Below, in pieces: positions 1-57,791 of a stretch of DNA of 57,791 bases. Under the pieces are notes generated by a model. That model was not told the DNA's origin and searched no databases. It worked only from the letters and a program-made list of their open reading frames with translations. A program made the translations under genes and the position numbers. The DNA is from a virus, in IMG/VR virus record IMGVR_UViG_3300032116_019333, positions 1 through 57,791 of that record; one strand, given 5' to 3'. Position 1 is the first letter of the stretch. The number at the start of each line of letters is the position of its first letter.

Positions 1-126
1 ACCGGAGACGGGATCCGTGTCCAGGCGCAGTCAGCCGATCCGGAGTGGAACCGATTGGCCGAAACATACTTCGCCATGTGGTCATCCCGCTGTGAAGTGA
101 CACGGCGTTTCTCCTTCGAGGAATGC
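1..126. repeat. Terminal direct repeat, left copy (assembly seam)
   Basis: These 126 bases recur exactly at 57665-57790. The last base of the window, 57791, is A where position 127 is C. Overlap of this kind is what an assembler leaves when it closes a circular or circularly permuted molecule. The portal frame reads through the joint without a break, so the unique length is about 57,664 bp. It could be a true short terminal redundancy, but the length looks like a k-mer overlap. Confidence 0.9.
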
Positions 127-1215
127 CAGGCGCTAGTCTGCCGGGGCATGGACATCGACGGCGAATACTTCGTCCACAAGACACGCGACCGAGCAGGCGA
201 ACCACGTATCCAGCTAATCGAATCTCATCGCATAGGCGACCAGTTCGGATCAAAGGAAACCCTTGACGGAGTGGGCCTCGATGCTTGGGGCGCACCCGTA
301 TTCTATCGTGTGATTGAGGATAGCGGGAAAAGCCGCGACATGCCCGCCGAGTCCATGCTCCACCTTCACGAACCAGAGTGGGCAGGATCATTGCGCTGCC
401 ACCCGACCATCCAGCACTCAATCAATAACGTGCTCGATGAAATGGAACTCCTCGCATTGGAAAAACACGCGGTGAAAGACAATGCCGATGTGTCACGGGT
501 TCTCAAGACCGCGCGCGGTGAGATCGACGATAATGGGGATTTTGTTGTCGGTGGCGCAGGTATTTCAGGAGATGCAAGCGATCCGGTGACGCTACAAAAA
601 ATTGTCGGCGGTAAGCTCGTGGCCCTCAAACCCGATGAATCGTTAGATAGCTTCCAGTCGAACCGACCGTCGCCTACTTTCACCGGCTTTTTGGAACACC
701 TACGCCGTGATTCCGCGCTTGGGATGATCCCCTTTGAGTTTGCTGCGGATTCGAGCAAGATTGGTGGAGCAGGTGTGCGCTTGATTGTAGCGAAAGCCGA
801 CCGTCGTTTTTCATTCCGCCAGATGATCCTTGAGCGTCGCTTGATTCGCCCTGTCTGGTCATACGTCATCGGCGATGCGATTGATCGCGGCATTCTTCCT
901 CCTGTCAATGAATGGTGGAAAATCTGCACTGTTCCCCCGAGGCGTGTGACTGTAGATGCTGGACGCGAAGCCCAACAAAATCGTGCAGATGTGGAGATGG
1001 GACTAAAGACGCTTTCCGATCACTTCAATGAACAAGGAGCGGACTTTGGTGAGGAGATCGAGCGCCGCGCCAGCGATGCGCAGCGCATCCTCCAAATAGC
1101 CGAAAAATATGGAGTCCCGGTTGAGATGCTGTGGAAGCCCTCTGGTGGCGCGTTGACACCGCCATCCGGGCGTGAGTCCGGTAATTCAAAATCGCGAGTG
1201 GCTGATTCAGCCTGA
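1..1215 (+). CDS. Portal protein, lambda gpB family (C-terminal part, continues from 57419)
   Basis: The portal is the dodecameric ring at the capsid vertex through which DNA is packaged and released. The frame is open from base 1, and its true start is the ATG at 57419 across the circular seam, giving about 486 aa, close to lambda gpB. The segment with HLHEPEWAG and the helix-rich C-terminus fit the lambda-type portal family. Neighbours agree: terminase, lysis genes and a gpW-like gene lie upstream and the S49 protease overlaps its end. A TTG at 55 is in frame but is not the real start. The final codons overlap the protease start at 1172. Confidence 0.88.
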   Translation, partial: TGDGIRVQAQSADPEWNRLAETYFAMWSSRCEVTRRFSFEECQALVCRGMDIDGEYFVHKTRDRAGEPRIQLIESHRIGDQFGSKETLDGVGLDAWGAPVFYRVIEDSGKSRDMPAESMLHLHEPEWAGSLRCHPTIQHSINNVLDEMELLALEKHAVKDNADVSRVLKTARGEIDDNGDFVVGGAGISGDASDPVTLQKIVGGKLVALKPDESLDSFQSNRPSPTFTGFLEHLRRDSALGMIPFEFAADSSKIGGAGVRLIVAKADRRFSFRQMILERRLIRPVWSYVIGDAIDRGILPPVNEWWKICTVPPRRVTVDAGREAQQNRADVEMGLKTLSDHFNEQGADFGEEIERRASDAQRILQIAEKYGVPVEMLWKPSGGALTPPSGRESGNSKSRVADSA

Positions 1216-2455
1216 AGCTCTGCAATCCATGGCAGCCTCTCTACGGGGGCTAGTGGATCGCGGTGGGATGCTTCCCAAGCAGACGGTTGAGAATCCGCTG
1301 CTTTCTGTCGAGGACGGCATTGGCATAGTTGCCATCGAAGGGCCAATCCTCCGCAAACCAGACCTCTTCGCACGGATCTTCTTTGGTGCCACGAGTGCCG
1401 AAGAAATCGGCGAGGCTATTCGCGAGGCATCTGGCCGCGAGGACGTCAAGGCGGTGTTACTCAATATCGATTCACCCGGCGGGACTGTGACGGGAACTCC
1501 TGAGTTGGCCGCCGCCGTAGCCAACCTTAACAAGCGAAAGCCTGTCTATGCGTTTTCCTCTGGCCTCATGTGTTCCGCTGCCTACTGGGTGGCTAGTCAG
1601 GCCCGTGCGATCTATGCCACACCATCAGCCCAAGTCGGCTCCATTGGCGTGGTGCAAGCTGTAATCGACAACAGCGCGGCACTCGATAAGGCGGGCATCA
1701 AGGTCGAAGTTTTTTCGGTCGGAAAATACAAAGCGATTGGCGCACCCGGCACCCCGCTGACAGACGACCAGCGAGAACTGATTTCATCGAACCTTGCCGA
1801 GATTGCCCGCGACTTCCATGCGGCGGTTCTTGCCAAAGGGCGTGCGATTCCTGCCGAAGCCATGGAAGGCCAGACCTTCAGTGGCAAGCAAGCACAGCGT
1901 CACAACCTTGCGGGAGTAGTTGCGGATCGGGCTGAGGCGATGAGCCGCCTTCGGGTCTATCACGCGTCGGTTGACACCGGATCACGGGCAATGGACACCA
2001 CTGTCGAAACCGAACTCGCCCAGGCACGCGCCGAACTGACCCAGCTTCAGCGCGATCACCAAGCTCAAGCTGATCTTCTAAGTGATGAATCGGCTACCGT
2101 TACTTCGCTGCGCGGCGAAGTGGAAACGCTTTCCGCCCAACTCGAAACGCTGACCGGCGAACGCGATTCGGCCACGGAGCAGGTTTCCACGCTGCAAGCC
2201 CGCATCACGGAACTCAATGCGTCGCAGTCTGATTTCGACAAGCGACTGCAAACCGAAGTCGCCCGAGTCGTCGCCTCCACCGGCACCACGATGCCAGCCC
2301 GCGTCACTCCCGCCGGGGACAGCAAGGCCGCCGTCACTCAAGCCACTTCGCTTCAAGACCTCGTCGCCGAATACACGCGCCTCGTGAACGCCAACCAGCC
2401 CGACGAGGCCGCCGCCTTCTACCAACAACACCTCGCCTCCCACTTCAACCGCTAA
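1172..2455 (+). CDS. Prohead S49-family protease with C-terminal scaffold (lambda gpC-like)
   Basis: Serine peptidase of the SppA/lambda gpC type that matures the prohead, 427 aa, GTG start overlapping the portal end. Residues about 50-250 are the S49 domain: INIDSPGGT-like segment at 98-105, nucleophile Ser135 in CSAAYW, general-base lysine near 187 in GKYKAIGAPG. From about 268 the protein becomes a charged, Gln/Glu/Ala-rich coiled coil ending in a compact tail, the place of the scaffold in lambda (gpC/Nu3). A GTTGAC box lies 19 nt before the GTG. An in-frame ATG at 1991 has its own box and probably makes a separate scaffold protein. Confidence 0.88.
   Translation: MSPVIQNREWLIQPEALQSMAASLRGLVDRGGMLPKQTVENPLLSVEDGIGIVAIEGPILRKPDLFARIFFGATSAEEIGEAIREASGREDVKAVLLNIDSPGGTVTGTPELAAAVANLNKRKPVYAFSSGLMCSAAYWVASQARAIYATPSAQVGSIGVVQAVIDNSAALDKAGIKVEVFSVGKYKAIGAPGTPLTDDQRELISSNLAEIARDFHAAVLAKGRAIPAEAMEGQTFSGKQAQRHNLAGVVADRAEAMSRLRVYHASVDTGSRAMDTTVETELAQARAELTQLQRDHQAQADLLSDESATVTSLRGEVETLSAQLETLTGERDSATEQVSTLQARITELNASQSDFDKRLQTEVARVVASTGTTMPARVTPAGDSKAAVTQATSLQDLVAEYTRLVNANQPDEAAAFYQQHLASHFNR
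1991..2455 (+). CDS. Nested scaffold protein from internal start (Nu3-like), putative
   Basis: In frame with the S49 protease gene, the ATG at 1991 would give a 154-aa protein holding only the coiled-coil scaffold part. Lambda does the same with Nu3 inside gene C. Support here is a GTTGAC box at 1970-1975, placed 20 nt before this ATG, as at many other starts in this genome. Whether it is translated separately is inferred. Confidence 0.55.
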   Translation: MDTTVETELAQARAELTQLQRDHQAQADLLSDESATVTSLRGEVETLSAQLETLTGERDSATEQVSTLQARITELNASQSDFDKRLQTEVARVVASTGTTMPARVTPAGDSKAAVTQATSLQDLVAEYTRLVNANQPDEAAAFYQQHLASHFNR

Positions 2456-2461
2456 GCCGCC

Positions 2462-3361
2462 ATGTCCAACAGCAACGCCACCGTCAATTCCCCGCTGATC
2501 GCCCAAACGGCGCTCAACACCCTGCTCGCGAAGTTTCCGATCCTGAGCCGCATCGCCACGGACTTCTCATCCTCCAGCGTGAAGTTCAACCAGGACATCG
2601 TCACCCACATCGTCACGCCAACCGTGGCGCATGACTTCGACCCTGCCACCGGTTACGTCCCCGACGACCAAGCGCAAGTCGATGTCACTGTGAAAATCGA
2701 CAAGCACGCATACGCGGGTTACTCGATCACCGATGTCGAGCGTTCCACCAGTGAAATCGATCTCAACCAACGCTATGCCGACAAGGTGGCCTACGCGCTC
2801 GGTCGCAAGGTGTGTGATGATCTGATGGCACTCATTATCGCCGCGAACTTCACCAACGAAACCGAGGTAGCTCAAGCCACCTTCGGACGCGACTCGGTGG
2901 TGGACATCGGCACCAAGCTCAACAAGCGCTTCATCCCAGACATGGGCCGCTTCATGTTCGTGAACTCGGACTACTACAACGCGCTCCAGAAGGACGAGGC
3001 ACTTTACAAGGCATACATCACCCCGGCCGCCAGTAACGTGGTCGTCAGCGGCATGCTGCCGGACGTGAACGGTTTCGCCGTCATCGAATACTCGGCACTC
3101 CCAGAAAACGCCGAGAACCTAGTCGGCTTTGCCGGTATCCGCGAGGGCCTCATCATGGCCGCTCGTGTGCCGGACGTGCCTACCAACACCGGCGACACCG
3201 CGATTCGTGTGGTCACCGACCCGCGCACTGGACTCTCCGTGCAAGTTCGCGACCGCTACGACGGCCGCCTTGGCAAGCAGGAGGTGAGCTTCACGCTCAT
3301 GTATGGTTTCGCCAAGGGCAGTACCCCAGTCATCGAGCGCATCGTCAAGCCCACCCCCTAA
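2462..3361 (+). CDS. Major capsid protein
   Basis: 299-aa coat protein with presumed HK97 fold, by position just after the protease/scaffold and by composition. The N-terminal part has an extended arm and an E-loop-like stretch (DQAQVDVTVKIDKHAYAGYS), then the alpha-helical spine segment RYADKVAYALGRKVCDDLMA, and a beta-rich C-terminus with GLIMAARVPDV and YDGRLGKQEVSFTLMYG. No separate gpD-like decoration gene is seen. It starts 6 nt after the protease stop without a Shine-Dalgarno, and a strong hairpin terminator follows it. Confidence 0.85.
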   Translation: MSNSNATVNSPLIAQTALNTLLAKFPILSRIATDFSSSSVKFNQDIVTHIVTPTVAHDFDPATGYVPDDQAQVDVTVKIDKHAYAGYSITDVERSTSEIDLNQRYADKVAYALGRKVCDDLMALIIAANFTNETEVAQATFGRDSVVDIGTKLNKRFIPDMGRFMFVNSDYYNALQKDEALYKAYITPAASNVVVSGMLPDVNGFAVIEYSALPENAENLVGFAGIREGLIMAARVPDVPTNTGDTAIRVVTDPRTGLSVQVRDRYDGRLGKQEVSFTLMYGFAKGSTPVIERIVKPTP

Positions 3362-3384
3362 CCCATCCTTGGTTGTGGTTCATC

Positions 3385-3424
3385 AAATGCCCTCTCCGGG
3401 AAACTGGAGGGGGCATTTCGTTTT
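3385..3424 (+). terminator. Rho-independent terminator after capsid gene
   Basis: A 13-bp stem (3385-3397 with 3406-3418, one G-T wobble) closes an 8-nt loop and is followed by CGTTTT. It probably lowers transcription of the neck and tail genes relative to capsid. Confidence 0.8.
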
Positions 3425-3441
3425 GACAGCCGACCCGTGGC

Positions 3442-3753
3442 ATGAGCCTCGATTCTGAAATCCTCAGGGACTTCCACCAATTACTGGCCGAGCATGGAAC
3501 CAGCGCCACCTGGAAAGACATCCCATTGCACGTGCTTGTTAGCCGTGTTCGCAGCGACCAGCAGATTGAGATCGGCGGCTTTGTGGAATCGCCTGAACTG
3601 AACCTGCGAGTGTTGAAATTATCTTTCTTGGGCGAGCTTCCCAAGTTCGGCGAGCGCATCGAGTTGGATGGCAGGGACTACCGGATTGCCAAGGTCGGAT
3701 TCCATCCCCGCTCGCCAATCATCACCCTCAGCCTGACCAGTACCGATGAGTAA
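3442..3753 (+). CDS. Head-tail connector, lambda gpFII-like
   Basis: 103-aa protein in the neck position. The C-terminal half (RIELDGRDYRIAKVGFHPRS) has the small beta-barrel look of phage head-tail attachment/stopper proteins, and the spacing between capsid and the gp10/gpZ-like gene agrees. It probably seals the connector and docks the tail. A TTTTGACA sequence, a variant of the GTTGAC box, ends 14 nt before the ATG. The family match is by eye and position. Confidence 0.6.
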   Translation: MSLDSEILRDFHQLLAEHGTSATWKDIPLHVLVSRVRSDQQIEIGGFVESPELNLRVLKLSFLGELPKFGERIELDGRDYRIAKVGFHPRSPIITLSLTSTDE

Positions 3754-4534
3754 TGAAGTCCGCTTCGCCGCCAAGATGCAGGGTGCCAGTGAAGTTATCC
3801 GCTTACTCAAAAAGCATCCGGAGAAAATCGGCCGCACCCTAGAGTCACTGGTGAAGCAGGAGGCACGCGGGCTGGCGGTCGAGTTGGCACGCAGCACCCG
3901 TCCGCACGGGTTTTCAGAAAAGGCACACAAACACGGCCAGAGAGCCGTGGCCAAGGACATCAGTAGCGTGTTCGCCCTGCCATCCGATGCCTTTGAGGAA
4001 ATCCGCAAGTCGGATCCTAATGCCGCAGACCGATTCTGGGCCAACATCCAAAACCGCAGATTCTCAAGAGCACAAACCGCGCTACGGTCCTCAAGTTCGG
4101 CATGGAGTGATCTCATCGTGGGTCGTCTCGATCCGAATCTTCACGGATGGGGCAAATTTGGCGGTAGAATGCCCAAGCAGATCGTCAATAGCCCCAAGAC
4201 CCGGGAAACCTACATCCAGCGTATCCAGAAGCGGGTCGGCTTCGCCAAGGGCACCTGGATCAATGCGGCCAAGTCGATTGGCGGACGGGTCCGAGGCGCA
4301 GCTCAATGGGCTAGTCGTCACCGCAAGGCACCCGGCAGCGCAAAAGTCCGCGTCGGAACAAAGCCGTCCGTCACCCTCGTCAGTCACCTTGACTACATGG
4401 ACGATGTCCTGAGCTACACCGGCATCAAAATCGCGCTAAATGTGGCCTCCGGAAAACTCCGCAAGGCCCTGGTGACATCGGTCAGGAAGATCAATGAGCG
4501 GGCGAATCGGTCACTCAGAAGGCGAGCGGGTTGA
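3746..4534 (+). CDS. Neck/tail-completion protein, HK97 gp10 / lambda gpZ-like
   Basis: 262 aa, overlapping the previous gene by 8 nt. The start (VRFAAKMQGASEVIRLLKKHPEKIGRTLESLVKQEARGLA written here as separate helices) resembles the gp10-type opening in which a helix precedes a basic middle region. Long basic stretches run through the C-terminal half (AAQWASRHRKAPGSAKVRVG, NERANRSLRRRAG). It probably sits at the tail-proximal face of the neck, between connector and tail terminator. Length is longer than HK97 gp10 and nearer lambda gpZ. Confidence 0.62.
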   Translation: MSNEVRFAAKMQGASEVIRLLKKHPEKIGRTLESLVKQEARGLAVELARSTRPHGFSEKAHKHGQRAVAKDISSVFALPSDAFEEIRKSDPNAADRFWANIQNRRFSRAQTALRSSSSAWSDLIVGRLDPNLHGWGKFGGRMPKQIVNSPKTRETYIQRIQKRVGFAKGTWINAAKSIGGRVRGAAQWASRHRKAPGSAKVRVGTKPSVTLVSHLDYMDDVLSYTGIKIALNVASGKLRKALVTSVRKINERANRSLRRRAG

Positions 4535-4551
4535 CTTGATTTAACGATCAG

Positions 4552-4977
4552 ATGTCCACCCTGATCGAATACGCACTCACATCCAGACTCGCCGCATGGC
4601 TCAACGACAATCGGCCTGAAGCGATTCCTGAATCCGTCCCCATCCACGTCGCCAACAAAGACGAACTTCGCTCCCGCCCGTGCATCGTGCTGGCAACTTC
4701 GGAAACCAAACCAATCCCGGCCATGCGCCACACGGCACGACTCAAACTCGACGTCCATCTGTTCACTCAGGTCGATGACACGCCGATTTCCGATCACGCC
4801 AACTGGGCCGTCGCACTGGTGGATGCTCTCGCCGGAATTCAAACACTCAAGGTAGCCCTCGATTCGGAAACCTTCTGCCTGCATGACTTGTTGCTTCGCG
4901 ATTCTTCGACGGTGCCCGACGAAACCCGTGGCCGCGAAACCGTCATCAGTTACGAGCCTGTGGTTTCAGCGGTGTGA
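4552..4977 (+). CDS. Tail terminator protein (gpU-like)
   Basis: 141-aa alpha/beta protein of the size and position of lambda gpU, which caps the growing tail tube. It has an N-terminal helix (LTSRLAAWLND), then alternating strands and helices with LDVHLFTQVDD in the middle. A GTTGAC box at 4530-4535, containing the previous gene's TGA stop, lies 21 nt before the ATG. Assignment rests on order (after gp10/gpZ-like, before the tube gene) and fold impression. Confidence 0.6.
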   Translation: MSTLIEYALTSRLAAWLNDNRPEAIPESVPIHVANKDELRSRPCIVLATSETKPIPAMRHTARLKLDVHLFTQVDDTPISDHANWAVALVDALAGIQTLKVALDSETFCLHDLLLRDSSTVPDETRGRETVISYEPVVSAV

Positions 4978-5007
4978 CCTCTCGGTTGACATCCCAACCG
5001 GGAGCAA

Positions 5008-5379
5008 ATGGCCGCATCGCTCCTTGGCAAAACCGGAAACTGGGGAATCCCCCAGGATGAATCCGGCATCTTGATCACCGACTTGTCTTTCGACTTCTCG
5101 AACCAGGAGAAGACCGTTCTCGACAAGGGCGGCGAAATCATCGGCCTGTCGCTCTACCAGGAAATGGCCGAGATCAAACTCTCTGGCCTCGTTGCCAAGG
5201 ACTCTGCCTTCAACGGCAAAATCGGCGTCGCGCTCACCTTGTCCAACAGCGTGCCTGCGCACCTCAACCAGAGCGGCGGCATAACGATCATCACGCAAAT
5301 CAGCCGCAGCCTCAACAATGAGGACTTCGAGAAGATTGACGTCACCGCCAAGCACTACCCGCACGTCACGGGTTCCTGA
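5008..5379 (+). CDS. Major tail tube protein, putative
   Basis: 123-aa beta-rich protein located where the tube subunit belongs, between the tail terminator and the frameshifted chaperones. The segment SLYQEMAEIKLSGLVAKDS looks like the paired strands of tube proteins. It is short for the family, so it would be a minimal tube domain without an Ig-like extension. A GTTGAC box at 4985-4990 stands 22 nt before the ATG, away from any stop codon. Confidence 0.5.
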   Translation: MAASLLGKTGNWGIPQDESGILITDLSFDFSNQEKTVLDKGGEIIGLSLYQEMAEIKLSGLVAKDSAFNGKIGVALTLSNSVPAHLNQSGGITIITQISRSLNNEDFEKIDVTAKHYPHVTGS

Positions 5380-5405
5380 TCCCCCTTCCAACCTGAGATC
5401 CATCC

Positions 5406-5807
5406 ATGAACGCCGTATCCCATCTTTCCTCAACCGCGACCAGCAACACTTGTCTGGCTGCGGCACTCACCGCCATCGGCATCGAGCTTGCCGAAAAACC
5501 ATTCGTCCGCGTCGTCGGCGATGGCATTCGTGGCGAACGCTTTGTCTGGTTCTTCGAGCCACAGAGTCCGGATGGTAAATTCCAGACCAAGGACATGATC
5601 GCTGCATGGAACGACGATGCATGGCACGTATCCAATCCTGAGCACCCGTTCGCTTACATCAAGTGTGCCCTGCTTAACCGCGAGCGGCTGGTCGATAAAG
5701 TGAAACAGGACGTGCCGCTCGCCTGCGTGAAGCGCCGGGGCAAGATCGCCCTGTTGTCCCTCAATGCTTCGCCCCGCACCGAAGATTTCTTCCTCCGCCA
5801 CCTCTGA
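5406..5807 (+). CDS. Hypothetical tail-region protein
   Basis: 133 aa, no family I can name with certainty. The N-terminal half contains CLAAALTAIGIELAEKPFVR followed by WFFEPQSPDGKF, a mixed alpha/beta pattern also seen in small uncharacterised phage proteins next to tail chaperones. It follows the tube gene and is read just before the chaperone gene. The leader carries CCTGAGATC just upstream of the ATG, a sequence shared with the starts at 43427 and 47831. Confidence 0.6.
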   Translation: MNAVSHLSSTATSNTCLAAALTAIGIELAEKPFVRVVGDGIRGERFVWFFEPQSPDGKFQTKDMIAAWNDDAWHVSNPEHPFAYIKCALLNRERLVDKVKQDVPLACVKRRGKIALLSLNASPRTEDFFLRHL

Positions 5808-5811
5808 AGCC

Positions 5812-6231
5812 ATGGACGATCCAAAGCGACAACAACTCCAGTCTGCCGCATTCTCCGATGTGGAAACGATGATCGGCAACAGCCTGATGCGCCCGCTTTC
5901 ACTCGCGAGCTATGACGTGCTCCTGCGAACCGGCAACCCGCTGGTGAGAGGTGAAATGCCCGAGGAAGGAACGCCGGAATTCACATCGGCACTCATGGGC
6001 TTCGTATTCGTTCACTGCGCTTCGTGGCCGGATGTCGTGCGTGCATCCTTCGACGACCACCGATTCCGCGAAGAAGCATTGATCTTCTGCGGTGATTTCA
6101 CGCCGTCTGATTTCCACACTGCGTTCAAACGGCTTGAGGAACAATCAAAGCAACTGGAGGCGGCGCAGGTCGAACCCGCATCGGAGCTGGGCGGAAAAAA
6201 GTCATCCCGTGCGATGAGCCGGGGTTCCTAG
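5812..6231 (+). CDS. Tail assembly chaperone, short (G-like) product
   Basis: 139-aa protein upstream of the tape measure. Like lambda gpG it is helical and ends in a basic, slippery region. The ATG at 5812 is 4 nt after the previous stop; an earlier ATG at 5764 would overlap the previous gene by 44 nt and is less likely. Near its end is the heptamer A AAA AAG at 6195-6201 in the zero frame, where a -1 slip joins it to the next frame. Chaperones of this kind coat the tape measure during tail assembly and are not in the finished virion. Confidence 0.75.
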   Translation: MDDPKRQQLQSAAFSDVETMIGNSLMRPLSLASYDVLLRTGNPLVRGEMPEEGTPEFTSALMGFVFVHCASWPDVVRASFDDHRFREEALIFCGDFTPSDFHTAFKRLEEQSKQLEAAQVEPASELGGKKSSRAMSRGS

Positions 6232-6455
6232 CCGCCCAAGTGTTCGCCATCGCCGCCGAGACCGGATGGTCAGAGGATCGAATCCTTTTCATGCCACTTG
6301 GACGGCTCGCCCAATACCAACACTGCCTGTTTCGTCGCAATGGCATCCGCACCCGCTGGTCCAACGCCACCCCGGATGGAACCAGCGTGAAATCCCAACT
6401 CCAGGCTCTCAGGGAACAATGGGAGCAGGCGGACACCAGTCCATCACCGGGTTGA
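5812..6455 (+). CDS. Tail assembly chaperone, -1 frameshift (G-T) fusion product
   Basis: The zero-frame codons around the slip read GGA AAA AAG TCA. This is the dnaX-type heptamer A AAA AAG at 6195-6201. After a -1 slip the frame continues as VIPCDEPGFLAAQVFAIAA and runs to a stop at 6455, giving a 214-aa fusion of 130 plus 84 residues. The second part has no good start codon and no ribosome site of its own, and its coding frame is open directly from the slip site, as expected for a T domain. Lambda G/GT and most siphoviruses use this arrangement to fix the ratio of the two forms. Confidence 0.8.
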
Positions 6456-6471
6456 CTGCACCTATCTCTTG

Positions 6472-8217
6472 ATGAGCACCCTCACCGTCACACTTGGAGC
6501 CGACATTTCCGCACTGAAGCGGGCGATGGCGACTGCCGGGGATGTGGTGACGGCATCCGCTCGTCGCATGAGTAAAATCACAGGTGCCGGACTGGCAGGT
6601 CTTGGCAAAGGTGGTGCGCTTGCATTGCAGAAGGGCTTTTCTCTGAGCGGTGTCGCGCTCAAGGCAGGCATCGGTGGAGCCCTTGCAGGTGGAGTTGCTG
6701 CCATTGGCGTTGGCGTAAAGGCGATCAATTCCGCCGCCGACTTTGAGCAAACCAAGGTGGCCTTCACCACCCTCATCGGTGATGCGGCCAAAGCCGAGGA
6801 AACACTGGCCAAGCTGCGGGAGCTAGGTGCGCAAACACCGTTTGAATTTCCAGAGCTGGCAGACGCGGGACGCAAGCTGATCGCATTCGGCGAATCGGCG
6901 GACACCGTACCCGAAACGTTGCGCCGGATCGGCGACATCTCCGCCGGTATTCAGGCTCCAGTCAATGAAATCGCGGAACTCTACGGCAAAGCGCGTGTCC
7001 AGGGGAGACTCTTTGCCGAGGACATCAATCAGCTAACAGGACGAGGCATCCCGATCATCCAGGAACTCGCCAAGCAGTTTGGCGTATCTGATTCAGAGGT
7101 GAAGAAACTCGTGGAATCCGGTAAGGTCGGATTCCCAGCCATCGAGCAGGCATTCATTTCGCTCACATCGGAGGGCGGCAAGTTTTCAGGAATGATGGAA
7201 GCTCAGAGCAAGACGACTTCTGGCCTATTCTCCACACTCAAGGACACAATCAACGAGGTGCTTCTCACTCTCGGAACGCCCATCAATGACGCGATTCGCC
7301 CGCTGGTGGCCGAAGCGATCACCCTGTCGCAAAAACTCGCCCCATTGGCCAAACGTGTCGGCGAGGCTGTGCGCGATTCAATCCAGTTCGTTATTGCCGC
7401 ATTTAAGAGCGGTCAACTGATCAGCCTGATTATCACCACGCTCAAACTCGGTTTTCTAACGGGAGTCAACAGCCTGATCGACGGATTTCGCACGGCGGTC
7501 GGATTCCTCTGGAACGCGATCACCGACGGCACCATGTGGGTCAATCTCGGCAAGCTCTATCTGGGAGTGGCGGTGAAGTTCTACAATCAAATCCTCCGTG
7601 GCTTTGAGGCTGCCATCAACTTCCTTGCGGCAGGAATGGAGTGGATCGGAGGTATTCTAGTAAAGCAGATCCTCAAGATTCCAGGCATGGAGAAACTGCT
7701 TGGATTTGGCGCGCAGGACGTGAACACCAACTTCGGTGACCTGTATAACAGCAGGAAAGACGGCAAGCTCTTCGGTCTCGATCTCGATGGCATGGAGGAT
7801 TTCGGCGATAAGCTCACGTCCGAGGGATCAACAGGAATCTCAGACCGACTTGCTGCAGCCGCAGCGAAAGCCATTCAGGACACCGCAGCCAAGGGTGAGT
7901 TCATCGATACAAGTTCCCTGCAGCAGCAGATGACCGGAATTATGCAGAAGATCCGCGATGCGATGCCGAAGCCGGAAGCGATCAAACAGGCTGCAGCCAG
8001 TTCCGCAAAGACGGCTTCGCCACTACCTACCCCCACCGCACAATCCAAGGGGTTTGAGCCGATTGTCACGTCGCTTGGAAAAATCGGAGGTGGTGGGTAT
8101 TCATCCGGTGTTCTGGACGCCCAGCGCGAAAACAACCGACTGACTGCTGAATCCAACCGCCTGCTTGTGAAAATCGCGGGTGCAAAGACAGCCTCCACTG
8201 TGGCCGCCTTCGGTTGA
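6472..8217 (+). CDS. Tape measure protein
   Basis: 581 aa, the longest alpha-helical tail protein; it sets tail length and later forms the DNA channel at the membrane. The N-terminus TLTVTLGADISALKRAMATA is typical of tape measures. A Gly/Ala-rich hydrophobic stretch follows at about 45-90, then the conserved tape-measure block with AADFEQTKVAFTTLIGDA and LNQLTGRGIPI-like text, and more hydrophobic segments around 320-400. A GTTGAC box at 6451-6456, including the stop of the chaperone T frame, lies 20 nt before the ATG; a TTG three bases earlier is a poorer start. Confidence 0.88.
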   Translation: MSTLTVTLGADISALKRAMATAGDVVTASARRMSKITGAGLAGLGKGGALALQKGFSLSGVALKAGIGGALAGGVAAIGVGVKAINSAADFEQTKVAFTTLIGDAAKAEETLAKLRELGAQTPFEFPELADAGRKLIAFGESADTVPETLRRIGDISAGIQAPVNEIAELYGKARVQGRLFAEDINQLTGRGIPIIQELAKQFGVSDSEVKKLVESGKVGFPAIEQAFISLTSEGGKFSGMMEAQSKTTSGLFSTLKDTINEVLLTLGTPINDAIRPLVAEAITLSQKLAPLAKRVGEAVRDSIQFVIAAFKSGQLISLIITTLKLGFLTGVNSLIDGFRTAVGFLWNAITDGTMWVNLGKLYLGVAVKFYNQILRGFEAAINFLAAGMEWIGGILVKQILKIPGMEKLLGFGAQDVNTNFGDLYNSRKDGKLFGLDLDGMEDFGDKLTSEGSTGISDRLAAAAAKAIQDTAAKGEFIDTSSLQQQMTGIMQKIRDAMPKPEAIKQAAASSAKTASPLPTPTAQSKGFEPIVTSLGKIGGGGYSSGVLDAQRENNRLTAESNRLLVKIAGAKTASTVAAFG

Positions 8218-8233
8218 CGCGCCCCACTGTGGC

Positions 8234-8983
8234 GTGAAGAGCAAACACATCGGGATTCCAGTGGGGCTGGTGCTCCAACCAGGGGCTACGATCAGCGTAG
8301 ATGCCGAAGGCAAGTGGAGCAGCACACTCACCTATCTCGCCAAGCGCGAGGGGCTCGCCCGATACATCCCCGCGATTGGCACACCACACCCGGACTTCAG
8401 TTTCATGGTGCTGAGCGGGGTATCCGTCACCATCATGGAGGGCGATGTCGCCGAGGTAGTTTGCAATTTCGCAGGGACTGATGAGACCAATCGCGACAAG
8501 AACAAGGGGACGACCGTCTATTCCTTGGGCGTTGCGACTTCGGAAGAGCCGCTGTTGTCCCACAATCGCTACCAACACCTTCCCGATGCCGAGCGCGAGG
8601 CATTGCGCAACATCGGCTCCGGCAAGGAGCAAGACTCTCAGGGCAATTCATACCGATCCCAGGTGAGTTCTGAAATCGGATTGGAAATCCTCAAACGCTT
8701 TGACCGTGGGCAGACCTCTTACCTCGCCCCGAAGATCACGTGGCGTCAGTCGTGGGTGCAGGACAGCAAACTCGACAACTCGGATCTCAACGACATCGGC
8801 AATGTTTCCACACCCGACGGCGACCCGCCCACGCTTGGCCAAGGCCGCAACTGGCTATGCACGGGAATCACGCAAACCCAGGAATCAAAGAAGGCATTCC
8901 GGATTGAGATAGAGTGGATGGCAAGCGACCGGGGCGGATGGGACGAGAAAGTGTATTCCGACGAAGTGATGCCACCGCCATGA
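8234..8983 (+). CDS. Tail protein after tape measure, function unknown
   Basis: 249 aa, GTG start at 8234, chosen because a GTTGAC box (8213-8218, containing the tape-measure stop) is 20 nt upstream; an earlier in-frame start would overlap the tape measure. The N-terminal third is beta-rich (GIPVGLVLQPGATISVDAEG) and the rest mixed. Position corresponds to distal tail or tip-adaptor proteins. I see no motif that settles which. Confidence 0.6.
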   Translation: MKSKHIGIPVGLVLQPGATISVDAEGKWSSTLTYLAKREGLARYIPAIGTPHPDFSFMVLSGVSVTIMEGDVAEVVCNFAGTDETNRDKNKGTTVYSLGVATSEEPLLSHNRYQHLPDAEREALRNIGSGKEQDSQGNSYRSQVSSEIGLEILKRFDRGQTSYLAPKITWRQSWVQDSKLDNSDLNDIGNVSTPDGDPPTLGQGRNWLCTGITQTQESKKAFRIEIEWMASDRGGWDEKVYSDEVMPPP

Positions 8984-9621
8984 TCGAAGGACTACCCAAG
9001 AAACGAAACCCGAAGGAACCCGTCCTTGCCAAGGACTGGAACATGATGATTGATGCCATTGAGGCACGCACACCACAACGCTGCGAGGGCATGGAGCTTT
9101 ATCGTGACCGGAGGGGCTTCTTCTACCGCGCCAAGAATGCTTCTGTGGCTGGAGGGAAACCCGTGCCTCTCACCATCGTTGGTTCTCGTCCGCGCTACAT
9201 ACCGGCAGCGGCTCCGCCATCATCCGCTAACAACAGGCGTTTCTACATCGAGTGGGGCACGCTCAATGACCAGTTGGCCTCCAACTGGGATGCCTACTTT
9301 GACATCAGCGACACGACTTACTTCTTCGCCAAGGCAAAACTGCGGACAGGCAGCACACTCGCCGTCGAGAACTGGCAGATCGTGACCGGCACGGACTATG
9401 ACAGCCACAAGACCGCCGATTGGCCGGTTGGCGCGCCACGTCCGGGCGAAGCGGTTTGTATGCTCGGAAGCGTCCAGTTCAACGAGGGAGCGGCATACAT
9501 AACCAACAACGGCGGCGGATCGCTTCTCGTCAGCGAGCACCTCACCGACATCCGACCCGGAACTGGAAGCGGGGAGGTTATTTACGGCAGGGCGCTCTAT
9601 TTCTACCGGCAAACCTACTGA
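8980..9621 (+). CDS. Hypothetical tail protein
   Basis: 213 aa. The ATG overlaps the previous TGA as ATGA, so the two are probably translationally coupled. The C-terminal two thirds is beta-rich (FYIEWGTLNDQLASNWDAYF, VYGRALYFYRQ-like ending) and may be a structural tip or fibre-base domain. No known family recognised. Confidence 0.6.
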   Translation: MIEGLPKKRNPKEPVLAKDWNMMIDAIEARTPQRCEGMELYRDRRGFFYRAKNASVAGGKPVPLTIVGSRPRYIPAAAPPSSANNRRFYIEWGTLNDQLASNWDAYFDISDTTYFFAKAKLRTGSTLAVENWQIVTGTDYDSHKTADWPVGAPRPGEAVCMLGSVQFNEGAAYITNNGGGSLLVSEHLTDIRPGTGSGEVIYGRALYFYRQTY

Positions 9622-9625
9622 TCCC

Positions 9626-11638
9626 ATGCTCTACAACCACCAGACATTGCTGCCATGGCAGTTGATGAAGGCCCACGACTGGAAGTCCATCGAAACGCGT
9701 GCTCCGCTGACCCCATTCTTCTTTCCTGAAGGTAATGGTTCTATCGACAGGGTGACCAGGGGATTCGGCGCGGGGGGCTTCTTCGAGCAAAACCATCGAA
9801 CACGGCTGACCTCCGGCCCGGAACTGGAAGCAATCTGCGGACATCAGATGTTCCGAAAGTGGACTGGATCCTATTCGATCACGGGCAGCAAGTGGACGTA
9901 TCCGGACGGGCCTGCAGTCTGCACTCCATACTCAGGTACCAAAACAGTCACAAGGACGCGCACGATGACGTTCAACGAAACACTCAACACCGTGAGTGTC
10001 GTGTGGAATGAGACTCAGGAATCGTCCGGTGAATCATTCTCCGCATCCTTCCCCTCAGCGAGCATCCAGATGACCGCCACAACCACCACGATGCACGCCG
10101 AGTGGGACGCGGAGAACGACTGCGAACATTGGAACAAGGAGGGGATCGAGACATTATCGGAGTCCGTCACATCCGGTGTCATTGACGGGTGGCTCAGTGA
10201 GTGGACGGGCAAGTCGTTCGCCTTCCGCAACGCAACCAAAGCAGGGGTCGTGGATGCTCAGGCCGGTTTCAATCATTGCGCCACTCGCGCGGAAAGCTCG
10301 GGGGCGCGATACTACAAGGTTTCCGGCGGGCAGGCGAAGACACAAGGGCCATGGTTTCGCGACGGTTGGGCCAGAGGAACTGTCGGGTCCCTGGCCGAAT
10401 TTTGGAACGGCAAATTCACCGTGCTGCTGTGCCTCCGGCGTCGGAAGAACCGCCCGACCATCTATCGGGAGCCGACGAAGGTTTCCAACGGCTACGGTGG
10501 CTTCACGGTGAACTCCGGGCTGAACTTCATGAACTACGGGATCTACACCAAGGTGAACTACCCGAACGGTGTCGTGGAGGAAGCACTTGAGGAGGACACC
10601 TCAAACCACTGGGCAATCTACGGAGGCGGCGAATTTGAATGGGATCCTGATACTTCGCCTGATCCGGTTTTGGCAAATACCCCACTGAAACCGGTCGCAT
10701 ACGCCTATGGGTTTCTCTCGGTCGTTTATCCCGGATACGTTTACCTTGGCCAACTCAATCTGATTTCTCGCACCGGTCGCCGATACCGGATCACTATCCA
10801 ACTGGGAGAGTGGCAGTATGACGAGGAAACATGGGAGAGTAGCATGAACTGGCACACGGAGCACGTTCTTGAAACCGATCCAGAAACGCTCCGAGTCCAA
10901 TTCCGGCTTGAAGTCGATACCGAGGAGTCCTTCCCGGAAGCACGAATTTCCCGCTTGGAACGATGGACGGGCAATGAGGAGGAACCGTGGCATGTCATCG
11001 CGGAGGCTGAGCATGAAACACTTCCCGACCCGGCCACGATGATCAGCGACAAAGTGACGGCCCCTGGCATTCACCTGTTTGCCGCCGTGCAGGAACGCCA
11101 AGGCTATTCGTTCGGTTTCTTCTCCTTCGATTGGGATTCAAATGCTCGATACCGCAAGCGCACGTTCCGCAGCCACCGGACTACGCCGGATGCGGGTGAT
11201 CCAGGCATTTCAGGCTGTGGAGGTGCCTATCCTCAGGGAAGCGCCATCTACGAGTATTCCGAAGAATACGTGGATGGAGAACTCAGGCCACCACAGATCA
11301 TCGCGCACAGCCTCCAAGTCGGCGGGGTGGACTGGACCAATCCTGACCACGTTCCCTACGAACACAGATCGTTTCCTGGGGCATGGCCAATAGAAACGAT
11401 TTCACCAGCCCTGCGCCGTGCAACACGGTCGGGAGAGTCGGAAGACTACGGCCACTCCGACCCCAAGCTCGACACGCCTGACCCGGATGGACTCGTCCTC
11501 GAAACGAGGTATGTCGCGTTGCCGGTTTCCGCAGTGGGCAACCAGAACGTCACCGACTGGGCGGACCTACTCCCCCCGGAAGCCGGAAGCACCGTCTTCG
11601 CCGAAGGCCAGAGACTCATCCACAGCCCGCAGGCGTGA
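9626..11638 (+). CDS. Large tail-tip / receptor-interaction candidate
   Basis: 670 aa, the largest protein of the tail-tip module and rich in aromatic residues, Thr, Ser and Gly, as in beta-structured adhesins (for example TRTRTMTFNETLNTVSVVWN). There is no lambda gpJ-like signature in it or in its neighbours. By size and place, after tape measure and adaptor-like genes, it is the best candidate for the host-contacting component. It starts 4 nt after the previous stop without a Shine-Dalgarno. Confidence 0.55.
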   Translation: MLYNHQTLLPWQLMKAHDWKSIETRAPLTPFFFPEGNGSIDRVTRGFGAGGFFEQNHRTRLTSGPELEAICGHQMFRKWTGSYSITGSKWTYPDGPAVCTPYSGTKTVTRTRTMTFNETLNTVSVVWNETQESSGESFSASFPSASIQMTATTTTMHAEWDAENDCEHWNKEGIETLSESVTSGVIDGWLSEWTGKSFAFRNATKAGVVDAQAGFNHCATRAESSGARYYKVSGGQAKTQGPWFRDGWARGTVGSLAEFWNGKFTVLLCLRRRKNRPTIYREPTKVSNGYGGFTVNSGLNFMNYGIYTKVNYPNGVVEEALEEDTSNHWAIYGGGEFEWDPDTSPDPVLANTPLKPVAYAYGFLSVVYPGYVYLGQLNLISRTGRRYRITIQLGEWQYDEETWESSMNWHTEHVLETDPETLRVQFRLEVDTEESFPEARISRLERWTGNEEEPWHVIAEAEHETLPDPATMISDKVTAPGIHLFAAVQERQGYSFGFFSFDWDSNARYRKRTFRSHRTTPDAGDPGISGCGGAYPQGSAIYEYSEEYVDGELRPPQIIAHSLQVGGVDWTNPDHVPYEHRSFPGAWPIETISPALRRATRSGESEDYGHSDPKLDTPDPDGLVLETRYVALPVSAVGNQNVTDWADLLPPEAGSTVFAEGQRLIHSPQA

Positions 11639-11662
11639 CTCGGTTGACAGCGCGAGCAGTGC

Positions 11663-12307
11663 GTGAAGCTCTACGTCGATCTTGAATCGCTCCAACTCAT
11701 CGAAGGTCCGGGTTTCCGTAATCCGGTCACTTCGTTGCGATTCAAGCGGGGTGATGCTGCTCGGTTGGAAGTCGCATTCCTGCGGAATGGATCGACCAGC
11801 GTGACGATTGGCGATCCCGTCAGCCTGGAAATCAAATTCGGGGTGAAACCACGCGGGCGATACGATGTCGGCTATCTCGTCCACACCGACGAATGGACTA
11901 TGCCTGATACAGGTGCGGAAAGTCCGGTTTACCAATGCTCACCAAGCTTCAACACGCTGGAGCTTGATTCAGCGCTGGGTGTTGGGTCATCCACCGGATC
12001 GGAACTTTCGGAAATAACCCTGATGGGAGAGGTGACATGGCGCGATGGCGCGAGTGATTCGACCAGCACGCGCACCTTCCTCGTGATCGTCGAGAACGAT
12101 GTGAACCGGGGAGACGAGGGAACGCCACAGAGCGCGAACCCGCCATACCCACCTCCCGGCAACCTCGTTCTCAAATCCGACGAGGGATACGACGTCACGC
12201 TGCGCAACGAACTCAAGTCGTTCGACGCAAACTCCGCATCCATTGACGACACCATGGACGTGCTCGCCACTCTTATTTTTACCCTGAAATCGAAGAACGT
12301 CATCTGA
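11663..12307 (+). CDS. Baseplate/tip accessory protein, BppU-like N-terminus (tentative)
   Basis: 214 aa, GTG start. Residues about 20-150 form a beta sandwich pattern: VTSLRFKRGDAARLEVAFLR, later VSLEIKFGV and TRTFLVIVENDV, which recalls the N-terminal domain of BppU-type baseplate proteins. This is a by-eye analogy. A GTTGAC box (11643-11648) lies 19 nt before the GTG and does not overlap the previous stop. The last base of its TGA is the first base of the next ATG. Confidence 0.5.
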   Translation: MKLYVDLESLQLIEGPGFRNPVTSLRFKRGDAARLEVAFLRNGSTSVTIGDPVSLEIKFGVKPRGRYDVGYLVHTDEWTMPDTGAESPVYQCSPSFNTLELDSALGVGSSTGSELSEITLMGEVTWRDGASDSTSTRTFLVIVENDVNRGDEGTPQSANPPYPPPGNLVLKSDEGYDVTLRNELKSFDANSASIDDTMDVLATLIFTLKSKNVI

Positions 12308-13179
12308 TGAAGCCATCCCTCACAATCCTGTCCTTGGTTGCCATAGCGGCCGTTGCGACCGTGTTTGCGTTTCCACCTGCGGAAACCGGAACGCGCTTGG
12401 GCGATTTGAGCAGCGACTCGAAGGTGTTGACGCCGCAGGATGACATCGATCAACCGAGCGTCACCACGAAGAACGGTTTCCCCATTTTTCAAATCCGTGT
12501 CCCCGAGGGCTACGTCGAAGTGCAGGTTCGCGCCAGTCTCACGAACTTCGAGCCGGGTTTCCTCCTCAAAAAGAACGACCTGTTCACTCATAACTACATT
12601 CCGACCGGAGTGGAGGTAAATGGGCGGAAGCAATACCGTGCTCTTGGCACCGATTTTCTGGCAGAATGGAACGGCTCGGAATGGACATTCGGTCAGGACG
12701 GACTGACATCCTTTGAGAACGTGGCCGACCCTTGGGATTGCTCAGTATTCAGTTCAAACACCGAGATAGCATACAGCGTGAAGAAGGAATACTTCGTGTA
12801 TCGGTTCTGCACCACTGGTATCCCGGCTGATGCCGAATGGGGACTTGGATCCGGCGACCCCGACGCTTGGGTTTACTTCGCCAACCAGTCGGCCAACCCC
12901 GGCGACAACACCGAGTTTAAGCGCGTGAAGTGGGACGAGAACTCGTCACTCACCGCCCAACTGCAACCAGGTGGCACGCCCGGATACACCGTCCTGTTCC
13001 AACCAAGCCGCGACAACCTCGGAGCCATCGAGTGGATGCAGCAGAATCACGACAAGCTCGTCTGGATCTATCAGGTCGAATCACCCGCCGGAAAACCGAA
13101 GCACCCGAACAACTCGGATGTCTGGAACTCAATGCACCCCGTCGAGTGGCGCAAGAACCGGATCACAATCACCCCATAA
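12307..13179 (+). CDS. Exported protein of unknown function (signal peptide) 1
   Basis: 290 aa starting with a clear Sec signal: basic residue, then hydrophobic LTILSLVAIAAVATVFAF. The mature part is rich in Trp, Asn and Asp and looks beta-structured. It is the first of three successive genes whose products carry export signals, which is unusual in a tail module, because virion proteins assemble in the cytoplasm. It may act at the host envelope during lysis or lysogeny. Confidence 0.6.
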   Translation: MKPSLTILSLVAIAAVATVFAFPPAETGTRLGDLSSDSKVLTPQDDIDQPSVTTKNGFPIFQIRVPEGYVEVQVRASLTNFEPGFLLKKNDLFTHNYIPTGVEVNGRKQYRALGTDFLAEWNGSEWTFGQDGLTSFENVADPWDCSVFSSNTEIAYSVKKEYFVYRFCTTGIPADAEWGLGSGDPDAWVYFANQSANPGDNTEFKRVKWDENSSLTAQLQPGGTPGYTVLFQPSRDNLGAIEWMQQNHDKLVWIYQVESPAGKPKHPNNSDVWNSMHPVEWRKNRITITP

Positions 13180-13197
13180 CCAACAACCACCATCACA

Positions 13198-14247
13198 ATG
13201 AAAACACCGATCATTATCGCAATCACCATCATCGGCGCACTACACGCTGTTGCCGCTCAACCAACCCTCCTTGATCGAGCGAAAGCCCGGGATGCCAAGG
13301 TTACTGCTGCGCAATCCGCACTCGCCGAAGCCGAAGCGACGGCGGCCAAAACCAATCCTCCTGGCACCGTTGATCCCGAACTCATCACTACAGTTACCAA
13401 AACCCAGAAAGAAGCCGTTGATTACGTCGCCGCACTCATCGGACCCGACTGGCGCAAGGCTTGGGAAGCTAGTAATCTACCCGACCCCGACGACATTCTC
13501 GCCGACCGCTACATGCAGACCCCATTTGATCTGCGGCCAGTCTGGAAGTTCGAAGCGAGCGACCTCATGCAGTCCATCACCCCGCTGAAGCGCGCCGAGT
13601 TGCTCGACCACATCGCGGCCAAGCCCAAGCTAGTGCCTCAGGACATCGAGGTGATCCGGTATGCTGGATTGCATCGTCCTAACATCGCCGCCCGAATGGA
13701 CGACATCGCTACCTTGCTACCTACGGGCGCGATTCGCGGAGAAGGCTACTACGAGTTCCGCAACGTCTATATACTGCGCCGTCCAGGTTTTTGGCGTTCT
13801 TCCATGAAAGTGTCCGAGTGGATCGACTTGGCCACTCAACCCGCGCACTTTTCTACCGAATCCTTCACCGCAGGTCGGAACAAGATCATGCTCAAGCTCG
13901 CCCAGCTTCTCGTCGAAAAACGGCAAGCTCAAGGACTGCCGACCGAGGGTGAGCAATTTGATGCCGCATTTGCTCCGATACTTGCCGCATTGAAGAAACC
14001 GAAATTCACTGGACTCCGCGAATCTGTCGCCGCCCTCGAACTTCCTATTGATCTTCCAAACGAACTCGACTGGTCCGCCCAGGAAGCCGTTGCCGCAACG
14101 GTTCAAGAAGCGGCGGAACGCAACGGCACCTTCCTCACCTCATGGGGCGAGTCGGTGTCTTACGCTCAGGGACTCGGCAGTGTGATGCTGATCAAAGGCG
14201 AAGTTGCTTACGAGCAGTGGAGGCGAGCAACGATTGCGAACGACTGA
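13198..14247 (+). CDS. Exported protein of unknown function (signal peptide) 2
   Basis: 349 aa. Signal peptide MKTPIIIAITIIGALHAVAA with an A-V-A-A cleavage region, then an alanine-rich helical stretch (about 28-60, AKVTAAQSALAEAEATAAKT) and a long helical domain. No enzymatic motif seen. The leader is C/A-rich (ACCACCATCACA before ATG) with no Shine-Dalgarno. Confidence 0.6.
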   Translation: MKTPIIIAITIIGALHAVAAQPTLLDRAKARDAKVTAAQSALAEAEATAAKTNPPGTVDPELITTVTKTQKEAVDYVAALIGPDWRKAWEASNLPDPDDILADRYMQTPFDLRPVWKFEASDLMQSITPLKRAELLDHIAAKPKLVPQDIEVIRYAGLHRPNIAARMDDIATLLPTGAIRGEGYYEFRNVYILRRPGFWRSSMKVSEWIDLATQPAHFSTESFTAGRNKIMLKLAQLLVEKRQAQGLPTEGEQFDAAFAPILAALKKPKFTGLRESVAALELPIDLPNELDWSAQEAVAATVQEAAERNGTFLTSWGESVSYAQGLGSVMLIKGEVAYEQWRRATIAND

Positions 14248-14270
14248 CCGCTGAAACAGCAAACCCGATA

Positions 14271-14840
14271 ATGAAAGCCAATCTGTTCATACTCTATGCG
14301 TCCCTTGTTTCCTTGGCGCACGCCCAGCCATTTCCGGGCACACCGGGTTTGGATGAGCTGGTCGCAACTGCAATCCGAGAGCGTAAAGCCAATGCCCCGT
14401 ATTTCGCGGAAGGCCCATCAATCACGGTCATTCCGGACACCACACACCGTCTTACGGCTGTTCCGAGCTTGGGGCAGGCTGAAGTGGCCACCATGAGGCA
14501 GTTGCCCGCGCATCCAGTCCCGTATTCAACCAAAGCCGCACCGTCCCGCGCACTCGCCAGCATTGACCTCGATGCCCCGGATTTGGGAGCGCTTCCCCCA
14601 TCGAAGGCTCTACCCTTGATCACACCGACGAGTTTCGATCCGTTCAGGCTTAAGGTGGAGTTCATTTGGGACAAGCCGCACGGCCAATGGATGAACCAGA
14701 TGCTCAAAGACATCGAGGCCGCGAAAAAAACTGGCGACATGGAAACCTATACCACTCTGACCGCCCGCTACACCGCATGGGCAGAAAAATATCTACGCAA
14801 TGACAGCCCGCCCCAACTCGACGGGAAGCCCGGTTATTGA
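14271..14840 (+). CDS. Exported protein of unknown function (signal peptide) 3
   Basis: 189 aa from the ATG at 14271, chosen because it begins a good signal peptide (LFILYASLVSLAHA, cleavage before QPFPG); an upstream in-frame start would overlap the previous gene. The mature protein is Pro-rich with a helical C-terminal part (FIWDKPHGQWMNQMLKDIEA). No recognised domain. Confidence 0.6.
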   Translation: MKANLFILYASLVSLAHAQPFPGTPGLDELVATAIRERKANAPYFAEGPSITVIPDTTHRLTAVPSLGQAEVATMRQLPAHPVPYSTKAAPSRALASIDLDAPDLGALPPSKALPLITPTSFDPFRLKVEFIWDKPHGQWMNQMLKDIEAAKKTGDMETYTTLTARYTAWAEKYLRNDSPPQLDGKPGY

Positions 14841-14858
14841 AACACCCTGACACCCACA

Positions 14859-15047
14859 ATGCGCCACCCCATCGACATCGATTACGCATTCAAGGCCATC
14901 GTCGGCATCGCTTCGCCGGTGCTGGGGGTCATCACCTCCCTCCAACAGCAGGTCGAGTGGACGCTCCGGGTGGCTTCTTTGCTCGTCGGGCTGATCGTGG
15001 GAATCATGTCCCTGGTGAGCATGGCGCGGAAGATGCGAGGAAAGTGA
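14859..15047 (+). CDS. Small membrane protein, holin-like
   Basis: 62 aa with two hydrophobic stretches (about 11-27, AFKAIVGIASPVLGVITSL, and 36-54, LRVASLLVGLIVGIMSLV) and a basic C-terminus, MARKMRGK. This is the size and plan of a class II holin. It ends the late tail-region run, some 9 kb by the circle from the M15 peptidase and the other membrane protein at 56329, so the phage may have two holin-like proteins. It might equally be a small inner-membrane accessory protein. Confidence 0.55.
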   Translation: MRHPIDIDYAFKAIVGIASPVLGVITSLQQQVEWTLRVASLLVGLIVGIMSLVSMARKMRGK

Positions 15048-15060
15048 TGCGTTTGCTGGG

Positions 15061-15088
15061 GTGACATCTGCCCAGCATTCGGTATAGT
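15061..15088 (+). promoter_or_regulatory. Sigma-70-like promoter for the PRTase-DprA pair
   Basis: GTGACA (15061-15066), 16-nt spacer, TATAGT (15083-15088). The ATG at 15098 is only 9 nt past the -10 box, so the transcript would be leaderless or have a 2-3 nt leader. This gives the cargo pair its own promoter, separate from the late tail operon. Confidence 0.6.
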
Positions 15089-15097
15089 AGATTCATC

Positions 15098-16231
15098 ATG
15101 CGCAAGATCGTTGTCATCTCATCAACAGGGATCAGGAACTCTGTGACCGGGGAAATCTACGCCCCAGTTGTTGAAGCTCTCCGCTCGATCAAGGATCAGG
15201 GAAATGAGATCCTCCTTGTTTCGAACAGGACAAGACCGGACTGGCTCGACGACACTTTCGATTTTTTGCACTTCATTGAGTGCCCGAACAGGCAAAGCGG
15301 CAACGTAATACCCGAACTGATCAGCCAAAACCCAAGTCTCAATCTTTTGCACAAGGAATTCATCATTCTCGGCTCGTCTGATTATGACCTGCGAATGGCC
15401 ACAAACTCTAAGTCTCTTCTCATCCGTTGTGAATGGGCGGAACTCGGCGAGAGAATGGCCATGTATGGAGTGCCTTGGGAGGATCCAGATAGCTTACCTG
15501 CACTGATAAGCTATCTGGACGATGCGTTCCCATGGTATTTTGTGAGTTCAGGAGATTTTTTGGATGTCTATGCTCTCACTAATGCGGGAACCCACTCGGA
15601 AACCGATTTGCGAATTACCGTTCTGATCAACAGACTTAAAAAATATCTCAAGGATAGGGTTCCTGGATTTAAGTCAGGAATCACCTTGCATTTGCTTTCT
15701 AGCATTTATGCAACACCTGTGTTCGAAGAGGTCGAGTTGTGGTCTTACTATCCTTCGTCGGCATCTGACAACACGGGAGATGAAGTCATGGCGGAACTCT
15801 GCCGCCGCGCCCGAGAAATGTATAAGAAAAAGTTTAGTGATCCTGTGTTCTTGCGCCACACTTCGTCTCCTCAACGTCACATTGTTGGAGGTGATCGAAA
15901 TGATCCGACATCACAACTAGTCTCGGTGCACCTCAATCCTGCATATCGAGATAAGATCAGGGGTAAAGTAGTTGCTGTCCTCGATGATTATTTAAATAGA
16001 GGCGTATCATTCGGAGTTTCTTCTTCACTACTAATGGCCGCGGGAGCAAAGAAGGTGATCGCGGTTGCAGTCGGTAAATTCGGAGATTGTTCAAATCGTT
16101 ACGAGATTGATTTGAGGGGGAGAGACTTGTTTAGCCCCCTTGTTGCGCCGTTCGATTACCGAAGAACTTCCATGTCCGGCACGGTAGAGCAAGGGGCGCG
16201 CCTAGCTTTCAAAAAGAAATTTGCGAGCTGA
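15098..16231 (+). CDS. HAD-like plus phosphoribosyltransferase-like protein
   Basis: 377 aa. The N-terminus (RKIVVISSTGIRNSVTGEIY, then NEILLVSNRTRP) has the layout of HAD motifs I and II but lacks the DxD pair, so that domain is probably degenerate. The C-terminal part has a PRTase signature at about 289-315: VVAVLDDYLNRGVSFGVSSS, the PRPP-binding loop, followed by GAKKVIAVAVGKFG. It is 3 nt upstream of a DprA-like gene and shares its promoter. PRTase-DprA pairs belong to the nucleotide-related conflict systems discussed for the SLOG superfamily. The pair is probably defence cargo, and the reaction is unknown. Confidence 0.65.
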   Translation: MRKIVVISSTGIRNSVTGEIYAPVVEALRSIKDQGNEILLVSNRTRPDWLDDTFDFLHFIECPNRQSGNVIPELISQNPSLNLLHKEFIILGSSDYDLRMATNSKSLLIRCEWAELGERMAMYGVPWEDPDSLPALISYLDDAFPWYFVSSGDFLDVYALTNAGTHSETDLRITVLINRLKKYLKDRVPGFKSGITLHLLSSIYATPVFEEVELWSYYPSSASDNTGDEVMAELCRRAREMYKKKFSDPVFLRHTSSPQRHIVGGDRNDPTSQLVSVHLNPAYRDKIRGKVVAVLDDYLNRGVSFGVSSSLLMAAGAKKVIAVAVGKFGDCSNRYEIDLRGRDLFSPLVAPFDYRRTSMSGTVEQGARLAFKKKFAS

Positions 16232-16234
16232 ATT

Positions 16235-17164
16235 ATGGATTCAGGATTTATAACTAGAAACGAATTTCCTCCTCGGCTTCTTGAGTGGCATGGTGGACCT
16301 GAATGCTTGTGGTTTCAGGGAAATCGATCGCTATTAGATGGCACGCTCTTGGTTTCAGTTATTGGCACCCGAAGCCCGAGCAACGAAGGTATTCACCGAA
16401 CGCGGAAACTTGTCCAAACTCTTGTTAGAAATGGTGTTACCGTAGTGAGCGGAATGGCAAAAGGCGTAGATTATGTTGCTCATAGCACGACGCTTGAACT
16501 AGGGGGGCTCACAATCGCAGTGATGGGGACACCTATTGAAGGATGCTACCCTAAAGAGCATCGCGAGCTTAAGGGCTTAATCGCGGCTTCTGGTTTGGTG
16601 GTTTCCCAATTTGAACCCGGCAGTTCATCACAGCGCTACAACTTCCCAAAAAGGAATGAGACAATGGCAGCTATGTCGGTAATGACCATCGTGACTGAGG
16701 CGTCCGCCACTAGTGGAACCAGACACCAAGTCGCTGCATCGATCAAATTAGGACGGCGGGTAGGTTTTTTGGCATCCCTTGTAGCTCTGCAAATTCCTTG
16801 GATTAAAGATGCGCTACGGTCGGAATTTTGTTTCATTGTGGAATCTACTTCGCAAGTCGCGGATGTGATCGAAGGATACCTAGTTAAGCCTCCAGTAGAA
16901 GTTGCAGACTCTTCAGATTCGACGCATGCGCCAGAATCTGAGTCACATCCGATTTTCGTGGAACAACCACTCTTATTTGATCAACCGACGGATGAACTGC
17001 CCACAGTCGTAGAAAATGTCACAGACCCAAGCCACACAGACAAGCCCGACGTGAAGATTGAAGAAAGCAATCCGTCGGCAGGCATCATATCATGGATAAA
17101 GGGAATGTTCGATTGGGCGCTTGGCAATACCGGCGGCAATAGACGTAGGAATAAGCGGCGATAA
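16235..17164 (+). CDS. DprA/Smf-like SLOG protein with C-terminal amphipathic tail
   Basis: 309 aa. Residues 38-185 form the DprA Rossmann-like domain: VIGTRSPS at 42-49, VSGMAKGVDY at 71-80, AVMGTPIEGCYPKEHRE at 95-111, FPKRNETMAAMS at 137-148. The DprA winged-helix C-terminus is missing. It is replaced by an acidic, Ser/Pro-rich linker (220-280), an amphipathic helix (SWIKGMFDWALG, 286-297) and a basic end, GNRRRNKRR. This suggests a membrane-binding or regulatory tail and not a recombination mediator in transformation. It is coupled to the PRTase gene. Confidence 0.72.
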   Translation: MDSGFITRNEFPPRLLEWHGGPECLWFQGNRSLLDGTLLVSVIGTRSPSNEGIHRTRKLVQTLVRNGVTVVSGMAKGVDYVAHSTTLELGGLTIAVMGTPIEGCYPKEHRELKGLIAASGLVVSQFEPGSSSQRYNFPKRNETMAAMSVMTIVTEASATSGTRHQVAASIKLGRRVGFLASLVALQIPWIKDALRSEFCFIVESTSQVADVIEGYLVKPPVEVADSSDSTHAPESESHPIFVEQPLLFDQPTDELPTVVENVTDPSHTDKPDVKIEESNPSAGIISWIKGMFDWALGNTGGNRRRNKRR

Positions 17165-17214
17165 CGGGTTTTTCAACGCGCTTTAATTCGCACTCCAATA
17201 TCCCTGGGAGGTCT

Positions 17215-17418
17215 TTAGCTCAGTGCATCAACCTGATAGAGCTTCCGTAGTGCGGCCAGAACTGCCTCGAAGTCGTAGAGATAGAACCGAGGGCTGATCT
17301 GGAGGTGGGGGATTTTCCTCGTTCGCACCCATTCATCGATGGTGCGGGGGCTGACGGACAGCCTCTTGGCGAGTTCCTTCTTCTTGATGAGGGTGGGCGT
17401 ATCGGTTGACGTGTTCAT
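17215..17418 (-). CDS. Excisionase-like HTH protein
   Basis: 67 aa. ELAKRLSVSPRTIDEWVRTR is a MerR/AlpA-type helix-turn-helix followed by a short wing (PHLQISPRFYLYD). Proteins of this size beside an integrase are usually recombination directionality factors. Its ATG overlaps the integrase stop as ATGA on the minus strand, so it is the second gene of the int operon. Confidence 0.75.
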   Translation of the reverse strand: MNTSTDTPTLIKKKELAKRLSVSPRTIDEWVRTRKIPHLQISPRFYLYDFEAVLAALRKLYQVDALS

Positions 17419-18743
17419 TGTGACGCATCGTTGGCGTTGTCAACGCACCGTTTGTCATGGCGACATGACAAGTGCTTCAGCCGCTCCCGAATCGACCAAC
17501 TCAGCCCGACTGGTTCCCAGCCCTCGGGCGGCATGATCGACCACCATGCCTCCGTCGCTTCCGCGTCCACTACCTCCCGGTAGCTGCGGAATACCTGCTT
17601 TGGAGAGTTGCCAGCCTCCAGAGAGGTTCGGGCGACATCCCCTGTCTCCGCTACCCGGTAGCTGATGAACGAGTGTCTGAGGGCATTCTGACGCCACCCA
17701 CCAGGGATCTGAGCTTTGACGGCGGTATCGCTCAAGGCACCCGATGCATCGGTGATCGTGATGATCGGCCCGGTTTCCTCACGCCACGGGGCGAGCCATG
17801 CCTTGAGGTTGTCGGAGAGCGGAACCAATCGGCGAGCGGCAGTCTTTGCCTTGCGGCCTGCGATCTCGATGTGACCGCGATCCCACTTGATGTCCTGCCA
17901 AGTCAATCGCCCGACCTCCGCAGATCGGATGCCGGCGAACCCTCCGATGGCGATGAGCGGGAGAATCCGGGCATGGGCGGCGAGAAGGAGCCGCTCCATT
18001 TCCTCGGGGGTGAAGATCGAGATTTCCTTGTCGGGCACCTTGAACGAATCGCTCTGTTCCGCCGCCGTTTTCCGGTCGGGGTGGAGGTATCCCTGCTTCT
18101 TGGCGAAACCGAACATGGTGACGACGTTTCGCCGGATGCCATTCTTGCTGACTGGCCCGAGCTTGGTGAGTCCGTCGAGGAACCGGTTGATGTCTGCGGT
18201 CGTCACGTCCGCGATATTGCCTGCGACCACATCGGTGAACCGCTTGAGGTTGTTGGTGGCGTTTCGGACATAGACAATGCTCACGCCCTTCCGCTTCAGC
18301 GACTCGACGAACTCTGCGGCCACTTGGACGTTGCTGCGGACGGCGATCAGGTCGGCACGGTTCGCTGCGTAGAATCGGACGGCATCGGAAAGCGGAACTT
18401 CACCGGCGGTGCGTCTGGCGCTGACCCATTCCTCGATAGCGGCGGCGAGCGTCACGCCAAACTCACCGGCCGCGCGTTCGCAATGCCGGAGGATGTCGAT
18501 GTCGCGGCGGGTCGCCTCGCACACTCCGGTTTCGCCATTGATGAGCCGGACTGTGATCTGCTGGGCGACCATCTTCGCCTCGTCCATAGAGGAGAAGCAG
18601 CGGGTGCGTCGTCGCCCGCCTTCCTGCCATGCGAGAGTGAACTGATCGTAACCATCCTTGCGGTTGATGGTGTAGATCCGGACTTTGGTCGGACCGGTTC
18701 CAACTTCCACGACGGCACTGCGGCGTTTGCGTTTCCGAGGCAT
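17415..18743 (-). CDS. int: Tyrosine-type integrase
   Basis: 442 aa from the ATG at 18743. The frame is open back to 19100, but that extension is low-complexity Pro/Thr/Arg text, and a GTTGAC box sits 21 nt upstream of 18743. Order: basic N-terminus (MPRKRKRRS), arm-binding domain, core-binding domain, catalytic domain. Catalytic pieces visible are Arg in FAGIRSAEVGRLTW, Lys in the AGRKAKTAARRL hairpin, Arg-His in NALRHSFISY and the presumed tyrosine in FRSYREVVDAEA. The first His of the usual HxLRH box is Asn here. The enzyme should insert the genome at a host attB. Confidence 0.9.
   Translation of the reverse strand: MPRKRKRRSAVVEVGTGPTKVRIYTINRKDGYDQFTLAWQEGGRRRTRCFSSMDEAKMVAQQITVRLINGETGVCEATRRDIDILRHCERAAGEFGVTLAAAIEEWVSARRTAGEVPLSDAVRFYAANRADLIAVRSNVQVAAEFVESLKRKGVSIVYVRNATNNLKRFTDVVAGNIADVTTADINRFLDGLTKLGPVSKNGIRRNVVTMFGFAKKQGYLHPDRKTAAEQSDSFKVPDKEISIFTPEEMERLLLAAHARILPLIAIGGFAGIRSAEVGRLTWQDIKWDRGHIEIAGRKAKTAARRLVPLSDNLKAWLAPWREETGPIITITDASGALSDTAVKAQIPGGWRQNALRHSFISYRVAETGDVARTSLEAGNSPKQVFRSYREVVDAEATEAWWSIMPPEGWEPVGLSWSIRERLKHLSCRHDKRCVDNANDASQ
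17452..17473. repeat. 22-bp site with dyad symmetry, copy 1 (in the int 3' end)
   Basis: TTGTCATGGCGACATGACAA (17452-17471) is two perfect 8-bp inverted arms around GCGA. Including two more bases (to 17473), the sequence occurs again, reverse-complemented, at 43048-43069. A 22-bp exact match between two unrelated genes is not expected by chance. It may be a recombinase core site or an operator. Confidence 0.75.
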
Positions 18744-18765
18744 AGGCCCCGGTTTCCGAGTCAAC

Positions 18766-18789
18766 TTGTGTGGAATCTTGTGTGGAAAG
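18766..18789 (+). repeat. Arm-type-like tandem repeat pair A
   Basis: Two adjacent 12-mers, TTGTGTGGAATC and TTGTGTGGAAAG, 23 bp from the integrase start. With pair B they flank about 185 bp, a layout like the P and P' arm sites of lambda attP. Confidence 0.6.
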
Positions 18790-18846
18790 CCTGTCGCGGC
18801 TTTCCTTGAATTGCCGCTTTCCTTACTGGTGCAAGGGGTGGCGGGG

Positions 18847-18861
18847 ATCGTCCTAGACGAT
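18847..18861. repeat. Small palindrome between arm-type repeats (possible attP core)
   Basis: ATCGTC-CTA-GACGAT, perfect 6-bp inverted arms around 3 nt, midway between the two repeat pairs. A core-type integrase site is possible but unproven; the 3-nt spacer is shorter than the usual 6-8 nt overlap region. Confidence 0.35.
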
Positions 18862-18974
18862 GGCGGATCGGCAAGGAAACCTGCCGACGGTGCGGTTTTC
18901 TTCGTAATCATGGGTATCTGTGCGTTGGTGGGTTGACCGGGGTGACGCAGGGTGTGCGGTCCTGAACGGTCGTT

Positions 18975-18997
18975 TTGTGTGGAATCCGTGTGGAATC
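18975..18997 (+). repeat. Arm-type-like tandem repeat pair B
   Basis: TTGTGTGGAATC followed directly by CGTGTGGAATC, period 11. Same unit and orientation as pair A, and found nowhere else by eye. Confidence 0.6.
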
Positions 18998-19311
18998 CAT
19001 GGATTCTGTCGCGGATTTCGGTAGGATTCGCGCACCGAACAGGTGCCGCCGCTCTCCCGGGAATCCGGTAGCTGGCGTGGCTGATCAGGTTCTCATCCAT
19101 TCGTCACACGTCTGCCAGATCGGTGCCTCCGATCAAGGGCTTTCGGCCTAGGATTCTACTCAAAATAGGATCAAAGCAGATATGCTTGGTAAGCCCTGAG
19201 GTTTGATATTTGCTCATTCCCTCTTGACTTTAGGAATTTCTTTGCATTTCGGCTCGTCTGCCGCGAATAGAGTGTCTAGTATCGGCCTCGTCACGATGAC
19301 GCATTTTACTC

Positions 19312-22300
19312 ATGAGATCCATTCGCAACGCTTGTAGCCTCCAGCCTAACGCCCTCGAAATTACTGTCGGGGATCAGATTGAACAGCTCGACGAAATCAT
19401 TCGTGATACCGAAACCACCCAGTATTTTGACAAAACTTTCATCACTGGAGGCATGCGCGACCTCCTTGAAAAAGGGATCGCCCGCTTAGCCGGAAAATCG
19501 AACAATTCAATTTTCCATCTCAAACAAGCAATGGGTGGGGGCAAGACCCACCTCATGGTCGGCTTCGGCTTGTTGGCTAAAAATGCCGTGGACCGTGCCA
19601 AGTTAATCGGCGACATCCCCCATCAAAACGGGTTTAATAATGCCAAAATTGCCGCCTTTAATGGTCGCAATCGGCCACCCCATTACCTATGGGGTGAAAT
19701 CGCCTCCCAGCTCGGCAAGGAGTCATTGTTCCGCCAGTTCTGGGAATCCGGCACCAAGGCCCCCGATGAAAAAGCGTGGCTAGACCTCTTCGACAGCGAC
19801 GAACCGATCCTCATCCTGCTCGATGAGATGCCACCCTATTTCCAATATTACGCTACCCAATCGCTCGGTCAGGGCACCATCGCCGACGTCGTGACCAGTG
19901 CCTTCGCCTGCATGCTGACCGCCGCACAGAAGAAGAAAAACGTCTGCGTGGTCGTCTCTGACCTCTCCGCCGCCTACGACACCGGAGGAAAGCTCATCCA
20001 GCGCGCCCTCGATGACGCGAAGCAGGAGATCGGCCGAGCCGAGGTCTCCATCACCCCCGTCAATCTGGAGTCCGACGAGATATATCAAATTCTGCGCAAG
20101 CGACTCTTCGCCAAACTGCCCGATAAAAACGAAATTGCCGACATCGCCAGCGTTTACGCAGCCCGTCTTTCCGAAGCGGCTCGCGCCCGCAGCATTGAAC
20201 GCGGTGCCGATGCGCTCGCCAACGACATTGAATCCACATACCCCTTTCATCCAAGTTTCAAAAGCATCGTCGCGCTCTTCAAGGACAACGAAAAGTTCAA
20301 GCAAACCCGCGGCCTCATGGAGCTGGTTTCACGCCTTCTCAAATCCGTATGGAATACGCCCGAGGATGTCTACCTCATCGGTGCCCAGCATTTCGACCTC
20401 GGGCTGCCGGAAGTGAGGGAAAAACTCACGGAAATCTCCGCCATGCGCGATGTCATCGCCCGCGACTTGTGGGACTCCGGCCTGAGTGCTCATGCCCAGG
20501 TGATCGATCTCGCGGCCGGCACATCCTACACCCGGCAGGTGGGTGTACTCCTGCTCACTAGCAGCCTTTCCACCGCCGTCGATGCCGTCAAAGGCCTCAC
20601 CGAACCGGAACTCCTCGAATGTCTCATTGACCCCAACCGCAAGGCCAGTGACTTCCGCCCTGCCTTTGAAGCTCTCCAAAAAGCCGCTTGGTATCTCCAC
20701 AAAACTAAGGAGGGCCGCCACTACTTCAGCCACGCAGAAAACCTCACCAAAAAACTCGAAACCTACGCCGATAAAGCCCCTCAGCCTAAGGTGGACGAGC
20801 TAATCCGCACTCGCCTCAACGAGATGTATCGCCCCGTCACCCGCGAGGCCTACGAGAAAGTACTGCCTCTCCCCGAGATCGACGAGGCCGAGGCCAGCAT
20901 TAAAAACTCCCGTTCTCTGCTCATCATCAGCCCGGATGGCAAAACCCCGCCCGAAGCAGTCGCCCGCTTCTTCGATAGCCAAGTCAACAAAAACAACGTC
21001 CTCGTCCTCACCGGCGACCGCTCATCCATGGCAGATTTAGATAAGGCCGCTCGCCATGTTTACGCCGTTGCCAAGGCCGACGCCGAAATCAAAGCCGACC
21101 ACCCGCAACGAGCAGAACTGGACGACAAAAAGACCCAGTATGATCAGGATTTCCAATCCACCGTGCTCAACGTTTTCGATAAACTCCTGTTTCCCGGTAG
21201 ACAGGGAACTAGCGACCTCCTGCGGTCTAAGGTACTCGACGCTACATATCCCTCGAACGAATCCTACAACGGCGAAAAGCAGGTTATCAAGACCCTCACC
21301 AGCGACCCTATCAAACTCTACACCGATGTCGCCGCGAATTTCGACGCCCTACGCGCCCGCGCCGAACAGCTCCTTTTTGGAAATCAGGACGATGTCCGCA
21401 AGACCGACCTCATCGACAAATCCCGCCAATCCACCCAGATGCCGTGGCTCCCCGCTAAGAGCTTCGATCAATTCATAACAATGGCCTTCGGTCGCGGCTG
21501 GGAAGACCTAGGCAACGGCTACATCACCAAAAAGCCGCGCCCGAAAACCACCAAAGTCATCGTCCAGAGCGAGTCCACCGCCGACGACACTGGCACCTGC
21601 CGCCTGCGCCTCGAAAGCCAGCACGCCGGCCCTGCCCCGCGCATCCATTACGCCGAAGACGGCCCGGTGAGCGAAAAAAGCCCGGTATTGCACGACAACT
21701 GCCTCACAACCAAAGCCCTGCGCGTCCAATTCATCGCCGTCGATCCATCCGGGAGCAGCCAAACTGGCCCACCCACCACCTGGACGAACGATCTCACCTT
21801 GCGTAACCGCCTCGACGAAGAGGCCCGCACGGTAGAACTCTTCATCGCCCCGCGCGGTGCCATTCGGTACACTACCGATGGCACCGAGCCTCGCGAGGGC
21901 ACGCCCTACACTGGCCCAATCCCAATCGGTAAGGAGAAGGTGGACATGCTCGTCTTCGCCGAATGCGAGGGCCTAGAAGCCAAACGTACATTCAAGTTCC
22001 CCGCCGCTGGCTCCGATGATCTTTGTATCGTTAAGGATGCGCCCGCCATCGCTCGCTCCTCCACCCACCGCAAGCTCGACTCGTCCGCCAAAGCTCACGA
22101 AGGCATCCGGCTCGCCAAGGAAAAAGGCATCACCTTCCAGAATGTCACCATCATCCTTGGCTCCGCACCCAAGGTCATCCAGCTTGCACTTACCGAGATT
22201 CCAGTGGACGCCGAGTTCATCGAACAAACTCTTGCCCAACTCCAGCCGCTCCTCGATCCCGATGCTCCTTTGGTTTTGGGCTTCAAGCAGCTCAACACAC

Positions 22301-22377
22301 CGTCCGGCCACGATCTCGAACAATTCGCGAAAGCCCTTGGCATCGAACTTACCAACGAGGAGATTTATCAGGAATGA
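19312..22377 (+). CDS. DUF499-family ATPase (defence-associated)
   Basis: 1021 aa. Walker A is KQAMGGGKTH at about 71-80, the form typical of DUF499 (COG1483) proteins, with a Walker B-like ILILLDEMPPYF further on and an AAA+ style middle region. The C-terminal third includes a repeat-like beta segment and a helical end. DUF499 ATPases recur in defence islands with DUF1156 methyltransferases and SNF2 helicases, and RefSeq names such proteins anti-phage-associated (recalled, not checked). It is first in a four-gene operon; its stop overlaps the next ATG (ATGA). Confidence 0.85.
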   Translation: MRSIRNACSLQPNALEITVGDQIEQLDEIIRDTETTQYFDKTFITGGMRDLLEKGIARLAGKSNNSIFHLKQAMGGGKTHLMVGFGLLAKNAVDRAKLIGDIPHQNGFNNAKIAAFNGRNRPPHYLWGEIASQLGKESLFRQFWESGTKAPDEKAWLDLFDSDEPILILLDEMPPYFQYYATQSLGQGTIADVVTSAFACMLTAAQKKKNVCVVVSDLSAAYDTGGKLIQRALDDAKQEIGRAEVSITPVNLESDEIYQILRKRLFAKLPDKNEIADIASVYAARLSEAARARSIERGADALANDIESTYPFHPSFKSIVALFKDNEKFKQTRGLMELVSRLLKSVWNTPEDVYLIGAQHFDLGLPEVREKLTEISAMRDVIARDLWDSGLSAHAQVIDLAAGTSYTRQVGVLLLTSSLSTAVDAVKGLTEPELLECLIDPNRKASDFRPAFEALQKAAWYLHKTKEGRHYFSHAENLTKKLETYADKAPQPKVDELIRTRLNEMYRPVTREAYEKVLPLPEIDEAEASIKNSRSLLIISPDGKTPPEAVARFFDSQVNKNNVLVLTGDRSSMADLDKAARHVYAVAKADAEIKADHPQRAELDDKKTQYDQDFQSTVLNVFDKLLFPGRQGTSDLLRSKVLDATYPSNESYNGEKQVIKTLTSDPIKLYTDVAANFDALRARAEQLLFGNQDDVRKTDLIDKSRQSTQMPWLPAKSFDQFITMAFGRGWEDLGNGYITKKPRPKTTKVIVQSESTADDTGTCRLRLESQHAGPAPRIHYAEDGPVSEKSPVLHDNCLTTKALRVQFIAVDPSGSSQTGPPTTWTNDLTLRNRLDEEARTVELFIAPRGAIRYTTDGTEPREGTPYTGPIPIGKEKVDMLVFAECEGLEAKRTFKFPAAGSDDLCIVKDAPAIARSSTHRKLDSSAKAHEGIRLAKEKGITFQNVTIILGSAPKVIQLALTEIPVDAEFIEQTLAQLQPLLDPDAPLVLGFKQLNTPSGHDLEQFAKALGIELTNEEIYQE

Positions 22378-22970
22378 GCATGTTGATTGATTTTGGTGCC
22401 CCTGTCAAATTCGGCACTCACCACTTCTTTGTCGAAATCCCGCCCGGCCCGCACGATGCCGTCTCGATCTTCGAGGACTTCGGCTTCGAGGGCGATGTGA
22501 ACCAACGCGAAAAAACCGAACATCGCGCTCTCGTTGCCCGCGAACTCTGGACCGCCATCCGCGACGAAGCCCGGCGCGATTTCAACCTCCGCCTCAAGGA
22601 GAAAAAACACAAACCCGGCACCTGGAACGCGGGCAAAACCAAGCTCGACCGCTTCCTAGGCAAGGAACTCTGCGTCCTCGCCTGGGCCGCAGAGCACGCC
22701 AGCCCGGAGGAATGCCCCATCCTTTGCCAAAAATGGCTCGCACTCCGCCCCGAGGAACGCTGGTGGCTCTACGCCAAAACCGCCGCCGAAGCTTCTAAGG
22801 CCGATCAAGGCCAGCGCGGCTGGCGCAAGGCTCTTTATTGCGCCCTCTCCGACGCCACCGGCATCACCCTTCGTACCAAGGCCAAGCCCAAGATTCGTGA
22901 AAAAGACAAACCCACCGCCGCACCCGAAGGGAATAGCCTCTTCGACTTCATCGAAAAAGGCGAAATCTAA
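22374..22970 (+). CDS. DUF3780-family protein (defence-associated)
   Basis: 198 aa. The opening LIDFGAPVKFGTHHFFVEIP and the helical block with RELWTAIRDEARRDFNLRLK match my memory of DUF3780. The C-terminus is a charged linker and a short SLFDFIEKGEI tail. The family has no known activity and travels with DUF499 and DUF1156 genes. Translation is coupled to DUF499 by the 4-nt overlap. Confidence 0.72.
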   Translation: MSMLIDFGAPVKFGTHHFFVEIPPGPHDAVSIFEDFGFEGDVNQREKTEHRALVARELWTAIRDEARRDFNLRLKEKKHKPGTWNAGKTKLDRFLGKELCVLAWAAEHASPEECPILCQKWLALRPEERWWLYAKTAAEASKADQGQRGWRKALYCALSDATGITLRTKAKPKIREKDKPTAAPEGNSLFDFIEKGEI

Positions 22971-22994
22971 ATCCATCCTTCCTTCATCCTTCCA

Positions 22995-25900
22995 ATGACT
23001 CCCTTCTCCTGGCGTGACCGTTCCGCTCTCATCGAATCCCTTTTTCCCGTTCAGAAACTCTCCGTCGAGAGCTTCAAGGAGCAAATGGCGGGCTCGGGGA
23101 AGACGTTGACCGCGCTTGGCAGTTATTGGAAGGGACGCAAGCCGCTGGTGCTCAACAAAGCCTGCATTCTCGGTTGCCTTATGCCGACTTCAGACGATCC
23201 GCTGCGCGATTTGGAGGTGTTTGAATTGCTCATGGGCATGGACGACCGCTCGCTGGCTGTGCGCCTTGGCCGCATTAAACCTGATGAGGTGGCCCGCCGC
23301 GTGGGTGGATTATCGACCAGCGAATGGTTCGTGCCGAATGTCGAGGTCGAGCTGCCGGAGTCCACACCCTTTGAGGTTGATACCATTGCCTTCACCAATC
23401 CCAAATCCGGTAAGGCCAAATCGGTGCGCTTGTCCTGGAGGGATGGAGTGAGCGAAGCTGATCGCCTCGCCCTTGAAGTTCACGCCCTGCCGTTCCCCGA
23501 TTTTAAATCCAACGTAAGCTCGGCCAAACGTTGCGAGGAATTGGGTGATGCGCCCCACGCCCACATCTGGGACGAGGTGAATACCCACCTAGGCACACGT
23601 GCCCATAGTTTTGCCGAGTTGGTCGAGCAAATGGGCATCGCCCGCTTCGGCCACCGTCCCAAGGTAGCCGATGTATTTAGTGGTAGCGGTCAAATCCCCT
23701 TCGAGGCGGCCCGTCTCGGTTGTGATGTCTATGCCTCCGACCTCAACCCCATCGCATGCATGTTGACCTGGGGGGCTTTCAACATCATCGGGGCCACCCC
23801 GAAAAAGCGCGCGGAACTGTCGCGCAAGCAAAAGGAACTGGCCACCAAGGTGCAGGCAGAAATCGATGCGCTTGGCGTGGAAGAAGATGGCAAGGGCTGG
23901 CGGGCGAAAGCCTTTCTCTACTGCATCGAGGTCATCTGCCCGGAGTCGGGCTGGAAGGTGCCACTGATTCCTTCATTATACATATCAAAACATTATCGGG
24001 TTATTGCTAAATTACGTCCAGATTTTGATAAAAAACGATATGGTATTGAAATTCTAGATAACCCATCTGACGATGAATTTCTTTCAGCTGCGGTAGGCAC
24101 GGTGCAGGCTGGGGATCTAGTTCATTCACCAGATGGAGTAAACATTTACCGAACCAGCATCAAGTCAATCCGTGGCGATTACAAGCAGGGTAAAGAAAAT
24201 CGCAACAGGCTCCGCATGTGGGAAAAAGAGGATTTTTTTCCTCGGCCGACTGACATTATGCAGGAGCGGCTGTATGCCATCCAATGGATGCGTCGGAAAT
24301 TAGAAGGAACGCAGTGGGATTGCGAATTTCGAGCGGTCACTGACGAAGACCTCGAACGCGAACAAACTGTCATCGACTATGTGGGTGAACATCTGACCGA
24401 ATGGCAGGAAAAAGGCTTTGTGCCCGATATGCGAATCGAGCCAGGATACAATACGGATCAACCTATCCGGGAGCGCGGCTGGACGCACTGGCATCACCTT
24501 TTCAACCCGCGGCAGCTATTAGTAAATTGCTTCATTAACCGAGTTGCTTCTAGCATCCCTGAATTTGCTGTGATGCTCCCCGGTATCTTGAATCTTCAAT
24601 CAAAACTATGTGCATGGCATAATGACGGGAGAAAAGGAGGGTGTCAAAATGCATTCTCAAACCAAGCACTAAACACCCTACTGAATTACGGCGCGCGGGG
24701 ATCACAGGATTTGGTTCATTATCTTTTCAAGGTCTCCAAGTTTCTTGAACTGCCGGTCTCAACTGGAATAAGTTGCCTGCCCGCAGAGCTTGTGTCTCAA
24801 GGAAACGACCTCTTCATCACCGATCCGCCCTATGGCGACGCCGTGAAATATGAAGAGATCACGGAATTTTTCATTGCCTGGCTGCGAAAGAATCCGCCGA
24901 AGGAATTTGCGGATTGGACCTGGGACAGCCGCCGAGCGCTGGCAATCAAGGGCGAGGACGACGATTTCCGGCGGGGCATGATCCGCGCCTACCGGCGCAC
25001 GCGCGAGTTGATGCCGGATAACGGCATGCAGGTGGTCATGTTCACCCACCAGAGCGGTAGCATCTGGGCGGACATGGCCAACATCATCTGGGCCAGCGGC
25101 CTGCAAGTGACGGCTGCCTGGTATGTAGTCACCGAGACGGATTCAGCCCTGCGGCAGGGGGCAAATGTGACTGGTACCATCATGCTCGTCCTACGAAAGC
25201 GTATCGGCCAAGCTGCCAGTTTTCGCGATGATCTTGGCTGGGAGATTGAAGCGGCAGTGAAACAACAGATTGAGGCATTGACGGGTCTCGACCAGAAAGT
25301 GCGCGACAAAGGATCAGAAGGCCTCTACACCGATGCGGATCTGCAAATGGCCGGCTACGCCGCTGCACTCAAGGTACTCACCGCCTATTCTCACATTGAT
25401 GGCAAGGACATGGTTGTTGAGGCAGAGGTCCCTAAGCTCGCTGGTCGCAAATCGTTTGTCGAAGAGCTAATCGACTTTGCCGTGCAGACTGCCGTGCAAT
25501 TCCTCGTGCCCATTGGATTCGATAAGAGCGAGTGGCAGAAACTCAGCGCCATCGAGCGCTTTTACCTCAAAATGGCCGAGATGGAGGCAATGGGAGAGAA
25601 GTCTCTCGACAACTACCAGAACTTCTCAAAAGCCTTCAAAGTGAAGAACTTCAACGCCGTAATGAGCGACAGCAGCAAGGCAAACCACGCCCGGCTCAAG
25701 CTATCTACCGAGTTGAAAACCGCCCATATTAGTGGTGAGGGCGAACTCCCCGGGACACCGCTGCGCGCCCTGCTCTACGCCCTCTTCGAATTGTCGAAAG
25801 GCATTGAGGTGGACGACGTGCTCAACCACCTGGGCCAGACTCACCCACATTACCTGCGCGATAAAAAACTCATCGCAAAAATTGCTGACTACCTGGCCAA

Positions 25901-26000
25901 CAAGCGTGCCGCGCTAAAAGCTACCAAAACCTTTGACCCCCAACCCGAAGCCCAAAACGCACGCATTCTAGCAGAGGCGATTCGCAATCAGAAGCTGTAA
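22995..26000 (+). CDS. DUF1156 adenine-specific DNA methyltransferase
   Basis: 1001 aa. DUF1156 domain at the N-terminus (SFKEQMAGSGKTLTALGSYW, ARVGGLSTSEWF-like text). SAM-binding motif I, DVFSGSGQIPFEAARLGCDV, is near 225-240, and catalytic motif IV, TDPPYGDAVKYEE, is near 609-620, so it is an N6-adenine or N4-cytosine type enzyme (COG1743). Bases about 23,960-24,780, between these motifs, are visibly A+T-rich compared with the flanks and probably encode the target-recognition part. It would mark self DNA for the operon. Confidence 0.85.
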   Translation: MTPFSWRDRSALIESLFPVQKLSVESFKEQMAGSGKTLTALGSYWKGRKPLVLNKACILGCLMPTSDDPLRDLEVFELLMGMDDRSLAVRLGRIKPDEVARRVGGLSTSEWFVPNVEVELPESTPFEVDTIAFTNPKSGKAKSVRLSWRDGVSEADRLALEVHALPFPDFKSNVSSAKRCEELGDAPHAHIWDEVNTHLGTRAHSFAELVEQMGIARFGHRPKVADVFSGSGQIPFEAARLGCDVYASDLNPIACMLTWGAFNIIGATPKKRAELSRKQKELATKVQAEIDALGVEEDGKGWRAKAFLYCIEVICPESGWKVPLIPSLYISKHYRVIAKLRPDFDKKRYGIEILDNPSDDEFLSAAVGTVQAGDLVHSPDGVNIYRTSIKSIRGDYKQGKENRNRLRMWEKEDFFPRPTDIMQERLYAIQWMRRKLEGTQWDCEFRAVTDEDLEREQTVIDYVGEHLTEWQEKGFVPDMRIEPGYNTDQPIRERGWTHWHHLFNPRQLLVNCFINRVASSIPEFAVMLPGILNLQSKLCAWHNDGRKGGCQNAFSNQALNTLLNYGARGSQDLVHYLFKVSKFLELPVSTGISCLPAELVSQGNDLFITDPPYGDAVKYEEITEFFIAWLRKNPPKEFADWTWDSRRALAIKGEDDDFRRGMIRAYRRTRELMPDNGMQVVMFTHQSGSIWADMANIIWASGLQVTAAWYVVTETDSALRQGANVTGTIMLVLRKRIGQAASFRDDLGWEIEAAVKQQIEALTGLDQKVRDKGSEGLYTDADLQMAGYAAALKVLTAYSHIDGKDMVVEAEVPKLAGRKSFVEELIDFAVQTAVQFLVPIGFDKSEWQKLSAIERFYLKMAEMEAMGEKSLDNYQNFSKAFKVKNFNAVMSDSSKANHARLKLSTELKTAHISGEGELPGTPLRALLYALFELSKGIEVDDVLNHLGQTHPHYLRDKKLIAKIADYLANKRAALKATKTFDPQPEAQNARILAEAIRNQKL

Positions 26001-26008
26001 TTACGAGA

Positions 26009-28738
26009 ATGGCCATCCGCAGACATTCCTCCCGAAGTGCGAAGCTCGACACCGAGTTTCTGGCAAAGACTTTGCAGGGTGCCAGCAAATATCTACGTAT
26101 CGCGGGCTATTTCCGCAGCTCGATCTTTGAGCTGGTCGGCGAGGAAATCGCACGGATTCCGGAGGTGAAAATCATCTGCAATTCGGAACTCGATTTGAAG
26201 GACTTCCAGGTCGCCAGCGGACGTGAAATTGCCCTCAAGGAGCGCTGGAATCAGGTGGATGTTGGCGCGGAAGCGGTGCTCCATCAGGAGCGGTATACTC
26301 GACTCGACGCCCTCTTGAAAGCGGGCAATGTCGAGATCCGCGTGGTTCCACGAGAGCGGCTGTTTCTCCACGGTAAGGCCGGCTCTGTCCACTATCCAGA
26401 CGGCCGCCGATGCGCCTTCGTTGGATCGGTGAACGAAACCCGGCGCGCCTTCGCCCATAACTATGAATTGATCTGGGAAGACGACGATGAGGCTGCCGCC
26501 GCATGGGTGGAAGCCGAGTTCGACGCCCTGTGGAAAGATGGGGTGCCACTTCCCGATGCGATTCTCAAGGAAATCGAACGTGTGGCAAACCGGCAGGAGG
26601 TGACAGTGGAAGCGCTTTCCCCAAAAGCGGTGGCAGCGGCGGCACTGGCGGAGGCCCCGATCTACCGGGGCGGCGAACAACTCCAGCCATGGCAGCGCTC
26701 ATTTGTGACCCTGTTCCTCGATCACCGCGAAACCTACGGCAGCGCCCGGCTTCTATTGGCAGATGAGGTAGGCGTCGGCAAGACGCTGTCGATGGCAGCA
26801 AGTGCCTTGGTGAGCACGCTGCTGGGTGACGGCCCTGCGCTGATACTCGCGCCTTCGACTCTGACTGCCCAATGGCAAATCGAACTGATGGATAAACTCG
26901 GCATCCCGAGCGCGGTGTGGTCGTCCCAAGCCAAGGTCTGGCTTGGCCCGGAAGGACAGCAGCTATCGCCCAAGGGGAATCCGGCAACGATCAAAAATTG
27001 TCCCTACCAGATCGCCATTGTTTCCACCGGCCTTATAACTCATCAACGGGACGGCGGGAATTTTATTAAGGAGGCAGCCGCCTTGCTGCAACGTCGCTTC
27101 GGTTGCGTGATCCTTGACGAGGCGCACAAGGCAAGAGTCAGCGGTGGCATCGGCAACGAAGTGCGTGAGCCAAACAATTTGCTCGCCTTCATGACGGCAA
27201 TCGCCCGCCAAACCCGCCATCTCATTCTCGGCACAGCGACACCGATCCAAACCGAAGTCGGCGAGTTGTGGGAACTGATGAAAATCCTCGGCAGTGGCGC
27301 GGATTTCGTAATCGGCGATTCCTTTTCGCCATGGCGTGATATGGATGAGGCTATCCCCCTCATCACCGGCAATCAAAAGCCCCGCACTGCTGCCGAGGCC
27401 TGGAACTGGCTACGCAACCCCTTGCCCCCGGCGGGCGAAGATCTGCTTTTCCAAAACTTACGGGATGGCTTGGGCATCCGACCGGATCACAATGGGAGTC
27501 CCCACCGTTTTGAGGATTTGGACTACCTGTTGCAGGAAGTTCATCTGCCGGAGGCGCTGGCCGATGGATTTTTCCAGCGACATAATCCGCTGCTCCGCCA
27601 TGTGGTATTGCGCAAGCGCAGCGAACTTGAAGCAGCTGGGTTACTGGAGAAAGTGGGCGTCAAGACCCATCCGTTACGCGAACAACGTGACCTGTATCAG
27701 AATCGATTCGTCACACTCGGCATTCACACAAACCGGCCGTTTGAGGTGGCCTACGAGCAGGCCGAAGAGTTTTCGCGACTGCTCCAAAAGCGCACTAAGT
27801 CCGGTGGATTCATGAAATCTCTGATGCTCCAGCGGATTTGCTCCAGCTTCGCATCCGGGCGCGGGACGGCCGAGAAAATGCTTAAACGCTCGCTGCCTGA
27901 CGACAGTCGCGATCAGGAACGCTTGCAAGAGGAGAAGGAACACCTCCTGAGCGGAATGAGCGCCGCTGAGATTGCGTGTTTGAAGGAAATCGTAACCCAG
28001 CTCTCACGGCCTGAGGCGGTGGATTCCAAACTCGAAACTGTGCGCTGGTTTCTCACCGAATTTCGCTCCGAGGGAAAATCTTGGCTTGAGCATGGATGCA
28101 TCATTTTCAGCCAGTATTTTGACACCACCCAGTGGTTTGCAAAGGAGTTGTCGGCTTCGTTGCCAGATGAAGTCGTTGCGGTTTATGCAGGAGCAGGGAA
28201 GAGCGGGCTTTTTCGCAACGGGCAATTCAGCACCGTCGGACGCGAAACGATCAAGGCCGCCGTTAAGGAACGGGAACTACGATTGCTCGTCGCCACCGAT
28301 GCCGCATGCGAAGGACTAAACCTCCAGACCCTCGGCACCCTGATCAATGTGGATCTTCCCTGGAACCCATCCCGCCTCGAACAACGGCTTGGCCGCATCA
28401 AGCGCTTCGGCCAAGCCCGCAAGTTCGTGGACATGCTCAACTTGGTCTATGCCGGAACACAAGATGAAAAGGTTTATAATGTTCTCTCAGAACGTCTCAA
28501 GGACACCTACGACATCTTCGGTAGCATCCCAGAAACAATCCAGGATGAGTGGATCGAAGACGAACAGTTGCTTCGCCTGAAAATGGACGAATACATACAC
28601 GAGCGCAACAAAGCGCAAAATGCGTTTTCCGTAAGATACAGATCTAGCGTTGATCCCGAAGCGCACAAGTGGGAATACTGCTCCCAGGTTTTATCAAGAA
28701 GAGATGTGGGATCACGACTAAGTGCGCCTTGGAAATAG
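26009..28738 (+). CDS. PLD-SNF2 helicase (defence-associated)
   Basis: 909 aa. N-terminal phospholipase-D-like nuclease domain with FLHGKAGSVHYPDGR and FVGSVNETRRAF (HxK box about residue 120). SNF2-type helicase follows: Walker A LADEVGVGKTLS near 250, DEAHKAR near 370, and the helicase C motif RLGRIKRFGQAR near 795. This is the translocase/nuclease arm of the DUF499-DUF1156 module, likely to act on unmethylated DNA. It ends 18 bp before a convergent gene. Confidence 0.85.
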   Translation: MAIRRHSSRSAKLDTEFLAKTLQGASKYLRIAGYFRSSIFELVGEEIARIPEVKIICNSELDLKDFQVASGREIALKERWNQVDVGAEAVLHQERYTRLDALLKAGNVEIRVVPRERLFLHGKAGSVHYPDGRRCAFVGSVNETRRAFAHNYELIWEDDDEAAAAWVEAEFDALWKDGVPLPDAILKEIERVANRQEVTVEALSPKAVAAAALAEAPIYRGGEQLQPWQRSFVTLFLDHRETYGSARLLLADEVGVGKTLSMAASALVSTLLGDGPALILAPSTLTAQWQIELMDKLGIPSAVWSSQAKVWLGPEGQQLSPKGNPATIKNCPYQIAIVSTGLITHQRDGGNFIKEAAALLQRRFGCVILDEAHKARVSGGIGNEVREPNNLLAFMTAIARQTRHLILGTATPIQTEVGELWELMKILGSGADFVIGDSFSPWRDMDEAIPLITGNQKPRTAAEAWNWLRNPLPPAGEDLLFQNLRDGLGIRPDHNGSPHRFEDLDYLLQEVHLPEALADGFFQRHNPLLRHVVLRKRSELEAAGLLEKVGVKTHPLREQRDLYQNRFVTLGIHTNRPFEVAYEQAEEFSRLLQKRTKSGGFMKSLMLQRICSSFASGRGTAEKMLKRSLPDDSRDQERLQEEKEHLLSGMSAAEIACLKEIVTQLSRPEAVDSKLETVRWFLTEFRSEGKSWLEHGCIIFSQYFDTTQWFAKELSASLPDEVVAVYAGAGKSGLFRNGQFSTVGRETIKAAVKERELRLLVATDAACEGLNLQTLGTLINVDLPWNPSRLEQRLGRIKRFGQARKFVDMLNLVYAGTQDEKVYNVLSERLKDTYDIFGSIPETIQDEWIEDEQLLRLKMDEYIHERNKAQNAFSVRYRSSVDPEAHKWEYCSQVLSRRDVGSRLSAPWK

Positions 28739-28756
28739 TGTTTACTGGGCTTTGTT

Positions 28757-29791
28757 TCAATCTAATCGCGGCTTGGGAAGCGGATCGCGTACTAACTCAT
28801 ATCGAAGTGCTGAACCTTTACCATGACTCTTCACATCTTCCGACACAAGCAGATCTTCAATTTCTTCCCCGACAAGCCTACCAGTAATGCCTAAACTTTT
28901 AGCTAATAGGGTTCTCAGCTGATTGTTCTTCTCGCGGAGCTCTCTCAAGATTTTCAACTGTAATGGGCTGAAAGTCTGAGAAGCATCCTCATCGGGCGTC
29001 ATGCCTGCGACTCTGATCTGGATCTTCGGACCAAGTGAATATCCAGTATCATCCGTAACAACGATGTCATTGCCAACCGCATGGATGCTATGGTGTTTGA
29101 GTAACGCTTCACAGGATTTATCTCGAATTTGCCGCACGGCATCACCAGCCGCTTTCTCCCCATTTTCGAAATGACATTCGTTCGCAAGTTGAACGCCGCC
29201 TAGTGTGATCTTACCGCCCGCCTCCTTCTTGGCTCGGAGGCGTTCCAATACAGACCGCATTTGCGATTTTCGCCCTGTGAGTTTTCGCCCATTTATTTCA
29301 ACTCGGTCTTCGAAAAACTCTATGACAGCACCGGAAAATGGATGCACTGTCGGTTCACTTGCTTGCCCTCTTGATTCGTTATCCTTTGGAGGCCGCTTGA
29401 CCAGAGCCTCCTTGATCTTCCTTTCAAGTGGGTGATCTTCGCCAAACGGCTTTCCAACAAAGTCATCAGCTCCCTCTTTCATCAATTCCACTCCAACATG
29501 GTAGGATTCAAGATCGTTTGCAGTCATGATGATAACAGTCGTTACAGGGTGACCGAGCGGACCTCGGATCTTGTGAAGCAGGTTGCGACCATACTGTTTA
29601 TCCGCCTGCCCACCAAACCTTAACGGAATTGCCAAATCTAAAAGAATGTAATCGTAAGATTGCCGACGAAGAAACTCCTCAGCCTCTTCCTGTGAAGAAG
29701 CTGAATCAAACGTGTGATCAAGCGACTCAAGCTTCTCTCCAACAATTTGAAGGATCTGTTCATGGTCATCAATGACAAGTGCGTGTGGCAT
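28757..29791 (-). CDS. Response regulator with two winged-helix-like C-terminal domains
   Basis: 344 aa. Receiver domain at 1-125: acidic Asp8/Asp9, phospho-acceptor Asp52 in LLDLAIP, Thr90 in IIMTAND, Lys114 in FVGKPF. A linker leads to a winged-helix-like domain (about 150-260, ending DDTGYSLG like an OmpR wing) and a second HTH-like block (QLKILRELREKNNQLRTLLA onward). It reads as a DNA-binding regulator, with no toxin-like effector seen. It is third of three genes, 5 bp after the kinase, and probably takes phosphate from it. Confidence 0.82.
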   Translation of the reverse strand: MPHALVIDDHEQILQIVGEKLESLDHTFDSASSQEEAEEFLRRQSYDYILLDLAIPLRFGGQADKQYGRNLLHKIRGPLGHPVTTVIIMTANDLESYHVGVELMKEGADDFVGKPFGEDHPLERKIKEALVKRPPKDNESRGQASEPTVHPFSGAVIEFFEDRVEINGRKLTGRKSQMRSVLERLRAKKEAGGKITLGGVQLANECHFENGEKAAGDAVRQIRDKSCEALLKHHSIHAVGNDIVVTDDTGYSLGPKIQIRVAGMTPDEDASQTFSPLQLKILRELREKNNQLRTLLAKSLGITGRLVGEEIEDLLVSEDVKSHGKGSALRYELVRDPLPKPRLD

Positions 29792-29796
29792 AGTGG

Positions 29797-30903
29797 CTAT
29801 ATTGGGATTTGGATTCTCGCGGTAAGACCCGTGCTACCGTTGGGTTCTATTCTAAGGGTGCCTCCGTTTTTTTCGATATGACGACGTGCGATCGGTAAGC
29901 CGAAGCCACTTCCTGAGGGTTTTGAGCTACCTCCGGGAATGAATTCCTGAAGCTTCTTAATTTCGGATTCCTCCAAAGGTCCGCCCATATCGCAGATCAA
30001 CATCTCGAAGACACCTTCGGTAACATGCGCGGAAATAAATATCGTAGCATCTACAAAACCCGACTTCTTCTCGTGTACTTCAATAGCATTCTTTATTAGG
30101 TTTGTGATTGCCATGACAAATAGTGGACGGGAAACCGGAAATAGCAGATCGGCGTCTATTTCAATCTCGGACTTCACCAATTCGCAAAGGCCACCGCGAG
30201 CCTCGATATTCTCCCTGGCGGTTCTTTCAGCGTCAAAGACCATGGATGCAACGTTCTCTTCGCTTTTTTTAGCCTCTACGTCTCTGGCAAAATTACTAAT
30301 ATCTATTGTTAGAGACTCCATGTCCTCGATGCTTGAATTGATCCGCTTGATCTCTTCTTCGGAAGGAATCCCCCCTGCGGCAGTACTTTCGCCCATTCTG
30401 CGAACGACTTCTTTCAATGGGGTCAGGATTGTTTTGAAGTCGTGTACTACAGAGCGGAGATACTCATCGCTCTGGCGGTTCGCTAGATCGATTGCCATCC
30501 TTGTCGCATCCACCCCAAATCGAATCCGGATACCTTCAAGAATCTTCTGGAGTCCCCTGTGGCGTGATCTGGCACCGCCTCTGGAGTCTGGCATTCGGCG
30601 TGCCAGGGCGATAGCGGCCATTCGAGAAACAAACGAGTTCTGATCGGCCGCTAACCTCGGGGCAAGCCTACGAAAGAGCTTTTCTGGAAAATTCGGCAGG
30701 CTTTCAGCAAACACCATTCTAACTTCCCACTTGGGATCGCTAGATAGAATACTGACTAGGGCAAATGAATCATCTGTGGGCCTTGCCGTCATCATATCAC
30801 GGCATGCAATTTCCGCCAACATCCGGCGATCAGTCCACGGTTCGACGTCAGCCTGCCTCTCCAGGACATCACGAGTCAGTTTTTTGATTTCATCGGGTTC
30901 CAT
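29797..30903 (-). CDS. Soluble histidine kinase with HEAT-like N-terminus
   Basis: 368 aa, no membrane segment. Residues about 40-110 look like two or three HEAT-type helical repeats (DPKWEVRMVFAESLPNFPEK). The phospho-acceptor box is SVVHDFKTILTPLKEVVRRM with His154. The ATPase domain has the N box ITNLIKNAIEVHEKK (Asn272), G1 CDMGGPL (Asp305) and G2 GSGFGLPIARRH (331-342). A cytosolic sensor kinase, its signal perhaps a protein, possibly the SMC-like ATPase encoded 13 bp upstream in the same operon. Confidence 0.82.
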   Translation of the reverse strand: MEPDEIKKLTRDVLERQADVEPWTDRRMLAEIACRDMMTARPTDDSFALVSILSSDPKWEVRMVFAESLPNFPEKLFRRLAPRLAADQNSFVSRMAAIALARRMPDSRGGARSRHRGLQKILEGIRIRFGVDATRMAIDLANRQSDEYLRSVVHDFKTILTPLKEVVRRMGESTAAGGIPSEEEIKRINSSIEDMESLTIDISNFARDVEAKKSEENVASMVFDAERTARENIEARGGLCELVKSEIEIDADLLFPVSRPLFVMAITNLIKNAIEVHEKKSGFVDATIFISAHVTEGVFEMLICDMGGPLEESEIKKLQEFIPGGSSKPSGSGFGLPIARRHIEKNGGTLRIEPNGSTGLTARIQIPI

Positions 30904-30916
30904 CGAATGTGTGCTG

Positions 30917-32809
30917 TCAGTATTTGTATCTTTCCTTCCTTAGCTTGAAGGCCTCTTCCCCCCCTTCAAGAAGAGTCACAATATCATCTTTGCATGTATC
31001 CACGTCACCAATGCGAACTACCGCACCCTTCGTCCGACTCGAATCCATTACGAATACCCTGGCGGCCTCCCCGAGAACAGGAATGTTTGGGTTGTGCGTG
31101 GCGAAAATCATCTGTCGGCCTTTTGTCGCCCTTCTAATGGAACGTACGACTGTTCGATAGACATAACTATTGTCCAGATTGTCTTCTGGCTGATCGACGA
31201 CTAGCGGGTTGATACTATCGAAAAGAATGATCGGAAGAATGGCAGTGCATTTCTGCCCCGTGGACAGAGATCCTGACTCACGATATTCTCCACGTTCTTT
31301 CAGTGCTACGTATGGAGCGTCTTCAAGCGCGACAGTTTGAAGGGCGAAGAGGACATCGATCCGTGCCAGCGCGGGAAATATCTCTTCCGATTGATTTTCG
31401 TTGAGGCCGCAAGCCTTACTGAGTTTCTCGCGGTCTCCACTCTGGATAAGCTCAACCAATCTCTGCGGGGGCACAGAATCAGACACCTTTTTAGCCACCT
31501 GGATGCGCCGGGTTGACGTGTTTTTCAACAACTCTTCCAAATGTGCACGGTAAGAGCTTCTGTCGCCAAATTGTTCAATAGTTACTCTGATTTCGGGGCC
31601 GAGTGCACTGTTCAGCTCTTCTGCTATGCCGAGTCGAATATTGAACCGCGTATCAAATAATTCAGATAACTCAGCTAATTGAGAGTCACGCTTGGTTCTC
31701 ATTTCGTCCACGGTTTTTTTAAGGTCTAAGAGCTCTCTCTTTTTGAAAAGCAGTTCATTACGGCGCTTTTCGAATCCACTCCTCTCATTGGATCGGATCT
31801 GGACCTCTTTATGTTTTTCCATCAACTGCCTATACAAGGCTTCTTGCTCAGCGTGTAAATTCTCAAGAACCCCTTTGTCTGTCGTGATCCTCTCCCATCC
31901 CTTGCCAAGATTATCGAGTATTGAACGGATCTGCTCTTCAAGTGTAGCTGAAATCTGATTCAAGTATTGAATCATAGGCTCGATACACTGTTGGTTTGGG
32001 CCATGAAGAAGTTCATCATTAAACAGCATGTTTAATTCACTCTGCATCCGACCGGATAGTGACTTGGCCGTTTTTCCAGTGTCTTGAATAATGACTTTAA
32101 TCGCATCGACTGCCCGCATTTCGCGATCCCGAAGCGAGCGATGCGTTATTGCTATGTTGATTGCATCAGCGTTAGGTCCTTGGGCAACTCTCATCCCTTT
32201 GAGCTTTTCCTCAAGAACGGGCAATTCTTTGATTTCCTCCTCAAGATTTTGAATCTTCGACATTAGAGGAAGAATTGCTGTAGACGCATCATTTATGGAT
32301 TCTTGAAGAATTGAAATATCCCACTCGATTGCGCCAATCTCTCCGTTACTGAACTTGTCTAGCAGGTCCAGCTTGTAGTGGGCCGTTTCGGCAATGCTTT
32401 CCATCTGATTTTGGCTAAGTATGTCGGACCGGAAGAGATAGCCGCCCAGCACTTTGACCCCATTGATCAACTTCCCTTGGGCATCTTGAGCGACTGGTTG
32501 TTCCCCAGCACTTCTTGAGATTACATAGGTTGCCCCGTCTTTAGTTTCGACGGTCACTTCGACTCTGCCACCGCCTAAATTCGCTTCGATGATGTTCTCG
32601 ACTCTCTTTCGTAAAGGGTCTCCTTGTCGCCCAGGCATGGCGTCAATAGCGAAGCGGGTCAACTCAATGACTGTTGTCTTGCCGGCTCCGCGTGGCCCGA
32701 TGATGCAATTAAGCCCATCAAGAAATTCGATGTCTAACCCGTCGAGAAAGCCTCCGGTGATTCGAAGTCTCTTGATAAGGTGATGCGGTCGATTGGTGTT
32801 GTCGTTCAT
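30917..32809 (-). CDS. SMC/RecF-like AAA ATPase
   Basis: 630 aa. Walker A IIGPRGAGKTT (residues 36-46). A long charged coiled coil spans about 170-420 (NLEEEIKELPVLEEKLKGM, KKRELLDLKKTVDEMRTKRD). Then come ABC signature LSTGQKC, Walker B LVVDQPEDNLDN and switch ATHNPNIPVLG. This is the RecF/SMC/Rad50 plan of DNA-end or structure sensors. First gene of the minus-strand operon with the kinase and regulator, divergent from the early lytic genes. The combination matches no named system I know. Confidence 0.8.
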   Translation of the reverse strand: MNDNTNRPHHLIKRLRITGGFLDGLDIEFLDGLNCIIGPRGAGKTTVIELTRFAIDAMPGRQGDPLRKRVENIIEANLGGGRVEVTVETKDGATYVISRSAGEQPVAQDAQGKLINGVKVLGGYLFRSDILSQNQMESIAETAHYKLDLLDKFSNGEIGAIEWDISILQESINDASTAILPLMSKIQNLEEEIKELPVLEEKLKGMRVAQGPNADAINIAITHRSLRDREMRAVDAIKVIIQDTGKTAKSLSGRMQSELNMLFNDELLHGPNQQCIEPMIQYLNQISATLEEQIRSILDNLGKGWERITTDKGVLENLHAEQEALYRQLMEKHKEVQIRSNERSGFEKRRNELLFKKRELLDLKKTVDEMRTKRDSQLAELSELFDTRFNIRLGIAEELNSALGPEIRVTIEQFGDRSSYRAHLEELLKNTSTRRIQVAKKVSDSVPPQRLVELIQSGDREKLSKACGLNENQSEEIFPALARIDVLFALQTVALEDAPYVALKERGEYRESGSLSTGQKCTAILPIILFDSINPLVVDQPEDNLDNSYVYRTVVRSIRRATKGRQMIFATHNPNIPVLGEAARVFVMDSSRTKGAVVRIGDVDTCKDDIVTLLEGGEEAFKLRKERYKY

Positions 32810-32862
32810 CGCGGTGCAACTCTATGCGCAAGTCTGCGTAAATGCAGCATTTAGATGCGATT

Positions 32863-32896
32863 TTCCCGTATGGATTGTTTTTTCCCATACGGGAAT
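32863..32896. promoter_or_regulatory. Operator-like inverted repeat 1
   Basis: Perfect 11-bp arms TTCCCGTATGG (32863-32873) and CCATACGGGAA (32886-32896) around 12 mostly T/A bases. Either a dimer-binding operator or a hairpin. Confidence 0.65.
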
Positions 32897-32927
32897 CGGA
32901 TGGCGTCCAATGCCTCCGCGTGGCCTC

Positions 32928-32949
32928 CCATACGGACAGGCCGCATGGG
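32928..32949. promoter_or_regulatory. Operator-like inverted repeat 2
   Basis: CCCATACGG and CCGCATGGG (one mismatch) around ACAG. Same half-site as repeat 1. Confidence 0.6.
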
Positions 32950-33138
32950 AATCTGGACCCCATGAGGCCTTTATTTTTCGAAATATTTGGGCGGTTGGGC
33001 TCCCATACGAACCCTCCTAAACCGCCCGTCTGCTGGTGTTGTGAAACGAATTTTCACCCCACGCTTTTCGGGTCGCTCGGATGTTCCGGGCTTCCGGCTC
33101 CCGAACCGATTTCGGTCAATCGAAAATAAATTACCATC

Positions 33139-33492
33139 ATGATTAACGAAAAAATGCATTTGGAGCCGCAAAGCTGCGGCAATTATCGCGGCCTTCCCGC
33201 CGCGTGCAAGCAACTCCTGCGCATTATGCAGGAAAACCCGTTTAGCCGAATCGAGAATCTGTCCGTAATCAACGGCCAACCTCAGTTCGAGCAGACGACC
33301 AAAGTCATCGCCGAGCACAAGTTCGGGGCGAATGACGGCCCGCGCCGCGAGGCCGAACTCACTGACTTCGTTTTGAAGAAGGAGCACATTGAGCTTTTCA
33401 AGCAGCTCGAAGTCGTTGGGAGCGGAGTGATTCTCGCGCTCGAAGTCCGTGGTGGCCTGCCGTTCCGCATGCAAAGCGAAGTGGCCGCATAA
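33139..33492 (+). CDS. Hypothetical early protein
   Basis: 117 aa, first gene rightward of the operator-like region. Mixed helix/strand pattern (GNYRGLPAACKQLLRIMQEN, then HKFGANDGPRREAELTDFVL). No family recognised. A later ATG at 33154 is possible. It is followed by a hairpin terminator, so it is read as a short transcript of its own, with early-gene or control-gene timing likely. Confidence 0.6.
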   Translation: MINEKMHLEPQSCGNYRGLPAACKQLLRIMQENPFSRIENLSVINGQPQFEQTTKVIAEHKFGANDGPRREAELTDFVLKKEHIELFKQLEVVGSGVILALEVRGGLPFRMQSEVAA

Positions 33493-33535
33493 GCCGTCTC
33501 ATCATTATCTAACAACCAGACAACTGGCCGGGCCT

Positions 33536-33593
33536 AAGGGGCAGGTCGTTGTGGGTGTCGCATCAGCGATCTCACGACGGCTTGCCCCTTTTT
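33536..33593 (+). terminator. Terminator after first early gene
   Basis: AAGGGGCA (33536-33543) pairs with TGCCCCTT (33583-33590), with further pairing inside (GTCGT with ACGAC), and a T-run follows. Long-stem Rho-independent terminator. Confidence 0.7.
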
Positions 33594-33671
33594 CATTCCC
33601 GGCAACATCCGCCCTGACGCCAACCGCGCCACCCCAACCGACGCCCTTTGACACCCGGCTGCCAAGGCCGG

Positions 33672-34244
33672 ATGAAAACTAACAGCTACGCGGGTATCCA
33701 CCCGCACATCGTCGCCGTCATCGCACGGAAAGCACAAAAACTCATCGGACGCTATGGCCTCACGGCCTCCGACGTCCATGACATCGAGCAGGATCTACAC
33801 TTGAAGGTGTGGGCCTCGCTGCCGGGGTTGAACACGACCGTCTTCGAGGCGTCCGTCAACCAGATCGTAAATCACGAGATCATCGACTTGATCCGCAAAC
33901 GCGAGCGCGAATGCCGCGACTGGCGTCTCATCGCATTTTCAACAGATGACCACGTTGCGGGGTGCGACTGTGAAGACGAGCAGGAGAGCTACTCGGACAT
34001 CCTCGACGAGGATCTTCTTGTGGGTCTCGGATACTCGCCGTCTTGGCAGGCTCGCCGATGGGAGCAGGCTGACTTCGACGATGGCATGGCTCGCCTTCCT
34101 GAGGATCTTCGTGACTTGGCCGAAACCCTCGACGCATGCGATGGCAACCTCTCGGCGGCCGCCCGCATGCTCGGTGTGTCGCGCAAGAAAGCTCGCATCA
34201 TGCTCGCTCGTCTGCAGCAGGCGATGGCATGGCTGCGTGAATAG
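33672..34244 (+). CDS. Phage RNA polymerase sigma-like factor
   Basis: 190 aa. Residues about 10-85 look like sigma-70 region 2 (VIARKAQKLIGRYG, DIEQDLHLKVWASL, VNQIVNHEIIDLIRKRERE). The C-terminus has a region-4-like HTH (LSAAARMLGVSRKKARIMLA). It would redirect host polymerase to phage promoters. The gene is bracketed by two terminators, so it is its own transcription unit. A TTTGACA sequence lies 24 nt before the ATG, a loose match to the GTTGAC box. Confidence 0.72.
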   Translation: MKTNSYAGIHPHIVAVIARKAQKLIGRYGLTASDVHDIEQDLHLKVWASLPGLNTTVFEASVNQIVNHEIIDLIRKRERECRDWRLIAFSTDDHVAGCDCEDEQESYSDILDEDLLVGLGYSPSWQARRWEQADFDDGMARLPEDLRDLAETLDACDGNLSAAARMLGVSRKKARIMLARLQQAMAWLRE

Positions 34245-34260
34245 CTATACCAGCAACACG

Positions 34261-34298
34261 TCACCCGCTCCGGTTCGCCGGGGCGGGTGATTTTGTTT
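34261..34298 (+). terminator. Terminator after sigma-like gene
   Basis: TCACCCGC-CCGG stem (34261-34273 with 34278-34290, one bulge each side) capped by a TTCG tetraloop, then TTTTGTTT. A textbook Rho-independent terminator. Confidence 0.9.
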
Positions 34299-34341
34299 CT
34301 TTCAGGGGCCAATCAACGAATGCGCCATCGCAGTAGGAGAT

Positions 34342-35676
34342 ATGGACCTCCTACCATTCCAACGAGAACACGCCCGCCGGGTGATTGATGCTCTTCGCCG
34401 CCACCGCACGGCACTCGATGCCAGCGACCCCGGTGTCGGAAAAACCTACGTTGCGTCCCAAGTCGCCAAGACGACCGGGTTATCGCTGCTCGTGATTGCC
34501 CCGAAACCGGTGCTTCCGGCGTGGCGCAAAGTCGCCGCCGCATTTGATGCGCCGGTCACTCTGATTACGAACTTTGAGCAGATCCGTTTGGGCAAGACCC
34601 CATACGGCAGATTCGTGGACAAGCGATTCGTTTGGTCGGTGCCAACCGGAACGCTTCTCGTCTTTGATGAGGCTCAGAAATGCAAGGCGCGCGAGAGCTT
34701 GAATGCGGAGATGCTGATCGCTGCGAAACGGCAAGGCATCCCCACGTTGTTGTGCTCAGCGACGGCTGCCTCAAACCCGTTGGAGATGCGGGCCATCGGT
34801 TACGCGCTCGGCCTACACCGGCTCCACGATTATTGGCCGTGGGCGATCAACCACGGCGTTCAAAAAGGCCGCTTCGGGATGGAGTTCAATGGCGACCATG
34901 ATGCGCTCTGGAGGCTCCATAGTCAGATATTCTCTCCCGGTGGCCCCGGATCTCGCTTGAGAATCGCCGACATTCCCGAGTTCCCCGAAAGCCAGATCAT
35001 CGCCGAGCCGGTCGCGACCGGGGAGGAGCGGAAGATCCAGCGGATCTACGATCAGATGACGCGTGACCTCAACCAGGCACTAGCTGTCGAAGATCATGAC
35101 GAGTTGTGCGACCTAGCCGTCCGGATGGACGCTACCAAAGCGAACCATCTGACCATCCTGCTGCGGGCGCGGCAGCAGATCGAAGCGCTCAAGGCCAAGA
35201 CCATCGCGGCCATGGCGAAGGACGCTACTGACGAAGGCATGTCCGTCGCGGTGTTCGTGAACTTCGACGAATCCATCGACGAGGTTGCCAAGTTGTTGAA
35301 AACCTCCTGCGTCATCCGTGGTGGCCAGCGTGATGCCGACCGCGAGCAGGCGATCCGCCGTTTCCAGGCGAATCAGGAGAATTTCATTGTCTGCAACATT
35401 CGCGCCGGTGGTGTTGGTGTCAGCCTCCACGACCCGACCGGAGGCAAGCCGCGGCTCGCGCTGATTTCGCCGACGTATTCCGCGCAAGATCTTCGCCAGG
35501 CACTTGGCCGCGTCCATCGGGCGGGCGGTGCCCACTCGATCCAGCGGATCATCTTTGCTGCCGATACTGTCGAGGAACGGGCGTGTGAGGCGGTGTCCGC
35601 AAAGCTCGCCCACATCGACCTTCTCAACGACGGAGATATGCAGGGCCAATTTCTAATCCCCGCATCGCAGGAGTGA
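34342..35676 (+). CDS. SNF2/DEAD-type helicase (phage replication)
   Basis: 444 aa. Walker A ASDPGVGKTYVAS at 27-39 and DEAQKCK at 109-115 (a DEAQ in place of DEAH), SATAASNP motif III, and a C-terminal helicase domain with LGRVHRAGGAHS. This compact SF2 helicase heads an early operon. Its stop overlaps the next GTG as GTGA, and RecB-like nuclease, polymerase and primase-helicase follow, so it probably serves replication or recombination. Confidence 0.85.
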   Translation: MDLLPFQREHARRVIDALRRHRTALDASDPGVGKTYVASQVAKTTGLSLLVIAPKPVLPAWRKVAAAFDAPVTLITNFEQIRLGKTPYGRFVDKRFVWSVPTGTLLVFDEAQKCKARESLNAEMLIAAKRQGIPTLLCSATAASNPLEMRAIGYALGLHRLHDYWPWAINHGVQKGRFGMEFNGDHDALWRLHSQIFSPGGPGSRLRIADIPEFPESQIIAEPVATGEERKIQRIYDQMTRDLNQALAVEDHDELCDLAVRMDATKANHLTILLRARQQIEALKAKTIAAMAKDATDEGMSVAVFVNFDESIDEVAKLLKTSCVIRGGQRDADREQAIRRFQANQENFIVCNIRAGGVGVSLHDPTGGKPRLALISPTYSAQDLRQALGRVHRAGGAHSIQRIIFAADTVEERACEAVSAKLAHIDLLNDGDMQGQFLIPASQE

Positions 35677-36785
35677 ATATGGACACAATCATTCCCACTC
35701 CCGCCGAGGATCGGCCACACGCCGAACACTCACCCAGCTCGCTCTCACTCAAGGAAGTCTGCCCGGGATTCCGCCCGGACTCCAAGGCATCCGTCGCCAG
35801 CGAGGAAGGATCACGTTGCCACCACGCACTTGAAACCAGCAAGGACGATGGGCTGGACGACGAACAACTTCAGGTGGTCGGAATGTGCCGCGACTATGTG
35901 GCCGGCGTCGAAGCCGATGCCCGCGCTCATGGCGATGTCACGATCTTGCGTGAGGAAAAACTCACCATCGCCGGTGGCCTGACCTTCGGCACCGCCGACC
36001 TGGTGATCGTTTCGGCCAAGGCAACCGCCGCCGACCTCATTGATTTCAAGTTCGGGCGTAACCCGGTAGCCGATGCCGAAGATAACGTGCAGATGCAGTG
36101 CTACGCGCTCGGGGTGTTTGAGAAGTTCCCCGGCGTCCAGACGGTCAACGTCCACATCCTGCTTCCCCGTCGCGACGAGGTTTCGACGGCCGCCTACCAT
36201 AGGGCGGATGTCCCGCGTCTGCGGCTGAGGATCGAGACGATCATCGCTCGCGCATCGCAACCCGACCCGGAACTCCACCCAACGGATGGATGCCTGTGGT
36301 GTGCCCGTAAGGCGACCTGCAAGGCTCTTCACAACCACGCATTGACGCTGGCCTCCGGTTACTCCGACGAGCTTGTCATTCCCGACCAAGTTCACCCGTC
36401 TAACATCACCGACCCCTCAATCATGGCGCGGGCACTTCAAGTGGCCCGCGTGATGGACAAGTGGTGTGAGAGCGTCCGCCATCACGCCCTCAAAATGCGC
36501 CTCTCGGGTGTCGAAATCCCCGGCCACGAGCTTCGGAGTCGCTCGGGAAACCGGAAGATCACTGACGCCCTCGCCGCGTGGGGCGCGGTTCGCGACCGCA
36601 TCGATCCCGACCGCTTCATCGCGTGCTGCGAAGTCAGCCTGGCCAAACTCGAAGACGAGGTGGCTGCCAAAGCCCAGAGGGGCGGCAAGGCCAAGGCTAA
36701 ACACGAACTCTGCGAATCCCTCGCCGCTGTCGGTGCCTACGAGGCCGGCGGCGAGATGACCTATCTCACCCGGACGCGCAAGTGA
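35673..36785 (+). CDS. RecB-like nuclease, DUF2800 family
   Basis: 370 aa, GTG start overlapping the helicase stop. PD-(D/E)XK core: GTADLVIV then ADLIDFKFGR (D...xDxK), and the Cys-rich end box CLWCARKATCKAL as in Cas4/AddB-like nucleases. In many phages a DUF2800 nuclease sits beside a small partner protein and a family A polymerase, as here. A role in end processing or single-strand annealing recombination is likely. Confidence 0.8.
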   Translation: MNMDTIIPTPAEDRPHAEHSPSSLSLKEVCPGFRPDSKASVASEEGSRCHHALETSKDDGLDDEQLQVVGMCRDYVAGVEADARAHGDVTILREEKLTIAGGLTFGTADLVIVSAKATAADLIDFKFGRNPVADAEDNVQMQCYALGVFEKFPGVQTVNVHILLPRRDEVSTAAYHRADVPRLRLRIETIIARASQPDPELHPTDGCLWCARKATCKALHNHALTLASGYSDELVIPDQVHPSNITDPSIMARALQVARVMDKWCESVRHHALKMRLSGVEIPGHELRSRSGNRKITDALAAWGAVRDRIDPDRFIACCEVSLAKLEDEVAAKAQRGGKAKAKHELCESLAAVGAYEAGGEMTYLTRTRK

Positions 36786-36829
36786 ACGGGCAACCAACAA
36801 AACAACAAAACAACATACGAACCAAAGCC

Positions 36830-37567
36830 ATGCTTACATCGTTCAAACGCCAAGAAGGGGCCGCCCCAGCGGCCGTAGCCGAACCCGTTCAGCCGGTCAT
36901 CCCGGTTGCGGATGACATCCAAGACCACGAGGAAACCTCGCTTTCCTCGCTACCGTCCCGCCCACTCGAAGGGGAGTTCCTGCCGCAGGATTTTGTTCTG
37001 CCGCGCCTTAACCTCGTCCAGTCGGTCGGTCCGCTGTCGGAGACGTTTCAGCCAGGAGCCTACGTCTATAACAAGGAGGTGACGCTCTCGGACGGCACCC
37101 AGCCGGTGTCGCTCACCGTGCTGCGCATCCGCAAGCAATACCAAGAATACGTTGCCTATGGTGGCGAGGAAATGCCCCGCGTGTTCGACACGCTGGAGGA
37201 AGTCCGCGCTGCTGGTGGCTGGATCGACTGGCGCGACAACCAACGCCCGCCGTTCTCGCCAATCCTCAACGCGTTGGTGCTGGTGAAGTCCCCGTTCCCG
37301 GAACACCCGATGTTTCCGCATCACTTCGGTGAGGATGACTACGGGCTTGCCCTCTGGACGCTGCGCTCCACCGCATTCACCCGTGCTGGCAAGACGATCA
37401 TCACCGCTTCGCAGTTCGCTCTCCGCGACGGCCTGCACCTTGGTGAATGGTCGCTGACCTCCCGCCGCGAAAAACTCGGCATGAACTTCGTCCACGTTCC
37501 GGTGCTGCGTCACGCCACCCGCCACAACGACGAGTTCGCCGCCTTCGCCCTGTCTCTCGTCGGATAA
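36830..37567 (+). CDS. Replication-module protein of unknown function
   Basis: 245 aa from the ATG at 36830; a GTG at 36782 overlaps the previous stop but gives a low-complexity Gln/Asn leader. Conserved-looking block LPRLNLVQSVGPLSETFQPG and WTLRSTAFTRAGK. Its place, after a DUF2800 nuclease and before the polymerase, is where many phages encode an ssDNA-binding partner (DUF2815), but I cannot confirm the family. The leader is A/C-rich. Confidence 0.6.
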   Translation: MLTSFKRQEGAAPAAVAEPVQPVIPVADDIQDHEETSLSSLPSRPLEGEFLPQDFVLPRLNLVQSVGPLSETFQPGAYVYNKEVTLSDGTQPVSLTVLRIRKQYQEYVAYGGEEMPRVFDTLEEVRAAGGWIDWRDNQRPPFSPILNALVLVKSPFPEHPMFPHHFGEDDYGLALWTLRSTAFTRAGKTIITASQFALRDGLHLGEWSLTSRREKLGMNFVHVPVLRHATRHNDEFAAFALSLVG

Positions 37568-37635
37568 TTCGGGCGACTCCAACAAAGCGCGACCGGGTGG
37601 GGCCAATCCCATCCGGTCGTGTCGCAGTTGGAAGT

Positions 37636-38013
37636 ATGGCCCAACCAAAACCAAATGAAACAAGTCCGGCCTCCGCATCCGCAATCCATCGCGAGCTTCT
37701 CGCGTGTCTGATTCGAGCGGGGGAATTGAGTGTTGAATGGAAGCTCGTGCTGTGCGCGACGCATTCCGAACCCCGCCTGCCGAAATTTGCTCGGCTGGCA
37801 ATCGCGCTGGTCGCCTCACGCGCCCAGTCCAAGTGCGTCGCTGTCGCGGATAACGTGATCGACGGAATGCTGTCGCTGGTTCGCGGCGAACGTCAACGAG
37901 TGACGCGAAAGCTCCGCTCGTGCCAAGCCGACCTGGCATTTCTCGGGGCTGCCGACCGGACGGTGGCAGCCATCATCCGCAAATCCACCACCCGCGCTCG
38001 TCATGGCAACTGA
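37636..38013 (+). CDS. Hypothetical replication-region protein
   Basis: 125 aa, helical and basic, overlapping the polymerase start by 11 nt. The pattern RELLACLIRAGELSVEWKLV then repeated Arg/Lys suggests a small DNA- or protein-binding partner of the polymerase. No family recognised. Confidence 0.55.
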   Translation: MAQPKPNETSPASASAIHRELLACLIRAGELSVEWKLVLCATHSEPRLPKFARLAIALVASRAQSKCVAVADNVIDGMLSLVRGERQRVTRKLRSCQADLAFLGAADRTVAAIIRKSTTRARHGN

Positions 38014-39769
38014 TACGCTGGAAAACGCGCCAGCCGTCGCCGTGGACTTCGAGACGTTCTACGGCAAGGACTGCGACATCAAGTCACTTGGCCAGTGGCA
38101 CTACCTGAACGATCCAAGGTGTGAAATCTATCTGATGGGTATCGCCGGGGACGGCATCTCATGGGCCGGTAATCCGAAGGACTTCGACTGGAGCTTGCTC
38201 GATGGCAAGTTCATCGTCGCCCACAACCTTTCGTTTGACGGCCTCGTGATGGCGAAGCTCGCCCGCGACGGCGTGATCCCGAGCCATGTCCAGTTCGCCG
38301 GAGGCGGCTGCACGGCCAACCTGTCGGTGTATCTCGGGGCACCGAGAAACCTGGCCGGTGCTGCCCGCGAGTTGCTTGGCGTCGATGTCACCAAAGACCT
38401 GAGGACGTGGATGAAGGGCAAGACGTGGCAGGACGCAGTCGATGCCGGTCGCGCCTACGAGATGCGTGAATATGTCCTGCGGGACGCCCGGACATGCTTC
38501 GACCTATGGCAGAAGCACTCACACGAATGGCCGGCTCACGAGCGCGAACTCGCCCACCTTACGATGACCGCTGGGTGGAACGGATTTCGCATCGACCAGA
38601 CGATGACGGAGCAGGCTGCGGCATCGCTCGACCTCGTGATGTGGCAGGCCCGCAATGACATCCCGTGGGCCGATGGCGATACCGCCGTGCTTTCGATCAA
38701 GGCACTTGGCGAACACTGTCGCGCCAACTCCATCCCGCCACCACCCTCAACGTCCGAGGATGACCCGGCGTGCGCGGCATGGGAGGACAAATACGGCGAG
38801 CAGTTCCCTTGGGTGGCCGCAATGCGGAATTACCGGAAGGCGAACATGCTTCGCGAGAAGCTCCGCGTGATGACCGACCGGATCCGCCCGACCGATGGGT
38901 GCATGGGCTACGGCATGAAGTATTTCGGTGCGCACACTGGCCGCTGGAGCGGCGATGCCCGGTTCAATGTCCAAAATCTTCCACGCGGGGAATCCTATGG
39001 CGCAGACCTCCGTGGCTGCATCGTCCCTCGTCCCGGGAAGGAGTTCGTCATCTGTGACCTGTCGCAGATCGAGCCGCGTGTACTCGCCTGGCTGTGCGGT
39101 GACACGATGTTGTTAGAGCAACTCACCAATGGCGTTCCTCTCTACGAGGCGCACGCGCGCGCCACGATGGGATGGACGGGAGGCAACCTGAAAAAGGAAA
39201 ACCCCGAAATCTACGCACTGGCGAAAGCCCGTGTCCTCGGCCTCGGCTACGGGTGCGGACCCGCGAAGTTCATCGAGGTCGCCCGCACGATGGCTGGCAT
39301 TACGATCACTCCGCAGGTGGCGACACGCACGGTCGAAGCATTCCGCGGGTCGAACCGGAAGATCACCGCGCTGTGGAACCGGTTGCAGAATGACTTCCGC
39401 CGGTCGTCCGGCGGCGACTTCGTCGTCGAGCTGCCATCCGGACGCCGGTTGACTTATCGCGATGTGTCGTCGGCGAGTGGCTGGACGGCACGGGTCGAAC
39501 GCGGCGGTCGCCGCATACCATTCTACGGCGGAAAACTCTGCGAAAACCTCGTCCAGGCGGTAGCACGCGACGTGTTCGCCGAGTCCCTGTTGCGGCTGCG
39601 TAGGCTGGGAGTGGATGTCGTCTTTCACGTCCATGACGAGGCGGTGTGCGAGGTCGCTCCCGGCACCGACCCCCACGAGATCGAGCGGATCATGTCCATC
39701 ACCCCTGACTGGCTCACCGGCTGCCCGCTCGCCGCTGAAGCCGTCGTCACCACGCGCTACTGCAAATGA
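38003..39769 (+). CDS. DNA polymerase, family A, with proofreading exonuclease
   Basis: 588 aa. DEDD exonuclease at the N-terminus (VDFETFYG, Asp15 and Glu17; HNLSFDGLVM). Polymerase motif A DLSQIEPRVLAWL near 352-364, a motif B region with ARVLGLGYGCGPAKF, motif C HVHDEAVCE near 541-549. Compact phage-type polymerase that replicates the genome. Its stop overlaps the primase-helicase ATG (ATGA). Confidence 0.92.
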   Translation: MATDTLENAPAVAVDFETFYGKDCDIKSLGQWHYLNDPRCEIYLMGIAGDGISWAGNPKDFDWSLLDGKFIVAHNLSFDGLVMAKLARDGVIPSHVQFAGGGCTANLSVYLGAPRNLAGAARELLGVDVTKDLRTWMKGKTWQDAVDAGRAYEMREYVLRDARTCFDLWQKHSHEWPAHERELAHLTMTAGWNGFRIDQTMTEQAAASLDLVMWQARNDIPWADGDTAVLSIKALGEHCRANSIPPPPSTSEDDPACAAWEDKYGEQFPWVAAMRNYRKANMLREKLRVMTDRIRPTDGCMGYGMKYFGAHTGRWSGDARFNVQNLPRGESYGADLRGCIVPRPGKEFVICDLSQIEPRVLAWLCGDTMLLEQLTNGVPLYEAHARATMGWTGGNLKKENPEIYALAKARVLGLGYGCGPAKFIEVARTMAGITITPQVATRTVEAFRGSNRKITALWNRLQNDFRRSSGGDFVVELPSGRRLTYRDVSSASGWTARVERGGRRIPFYGGKLCENLVQAVARDVFAESLLRLRRLGVDVVFHVHDEAVCEVAPGTDPHEIERIMSITPDWLTGCPLAAEAVVTTRYCK

Positions 39770-41940
39770 ACGCCCCTACCACAACATTCCCCAAACTTTT
39801 CTGCCTCGAAAACCTGTCCGGCCAGCGCGTGATGCTGGAGGAGCCATGGTCTCCCCATCTCAACGGTGCCCGTGCGGTGCCCTCCGGTCTCGACAAGGAG
39901 GGATTCCGCCGATGGTGCTCCGACCCGTCCACTAGCAGCTTGTTCTTCTCCGGATACGAGGCCGCGAATGCCGCGCTTCGCCTCGGAGACCAGAACCCTC
40001 CCCAGTTCATGCACGCGCTGGTGGTGGACTACGACGCGAAGGTGGCCTCAGGCGAAATCGACGCATTCCTCAAACGTGCGAACCCGGAATACCCGCCGAA
40101 CATGGTGGCCGCCTCGTTCTCTGGCAATGCCCGCGCCGTCTGGTTGTTCTCTTCTCCGCTGCCGGTGTTCGACCGGAAGTCGCAGAAGGCGATCCTCACC
40201 CGGTTCAAGAAGGAACTGAAGCTCAAGAAGCTGCTTCCCGGACTGGACGAGGAGGCGCTGGAACGACCGTCGCAATACTACCACTGCGGCGACGGGTGGC
40301 GCGTCGTCCACGATTCGTTGATGCCCGTGGACTTGCTCCAAGCATGGGCCATCCAGGCATCGAAGGCCACGGACTGGCGCACCCTCGGTGAGGTCATCCC
40401 GATTGAGCGGGTGGCCGACGAGGTTGAGAAGCGATTCCCCGGACGCTGGCCCGGGCCATTCGAGGAAGGTGCCCGTGGCCCGCGGTTCTGGGATGAAAGC
40501 GCCGACTGCCCGGGAGCAGCCATCATCCGGCCAAGCGGCATGCAATGCTTCACAGGTCCGAAACCATTCGTCACCTGGGTCGAGATCTTCGGCAAGAAGT
40601 TCACCGACGCGTTCCGCGCCTCCACCATCGGTGCCGCGATCAACGGGACGTGGTTCGACGGACGCGACTACTGGATCCAGATCGGCGGTATCTGGAGGCT
40701 ATTCAAAAAGCCCGACATCTCACTCCATCTGCGGGTTGCTCATGCAATATCCGACGAGCGCCCCGGTGGAGCCACGGCATCGCCACTCGACATCGCGCTC
40801 GAACAAATCCACCAGCAACGGTGCCTCGATGGTGCCGCGCCGTTTGTGTTTCGCCGCGACCACCTGATCCCATTCGGCGGCAAGCGGTATCTCAACATCA
40901 GCCGGTCACGTATCATCGAGCCGATGGCCGGCACGGGCGAATGGGGCGATGGCTTCCCGTGGATCGCCGACTTCCTCGCCGGGTTGTTCGATCCGGATGA
41001 GCAACTCGACTTCTTCCTGTCGTGGTTGGCCTACGCCTACCGCCACGCGCTCGCAGGCAGGCCGAAGAACGGTCAGGCGATCTTCCTCGCCGGTGACGTG
41101 AACCAGGGGAAGACGCTCGTCTCCAACGTCCTCATCGGCGGCCTGTTCGGCGGCCACATGGATGCCTCCGATTTCCTGTTAGGCGAATCCCGCTTCAACA
41201 AGGAACTCTTCGAGGTGGGCGTGTGGGCGGTGGACGACACGGTGCCGTCGTCGGACCCGAAGAAGCAGCAGCTCTACTCGGCGATGCTCAAGAAGATCCC
41301 GGCGAACTATGCGTTCCAATACCATCCGAAGTTCCGCGACCAGATCATGCTGCCGTGGGCCGGTCGCGTTGTGATCACGTGCAATGCCGACCCGGAATCG
41401 ATCCGCATCCTGCCAGACGTCGAGATGAGCATCCTCGACAAGATCTGCTTGTTCCGCATCCGCACCGCCGAACGCAACTTCACCGATGCCGCCGACCATA
41501 TCCGTGCCGAACTTCCGGCCTTCGCCCGGTGGCTCCGCGATTACGAACTTCCCGAGCATTGCCAAGGGGATGTCCGCTTCGGTGTCCGCTGCTACCACCA
41601 CGCCGCGTTGATCGAGACTGCGCGCCAGTCGGGCAACACGGCGGGCTTCATCGAGCTTCTGGAGCGGTTCCTGCGCTCGTGGTTCTCCGACCCCGGCCAG
41701 ACCGACTGGACGGGCACAGCGACCGACCTGCTCGCGGAAATGATGGCTGACGAGTCCACCAAGCACGTCGCGGCCAAATACACGCCCGACCAGATCGGAC
41801 GCCGGCTCGGGCAACTCAAGAGCCAGGGATACCCCATCGACTATGGGCGCAACAGCGAGCGCCAGCGCACGCGGACGTGGAGCATCCAACGCAATCGAAA
41901 CCAAGAAACCCTCACAGAAGATGAATCCGATCCTTTCTAA
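39766..41940 (+). CDS. Primase-helicase
   Basis: 724 aa. N-terminal primase-like part with LVVDYDAK (DxD-like) and GNARAVWLFSS, then a helicase domain with Walker A AGDVNQGKTLVSNVL near 442-457, VDDTVPSSDPKKQ, and an arginine-rich sensor region. Overall plan matches D5-like or SF3-type primase-helicases of phages. Coupled to the polymerase and followed directly by the iteron region, the candidate origin it may act on. Confidence 0.85.
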   Translation: MNAPTTTFPKLFCLENLSGQRVMLEEPWSPHLNGARAVPSGLDKEGFRRWCSDPSTSSLFFSGYEAANAALRLGDQNPPQFMHALVVDYDAKVASGEIDAFLKRANPEYPPNMVAASFSGNARAVWLFSSPLPVFDRKSQKAILTRFKKELKLKKLLPGLDEEALERPSQYYHCGDGWRVVHDSLMPVDLLQAWAIQASKATDWRTLGEVIPIERVADEVEKRFPGRWPGPFEEGARGPRFWDESADCPGAAIIRPSGMQCFTGPKPFVTWVEIFGKKFTDAFRASTIGAAINGTWFDGRDYWIQIGGIWRLFKKPDISLHLRVAHAISDERPGGATASPLDIALEQIHQQRCLDGAAPFVFRRDHLIPFGGKRYLNISRSRIIEPMAGTGEWGDGFPWIADFLAGLFDPDEQLDFFLSWLAYAYRHALAGRPKNGQAIFLAGDVNQGKTLVSNVLIGGLFGGHMDASDFLLGESRFNKELFEVGVWAVDDTVPSSDPKKQQLYSAMLKKIPANYAFQYHPKFRDQIMLPWAGRVVITCNADPESIRILPDVEMSILDKICLFRIRTAERNFTDAADHIRAELPAFARWLRDYELPEHCQGDVRFGVRCYHHAALIETARQSGNTAGFIELLERFLRSWFSDPGQTDWTGTATDLLAEMMADESTKHVAAKYTPDQIGRRLGQLKSQGYPIDYGRNSERQRTRTWSIQRNRNQETLTEDESDPF

Positions 41941-41950
41941 CTGCTCGCGC

Positions 41951-42223
41951 GGACACGTCAACGTGTCCAAAACCGCTAGTGTCCGTGCAACGTGTCCGAA
42001 CCGTAGTCCGTTGATCCTGTTGGGTTTGCGGATTCGTCGGACACGTGGACACGTTGTGGAGCGAAAAACCATTTCATGTGTGCGTGCGTGCGCACACGCA
42101 CATGCGCGCACACGCATACATAAACACACATACTTAGTGTCCTTAGTGTCCACGTGTCCGAAACCCTTATTTTTCAAGGGGTGCAGCGTCGGACACGTTG
42201 CGGACACTATGGGCCTAGTGTCC
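41951..42223. repeat. GGACAC iteron array
   Basis: GGACAC at 41951, 42039, 42047, 42191 and 42202; GTGTCC at 41963, 41979, 41992, 42137, 42146, 42154 and 42218. Copies are irregularly spaced in both orientations, in two clusters either side of the alternating tract. Confidence 0.85.
42075..42122. repeat. Alternating purine-pyrimidine tract (Z-DNA-prone)
   Basis: 48 nt of unbroken pyrimidine-purine alternation, mostly GT/GC/AC dinucleotides and nearly self-complementary in part. Such tracts adopt left-handed Z-DNA under negative supercoiling and can ease duplex opening. Confidence 0.85.
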
Positions 42224-42232
42224 GAACATGCG

Positions 42233-42240
42233 AAGGAGGT
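42233..42240 (+). promoter_or_regulatory. Strong Shine-Dalgarno
   Basis: AAGGAGGT, 9 nt before the ATG at 42250. It stands out because nearly every other gene in the genome lacks such a site. Confidence 0.85.
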
Positions 42241-42249
42241 CGCCCTGCC

Positions 42250-42786
42250 ATGAAGGACGATTACTCCAAACGGCAATCCGCCAAGGATGCCGATTACGAA
42301 CGCCAATACCAGACGTGGGTCGATTCCATGTCTCTCGACGAACGTCGTGAAGCGGAGAAGCTCGGTCTGCTCAAGCCCTGCGTCCAACGCTACGGCAACG
42401 GCGCTCCCGACCGCGACATGGCCGACTCGCCACTGGCCAGCCACGAGCCTGACATCGCCGCGCTGGTGGACCATGAGGCCGATCTCAAAACCCCTCAGAC
42501 CCGTGAAGTCGCAGATGTGCTTCGCCACTTCGTTGCCGACCTACTCTCCGAAGGCAACACGAGGCTGACAGTGGAGTGCCTGGCCGTGGCTCTTGGCCTC
42601 AGCGCCTACGACGGCGAGACCATGACCGACATCGCCAAACGCCACGGCATCACCCGTGCGGCAGTGTCGAAGAGGTGCGTTGACATCACCGAAAGGCTGA
42701 ATCTTCCACCTTCAAGGGCCATGCGAAGCACCCGAGCACGCAGGATATACCAGAAGGCACAACTCAAACGAAAACGCCAACCCTGA
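42250..42786 (+). CDS. HTH protein with sigma region-4-like end
   Basis: 178 aa. Charged helical N-terminus, then a helix-turn-helix (MTDIAKRHGITRAAVSKRCVDI) and a basic C-terminus (RSTRARRIYQKAQLKRKRQP). Probably a transcription regulator bound near the iteron region, which lies immediately upstream. It is the only gene in the window with a near-perfect Shine-Dalgarno. Confidence 0.7.
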   Translation: MKDDYSKRQSAKDADYERQYQTWVDSMSLDERREAEKLGLLKPCVQRYGNGAPDRDMADSPLASHEPDIAALVDHEADLKTPQTREVADVLRHFVADLLSEGNTRLTVECLAVALGLSAYDGETMTDIAKRHGITRAAVSKRCVDITERLNLPPSRAMRSTRARRIYQKAQLKRKRQP

Positions 42787-42788
42787 CC

Positions 42789-43394
42789 ATGAACACGCTC
42801 GCCATCAATGACCCGAAATTCACGATTACCCCCACCGGTATCGACTTCCATCACGACCTCACCTTCGAGGAGTGGGACGAACTCGGAACCAAGCTCACAC
42901 CGGTCGGCAAGTCCATCGGGTTCATCATCGGCGACTGGATCAACTACGGCCAAAAAAACTACGGCGAGAAATACGACGAGGCGGTCGCCCGCACTGGCAT
43001 GGACTACGGCTATCTCCGCAACATCGCCTACGTCGCCCGCAAAGTGGACTTGTCATGTCGCCATGACAACCTCGGCTTCGAGCACCACGCTGTCGTCGCG
43101 AAGCTCAAGACCGAGGAGGAGAAAAAGCACTGGCTCGACTTGGCCGAAGAGCACGACCTCAGCGTTCGTCGCCTGCGCAAGTCGATTAACTTCGGTCGTC
43201 TCGCCACCGATGACGAAGTCCAGGGCGATCCCGCCGACCGCGGCCATGTGACCTATCTCGCACTACTCAATCGCATTCGCCGCTGGTGGGCGCGTGAGAC
43301 TCAAAAGGCACCCGTCGATGAATGGGACGAGGACCGCCGCCAGGGACTCAAGAAAGACTTCAAGCTGATCCTCGACATTTACGAGGCGCTTTGA
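42789..43394 (+). CDS. Hypothetical protein, possible DNA-binding (ParB/KorB-like look)
   Basis: 201 aa, starting 2 nt after the previous stop. It has LTFEEWDELGTKLTPVGKSI, then HHAVVAKLKTEEEKKHWLDL and a possible HTH region at LAEEHDLSVRRLRKSI. The arrangement reminds me of plasmid/phage regulators, but I cannot name the family. It contains copy 2 of the 22-bp dyad site, encoding DLSCRHDN. Confidence 0.6.
   Translation: MNTLAINDPKFTITPTGIDFHHDLTFEEWDELGTKLTPVGKSIGFIIGDWINYGQKNYGEKYDEAVARTGMDYGYLRNIAYVARKVDLSCRHDNLGFEHHAVVAKLKTEEEKKHWLDLAEEHDLSVRRLRKSINFGRLATDDEVQGDPADRGHVTYLALLNRIRRWWARETQKAPVDEWDEDRRQGLKKDFKLILDIYEAL
43048..43069. repeat. 22-bp site with dyad symmetry, copy 2
   Basis: Exact reverse complement of 17452-17473: TTGTCATGTCGCCATGACAA at 43050-43069 plus two flanking bases. 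Opposite orientation to copy 1, 25.6 kb away. Confidence 0.75.
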
Positions 43395-43426
43395 ACCCAA
43401 ACCACAACCACAAACCACCTGAGATC

Positions 43427-43618
43427 ATGTCTGACTTCTTCTCCTACCTATTCTTCACCATCGGCTTCTGCGCCACCATCTTCGGCACCGTTGCTGCCAT
43501 ATTCTGGGCGATAGATCGCTCCGACAAGGCAAAGCGGGAGCGCGATGAACGCCACCGTGAACTGGTTCGCAAACTTGGCGACATCGAGTTCCATCTGAAA
43601 CTCAAGAAGGACGCCTAA
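43427..43618 (+). CDS. Small single-pass membrane protein
   Basis: 63 aa: one transmembrane segment (FFSYLFFTIGFCATIFGTVA, about 4-23) then a charged, probably coiled-coil cytosolic part (DKAKRERDERHRELVRKL). Size and plan fit a small phage accessory or superinfection protein; no specific family. The CCTGAGATC leader motif ends at the ATG. Confidence 0.6.
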   Translation: MSDFFSYLFFTIGFCATIFGTVAAIFWAIDRSDKAKRERDERHRELVRKLGDIEFHLKLKKDA

Positions 43619-43624
43619 CTAAAA

Positions 43625-43697
43625 CGCAGGGAGGGACGGTCCCAGGCGAGACTCATACCCTTGCCATCTGCGGGTTCAATTCCCGCCCCTGCAACCA
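43625..43697 (+). tRNA. Initiator-tRNA-like element, CAU loop, truncated D arm
   Basis: 73 nt. Acceptor 43625-43631 pairs with 43687-43693 except C1:A72, the mismatch typical of bacterial initiator tRNA. T arm GCGGG-TTCAATT-CCCGC (43670-43686), discriminator A and encoded CCA. The anticodon loop is CTCATAC (43652-43658), anticodon CAT. The anticodon stem is unusual (CGAGA/CCTTG, with a wobble and a mismatch; no GGG/CCC), and the D arm is several nt short, only a 3-4 bp mini-hairpin. Either a divergent phage tRNA-fMet, a decoy, or a decayed copy. Confidence 0.6.
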
Positions 43698-43709
43698 CAC
43701 CTTACTATC

Positions 43710-43934
43710 GTGTCTGCCACCGCCACTCCCGCCCAAAGGTTACACCGTGTCCTCGGTGAGGGGGCGCGTCTGATGGCCTTGTGCCCCGGTCAGACCAGCA
43801 TCGACATGACGCCCGACATCATGGCACTCCTCGACGGGGTGCAAATCGAGGCGCGAGGGTTTGAACCGATCAAGGAATCTATTGAACCCAAGGTAGCTGG
43901 CAGGGATGTCCCCACCCGTGTCCAATTCCCGTGA
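43710..43934 (+). CDS. Hypothetical small protein
   Basis: 74 aa from a GTG 12 nt after the tRNA-like element. MTPDIMALLDGVQIEARGFE is the only clear structured stretch. No family recognised; coding status moderately likely. Confidence 0.45.
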   Translation: MSATATPAQRLHRVLGEGARLMALCPGQTSIDMTPDIMALLDGVQIEARGFEPIKESIEPKVAGRDVPTRVQFP

Positions 43935-43997
43935 AATGTGCCATTCGCGTTTCCCACATAACCGAGGCTCAGGACGTTGACTCCGGGCGCGGGGGAA

Positions 43998-44342
43998 ATG
44001 GCTACATCCCGCTTGGAATCGAAGTTTCTGCTGCTCTGGAGAGTGGCGCAAGGCCCGCCCTTGGAGCGGGAAGTGAAGTTCCATGCTTCCCGTCGCTGGC
44101 GTGCCGATTTCGCCCACCTAGCAAGCCGCACGCTGATCGAGATCGAGGGCGGTATTTTCCTCCCCGGCGGTGGCCGGCACAGTCGCGGGGTGGGTTACGC
44201 CAAGGACGCCGAAAAATATCTCGAAGCAGTATTGGCGGGCTGGCGGGTGATCCGGCTGACTGAAAAGCAGTTGGAGATCGGGACGATTGAGAGGGTAGCC
44301 TCCTTCATTCGGCACGAAGCCGCTCCCACAACAAGCGAATGA
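43998..44342 (+). CDS. PD-(D/E)XK-type nuclease, small phage endonuclease
   Basis: 114 aa from the ATG at 43998. A GTTGAC box at 43976-43981 is 21 nt upstream, supporting this start. Motifs: LEREVKFHASRRWRADFAHL, then LIEIEGGIF and GRHSRGVGYAKDAEKYLEAV, a common small phage nuclease pattern (E...D...ExE, with the last acid-lysine box lacking the usual Lys). Possible Holliday-junction or repair nuclease. Its 3' end overlaps a minus-strand gene by 38 nt. Confidence 0.7.
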   Translation: MATSRLESKFLLLWRVAQGPPLEREVKFHASRRWRADFAHLASRTLIEIEGGIFLPGGGRHSRGVGYAKDAEKYLEAVLAGWRVIRLTEKQLEIGTIERVASFIRHEAAPTTSE

Positions 44343-44604
44343 TTTCCGCCGAGACATCATCCTCATGAGTTGTTCCGAACCTATCTTTCCCATCCTGCAT
44401 GATTCGGGATTCGCCGTCCCAAAGGCTGAGATGATTGCGGACATACATCCCAAGCCCGAAGTGCGTGTTGATGAGATCCTGTTCGGCAAGCGCCTTGAGT
44501 TGGTCGAGAGATTCCGCAGGCAGTGTGTCTGCCAGATAGGCGACGGCTTCGTCCACCGTGCTTGGCATTTCGTCCTGTGGAGGAAAATTGATATTCTTGG
44601 CCAT
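44305..44604 (-). CDS. DUF6794-like protein
   Basis: 99 aa. STVDEAVAYLADTLPAESLD followed by INTHFGLGMYVRNHLSLW is the pattern I associate with DUF6794. No activity known. The start codon overlaps the divergent lipoprotein gene start region (CCATGG), and its 3' end overlaps the nuclease gene on the other strand. Confidence 0.6.
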   Translation of the reverse strand: MAKNINFPPQDEMPSTVDEAVAYLADTLPAESLDQLKALAEQDLINTHFGLGMYVRNHLSLWDGESRIMQDGKDRFGTTHEDDVSAEIIRLLWERLRAE

Positions 44605-44623
44605 GGCAGCTATGATTCACTCC

Positions 44624-45223
44624 ATGCCGATGCTTCGCAATCTGATTGTCCTGATCCTCTGTGCCATTCTCCCAGCCTGCGGGGAACCCGCTTCCAACCA
44701 CGCGCGGATGATCAAGTCGTTGATCGAGCCAGCGAAACTGGCCACCCTGGGGGATCGCGGAGCCAACCCACGAACTCAGAAGATCACGGCAATTCTCTGG
44801 AAAGCCAAGCAGGCCGGGGAGGATCCGGCGAAGGTAGCCGCGCAAGCGGTCGATCTCATCGGGTGGGGCGGAACAACGAAGGGCAGCCTGACTGCGGAAG
44901 CCATTGTGCGAAACCTCACGATTGCCGAACGCCTTGGTTCCGTTACTCCTGAGGACATCGAGGCAATGTCCCGAGGTCGAGCGGCCACAGTGCGGAAAGG
45001 CCCATACGCGGGGGAGATTCTGTCCGTCGATCACATCATCCCGAGAGCGGTCGCGCCGGAACTCGATAATGTAATCGCGAATCTCGAACTCATGCCGCTG
45101 AGCGTGAATCAGCGCAAGGGGAACAAGGTGACCTCGCGCCAGGCAGACCTCGCCCGCAAGCTCAACGCGGCGAGACTGTTCTCGGAAGAAGGACTCAAGC
45201 GTGTCCTTGCCGTCCAGCAGTGA
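44624..45223 (+). CDS. Lipoprotein with HNH nuclease domain
   Basis: 199 aa from the ATG at 44624, chosen because it gives a clean lipoprotein signal: MPMLRNLIVLILCAILPACG, lipobox LPAC, Cys19. Starts at 44603 and 44612 are also possible. The C-terminal half has an HNH-type site: ILSVDHIIPRAVAPELDN and LELMPLSVNQRKGNK. If processed as read, the nuclease would sit outside the cytoplasm, anchored to a membrane, an unusual place for an HNH enzyme and suited to attacking incoming DNA. Confidence 0.68.
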   Translation: MPMLRNLIVLILCAILPACGEPASNHARMIKSLIEPAKLATLGDRGANPRTQKITAILWKAKQAGEDPAKVAAQAVDLIGWGGTTKGSLTAEAIVRNLTIAERLGSVTPEDIEAMSRGRAATVRKGPYAGEILSVDHIIPRAVAPELDNVIANLELMPLSVNQRKGNKVTSRQADLARKLNAARLFSEEGLKRVLAVQQ

Positions 45224-45230
45224 GACTGCC

Positions 45231-45509
45231 TCAGTATTCTTCCGGAAGTAGGATGCAGGTTGAAGATCGATCCGCCTCAGTGATGATGTAGATGCGGCGC
45301 CCGCTCCCGAGCTTGTAGTGGCTTAGGATGCGCAATCCATGTTCGAGAGCTTCCTCGTTCGCCAGCTTGTCGCATTCGTCGAGGTCGCCCCAGTCGCCGC
45401 AGTGGTGGCGATGCATGTAGGGCACCAGGTCGATACCGAGTGCCAGAACAGCGGGAGTGGCTACGGTCTGACCGACCGGAAAGCGGGGTTGCATGATTCG
45501 ATAGGCCAT
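45231..45509 (-). CDS. Plasmid/phage accessory protein family (PVGQTVATP type)
   Basis: 92 aa. FPVGQTVATPAVLALG, HCGDWGDLDE, IYIITEADRSSTCILLPEEY: a small family common on plasmids and phages, sometimes mislabelled as restriction-related. Function unknown. Last gene of the amidoligase operon. Confidence 0.7.
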   Translation of the reverse strand: MAYRIMQPRFPVGQTVATPAVLALGIDLVPYMHRHHCGDWGDLDECDKLANEEALEHGLRILSHYKLGSGRRIYIITEADRSSTCILLPEEY

Positions 45510-45515
45510 GGCGGT

Positions 45516-45797
45516 TCAGTCGTTGGAGGTTCCCCATTCTGGGTGGCGCTTGCCAGTGGCGATCAGGCCGGAGGCGAGCATGTCTTCGACGAGTGCCTTG
45601 GGCGGCCACTCACGATGTGGTTTGCCGGTCTGCATCTTGGACGCGCGGGCAGTCGCCCGACAGTAGGATGGCAAGTCAGCTTCCGGGTTGAAGCTATCGC
45701 CCCGGAGTTGTGTCATCAGGTCGGTGGCATCCACGGCGGAGAATGTCGCGCCGTCGATGGTGTGGTATTCGGTGTTCATGGTGGGTATTGTCTTCAT
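45516..45797 (-). CDS. Hypothetical protein in amidoligase operon
   Basis: 93 aa (or 87 aa from a second Met, 45779). Helical, charged, with HREWPPKALVEDMLASGLIA. No family recognised. Between the amidoligase and the PVGQTVATP-type gene on the same strand. Confidence 0.6.
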   Translation of the reverse strand: MKTIPTMNTEYHTIDGATFSAVDATDLMTQLRGDSFNPEADLPSYCRATARASKMQTGKPHREWPPKALVEDMLASGLIATGKRHPEWGTSND

Positions 45798-45806
45798 GGT
45801 TGGAGA

Positions 45807-46613
45807 TCATGCAGCCAGTTTTTTGGCACGGGCGGTGTAGAATTTAGTGAGGCCGCGGGCGTCAATGGCTTGGAAGAACCACTTCATGCGACCCATCCCG
45901 ATGCCGGTGTCTTCCGGACGGTTGCGGACGGCGGCGGCGGATTCCGCTGCGTCGAAGAGGCGAGCCATCAGGCGTACCCAGTTGGTGATCTTCTCGGGGC
46001 AGGTCGTTCCAGAGTGGTGACGGACTTCCAACGTCTGGTGGCGGAAGTAGGAATGGATGTTGAGCTTGCGATAGCGGCAGGGGTAGAGCGCCTTCATTTC
46101 CTCGATGCTGCGGCAGGCGTCGATTTTTCGAAAAAGGCGGGAGCATAGCCCTTTGTGGTCGCCTGCCCCGATGGGTTCGTATGGCAGGTTGGTTTGGCAG
46201 TAGCGGTTGGCATTGCCCCTGCGGGATGCGGGCTGGAAGGTATCGAGAACATCCTCGAATTTCAGCCACATCTTGAATAGGTTCTTTACTGCTTTCAGAG
46301 ACATCGTGCGGGCGTCGAAGTGGACGTGAAGTCCGCAGCGCTTGTCCACCTTTGCTCCTGCGGATTCGAGTGCGGCGGCGGCTATCCGGACTTCCTCAAG
46401 ACCGGCTTCACCTTCGAGGACTGGTGAGACGAGTTCCAGACCGCATGACCCGTCGCTTACGATCTTCCAGTGCGGTGTCGTGTCGTGTGTGTAGTAGGAG
46501 GATTCGACCCGGATGCCGGCGGCTCTCAGGCTCATCGCTACTTGGTCTGCGGAAATGGTGGAGAGGAATTCGATCTCAACTCCGAAGCGGCGGGACATTA
46601 CTGGTGTTGTCAT
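45807..46613 (-). CDS. Putative amidoligase (GS-like COOH-NH2 ligase)
   Basis: 268 aa from the ATG at 46613; this start is preceded by the leader element shared with 46882 and 48601. Motifs of the amidoligase family: FGVEIEFLST, ELVSPVLEGEAGLEEV, CGLHVHFDART, TLEVRHHSGT. Such ATP-dependent ligases form amide bonds on peptides or cell-wall precursors. In a phage it may modify a peptide, wall component or DNA-linked group; the substrate is unknown. Confidence 0.72.
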   Translation of the reverse strand: MTTPVMSRRFGVEIEFLSTISADQVAMSLRAAGIRVESSYYTHDTTPHWKIVSDGSCGLELVSPVLEGEAGLEEVRIAAAALESAGAKVDKRCGLHVHFDARTMSLKAVKNLFKMWLKFEDVLDTFQPASRRGNANRYCQTNLPYEPIGAGDHKGLCSRLFRKIDACRSIEEMKALYPCRYRKLNIHSYFRHQTLEVRHHSGTTCPEKITNWVRLMARLFDAAESAAAVRNRPEDTGIGMGRMKWFFQAIDARGLTKFYTARAKKLAA

Positions 46614-46657
46614 AGTTATCATCTGCCAGATCAACACCACCTGTCCATGGCTTTTTG
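46614..46657 (-). promoter_or_regulatory. Shared leader element, copy 3 (amidoligase)
   Basis: Reading the minus strand, AAAAAGCCATGGAC then GGCAGATGA and, 5 nt further on, the ATG. It matches the elements before the plus-strand genes at 46882 and 48601. Confidence 0.55.
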
Positions 46658-46688
46658 TTCATACTAACAAAAAGACGAAAAACACCAA

Positions 46689-46726
46689 ATTGGCATGCGT
46701 CTTGAGTCTCATAATCCATGCTAATT
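46689..46726. promoter_or_regulatory. 38-bp dyad operator-like repeat 1
   Basis: ATTGGCAtGC...TGAG-T-CTCA...TGCtAATT: palindromic ends and a palindromic centre. About three quarters identical to repeat 2. Confidence 0.65.
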
Positions 46727-46758
46727 TGCTATTTTTGTAGCACTCGGAAAGACCCGTG

Positions 46759-46796
46759 ATTGGCACGCTTTATGAGTCTCAAAATGTGTGCCAATT
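46759..46796. promoter_or_regulatory. 38-bp dyad operator-like repeat 2
   Basis: ATTGGCAC...TGAG-T-CTCA...GTGCCAAT. The outer arms are perfect 8-bp inverted repeats. 70 bp from repeat 1 (about seven helical turns), so a repressor or activator pair could sit on the same face of the DNA. Confidence 0.65.
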
Positions 46797-46829
46797 CGAT
46801 GTCTTTTTCCTTTTTGTTAGGCGGGAAAG

Positions 46830-46881
46830 AAAGACGAAAAAAGACATGGACTCAAGTTGTCAGACTGGCAGATGAGAGACG
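46830..46881 (+). promoter_or_regulatory. Shared leader element, copy 1
   Basis: A 22-nt block (46830-46851) identical to 48547-48568, a 9-nt variable block, then CAGACTGGCAGATGAG, 5 nt before the ATG at 46882. Confidence 0.65.
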
Positions 46882-47052
46882 ATGAAAGCAACAACACCAG
46901 CCATCGAAGCATACGGAGTGAAAGGCATGAAATCCACCGCCTGGCGCAAGACTTTCAAGAGCACCGAAGCACTAAATGCATGGGTCGAAAAGCTCGGCGC
47001 GGAAGTCCACGGAATCCGCGAAATCCAACCCGATGAAGTGACCTTCCGCTGA
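46882..47052 (+). CDS. Small protein, 56 aa
   Basis: MKATTPAIEAYGVKGMKSTA then a helical, charged segment ending EIQPDEVTFR. Directly after the shared leader element, which supports the start. No family recognised. Confidence 0.65.
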   Translation: MKATTPAIEAYGVKGMKSTAWRKTFKSTEALNAWVEKLGAEVHGIREIQPDEVTFR

Positions 47053-47085
47053 AAATCCAACCAACCCTAACAATAGCATAAAACC

Positions 47086-47253
47086 ATGTACACCGCCGCA
47101 GAAATTGATGCCATGACCATCGAGGAAATCGAACAAGTCGCTGAACTGCTCACCGACGAGGCCCATGAAGAATGGGCCGCTGCCGGATACTCCGGTGAGG
47201 CCTACTCCAAGCTCGGAATGAGCGATGCCGAGAAAGCCGTCAATTCCCACTAA
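47086..47253 (+). CDS. Small acidic protein, 55 aa
   Basis: Glu/Ala-rich and helical (AAEIDAMTIEEIEQVAELLT). Acidic phage proteins this small are often anti-host or anti-defence factors, but nothing here shows that. A/C-rich leader (AAAACC before ATG). Confidence 0.6.
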   Translation: MYTAAEIDAMTIEEIEQVAELLTDEAHEEWAAAGYSGEAYSKLGMSDAEKAVNSH

Positions 47254-47276
47254 ATTCAACCAATAGAACAAAAACC

Positions 47277-47495
47277 ATGAGCACCATCAACTTCGCTAAC
47301 TGGACAGACGCCCAACTCAACATGACCCCGGACTTCATGTTCGGGAACCAGCTGCCCCTCGCAAAAGCCGAGATCCAACGCCGCAAAGACGAAGGCATCT
47401 GGCTCACCGACGGCAGCACAGAGCGGGTCGCGCAAATGATCCGCGACAACACGCCAGCCAGCCGCCGCAAGTTCTCCCGCCGCGCCCGCCGCTAA
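47277..47495 (+). CDS. Small protein, 72 aa, basic C-terminus
   Basis: Starts INFANWTDAQLNMTPDF and ends with SRRKFSRRARR. No family recognised. Part of the run of small plus-strand genes after the control region. Confidence 0.6.
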   Translation: MSTINFANWTDAQLNMTPDFMFGNQLPLAKAEIQRRKDEGIWLTDGSTERVAQMIRDNTPASRRKFSRRARR

Positions 47496-47519
47496 CCCCC
47501 AACCCTACCACACACCACC

Positions 47520-47810
47520 ATGGACATCGAATACATCAAACAGCACCGCAGCCTCACTCTCGAATTCGGGCGCGGCGAAACCTACTGCTCCAACAAGCCG
47601 ACGCTCTACGGTCACTCAACCTATGGTCGCAGCTCGGTTCTAGCCGGTCGTCCGCGCCGGGTCTTCATCGAAAGCTGGGACGATCTGGACACCGCACGCG
47701 CCGAACTCAAGGGCGCGAAGATCCGCTATGCCGACCTCTGCGACACGCACGGATCCACCCACATCCCGGTGGATGTCATCACCGCAGGCCTCCCAGACGA
47801 AGACATCTAA
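47520..47810 (+). CDS. Hypothetical protein, 96 aa
   Basis: Beta-strand-rich start (LTLEFGRGETYCSNKPTLYG) and a second half with VFIESWDDLDTARAEL. No family recognised. A/C-rich leader ending CACCACC before ATG. Confidence 0.6.
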   Translation: MDIEYIKQHRSLTLEFGRGETYCSNKPTLYGHSTYGRSSVLAGRPRRVFIESWDDLDTARAELKGAKIRYADLCDTHGSTHIPVDVITAGLPDEDI

Positions 47811-47830
47811 CACCCAACCCCTGAGATCCC

Positions 47831-48532
47831 ATGAAATCCGAATCCGACATACTCGATAAAATCCGCAAGCTTCTGCGACTGGCCGACCGATCCCGCGGTT
47901 CCACCGAGAACGAAGCGAAGGTGGCTCTCGCCAAGGCACAGGAATTGATGACCCGCCACAACATCGACTCGGCACTGCTCCGCATGGAACGCGGTGAATC
48001 GAGCGGCGCGGGCTTCACCGTCAACAAGGGCAAGGTCGATTTGCCGAAGACCCTCAACCCTGCTGACCTGATGATCCTCTCGATTCTGCAGGCTCACTTC
48101 AACGTGAAAACGATCCTGATGCCCAACGGCCGAGGAACGCCGGTGGACATCATCGGTGCCGCCGCCGACATCGACTTCGCCATCTACGCCTTCAATTACC
48201 TGCGGCAGACCTTCTTCCGCTGTTGGAACGAGTTCAAGCGGAGCCACGCCAATCCGGACAAGGCATCTTACTACCGGGGCTTGCGCGACGGCCTGAACGC
48301 CGAACTCAAGGCGGCAAAGCAACGTGCCGAACAATCCTACGCCGCAGACCAGCGCCAGACATACGGATTGGTGCTCGTGGATCAGGAGGCGGCCATCACC
48401 CGCTATGTCGAGGAGGCATACGGCAAACTTCGCACCCGTTCGCAACGCCGCCGCCACCTCCATTCCGGAAGCTACGTCGCCGGGGAAACCAAGGGCCGAA
48501 CTATCCAAATCAACCGCCCACTTCCGTCATGA
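47831..48532 (+). CDS. DUF2786/DUF7168-type protein
   Basis: 233 aa. The N-terminal block DILDKIRKLLRLADRSRGST with EAKVALAKAQELMTRHNID is the DUF2786 signature; the C-terminal part is the usual basic extension. Common in phages, function unknown. CCTGAGATCC leader just before the ATG. Confidence 0.8.
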   Translation: MKSESDILDKIRKLLRLADRSRGSTENEAKVALAKAQELMTRHNIDSALLRMERGESSGAGFTVNKGKVDLPKTLNPADLMILSILQAHFNVKTILMPNGRGTPVDIIGAAADIDFAIYAFNYLRQTFFRCWNEFKRSHANPDKASYYRGLRDGLNAELKAAKQRAEQSYAADQRQTYGLVLVDQEAAITRYVEEAYGKLRTRSQRRRHLHSGSYVAGETKGRTIQINRPLPS

Positions 48533-48546
48533 AAACTATCCAACAA

Positions 48547-48600
48547 AAAGACGAAAAAAGACATGGACGTGCCCAATCAGACGGGCAGATGAGGGATGCT
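48547..48600 (+). promoter_or_regulatory. Shared leader element, copy 2
   Basis: The 22-nt block at 48547-48568, identical to 46830-46851, then a variable 9 nt and CAGACGGGCAGATGAG, 7 nt before the ATG at 48601. It falls between genes. Confidence 0.65.
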
Positions 48601-48831
48601 ATGACAACAGCATCATTCCCTAACAACTATCTGGCCAAGGCGATGCAGCAAAGCATTCGCGAACTTGAGAAGAACGGCTTCACCGCCCGGCGAATCATGC
48701 CGGTCGATCCGATGGCCGGCATTCATGCCCGCGAATTTCGAGCCGACTTCGCCAAGCAAACCAAAACCGGACTGCTGGTGTTCAGCGTCCGGATCGACAC
48801 CGACGGCAACGTCACCAACAGCAAACCATAA
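48601..48831 (+). CDS. Hypothetical protein, 76 aa
   Basis: The start at 48601 is chosen because the conserved leader element ends just before it. An in-frame ATG at 48529 would put that element inside the gene. Product: SIRELEKNGFTARRIMPVDP, mixed alpha/beta. No family recognised. Confidence 0.58.
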   Translation: MTTASFPNNYLAKAMQQSIRELEKNGFTARRIMPVDPMAGIHAREFRADFAKQTKTGLLVFSVRIDTDGNVTNSKP

Positions 48832-48843
48832 CCAAACACCACC

Positions 48844-49374
48844 ATGAACAAACTGTATTACATCGTCTGCGACGACAAGGAAACCAACGTATTTGAAGGC
48901 CGCTACCAGGGTCGCACCCGAGGCGAGGCACTGAAGTTCCTCAAGCAAACCATCGGGCGCAAGACGCTCAACGGACTGGTCTTCACCATCACCGAAATCC
49001 CCGTGCCACTGATCCGCGAGATCGTCGCGGAAATCCTCGCCGGGGGCGATGGCAATGTCACGCCAGCTGCGAACGTCGTTCCACTCACCCGTCCAGAGCC
49101 GGTAGCCAGCCCGGGACGCTACGACGCGTTTGCCGACGCGGCTGAGCCCGACCCAACGCCAGCGGAGAACACGCCACCCAAGGCCAAGGCATTCAAGACA
49201 AAAGCATCCAAGCCCGCAAAGAAAGTCGGCAATCCCGGCCACGGTGACGACCACTGGTCGAAGGTGAAAGCTCACTGGCTAAAATGCCGCAGCGTGAAAC
49301 AGACCGCTGAGAAGTTCGGACTGTCCCCCAACTCGATCAAAACCCGCATCCGCAGGGAGGGCTGGAACAAATGA
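48844..49374 (+). CDS. Protein with C-terminal HTH
   Basis: 176 aa: an N-terminal alpha/beta domain (YYIVCDDKETNVFEGRYQGR), a Pro/Ala/Lys linker and a C-terminal helix-turn-helix (CRSVKQTAEKFGLSPNSIKT). Probably a transcription regulator or DNA-binding accessory. Stop overlaps the next ATG (ATGA). Confidence 0.68.
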   Translation: MNKLYYIVCDDKETNVFEGRYQGRTRGEALKFLKQTIGRKTLNGLVFTITEIPVPLIREIVAEILAGGDGNVTPAANVVPLTRPEPVASPGRYDAFADAAEPDPTPAENTPPKAKAFKTKASKPAKKVGNPGHGDDHWSKVKAHWLKCRSVKQTAEKFGLSPNSIKTRIRREGWNK

Positions 49375-49706
49375 GTGCTCCCCAATGGACACCGGCCATC
49401 GGCGGTGGTGCGACCGTCTGCCACTACAGTGACCGGTCGGCTTGCACGGTCGTCAGGATCAGCGCAAGCGGGCGCACCATCTGGATGCAGGAAGACAACG
49501 CCGTTCTCGACGGGTGGAAACCCGAGGTCGTCGCCGGGGGATTTGCCGGACATTGCGTGAACAACGCCGAGCAGACCTACAAATATTCGCTCAACCCCAA
49601 TGGGGTGACCCACCGTGCCAGCCGACGCAAAGACGGATGGTTCCGCACTACTAACGGCGAGCCGGTCGTCCCCGGCCGCCGCCACTTCCACGACTACAAT
49701 TTCTGA
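49371..49706 (+). CDS. Hypothetical protein, 111 aa
   Basis: Beta-rich (ATVCHYSDRSACTVVRISAS) with a basic, aromatic C-terminus (GWFRTTNGEPVVPGRRHFHD). Known in phages as an uncharacterised protein type; I cannot name it. ATG shares bases with the previous stop. Confidence 0.6.
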   Translation: MSAPQWTPAIGGGATVCHYSDRSACTVVRISASGRTIWMQEDNAVLDGWKPEVVAGGFAGHCVNNAEQTYKYSLNPNGVTHRASRRKDGWFRTTNGEPVVPGRRHFHDYNF

Positions 49707-49945
49707 TGAAAGTCGAAGTCCGAAAATACCTCAAAGCCGATGGCTTTCCCACTCGCTACTGGTCGGTAGTGTTGGATGGCGACTTGCTCGCCGTCACGCT
49801 CTACCGCAAGGGTGCGGAGGCGGTTGCCAGGGCCATCACCAACACCAACCAATATCCCCATGTCACGACCCTTGAAGATTCTCCTAACCCCGCCGACACG
49901 CCCTACAAGCCCACCGCTGGCTTGGCGTCCTACCGGACCCGATGA
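49706..49945 (+). CDS. Hypothetical protein, 79 aa
   Basis: EVRKYLKADGFPTRYWSVVL and LYRKGAEAVARAITN, a small alpha/beta protein. It overlaps the following ATPase gene by 86 nt. Confidence 0.6.
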   Translation: MKVEVRKYLKADGFPTRYWSVVLDGDLLAVTLYRKGAEAVARAITNTNQYPHVTTLEDSPNPADTPYKPTAGLASYRTR

Positions 49946-50525
49946 CCTCTGTGGCCCTGCCGCCACGGTCGCAGCTCGTCTCGTCTCCAAGGCACATAAG
50001 CTCCACGATGATCCCAGCGTTCCGGTAAAGATACTACTCTACGGCCCGCCCGGTGTCGGGAAAACCAGCATCGCCGACATGGTGGCCGAGGCGCTTTCCG
50101 GCACTCGTTTCTCCATCGAGGAGTTCAACGGCAAGCTCGTCACCGTCGAAACCGTGAAGCAGTGGATGAGCACACTCGGTGTGTGTTCGCTGTTCGGAGT
50201 CTATTCCGTAAAGATCATCAACGAAATGGATCGCTGCACGCGGGACGCACAGGATCTTCTCCTGAGTTATCTCGACCGCATGCCACCTGGCCGCGCCGTG
50301 ATAGGCACGAGCAACCTGCAACTCGACTTGCTCACCGAGCGGTTCCAGACGCGATTCCAATCGATCAAACTCGCTGCCCCGACGACCGAGGAAATCGCCG
50401 CCATGCTACGCCGCCACTGGCCAGTCGATCAAGCCACCGCGCTACGAATCGCAGTTGGCTCTGGTGGATGTGTTCGGGCCGCTCTCGCCGATCTGGAATC
50501 CTGGCTGGATGCCAGCGATTGTTGA
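49860..50525 (+). CDS. AAA+ ATPase, clamp-loader-like
   Basis: 221 aa. Walker A ILLYGPPGVGKTSIAD near 58-73, Walker B-like VKIINEMDRC, sensor 1 region AVIGTSNLQLD, and an arginine-containing sensor 2 helix. Plan resembles the small clamp-loader or RuvB group. The start at 49860 is the only ATG that avoids a long Pro/Arg-rich leader. It precedes the ParB-like genes and may help replication or packaging. Confidence 0.75.
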   Translation: MSRPLKILLTPPTRPTSPPLAWRPTGPDDLCGPAATVAARLVSKAHKLHDDPSVPVKILLYGPPGVGKTSIADMVAEALSGTRFSIEEFNGKLVTVETVKQWMSTLGVCSLFGVYSVKIINEMDRCTRDAQDLLLSYLDRMPPGRAVIGTSNLQLDLLTERFQTRFQSIKLAAPTTEEIAAMLRRHWPVDQATALRIAVGSGGCVRAALADLESWLDASDC

Positions 50526-50542
50526 CAGCGGGCTCCACGGCG

Positions 50543-51199
50543 ATGACGGAAGATTCTCCCAAAGCCCGCACCCTAGCCAACGGCATCGAAGTCTGGTGTT
50601 CTTTCGACAAGCTCGTGCCGGTCGGTGAACTGAAACCGAACCCGCGCAACCCGAACACCCACCCGCAGCGGCAGATTGAGCTGCTCGCCAAAAACATCCG
50701 CTATTTCGGATGGCGACAGACGATCACAGTTTCCAATCTCACCGGCCTGATCGTATCGGGTCACGGTCGCCTGATGGCAGCCAAGCACCTCGGAGCAGAG
50801 GTCGTGCCAGTGGACTATCAGGACTTCGCCAGCGAGAACGATGAACTTGCGGTGTTGGTTGCGGACAACCGGTTGGCCGAACTTTCCTCGGTTGATCTCA
50901 ACGAACTCGAAAAGATTGCCAGCGAGTGGAAGGCCGCTGATTTCGACACGATCCTCGCCGGTTTCGAGCCTGCCGATCTCGAAGGATTGTTGAATCCCGG
51001 CGGCGATGACGATGAAGAGGATGACGATGACCGCCACGACAAGGAACTCGACAAGAGTGATGTCACTGTCGCGGTCGGCCTCTATCGGTTCCGCATCACC
51101 CAGGAAGAGTTCATCGCGTGGTGCGACCGCGTGAAACAAGACGCCGGTTTCGACAAGGAAAGCGTGCTCAACGAAATCCGCAGCCGCCTCGTAATATGA
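50543..51199 (+). CDS. ParB-like protein 1
   Basis: 218 aa. ParB/Sulfiredoxin-type domain: LVPVGELKPNPRNPNTHPQR and LIVSGHGRLMAAKHLGAEVV. An acidic linker (GGDDDEEDDDDRHDKELDKS) and a short helical C-terminus follow. Phages often encode such proteins next to terminase or methyltransferase genes. GTTGAC box at 50521-50526 (with the previous stop) 21 nt before the ATG; the end overlaps the next gene's ATG. Confidence 0.78.
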   Translation: MTEDSPKARTLANGIEVWCSFDKLVPVGELKPNPRNPNTHPQRQIELLAKNIRYFGWRQTITVSNLTGLIVSGHGRLMAAKHLGAEVVPVDYQDFASENDELAVLVADNRLAELSSVDLNELEKIASEWKAADFDTILAGFEPADLEGLLNPGGDDDEEDDDDRHDKELDKSDVTVAVGLYRFRITQEEFIAWCDRVKQDAGFDKESVLNEIRSRLVI

Positions 51200-52710
51200 A
51201 TATCACACTCGAACCTATCGACGCTGTTCGACCATCAACTTACAACCCCCGGTCGGCGGTGCCGGAGCGTCTAGACTTGATTGAGCTATCTCTTCGCAAG
51301 CTCGGCTTCATTGCTCCGATCTTCGCGGACTCGGACGGTGAAATCCTTTCTGGCCACCAGCGCCACCTTGTTGCATCGCGTATGGGTGCCACGCACGTCC
51401 CGGTATCCCGAACCAAGGCGCTCGACCTCGATCAACGCAAGGCGCTCAACATCGTGTTCAACCGGGCGACCAACGATTTCGATTTCAATAGCACACCCGG
51501 ACGCGTCACTAGCGAGTTGCAATCACTAGACATTGAAGCACTCGCCGCCCGCATCCCCGACAAGGAGGTCGGCAGCGATGGTTTTCTGCGATGCCTCAAG
51601 CCCGCGGAAGTCGCGGTCAAGGATCTCTGCCGTGTAAACTCGGGCCACTGGATCCAGTATGCCCGCAACCTCGCCCGCACGCTGCATCGCCACGGTATTC
51701 TCATGCCCATCGTCTGCCGCGAGGATCTAACAGTCATCAACGGCATCGGTCGTCTGGAAATGCTGGCGGAAAAAGGTGCTGTATTCGCTCCGGTCGTATT
51801 CGTCACCGACGAGGAAGCGGAGTTTGCCCGGGCGATGATGAACCTGCTGTCGATGGACTTCGACATCCACACGCGCTACGCCGACATGCTGCGCTTCAAT
51901 TCGTTTCGGCGAGCACGCCGCGTCAGGCGCGAGCTTGGCAACGGCTTCATCTTTGCCACGCACGGCGCAAAGCCATGCAAGGATTTCGACATCGGCAAAC
52001 CCGCCGACAAGGCACGGTGGGTGAAGGAACACGGCACGACCATTCTTGACTTCGGTGCCGGTCACCTGACGGAAACATTCCTGCTGCGCCAGACCGGGAT
52101 CGATTGCACTCCGTTCGAGCCGTATCGACTCGGACCAGGGGGCATCAACAAAGCGGAGAGTTTGGAACTCACCCGTGCATTCCTCGCCGAAGTTGCGGAG
52201 GGCAAGGAGTGGACGAGCATCTTCATTGCAAGTGTGCTGAACTCCGTGCCGTTCCGTGAAGACCGGGAGCACATCGCCTGTCTTTGCGCCGCCCTGTGTA
52301 AGCCGTTCACCAAGGTCTATGCCTGCGCGTCCTCGGCGGGCGAATCCGGCTGGCGGCAGGTCAACGGGAAGGCGTTCATGAACGAATCCAACGCGGGAAA
52401 TATTGCCTTCCGCCTCGATTACGAACCGGGAATCCGCATTGGCGACTTTCAGGACAAACCCAAGGTTCAGAAGTACCACACCGTTGCCGAGTTCAAGGAT
52501 CTCTTCGGCACGTTCTTCCGCTCGGTGCAGGTCGATGAGTTCTCCAACAACATCAACGCGGCGTGCGCGGCAGCTCGCCCGGTCGATCCTGCCCGATTGC
52601 GAAAAGCTATCGAATTTGAATTCGATCTGCCGTATCCGGACGGCACCCGTATGGATTTCGTGAAATGCGCCATGGACTCTTTCAGCAAACGTCTTCAGAT
52701 TACCCTATGA
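51196..52710 (+). CDS. Tandem ParB-like domains fused to methyltransferase fold
   Basis: 504 aa. First ParB-like domain about 1-100 (PTYNPRSAVPE-like start, ILSGHQRHLVASRMGATHVP). A second about 150-250 (HGILMPIVCREDLTVINGIG, APVVFVTDEEAEFARAMMN). From about 270 a SAM-dependent methyltransferase-like part with DFGAGHLTETFLLRQTG. The fusion may mark or bind phage DNA before packaging. Its stop overlaps the HAD gene start (ATGA). Confidence 0.7.
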   Translation: MNITLEPIDAVRPSTYNPRSAVPERLDLIELSLRKLGFIAPIFADSDGEILSGHQRHLVASRMGATHVPVSRTKALDLDQRKALNIVFNRATNDFDFNSTPGRVTSELQSLDIEALAARIPDKEVGSDGFLRCLKPAEVAVKDLCRVNSGHWIQYARNLARTLHRHGILMPIVCREDLTVINGIGRLEMLAEKGAVFAPVVFVTDEEAEFARAMMNLLSMDFDIHTRYADMLRFNSFRRARRVRRELGNGFIFATHGAKPCKDFDIGKPADKARWVKEHGTTILDFGAGHLTETFLLRQTGIDCTPFEPYRLGPGGINKAESLELTRAFLAEVAEGKEWTSIFIASVLNSVPFREDREHIACLCAALCKPFTKVYACASSAGESGWRQVNGKAFMNESNAGNIAFRLDYEPGIRIGDFQDKPKVQKYHTVAEFKDLFGTFFRSVQVDEFSNNINAACAAARPVDPARLRKAIEFEFDLPYPDGTRMDFVKCAMDSFSKRLQITL

Positions 52711-53159
52711 TCATCCTGCTAGATCTAAACTACACTCTGGTGGCAAACAACCCGGCTCGTGGAACCACGCCCGACCGCATGGAGAAACGCCTCGCAAATG
52801 AACAATACCGGCAATGGCTGGTGGAACTTGTTAGACCCAACATCGTAATAATCATGACCGCGCGTCCCATCACCTGGATGGGGAAAACTCTCGACCGTAT
52901 CGAGGAGCAAACCGGGTGGCGACCGCAGGAAGCGTGCTTCGCACCGAAAGGCTGGTGGAACCCACCGGCAATCAAAGAGCATTTGCTCAAGCAGCACGTT
53001 TTCCCGTTCCACGGGGAGCACGCCCGCTACATCGCTATCGAGAGCAACCCACGAACGCGCGAGATGTATGCGAAGTTCTCCATCCCAAGCTTCTGGGTTA
53101 CGGAAGAAGGCACCTGCCTCACCGAAGGAACGCGGATCGTAAAACGCCTACCGCGTTGA
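52707..53159 (+). CDS. HAD-family phosphatase-like protein
   Basis: 150 aa. LLDLNYTLV is HAD motif I (DxN variant in place of DxD), and IIMTARPITWMG is motif II. A nucleotide or sugar phosphatase role is usual for these small phage HADs. Coupled to the gene before by a 4-nt overlap. Confidence 0.72.
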   Translation: MIILLDLNYTLVANNPARGTTPDRMEKRLANEQYRQWLVELVRPNIVIIMTARPITWMGKTLDRIEEQTGWRPQEACFAPKGWWNPPAIKEHLLKQHVFPFHGEHARYIAIESNPRTREMYAKFSIPSFWVTEEGTCLTEGTRIVKRLPR

Positions 53160-53175
53160 CATCGGTTACGCGGGC

Positions 53176-53898
53176 ATGAGTGAAGCCCAACGTGACGAAG
53201 TGATTCCACGCGGAGTCTGGCAGTTCGATCAGGAAGTGACCTCCGTGTTCGACGACATGCTCCAACGGAGCATCCCGCAATACAACGCGATGCGTGTCGT
53301 AACCTTCGAGGTCGGACGCCGCTTCGTGCAACCGGGCACGACGATCATCGACATGGGTTGCTCCCGCGGCCAGGCACTGCTCCCATTCGTATCTAACTTC
53401 GGGGACTCCAACGACTACATCGGTCTGGAAATCAGCGAGCCGATGATTCAGGCCGCACAAGAGAACTTCTCCTACCACCCTCACGGCAATCGTGTCACCG
53501 TCCAGTCTGCCGACCTGCGCCACGAGTTCCCTGCCGTGACATCCAGCCTCGTGCTCTCGGTGCTCACCCTGCAATTCACCCCTATCGAATACCGCCAGCA
53601 GATCGTGCGGCGAGTATTCGAGTCACTGGCTCCCGGCGGTGCCTTCATCCTCGTGGAGAAGGTGCTCGGGGCCACTGCCAAGCTCGATCAGGCATTCGTG
53701 GAACTCTTCCTCCAAATCAAGCGGGAGAATGGGTATTCTGAGGATCAGATCGACCGCAAGCGGATGTCTCTTGAAGGAGTGCTGGTGCCTGTCACCGCCC
53801 GCTGGAACGAGGAGCTACTTCATCAGGAAGGCTTCACTTCGGTGGACTGCTTCTGGCGGCACCTGAATTTTGCCGGATGGGTAGCGATCAAACCATGA
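53176..53898 (+). CDS. CmoA-like SAM-dependent methyltransferase
   Basis: 240 aa. Motif I IIDMGCSRGQALLPFV, then YIGLEISEPMIQAAQEN and LVLSVLTLQFTPIEYRQQIV, a pattern close to CmoA (carboxy-SAM synthase) and relatives. Substrate unknown; tRNA or DNA modification is possible. GTTGAC box at 53155-53160, including the previous stop, 20 nt before the ATG. ATGA overlap with the small terminase gene. Confidence 0.7.
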   Translation: MSEAQRDEVIPRGVWQFDQEVTSVFDDMLQRSIPQYNAMRVVTFEVGRRFVQPGTTIIDMGCSRGQALLPFVSNFGDSNDYIGLEISEPMIQAAQENFSYHPHGNRVTVQSADLRHEFPAVTSSLVLSVLTLQFTPIEYRQQIVRRVFESLAPGGAFILVEKVLGATAKLDQAFVELFLQIKRENGYSEDQIDRKRMSLEGVLVPVTARWNEELLHQEGFTSVDCFWRHLNFAGWVAIKP

Positions 53899-54515
53899 GC
53901 AAAGCACGTCCACATGAAGAAGGGCGGCCATCGCTTGATCCGGAAGTCGCTGGGAAGATCCTCGATGCCGACTTCCAGAACATCGTGAAAAAGGTCGCGG
54001 CGGGAAAGCCGCTAACGGTTGCCGAACGTGCTCGCATCGAATCCCGAGCGGCCGGTAGTGTGGAAACTCTCGCTTATGCAAAGACCCTCGTGGAACTGGC
54101 TGCGGTGCTTGGAGTTTCCCGCAGGACACTCTCCACATGGCAGAAGATGGAAGGTGCCCCCAAGGCACTCTCCAACGGACTTTGGCCGGTCGCTGATTGG
54201 CGAGAGTTCGTCAGGATGCGGGGCTTGAATGCCGGTCGTGTTCCGGTAGGCAACGAGGAGGCACTCAAAGCCCGCAAGCTATTGGCTGAGGTCGAGGAGA
54301 GGGAGCTACGCATTGCGATCAAGAAGGGCGAATATGTCGCACTCACCAAAGTGCGTGAGGAATGGATCGGGCTGGTAGCCCAGGCGACCGCCATCCTCCG
54401 CGCCAAGTTTGAAAATGAATTGCCACCCGTGCTCTCAGGTCTTGATGCAACTGGCATCCAGCGTGAGTGCCGCCGCGCCATCGACGAAGTCTTGCTCTGT
54501 CTCCACGAACCATGA
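53895..54515 (+). CDS. Small terminase subunit (Nu1-like)
   Basis: 206 aa from the ATG that overlaps the previous stop. It contains an HTH-like region (LVELAAVLGVSRRTLSTWQK) and a C-terminal part with coiled-coil character (KARKLLAEVEERELRIAIKK), the plan of small terminases that bind the packaging site. Coupled to the large subunit by ATGA. Confidence 0.82.
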   Translation: MSKARPHEEGRPSLDPEVAGKILDADFQNIVKKVAAGKPLTVAERARIESRAAGSVETLAYAKTLVELAAVLGVSRRTLSTWQKMEGAPKALSNGLWPVADWREFVRMRGLNAGRVPVGNEEALKARKLLAEVEERELRIAIKKGEYVALTKVREEWIGLVAQATAILRAKFENELPPVLSGLDATGIQRECRRAIDEVLLCLHEP

Positions 54516-56332
54516 ACGCGCTCAGAAAAATCTGGCGTGAGGCTTGGCAACCACCTGACCGACGCCCCGCTTGGCAATGGTGTGAGGATCACATCGAAGC
54601 CATCCCGTATTCGCCCAACCCGGGACGCTTCCGTTCGGAGAACTCCCCGTGGATTCGCGAGGTCATGGAGGCGCTTGTCGATCCACGCGTCCGACTCGTT
54701 TCAATCATCGCATCCGTTCAGTCCTCCAAGACCACCGCGCCAGAACTCACGCTCTGCTACATCATCTCCAACCTGCCAGGGCCTGCGCTATGGCTCGACC
54801 AGACAGACGAGGACGCACGCGACTATTCCGAGTCACGCCTGCAAAAGCTTTTCGATCAATGCGAACCGGTCGCACGGTTGATGCCCACCGGTATCCATCG
54901 CCACAAACGCAAAAACAACGCGATCCAGTTTACCAATGGGATGACGCTTTGGATTCTCGGAGCGCACAACAAGACCAACCTGCAACGCCGTTCGATCCGC
55001 TGGTTAATCGGAGACGAAACGTGGCGCTGGCCGCAGGGGCACATGGCGGAGGCCGAGGCTCGCGTCACCGCATTCGGCTGGCTCGGTAAATGCATCTTCA
55101 TGAGTCAAGGCGGCGAGGAGGATGACGATACCCACCGCAAGTTCGAGGCGACCGACCAACGCGAATGGACTTTCGCGTGCTCTCAGTGCGGCCACCGCCA
55201 GCCATTCAAGTGGGAATGCGTCGAGTGGAGCAAATCGGCCCGGGACGAAACCGGAGAGTGGGATTTTGACGAGGTTCGGCGCACCACTGCTTTACGATGC
55301 GAGTCGTGTAACCATTATTTCAACGACAGCGACCGCATGAGGCGCGAACTCAACGCCACCGGGCAGTTCATCAAGAAGAACCCCAAGGCATCGGCGGAAA
55401 ATGTCGGATTCCACTGGAACGCCCTGTGCGCGATGAGCTGGGGACAACTCGCCGAACTCTACCTGCGGGCAAAGGCGGCGGCGAGGAAGGGGGATGTCTC
55501 GCTGCTCCAACAGTTCTATCAGAAGCGGCTCGGTCTGCCGTGGCGCGAATACGTCGAAGATTACAAACTGGAGATTGTAAAATCCGGCTACAAGCGCGGC
55601 GAGACATGGGAGGAAGAGGGCGCGATTGATCCAAAGTCCGGCAAAATCCTCGCCGCTCCGTTGCCCGAGCGCACCGGACTGATCCCGCTTCGCTTCATCA
55701 CCGTGGACTGCCAGATGGATCACCTCTTCGTGGTGGTCCGGTCGTGGTCGGCGGAAGGATCAAGCCGACTGGTATGGAACGAGCGCATTCTCACTTTCAC
55801 CGACATTGACGTGATTCAGGAACGCTTCGGCGTGCATTCAAGTCTCGTGTTTCTCGACGCCGGCTATGCGACCTATGACGTTTATCGCGAGTGCGCCAAG
55901 CGTGGCTGGGTGGCGCTGATCGGCGACCGTCGCCCAGTCTATGCCCACAAGGGGCGTGACGGCAAAACCATCCAGCGGTTCTACTCGCCGAGGCGCAAGG
56001 TCGTGCTCTCGCATCGCCAGCACTGCCACGTCCACTACTGGAGCAACCTCAACATCAAGGACACACTCGCCCGCCTTCGCCGCAATCAAGACCCGTCTCA
56101 GGGGCCGACGTGGGAAGTGCCGGACGACATCGACGACGACTATCTCGCCCAGATGGAAAGCGAGCATCGCATCAAGGAAAAGGGACAGTGGATGTGGAAG
56201 CAGATCGGCTCTCGACCGAACCACTACCTCGACTGCGAGGCGGAACAAGCCGCTGCCGCGACCATGCTCAAGATCGTTGGGCGGGAGTCCATTTCTGCCG
56301 CCCCGGTTGACACTCCGGACGGAGAGCAATGA
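54512..56332 (+). CDS. Large terminase subunit, gpA family
   Basis: 606 aa. N-terminal ATPase part with IIASVQSSKTTAPELTLCYI (Walker A-like) and ALWLDQTDED; nuclease part further on (LRFITVDCQMDHLFVVVRSW). A zinc-finger-like pair CSQCGH and CESCNHY is in the middle. gpA-type terminases cut at cos sites, so the virion DNA probably has cohesive ends; I could not find the cos sequence. Overlaps the holin-like gene by 4 nt. Confidence 0.92.
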   Translation: MNALRKIWREAWQPPDRRPAWQWCEDHIEAIPYSPNPGRFRSENSPWIREVMEALVDPRVRLVSIIASVQSSKTTAPELTLCYIISNLPGPALWLDQTDEDARDYSESRLQKLFDQCEPVARLMPTGIHRHKRKNNAIQFTNGMTLWILGAHNKTNLQRRSIRWLIGDETWRWPQGHMAEAEARVTAFGWLGKCIFMSQGGEEDDDTHRKFEATDQREWTFACSQCGHRQPFKWECVEWSKSARDETGEWDFDEVRRTTALRCESCNHYFNDSDRMRRELNATGQFIKKNPKASAENVGFHWNALCAMSWGQLAELYLRAKAAARKGDVSLLQQFYQKRLGLPWREYVEDYKLEIVKSGYKRGETWEEEGAIDPKSGKILAAPLPERTGLIPLRFITVDCQMDHLFVVVRSWSAEGSSRLVWNERILTFTDIDVIQERFGVHSSLVFLDAGYATYDVYRECAKRGWVALIGDRRPVYAHKGRDGKTIQRFYSPRRKVVLSHRQHCHVHYWSNLNIKDTLARLRRNQDPSQGPTWEVPDDIDDDYLAQMESEHRIKEKGQWMWKQIGSRPNHYLDCEAEQAAAATMLKIVGRESISAAPVDTPDGEQ

Positions 56333-56706
56333 AAACCGTCACTATCCTTCGCTTCCTCACCTTTCTTGGATCAGGTCTCACCGCATTGGCTGCTGCAGAC
56401 CTCAGTGGCATCGCCAACCTCCTGGATCAGGAAAAGGCTCAATATCTACTCATCGCTGGGCCGGCCGCGCTTGCCCTAAAGGAACTGGTCGTCGTGCTCG
56501 GCGATCTCTTCGACGACGGCAAGCCGAACAAATCCTTCAAGATCGGCTTGTTCTGCTTCGCTATGGCGATTCTCACGCTGCCGTTTCTCTCGTCTTGCTC
56601 CACTTCGCCCGCTGTTACTGGTGAGTTCAACAGCAAGGACGGCAAAATCACAGTCCACCCCGACGGACGCGTTGAGATCGTTGTAGAACCCATCACCTCT
56701 AAGTAA
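56329..56706 (+). CDS. Holin-like membrane protein (possible lipoprotein-type end)
   Basis: 125 aa. Hydrophobic segments at about 8-24 (FLTFLGSGLTALAAADL), 41-60 (LLIAGPAALALKELVVVLGD) and 72-88 (FKIGLFCFAMAILTLPF), then SSCSTS, which looks like a lipobox embedded in a third helix. The soluble C-terminus is beta-rich. Adjacent to the M15 peptidase, so lysis-related; holin or holin/spanin-type role. GTTGAC box at 56306-56311, inside the terminase end, 22 nt before the ATG. Confidence 0.6.
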   Translation: MKTVTILRFLTFLGSGLTALAAADLSGIANLLDQEKAQYLLIAGPAALALKELVVVLGDLFDDGKPNKSFKIGLFCFAMAILTLPFLSSCSTSPAVTGEFNSKDGKITVHPDGRVEIVVEPITSK

Positions 56707-56709
56707 GTC

Positions 56710-57150
56710 ATGGCCACCGAATCGTTCATCGAGTGGTTCGCCACACAGAAGTTCCGCCACTTTAGCGCGGTAGAGTTCACCGACTATTTTACCAGCGAGC
56801 GCAAGGGCGTTAAAAACAGCCCACCTCCAAAGCGGCTGTGGAGAAATATCATTTCGACGCTACGCATCGCTGACGAACTCCGCGCCTCGTTTGGCAAACC
56901 ATGCCGTATTTTGAGTTCCTACCGTTCGCCCGCATACAACCGCGTGGTTGGTGGGGGAGTGATGAGTCAGCACCTTGATTTCACTGCTCTCGACATCGCC
57001 GTCGATGGTATTCCGGCGCGTCGCGTTTACGAGCGCCTGCTTCAGTGGCGCAAAGAAGGCAAATTCACGGGCGGCCTAGGTTACTACCCATCTTCCGGCT
57101 TCGTCCACATCGATACTCGTCCCCGCAACGCAACCTGGTGGGGTTCCTAA
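56710..57150 (+). CDS. M15-family peptidase, endolysin
   Basis: 146 aa, the size of single-domain phage endolysins of the D-Ala-D-Ala carboxypeptidase/endopeptidase family. Zinc-site residues: SQHLDFTALDIAV (His and Asp) and FVHIDTRPRN (His-x-Asp); SYRSPAYNRVVGG precedes. No signal peptide, so a holin is needed. It sits between terminase and portal, an uncommon site for a lysis gene. Confidence 0.85.
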   Translation: MATESFIEWFATQKFRHFSAVEFTDYFTSERKGVKNSPPPKRLWRNIISTLRIADELRASFGKPCRILSSYRSPAYNRVVGGGVMSQHLDFTALDIAVDGIPARRVYERLLQWRKEGKFTGGLGYYPSSGFVHIDTRPRNATWWGS

Positions 57151-57161
57151 TCGCTAACGAC

Positions 57162-57422
57162 ATGGCACGCGGACTCTTCATCACCGGCTTCACAATTTCC
57201 GAGGTTCTGGCCATCCAAAGCAGAGCAAAGGAACTGCTATTGGAAGGCAAGACGATCATGAACTGGAACGATGCGGAAACATCCACCGCCAAGCAGTTCA
57301 CCATGCCAATCGATCAGGTCCTTGATGAATGCGGCCATGCACTGCGGGTGCTTGATCCCGTCACGTATGGACGCCCGCGCATCGTCGCCACTTCCCGTGT
57401 TTCCGGATACCTACCGAAATGA
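57162..57422 (+). CDS. gpW-like head-tail connector, by position
   Basis: 86 aa between the large terminase/lysis genes and the portal, where lambda encodes gpW (68 aa). Helical start (ISEVLAIQSRAKELLLEGKT) and a second helix ending VLDPVTYGRP. Sequence similarity is thin, so the call is mostly from order. ATGA overlap with the portal gene. Confidence 0.55.
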   Translation: MARGLFITGFTISEVLAIQSRAKELLLEGKTIMNWNDAETSTAKQFTMPIDQVLDECGHALRVLDPVTYGRPRIVATSRVSGYLPK

Positions 57423-57791
57423 ACCGCCTGAGATCCATCGCCTGCCTTCTACTTCCCCCCGTGCTTGTTCCGAAAGCATGGGGTTCGCCGTTTGAGGCGG
57501 CCAACTGGTCGCCGCGTCGTGGATCGGTGCCGGGAGCCGCTCCGACTGATGCCCGGCAGGAACTCACGCCTTCGGTGCGCACCGAACTCGTCCGTAAATC
57601 ACGCTACCTTCATAAGAACTCTGGTTTCGTGAGGGAATTGGTCGCCAATATGGCGATCTACTCGACCGGAGACGGGATCCGTGTCCAGGCGCAGTCAGCC
57701 GATCCGGAGTGGAACCGATTGGCCGAAACATACTTCGCCATGTGGTCATCCCGCTGTGAAGTGACACGGCGTTTCTCCTTCGAGGAATGCA
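57419..57791 (+). CDS. Portal protein, N-terminal part (continues at position 1)
   Basis: Starts MNRLRSIACLLLPPVLVPKA, overlaps the gpW-like stop as ATGA, and runs off the window end in the same frame as base 1. Complete protein about 486 aa. See the entry at 1-1215. Confidence 0.88.
   Translation, partial: MNRLRSIACLLLPPVLVPKAWGSPFEAANWSPRRGSVPGAAPTDARQELTPSVRTELVRKSRYLHKNSGFVRELVANMAIYSTGDGIRVQAQSADPEWNRLAETYFAMWSSRCEVTRRFSFEEC
57665..57790. repeat. Terminal direct repeat, right copy (assembly seam)
   Basis: Exact copy of bases 1-126. The next base, 57791, differs from position 127 (A against C), and the window ends there. Confidence 0.9.

What the first reader, a model, noticed from the sequence alone, without database searches (positions are those of the whole stretch)
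41951..42223. Twelve GGACAC iterons flanking a 48-nt Z-DNA-prone tract: candidate replication origin
Directly after the primase-helicase gene, 12 hexamers in both orientations sit either side of an alternating purine-pyrimidine tract, with two strong inverted repeats. Iterons next to an easily altered duplex, upstream of a gene for a HTH protein with the only strong Shine-Dalgarno in the genome, is the layout of an origin or of a dense operator. The same region may control the 42250 operon.
Basis: partly seen in the sequence, partly recalled or inferred. Interest (0 to 1): 0.68.

Follow-up and report, generated by a model that had tools for sequence, protein, structure and literature searches.

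The report
Phage replication origin with swappable letters
This stretch is almost certainly where a virus of Verrucomicrobia (the group of the gut bacterium Akkermansia) starts copying its DNA: twelve short signposts sit at fixed distances around an easily deformed core, and in related viruses the signpost letters change completely while their layout stays almost the same.

Summary
Twelve GGACAC/GTGTCC hexamers lie in 273 bp between the primase-helicase gene and the next gene, six on each side of an 84-bp core. The core holds a perfect 48-nt alternating purine-pyrimidine run; the next longest in the window is 14 nt. The origin reading is strongly supported by comparison. Relatives keep the layout with other letters (TGACAC, TGACAT, TGACGT, GCGTCA, ACTGCG, GTTAGG). 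A distant relative (36% primase identity) uses GGTAAC with spacings within 0-2 bp of the window's at most positions. The array follows the primase family, not the downstream HTH gene: HTH homologues 66-80% identical occur without it, and many arrays occur without an HTH homologue. The layout also matches annotated or tested origins: Streptococcus phage Sfi21, the EcCICFT073 satellite and P4. The likely initiator is the primase-helicase, reading the hexamers with a C-terminal winged helix whose recognition helix co-varies with the letters. It is an Sfi21/PICI-type origin. What differs is a Z-DNA-prone tract beside a short A+T-rich end, where Sfi21 has a wholly A+T-rich core. The tract recurs in six relatives with diverged cores, so it may be functional, but this is unproven. 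No replication experiment exists.

The parts
39766..41940 (+). primase-helicase gene (primase-like N-terminus, SF3/D5-type AAA+ helicase, C-terminal winged helix at residues ~646-708); proposed initiator
   Evidence: PHROG 1156 DNA primase; DUF5906 in 14/14 members, just under cut-off for the window; Foldseek NrS-1 PrimPol C-terminal region E 9e-13 and pox D5/E5; winged helix in both AF2 models
41951..41997 (.). left outer iterons: 41951-41956(+), 41963-41968(-), 41979-41984(-), 41992-41997(-)
   Evidence: gaps 6, 10, 7 identical in L002 and L011
41998..42038 (.). 41-bp spacer
   Evidence: 41 bp in window, L093, L002, L011, L003, L038, L014, L017, L047, L103, L044, L101; 40 in L094, L059 and the EcCICFT073 PICI
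42039..42052 (+). left inner iteron pair 42039-42044 and 42047-42052
42053..42136 (.). 84-bp core between the inner iterons
   Evidence: 83 bp in L059, 81 in L002/L011/L093
42075..42122 (.). 48-nt perfect alternating purine-pyrimidine (Z-DNA-prone) tract
42116..42136 (.). A+T-rich right end of the core (ATACATAAACACACATACTTA), proposed melting site
   Evidence: sequence; A+T-rich right end of the core seen across relatives
42137..42159 (-). right inner iteron triplet 42137-42142, 42146-42151, 42154-42159
42160..42190 (.). 31-bp spacer with a small dyad CCCTT(42164-42168)/AAGGG(42176-42180)
   Evidence: 31 bp also in L093, L011, L038, L004, L005; dyad not significant in most relatives
42191..42223 (.). 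right outer iterons 42191-42196(+), 42202-42207(+), 42218-42223(-)
42233..42239 (+). AAGGAGG Shine-Dalgarno-like site of the next gene
42250..42786 (+). adjacent HTH-protein gene (weak Sigma70_r4/MarR-like HTH); neighbour, probably not the array's main binder
38003..39769 (+). family A DNA polymerase gene, proposed replicative polymerase of the module
   Evidence: PF00476 E 9.5e-21, phrog_17

Best explanation
The region is the replication origin of a tailed phage of Verrucomicrobiota, read by the phage's own primase-helicase encoded immediately upstream. Shown: twelve hexamers at constrained spacings, six on each side of the core; near-identical spacing in relatives with other letters; the same kind of layout in known origins. 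Inferred: the C-terminal winged helix of the primase-helicase binds the hexamers, and six sites on either side of the core load two helicase rings facing each other. They melt the A+T-rich right end of the core, the primase domain lays primers, and the phage's family A polymerase extends them. The alternating tract beside the melting site probably takes up or stores superhelical stress, or sets the direction of opening; this last step is the least certain.
For: 12 sites with a log10 expectation near -11. A geometry-only search that ignores letters finds cassettes with 6 or more sites in 25 of 83 loci and in 0 of 83 shuffled controls. Window spacing: L 41<,54<,70<,82>; pair gap 2; core 84; gap 3; R 2<,39>,50>,66<. 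Distant L059 with GGTAAC: L 40<,53<,70<,80>; 2; 83; 3; R 3<,40>,60>,70<. The array tracks the primase family, whichever gene follows. The recognition helix of the winged helix co-varies with hexamer letters after controlling for helicase divergence (partial r 0.34, 0 of 2000 permutations as high). Annotated Sfi21 origin directly 3' of its primase gene: GTAAC '< 3 > 18 > 39 < 3 < 71 > 3 > 41 < 8 > 1 < 9 >'. EcCICFT073 PICI origin: '< 3 < 40 > 16 < 5 < 3 < 25 > 5 > 16 < 40 > 3 >', where deleting the ori region cut plasmid maintenance (PMC6092414). P4 ori1 '< 2 < 3 < 14 > 35 < 2 <'. SaPI Rep and SCCmec Cch2 bind short repeats downstream of their genes with their C-terminal domains (PMC7581432).
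Against: No replication or binding data for this phage. No GC-skew inflection at 42 kb. Some family members show no detectable array near the primase (for example L012, L013, L030), and in some distant members it lies 1.1-4 kb away. The covariation test is modest, and the N-terminal domain also gave p 0.03.
Confidence: 0.9

Rival explanations
1. The hexamers are a dense operator bound by the HTH protein encoded at 42250, which represses or activates its own operon.
For: The array lies directly upstream of the gene and its Shine-Dalgarno site; the protein has a weak HTH match; HTH homologues follow the array in many Verrucomicrobiota relatives.
Against: HTH homologues 80, 71, 70 and 66% identical (L019/L113, L115, L021/L116, L114) have no GGACAC cluster, whereas a 47% identical one (L006) has a TGACAC array. 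L036, L059, L070, L085, L096-L098 and L100 carry arrays without an HTH homologue. No sigma-70 promoter-like site was found there. Twelve sites at fixed 41/84/31 spacing exceed what an autoregulated operator needs (inference).
Confidence: 0.06
2. The region is an origin and also a regulatory region: initiator binding at the right outer iterons (42191-42223), close to the start of the next gene, shuts down its transcription once replication starts.
For: The last iteron ends 26 nt before the ATG; transcription into the next gene from upstream must cross the array.
Against: No direct evidence; arrays in distant relatives are not next to a conserved gene.
Confidence: 0.3
3. The array is a partition (parS-like) site read by the ParB-like protein at 51118.
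For: The phage encodes a ParB-like/methyltransferase protein.
Against: That gene is 9 kb away, while arrays lie beside or a few kb from the primase gene; the layout matches origins.
Confidence: 0.02
4. The alternating tract is incidental: a drifting low-complexity spacer that only needs to be easy to melt, not a Z-DNA element.
For: L004, L005, L094 and many others have ordinary or A+T-rich cores; alternation correlates with locus GC (Spearman 0.49, p 0.012), so it may reflect composition.
Against: The window's run of 48 is against a next best of 14 in the window; 41-47 of 47 alternating steps are kept in L093, L002, L011, L003, L038 and L031 with pairwise core identities of 45-78%; the tree needs 3 gains or losses.
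Confidence: 0.45

Closest known systems
Streptococcus thermophilus phage Sfi21 origin (302-bp non-coding region, NC_000872; basis of the PER phage-resistance element)
   Same: Directly 3' of the primase gene; short sites in both orientations; inner pairs flanking a ~70-80 bp core; 39-bp left spacer, ~41-bp right spacer with AACCTT...AAGGGGTT.
   Different: GTAAC letters; core 11% GC with no long alternating tract; host Bacillota; replication genes arranged differently.
PICI/SaPI rep-ori (EcCICFT073; SaPIbov1)
   Same: Origin immediately 3' of a primase/Rep gene; two sets of iterons in both orientations; 40-bp spacer; C-terminal domain of Rep reads the iterons in SaPIs.
   Different: EcCICFT073 has a 16-bp core and a nearly palindromic layout with two 40-bp spacers; satellites, not whole phages; an A+T-rich region is described instead of a Z-prone tract.
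Phage P4 alpha protein with ori1/crr
   Same: Primase initiator; 8-bp type 1 iterons in both orientations with a 35-bp spacer.
   Different: Two separate cis regions (ori1 and crr), one of them far from the alpha gene.
SCCmec Cch2 / CCPol module
   Same: D5-type helicase with a family A polymerase; C-terminal domain binds short repeats downstream of the gene (PMC7581432).
   Different: Only three 5-nt iterons; priming by the polymerase with a partner protein; chromosomal cassette.

Membership tests
Sfi21/PICI-type rep-ori | Origin immediately 3' of the primase-helicase/Rep gene | tested here: met
   First iteron 11 nt after the stop codon
Sfi21/PICI-type rep-ori | Two sets of short iterons in both orientations flanking a core | tested here: met
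   Six sites each side of an 84-bp core
Sfi21/PICI-type rep-ori | Spacer of about 40 bp in the iteron layout | tested here: met
   41 bp here, 39 in Sfi21 (5-mer count), 40 in EcCICFT073, 35 in P4
Sfi21/PICI-type rep-ori | A+T-rich core as melting site | tested here: inconclusive
   Core is 50% GC, with an A+T-rich 21-nt right end and a 48-nt alternating tract
Sfi21/PICI-type rep-ori | Initiator with helicase domain and C-terminal DNA-binding domain | tested here: met
   SF3/D5-type helicase fold and C-terminal winged helix, core pLDDT about 90-95; DNA binding itself not tested
Sfi21/PICI-type rep-ori | Rep binds its iterons and the segment replicates autonomously | not testable with these tools
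   Needs EMSA and a minireplicon
Iteron-plasmid (RepA/RepE/TrfA) origin | Tandem direct repeats of about 17-22 bp with DnaA boxes | tested here: not met
   6-bp sites in both orientations; no tandem family of long repeats; DnaA boxes were not searched for
Operator of the 42250 HTH protein | Array present wherever close homologues of the regulator occur | tested here: not met
   HTH homologues 66-80% identical without the array
Z-alpha (Z-DNA-binding) winged helix | Asn and Tyr of the Z-DNA-reading helix | tested here: inconclusive
   The fold matches Z-alpha at Z 6.8 among many tied winged helices; by eye the two positions appear to be Gly in the window, but no formal alignment was made

The most novel reading that the evidence does not exclude
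In one branch of this origin family the unwinding region has gained a Z-DNA-forming element that works with the initiator: binding on both sides flips the tract to left-handed DNA, which absorbs or releases twist and forces opening of the adjacent A+T-rich end. The wider origin family would be a fixed-geometry code whose letters are freely rewritten together with the initiator's recognition helix.
Probability: 0.3. Interest if true: 0.78.

Novelty: new variant of a known kind. Interest (0 to 1): 0.62.

Why it matters
[quoted passage not shown] Here it appears in a whole tailed phage of Verrucomicrobiota and in distant viral contigs, with nearly constant spacing and many different letter sets, and the annotated Sfi21 phage origin fits it too. 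That gives a natural data set for how an initiator and a dozen dispersed sites change specificity together, and a spacing rule for finding origins in uncultured phages without knowing the motif. The Z-DNA-prone tract next to a probable melting site makes a long-discussed role of left-handed DNA at origins directly testable.

Tried and rejected
Nucleotide search of 41900-42300 and protein search of the primase in cultured phages: no match. Rfam and tRNA: none. Sigma-70 promoter and terminator scan of 41500-42800: none. GC-skew minimum at the site: none. Conserved hairpin in the 31-bp spacer: strong in L011 and L038, absent or weak in most, so not claimed. PDB sequence search with the primase profile: no hit. 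Foldseek with the C-terminal domain alone: no hit at E<=0.001, only generic winged helices; VIA-align best Z 8.0 with many ties, Z-alpha among them, so no winged-helix family is claimed. Direct homology of the primase to the PICI primase: hhalign E 5e-4 but probability only 30%, left open. The wing of the winged helix alone showed no covariation with the hexamer. Primary SaPI origin papers were not held.

Full report
What is there. The window is an IMG/VR virus record of 57,791 bases with terminase, portal, protease, capsid and tape-measure genes, so it is a tailed phage rather than a satellite. Close relatives of its primase lie in Akkermansia (L093, 91%) and other Verrucomicrobiota/Kiritimatiellota genomes, so the host is probably of that group (inference). 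Between the stop of the primase-helicase gene (41940) and the ATG of the next gene (42250) are 12 GGACAC/GTGTCC hexamers. Read 5' to 3' with > for GGACAC and gaps in bases: > 6 < 10 < 7 < 41 > 2 > 84 < 3 < 2 < 31 > 5 > 10 <. Six sites lie on each side of the 84-bp core. The cluster is far beyond chance (log10 expectation about -11), although the hexamer is not enriched in the genome as a whole. The core holds a perfect 48-nt alternating purine-pyrimidine run at 42075-42122; the second longest run in the window is 14 nt.

Relatives: fixed layout, changing letters. Primase-helicase relatives were collected from viral contigs and genomes. Arrays next to the gene use GGACAC (L002, L003, L004, L005, L011, L093), TGACAC (L006, L014, L017, L040, L042), TGACAT (L047, L100, L103), TGACGT (L036, L044, L101), TGACGC (L096, L097, L098), GGCACT (L009), GTGACA (L094), CTGCGA (L031) and TGGTGA (L070). 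The spacer left of the inner pair is exactly 41 bp in 12 loci that carry five different hexamers (some sites counted with one mismatch). A search that fixes only geometry and lets the hexamer be anything finds cassettes of 6 or more sites in 25 of 83 loci and in none of 83 shuffled controls. In L059 (primase 36% identical, array 2.4 kb past the primase) the hexamer is GGTAAC and the spacing is L 40<,53<,70<,80>; pair 2; core 83; 3; R 3<,40>,60>,70<, against the window's L 41<,54<,70<,82>; 2; 84; 3; R 2<,39>,50>,66<.

Which protein reads it. The HTH gene at 42250 is not the consistent partner: homologues at 80% (L019/L113), 71% (L115), 70% (L021/L116) and 66% (L114) identity have no GGACAC cluster, and L036, L059, L070, L085, L096-L098 and L100 have arrays but no HTH homologue. 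The primase-helicase is present throughout, though this is partly by construction because most loci were collected with it. Its model contains an SF3/D5-type helicase (nearest solved structure: NrS-1 PrimPol C-terminal region, E 9e-13) and a C-terminal winged helix. Among 23 loci with alignable hexamers, divergence of the recognition helix (672-686) tracks hexamer divergence after controlling for the helicase (partial r 0.34, 0 of 2000 permutations as high). The N-terminal domain also gives a weak signal (p 0.03), so this is supportive, not decisive.

Known origins. The annotated Sfi21 origin, a 302-bp non-coding region 3' of its primase, reads in GTAAC 5-mers < 3 > 18 > 39 < 3 < 71 > 3 > 41 < 8 > 1 < 9 >: the same scheme with an A+T-rich core. 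[quoted passage not shown] The EcCICFT073 satellite origin reads in GGTAGA < 3 < 40 > 16 < 5 < 3 < 25 > 5 > 16 < 40 > 3 >; plasmid maintenance needed rep and was reduced by deleting the ori (PMC6092414). P4 ori1 is < 2 < 3 < 14 > 35 < 2 <. In SaPIs and SCCmec Cch2 the C-terminal domain of the helicase binds the repeats (PMC7581432). The window therefore works like, and by layout belongs with, the Sfi21/PICI-type origins; autonomous replication and binding were not testable here.

The alternating tract. It is kept in L093 (49-nt run), L002, L011, L003, L038 and L031 with 41-47 of 47 alternating steps, while pairwise core identity is 45-78%. L031 lies far from the others in the primase tree and the trait needs 3 gains or losses. 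Other cores are A+T-rich or, in L082, L085 and L087, contain CGG repeats on the left with an A+T-rich right end. Alternation correlates with locus GC (rho 0.49, p 0.012). So the tract is a recurrent variant of the core, sitting beside a recurrent A+T-rich end; whether it forms Z-DNA in the cell is unknown.

Limits. Loci were mostly retrieved with the primase, so association with it is partly by construction; the strong points are the geometry control, the HTH comparison and the match with independently annotated origins. Several loci are near-identical (L014/L017, L059/L064/L065, L074-L076, L085/L087), so 25 is not a count of independent cases. No cultured phage close to this one was found, and no experiment on it exists in what was searched.

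Noticed in passing
L014:4506-5000, L017:4608-4960, L009:817-1150, L042:2068-2445, L044:4554-4981, L047:4662-4964, L101:4073-4390, L103:5614-6082: In these relatives the primase gene is longer at its N-terminus (an HTH-like extension in those read), and the coding DNA there is packed with a second set of short repeats, mostly in both orientations (CAATGCA, GGGGACA, GGTATGCA, GAGGTA, GGCTACA, GGTATCA, AGGTGC). L014 and L017 are 96% identical over the rest of the primase but only 66% here, as if HTH and repeats were swapped together.
   Followed up: partly
window 28757-32809 (- strand): Minus-strand cluster of lower GC (about 0.48) coding an AAA/SMC-like ATPase and a HATPase/HEAT-repeat protein; possible inserted cargo.
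   Followed up: no
window 51118-52710: Protein matching ParB-like partition proteins and a phage DNA methyltransferase family.
   Followed up: no
L082:10739, L085:8328, L087:8331 (cores): Distant origin cores carry CGG-repeat runs where the window has the alternating tract, followed by an A+T-rich end.
   Followed up: partly
L113-L116 (and L019, L021): The 42250 HTH gene and the 42789 gene occur as a conserved pair without the GGACAC array.
   Followed up: partly
window 15001-17000: Second low-GC stretch (0.48) within a 57% GC genome.
   Followed up: no
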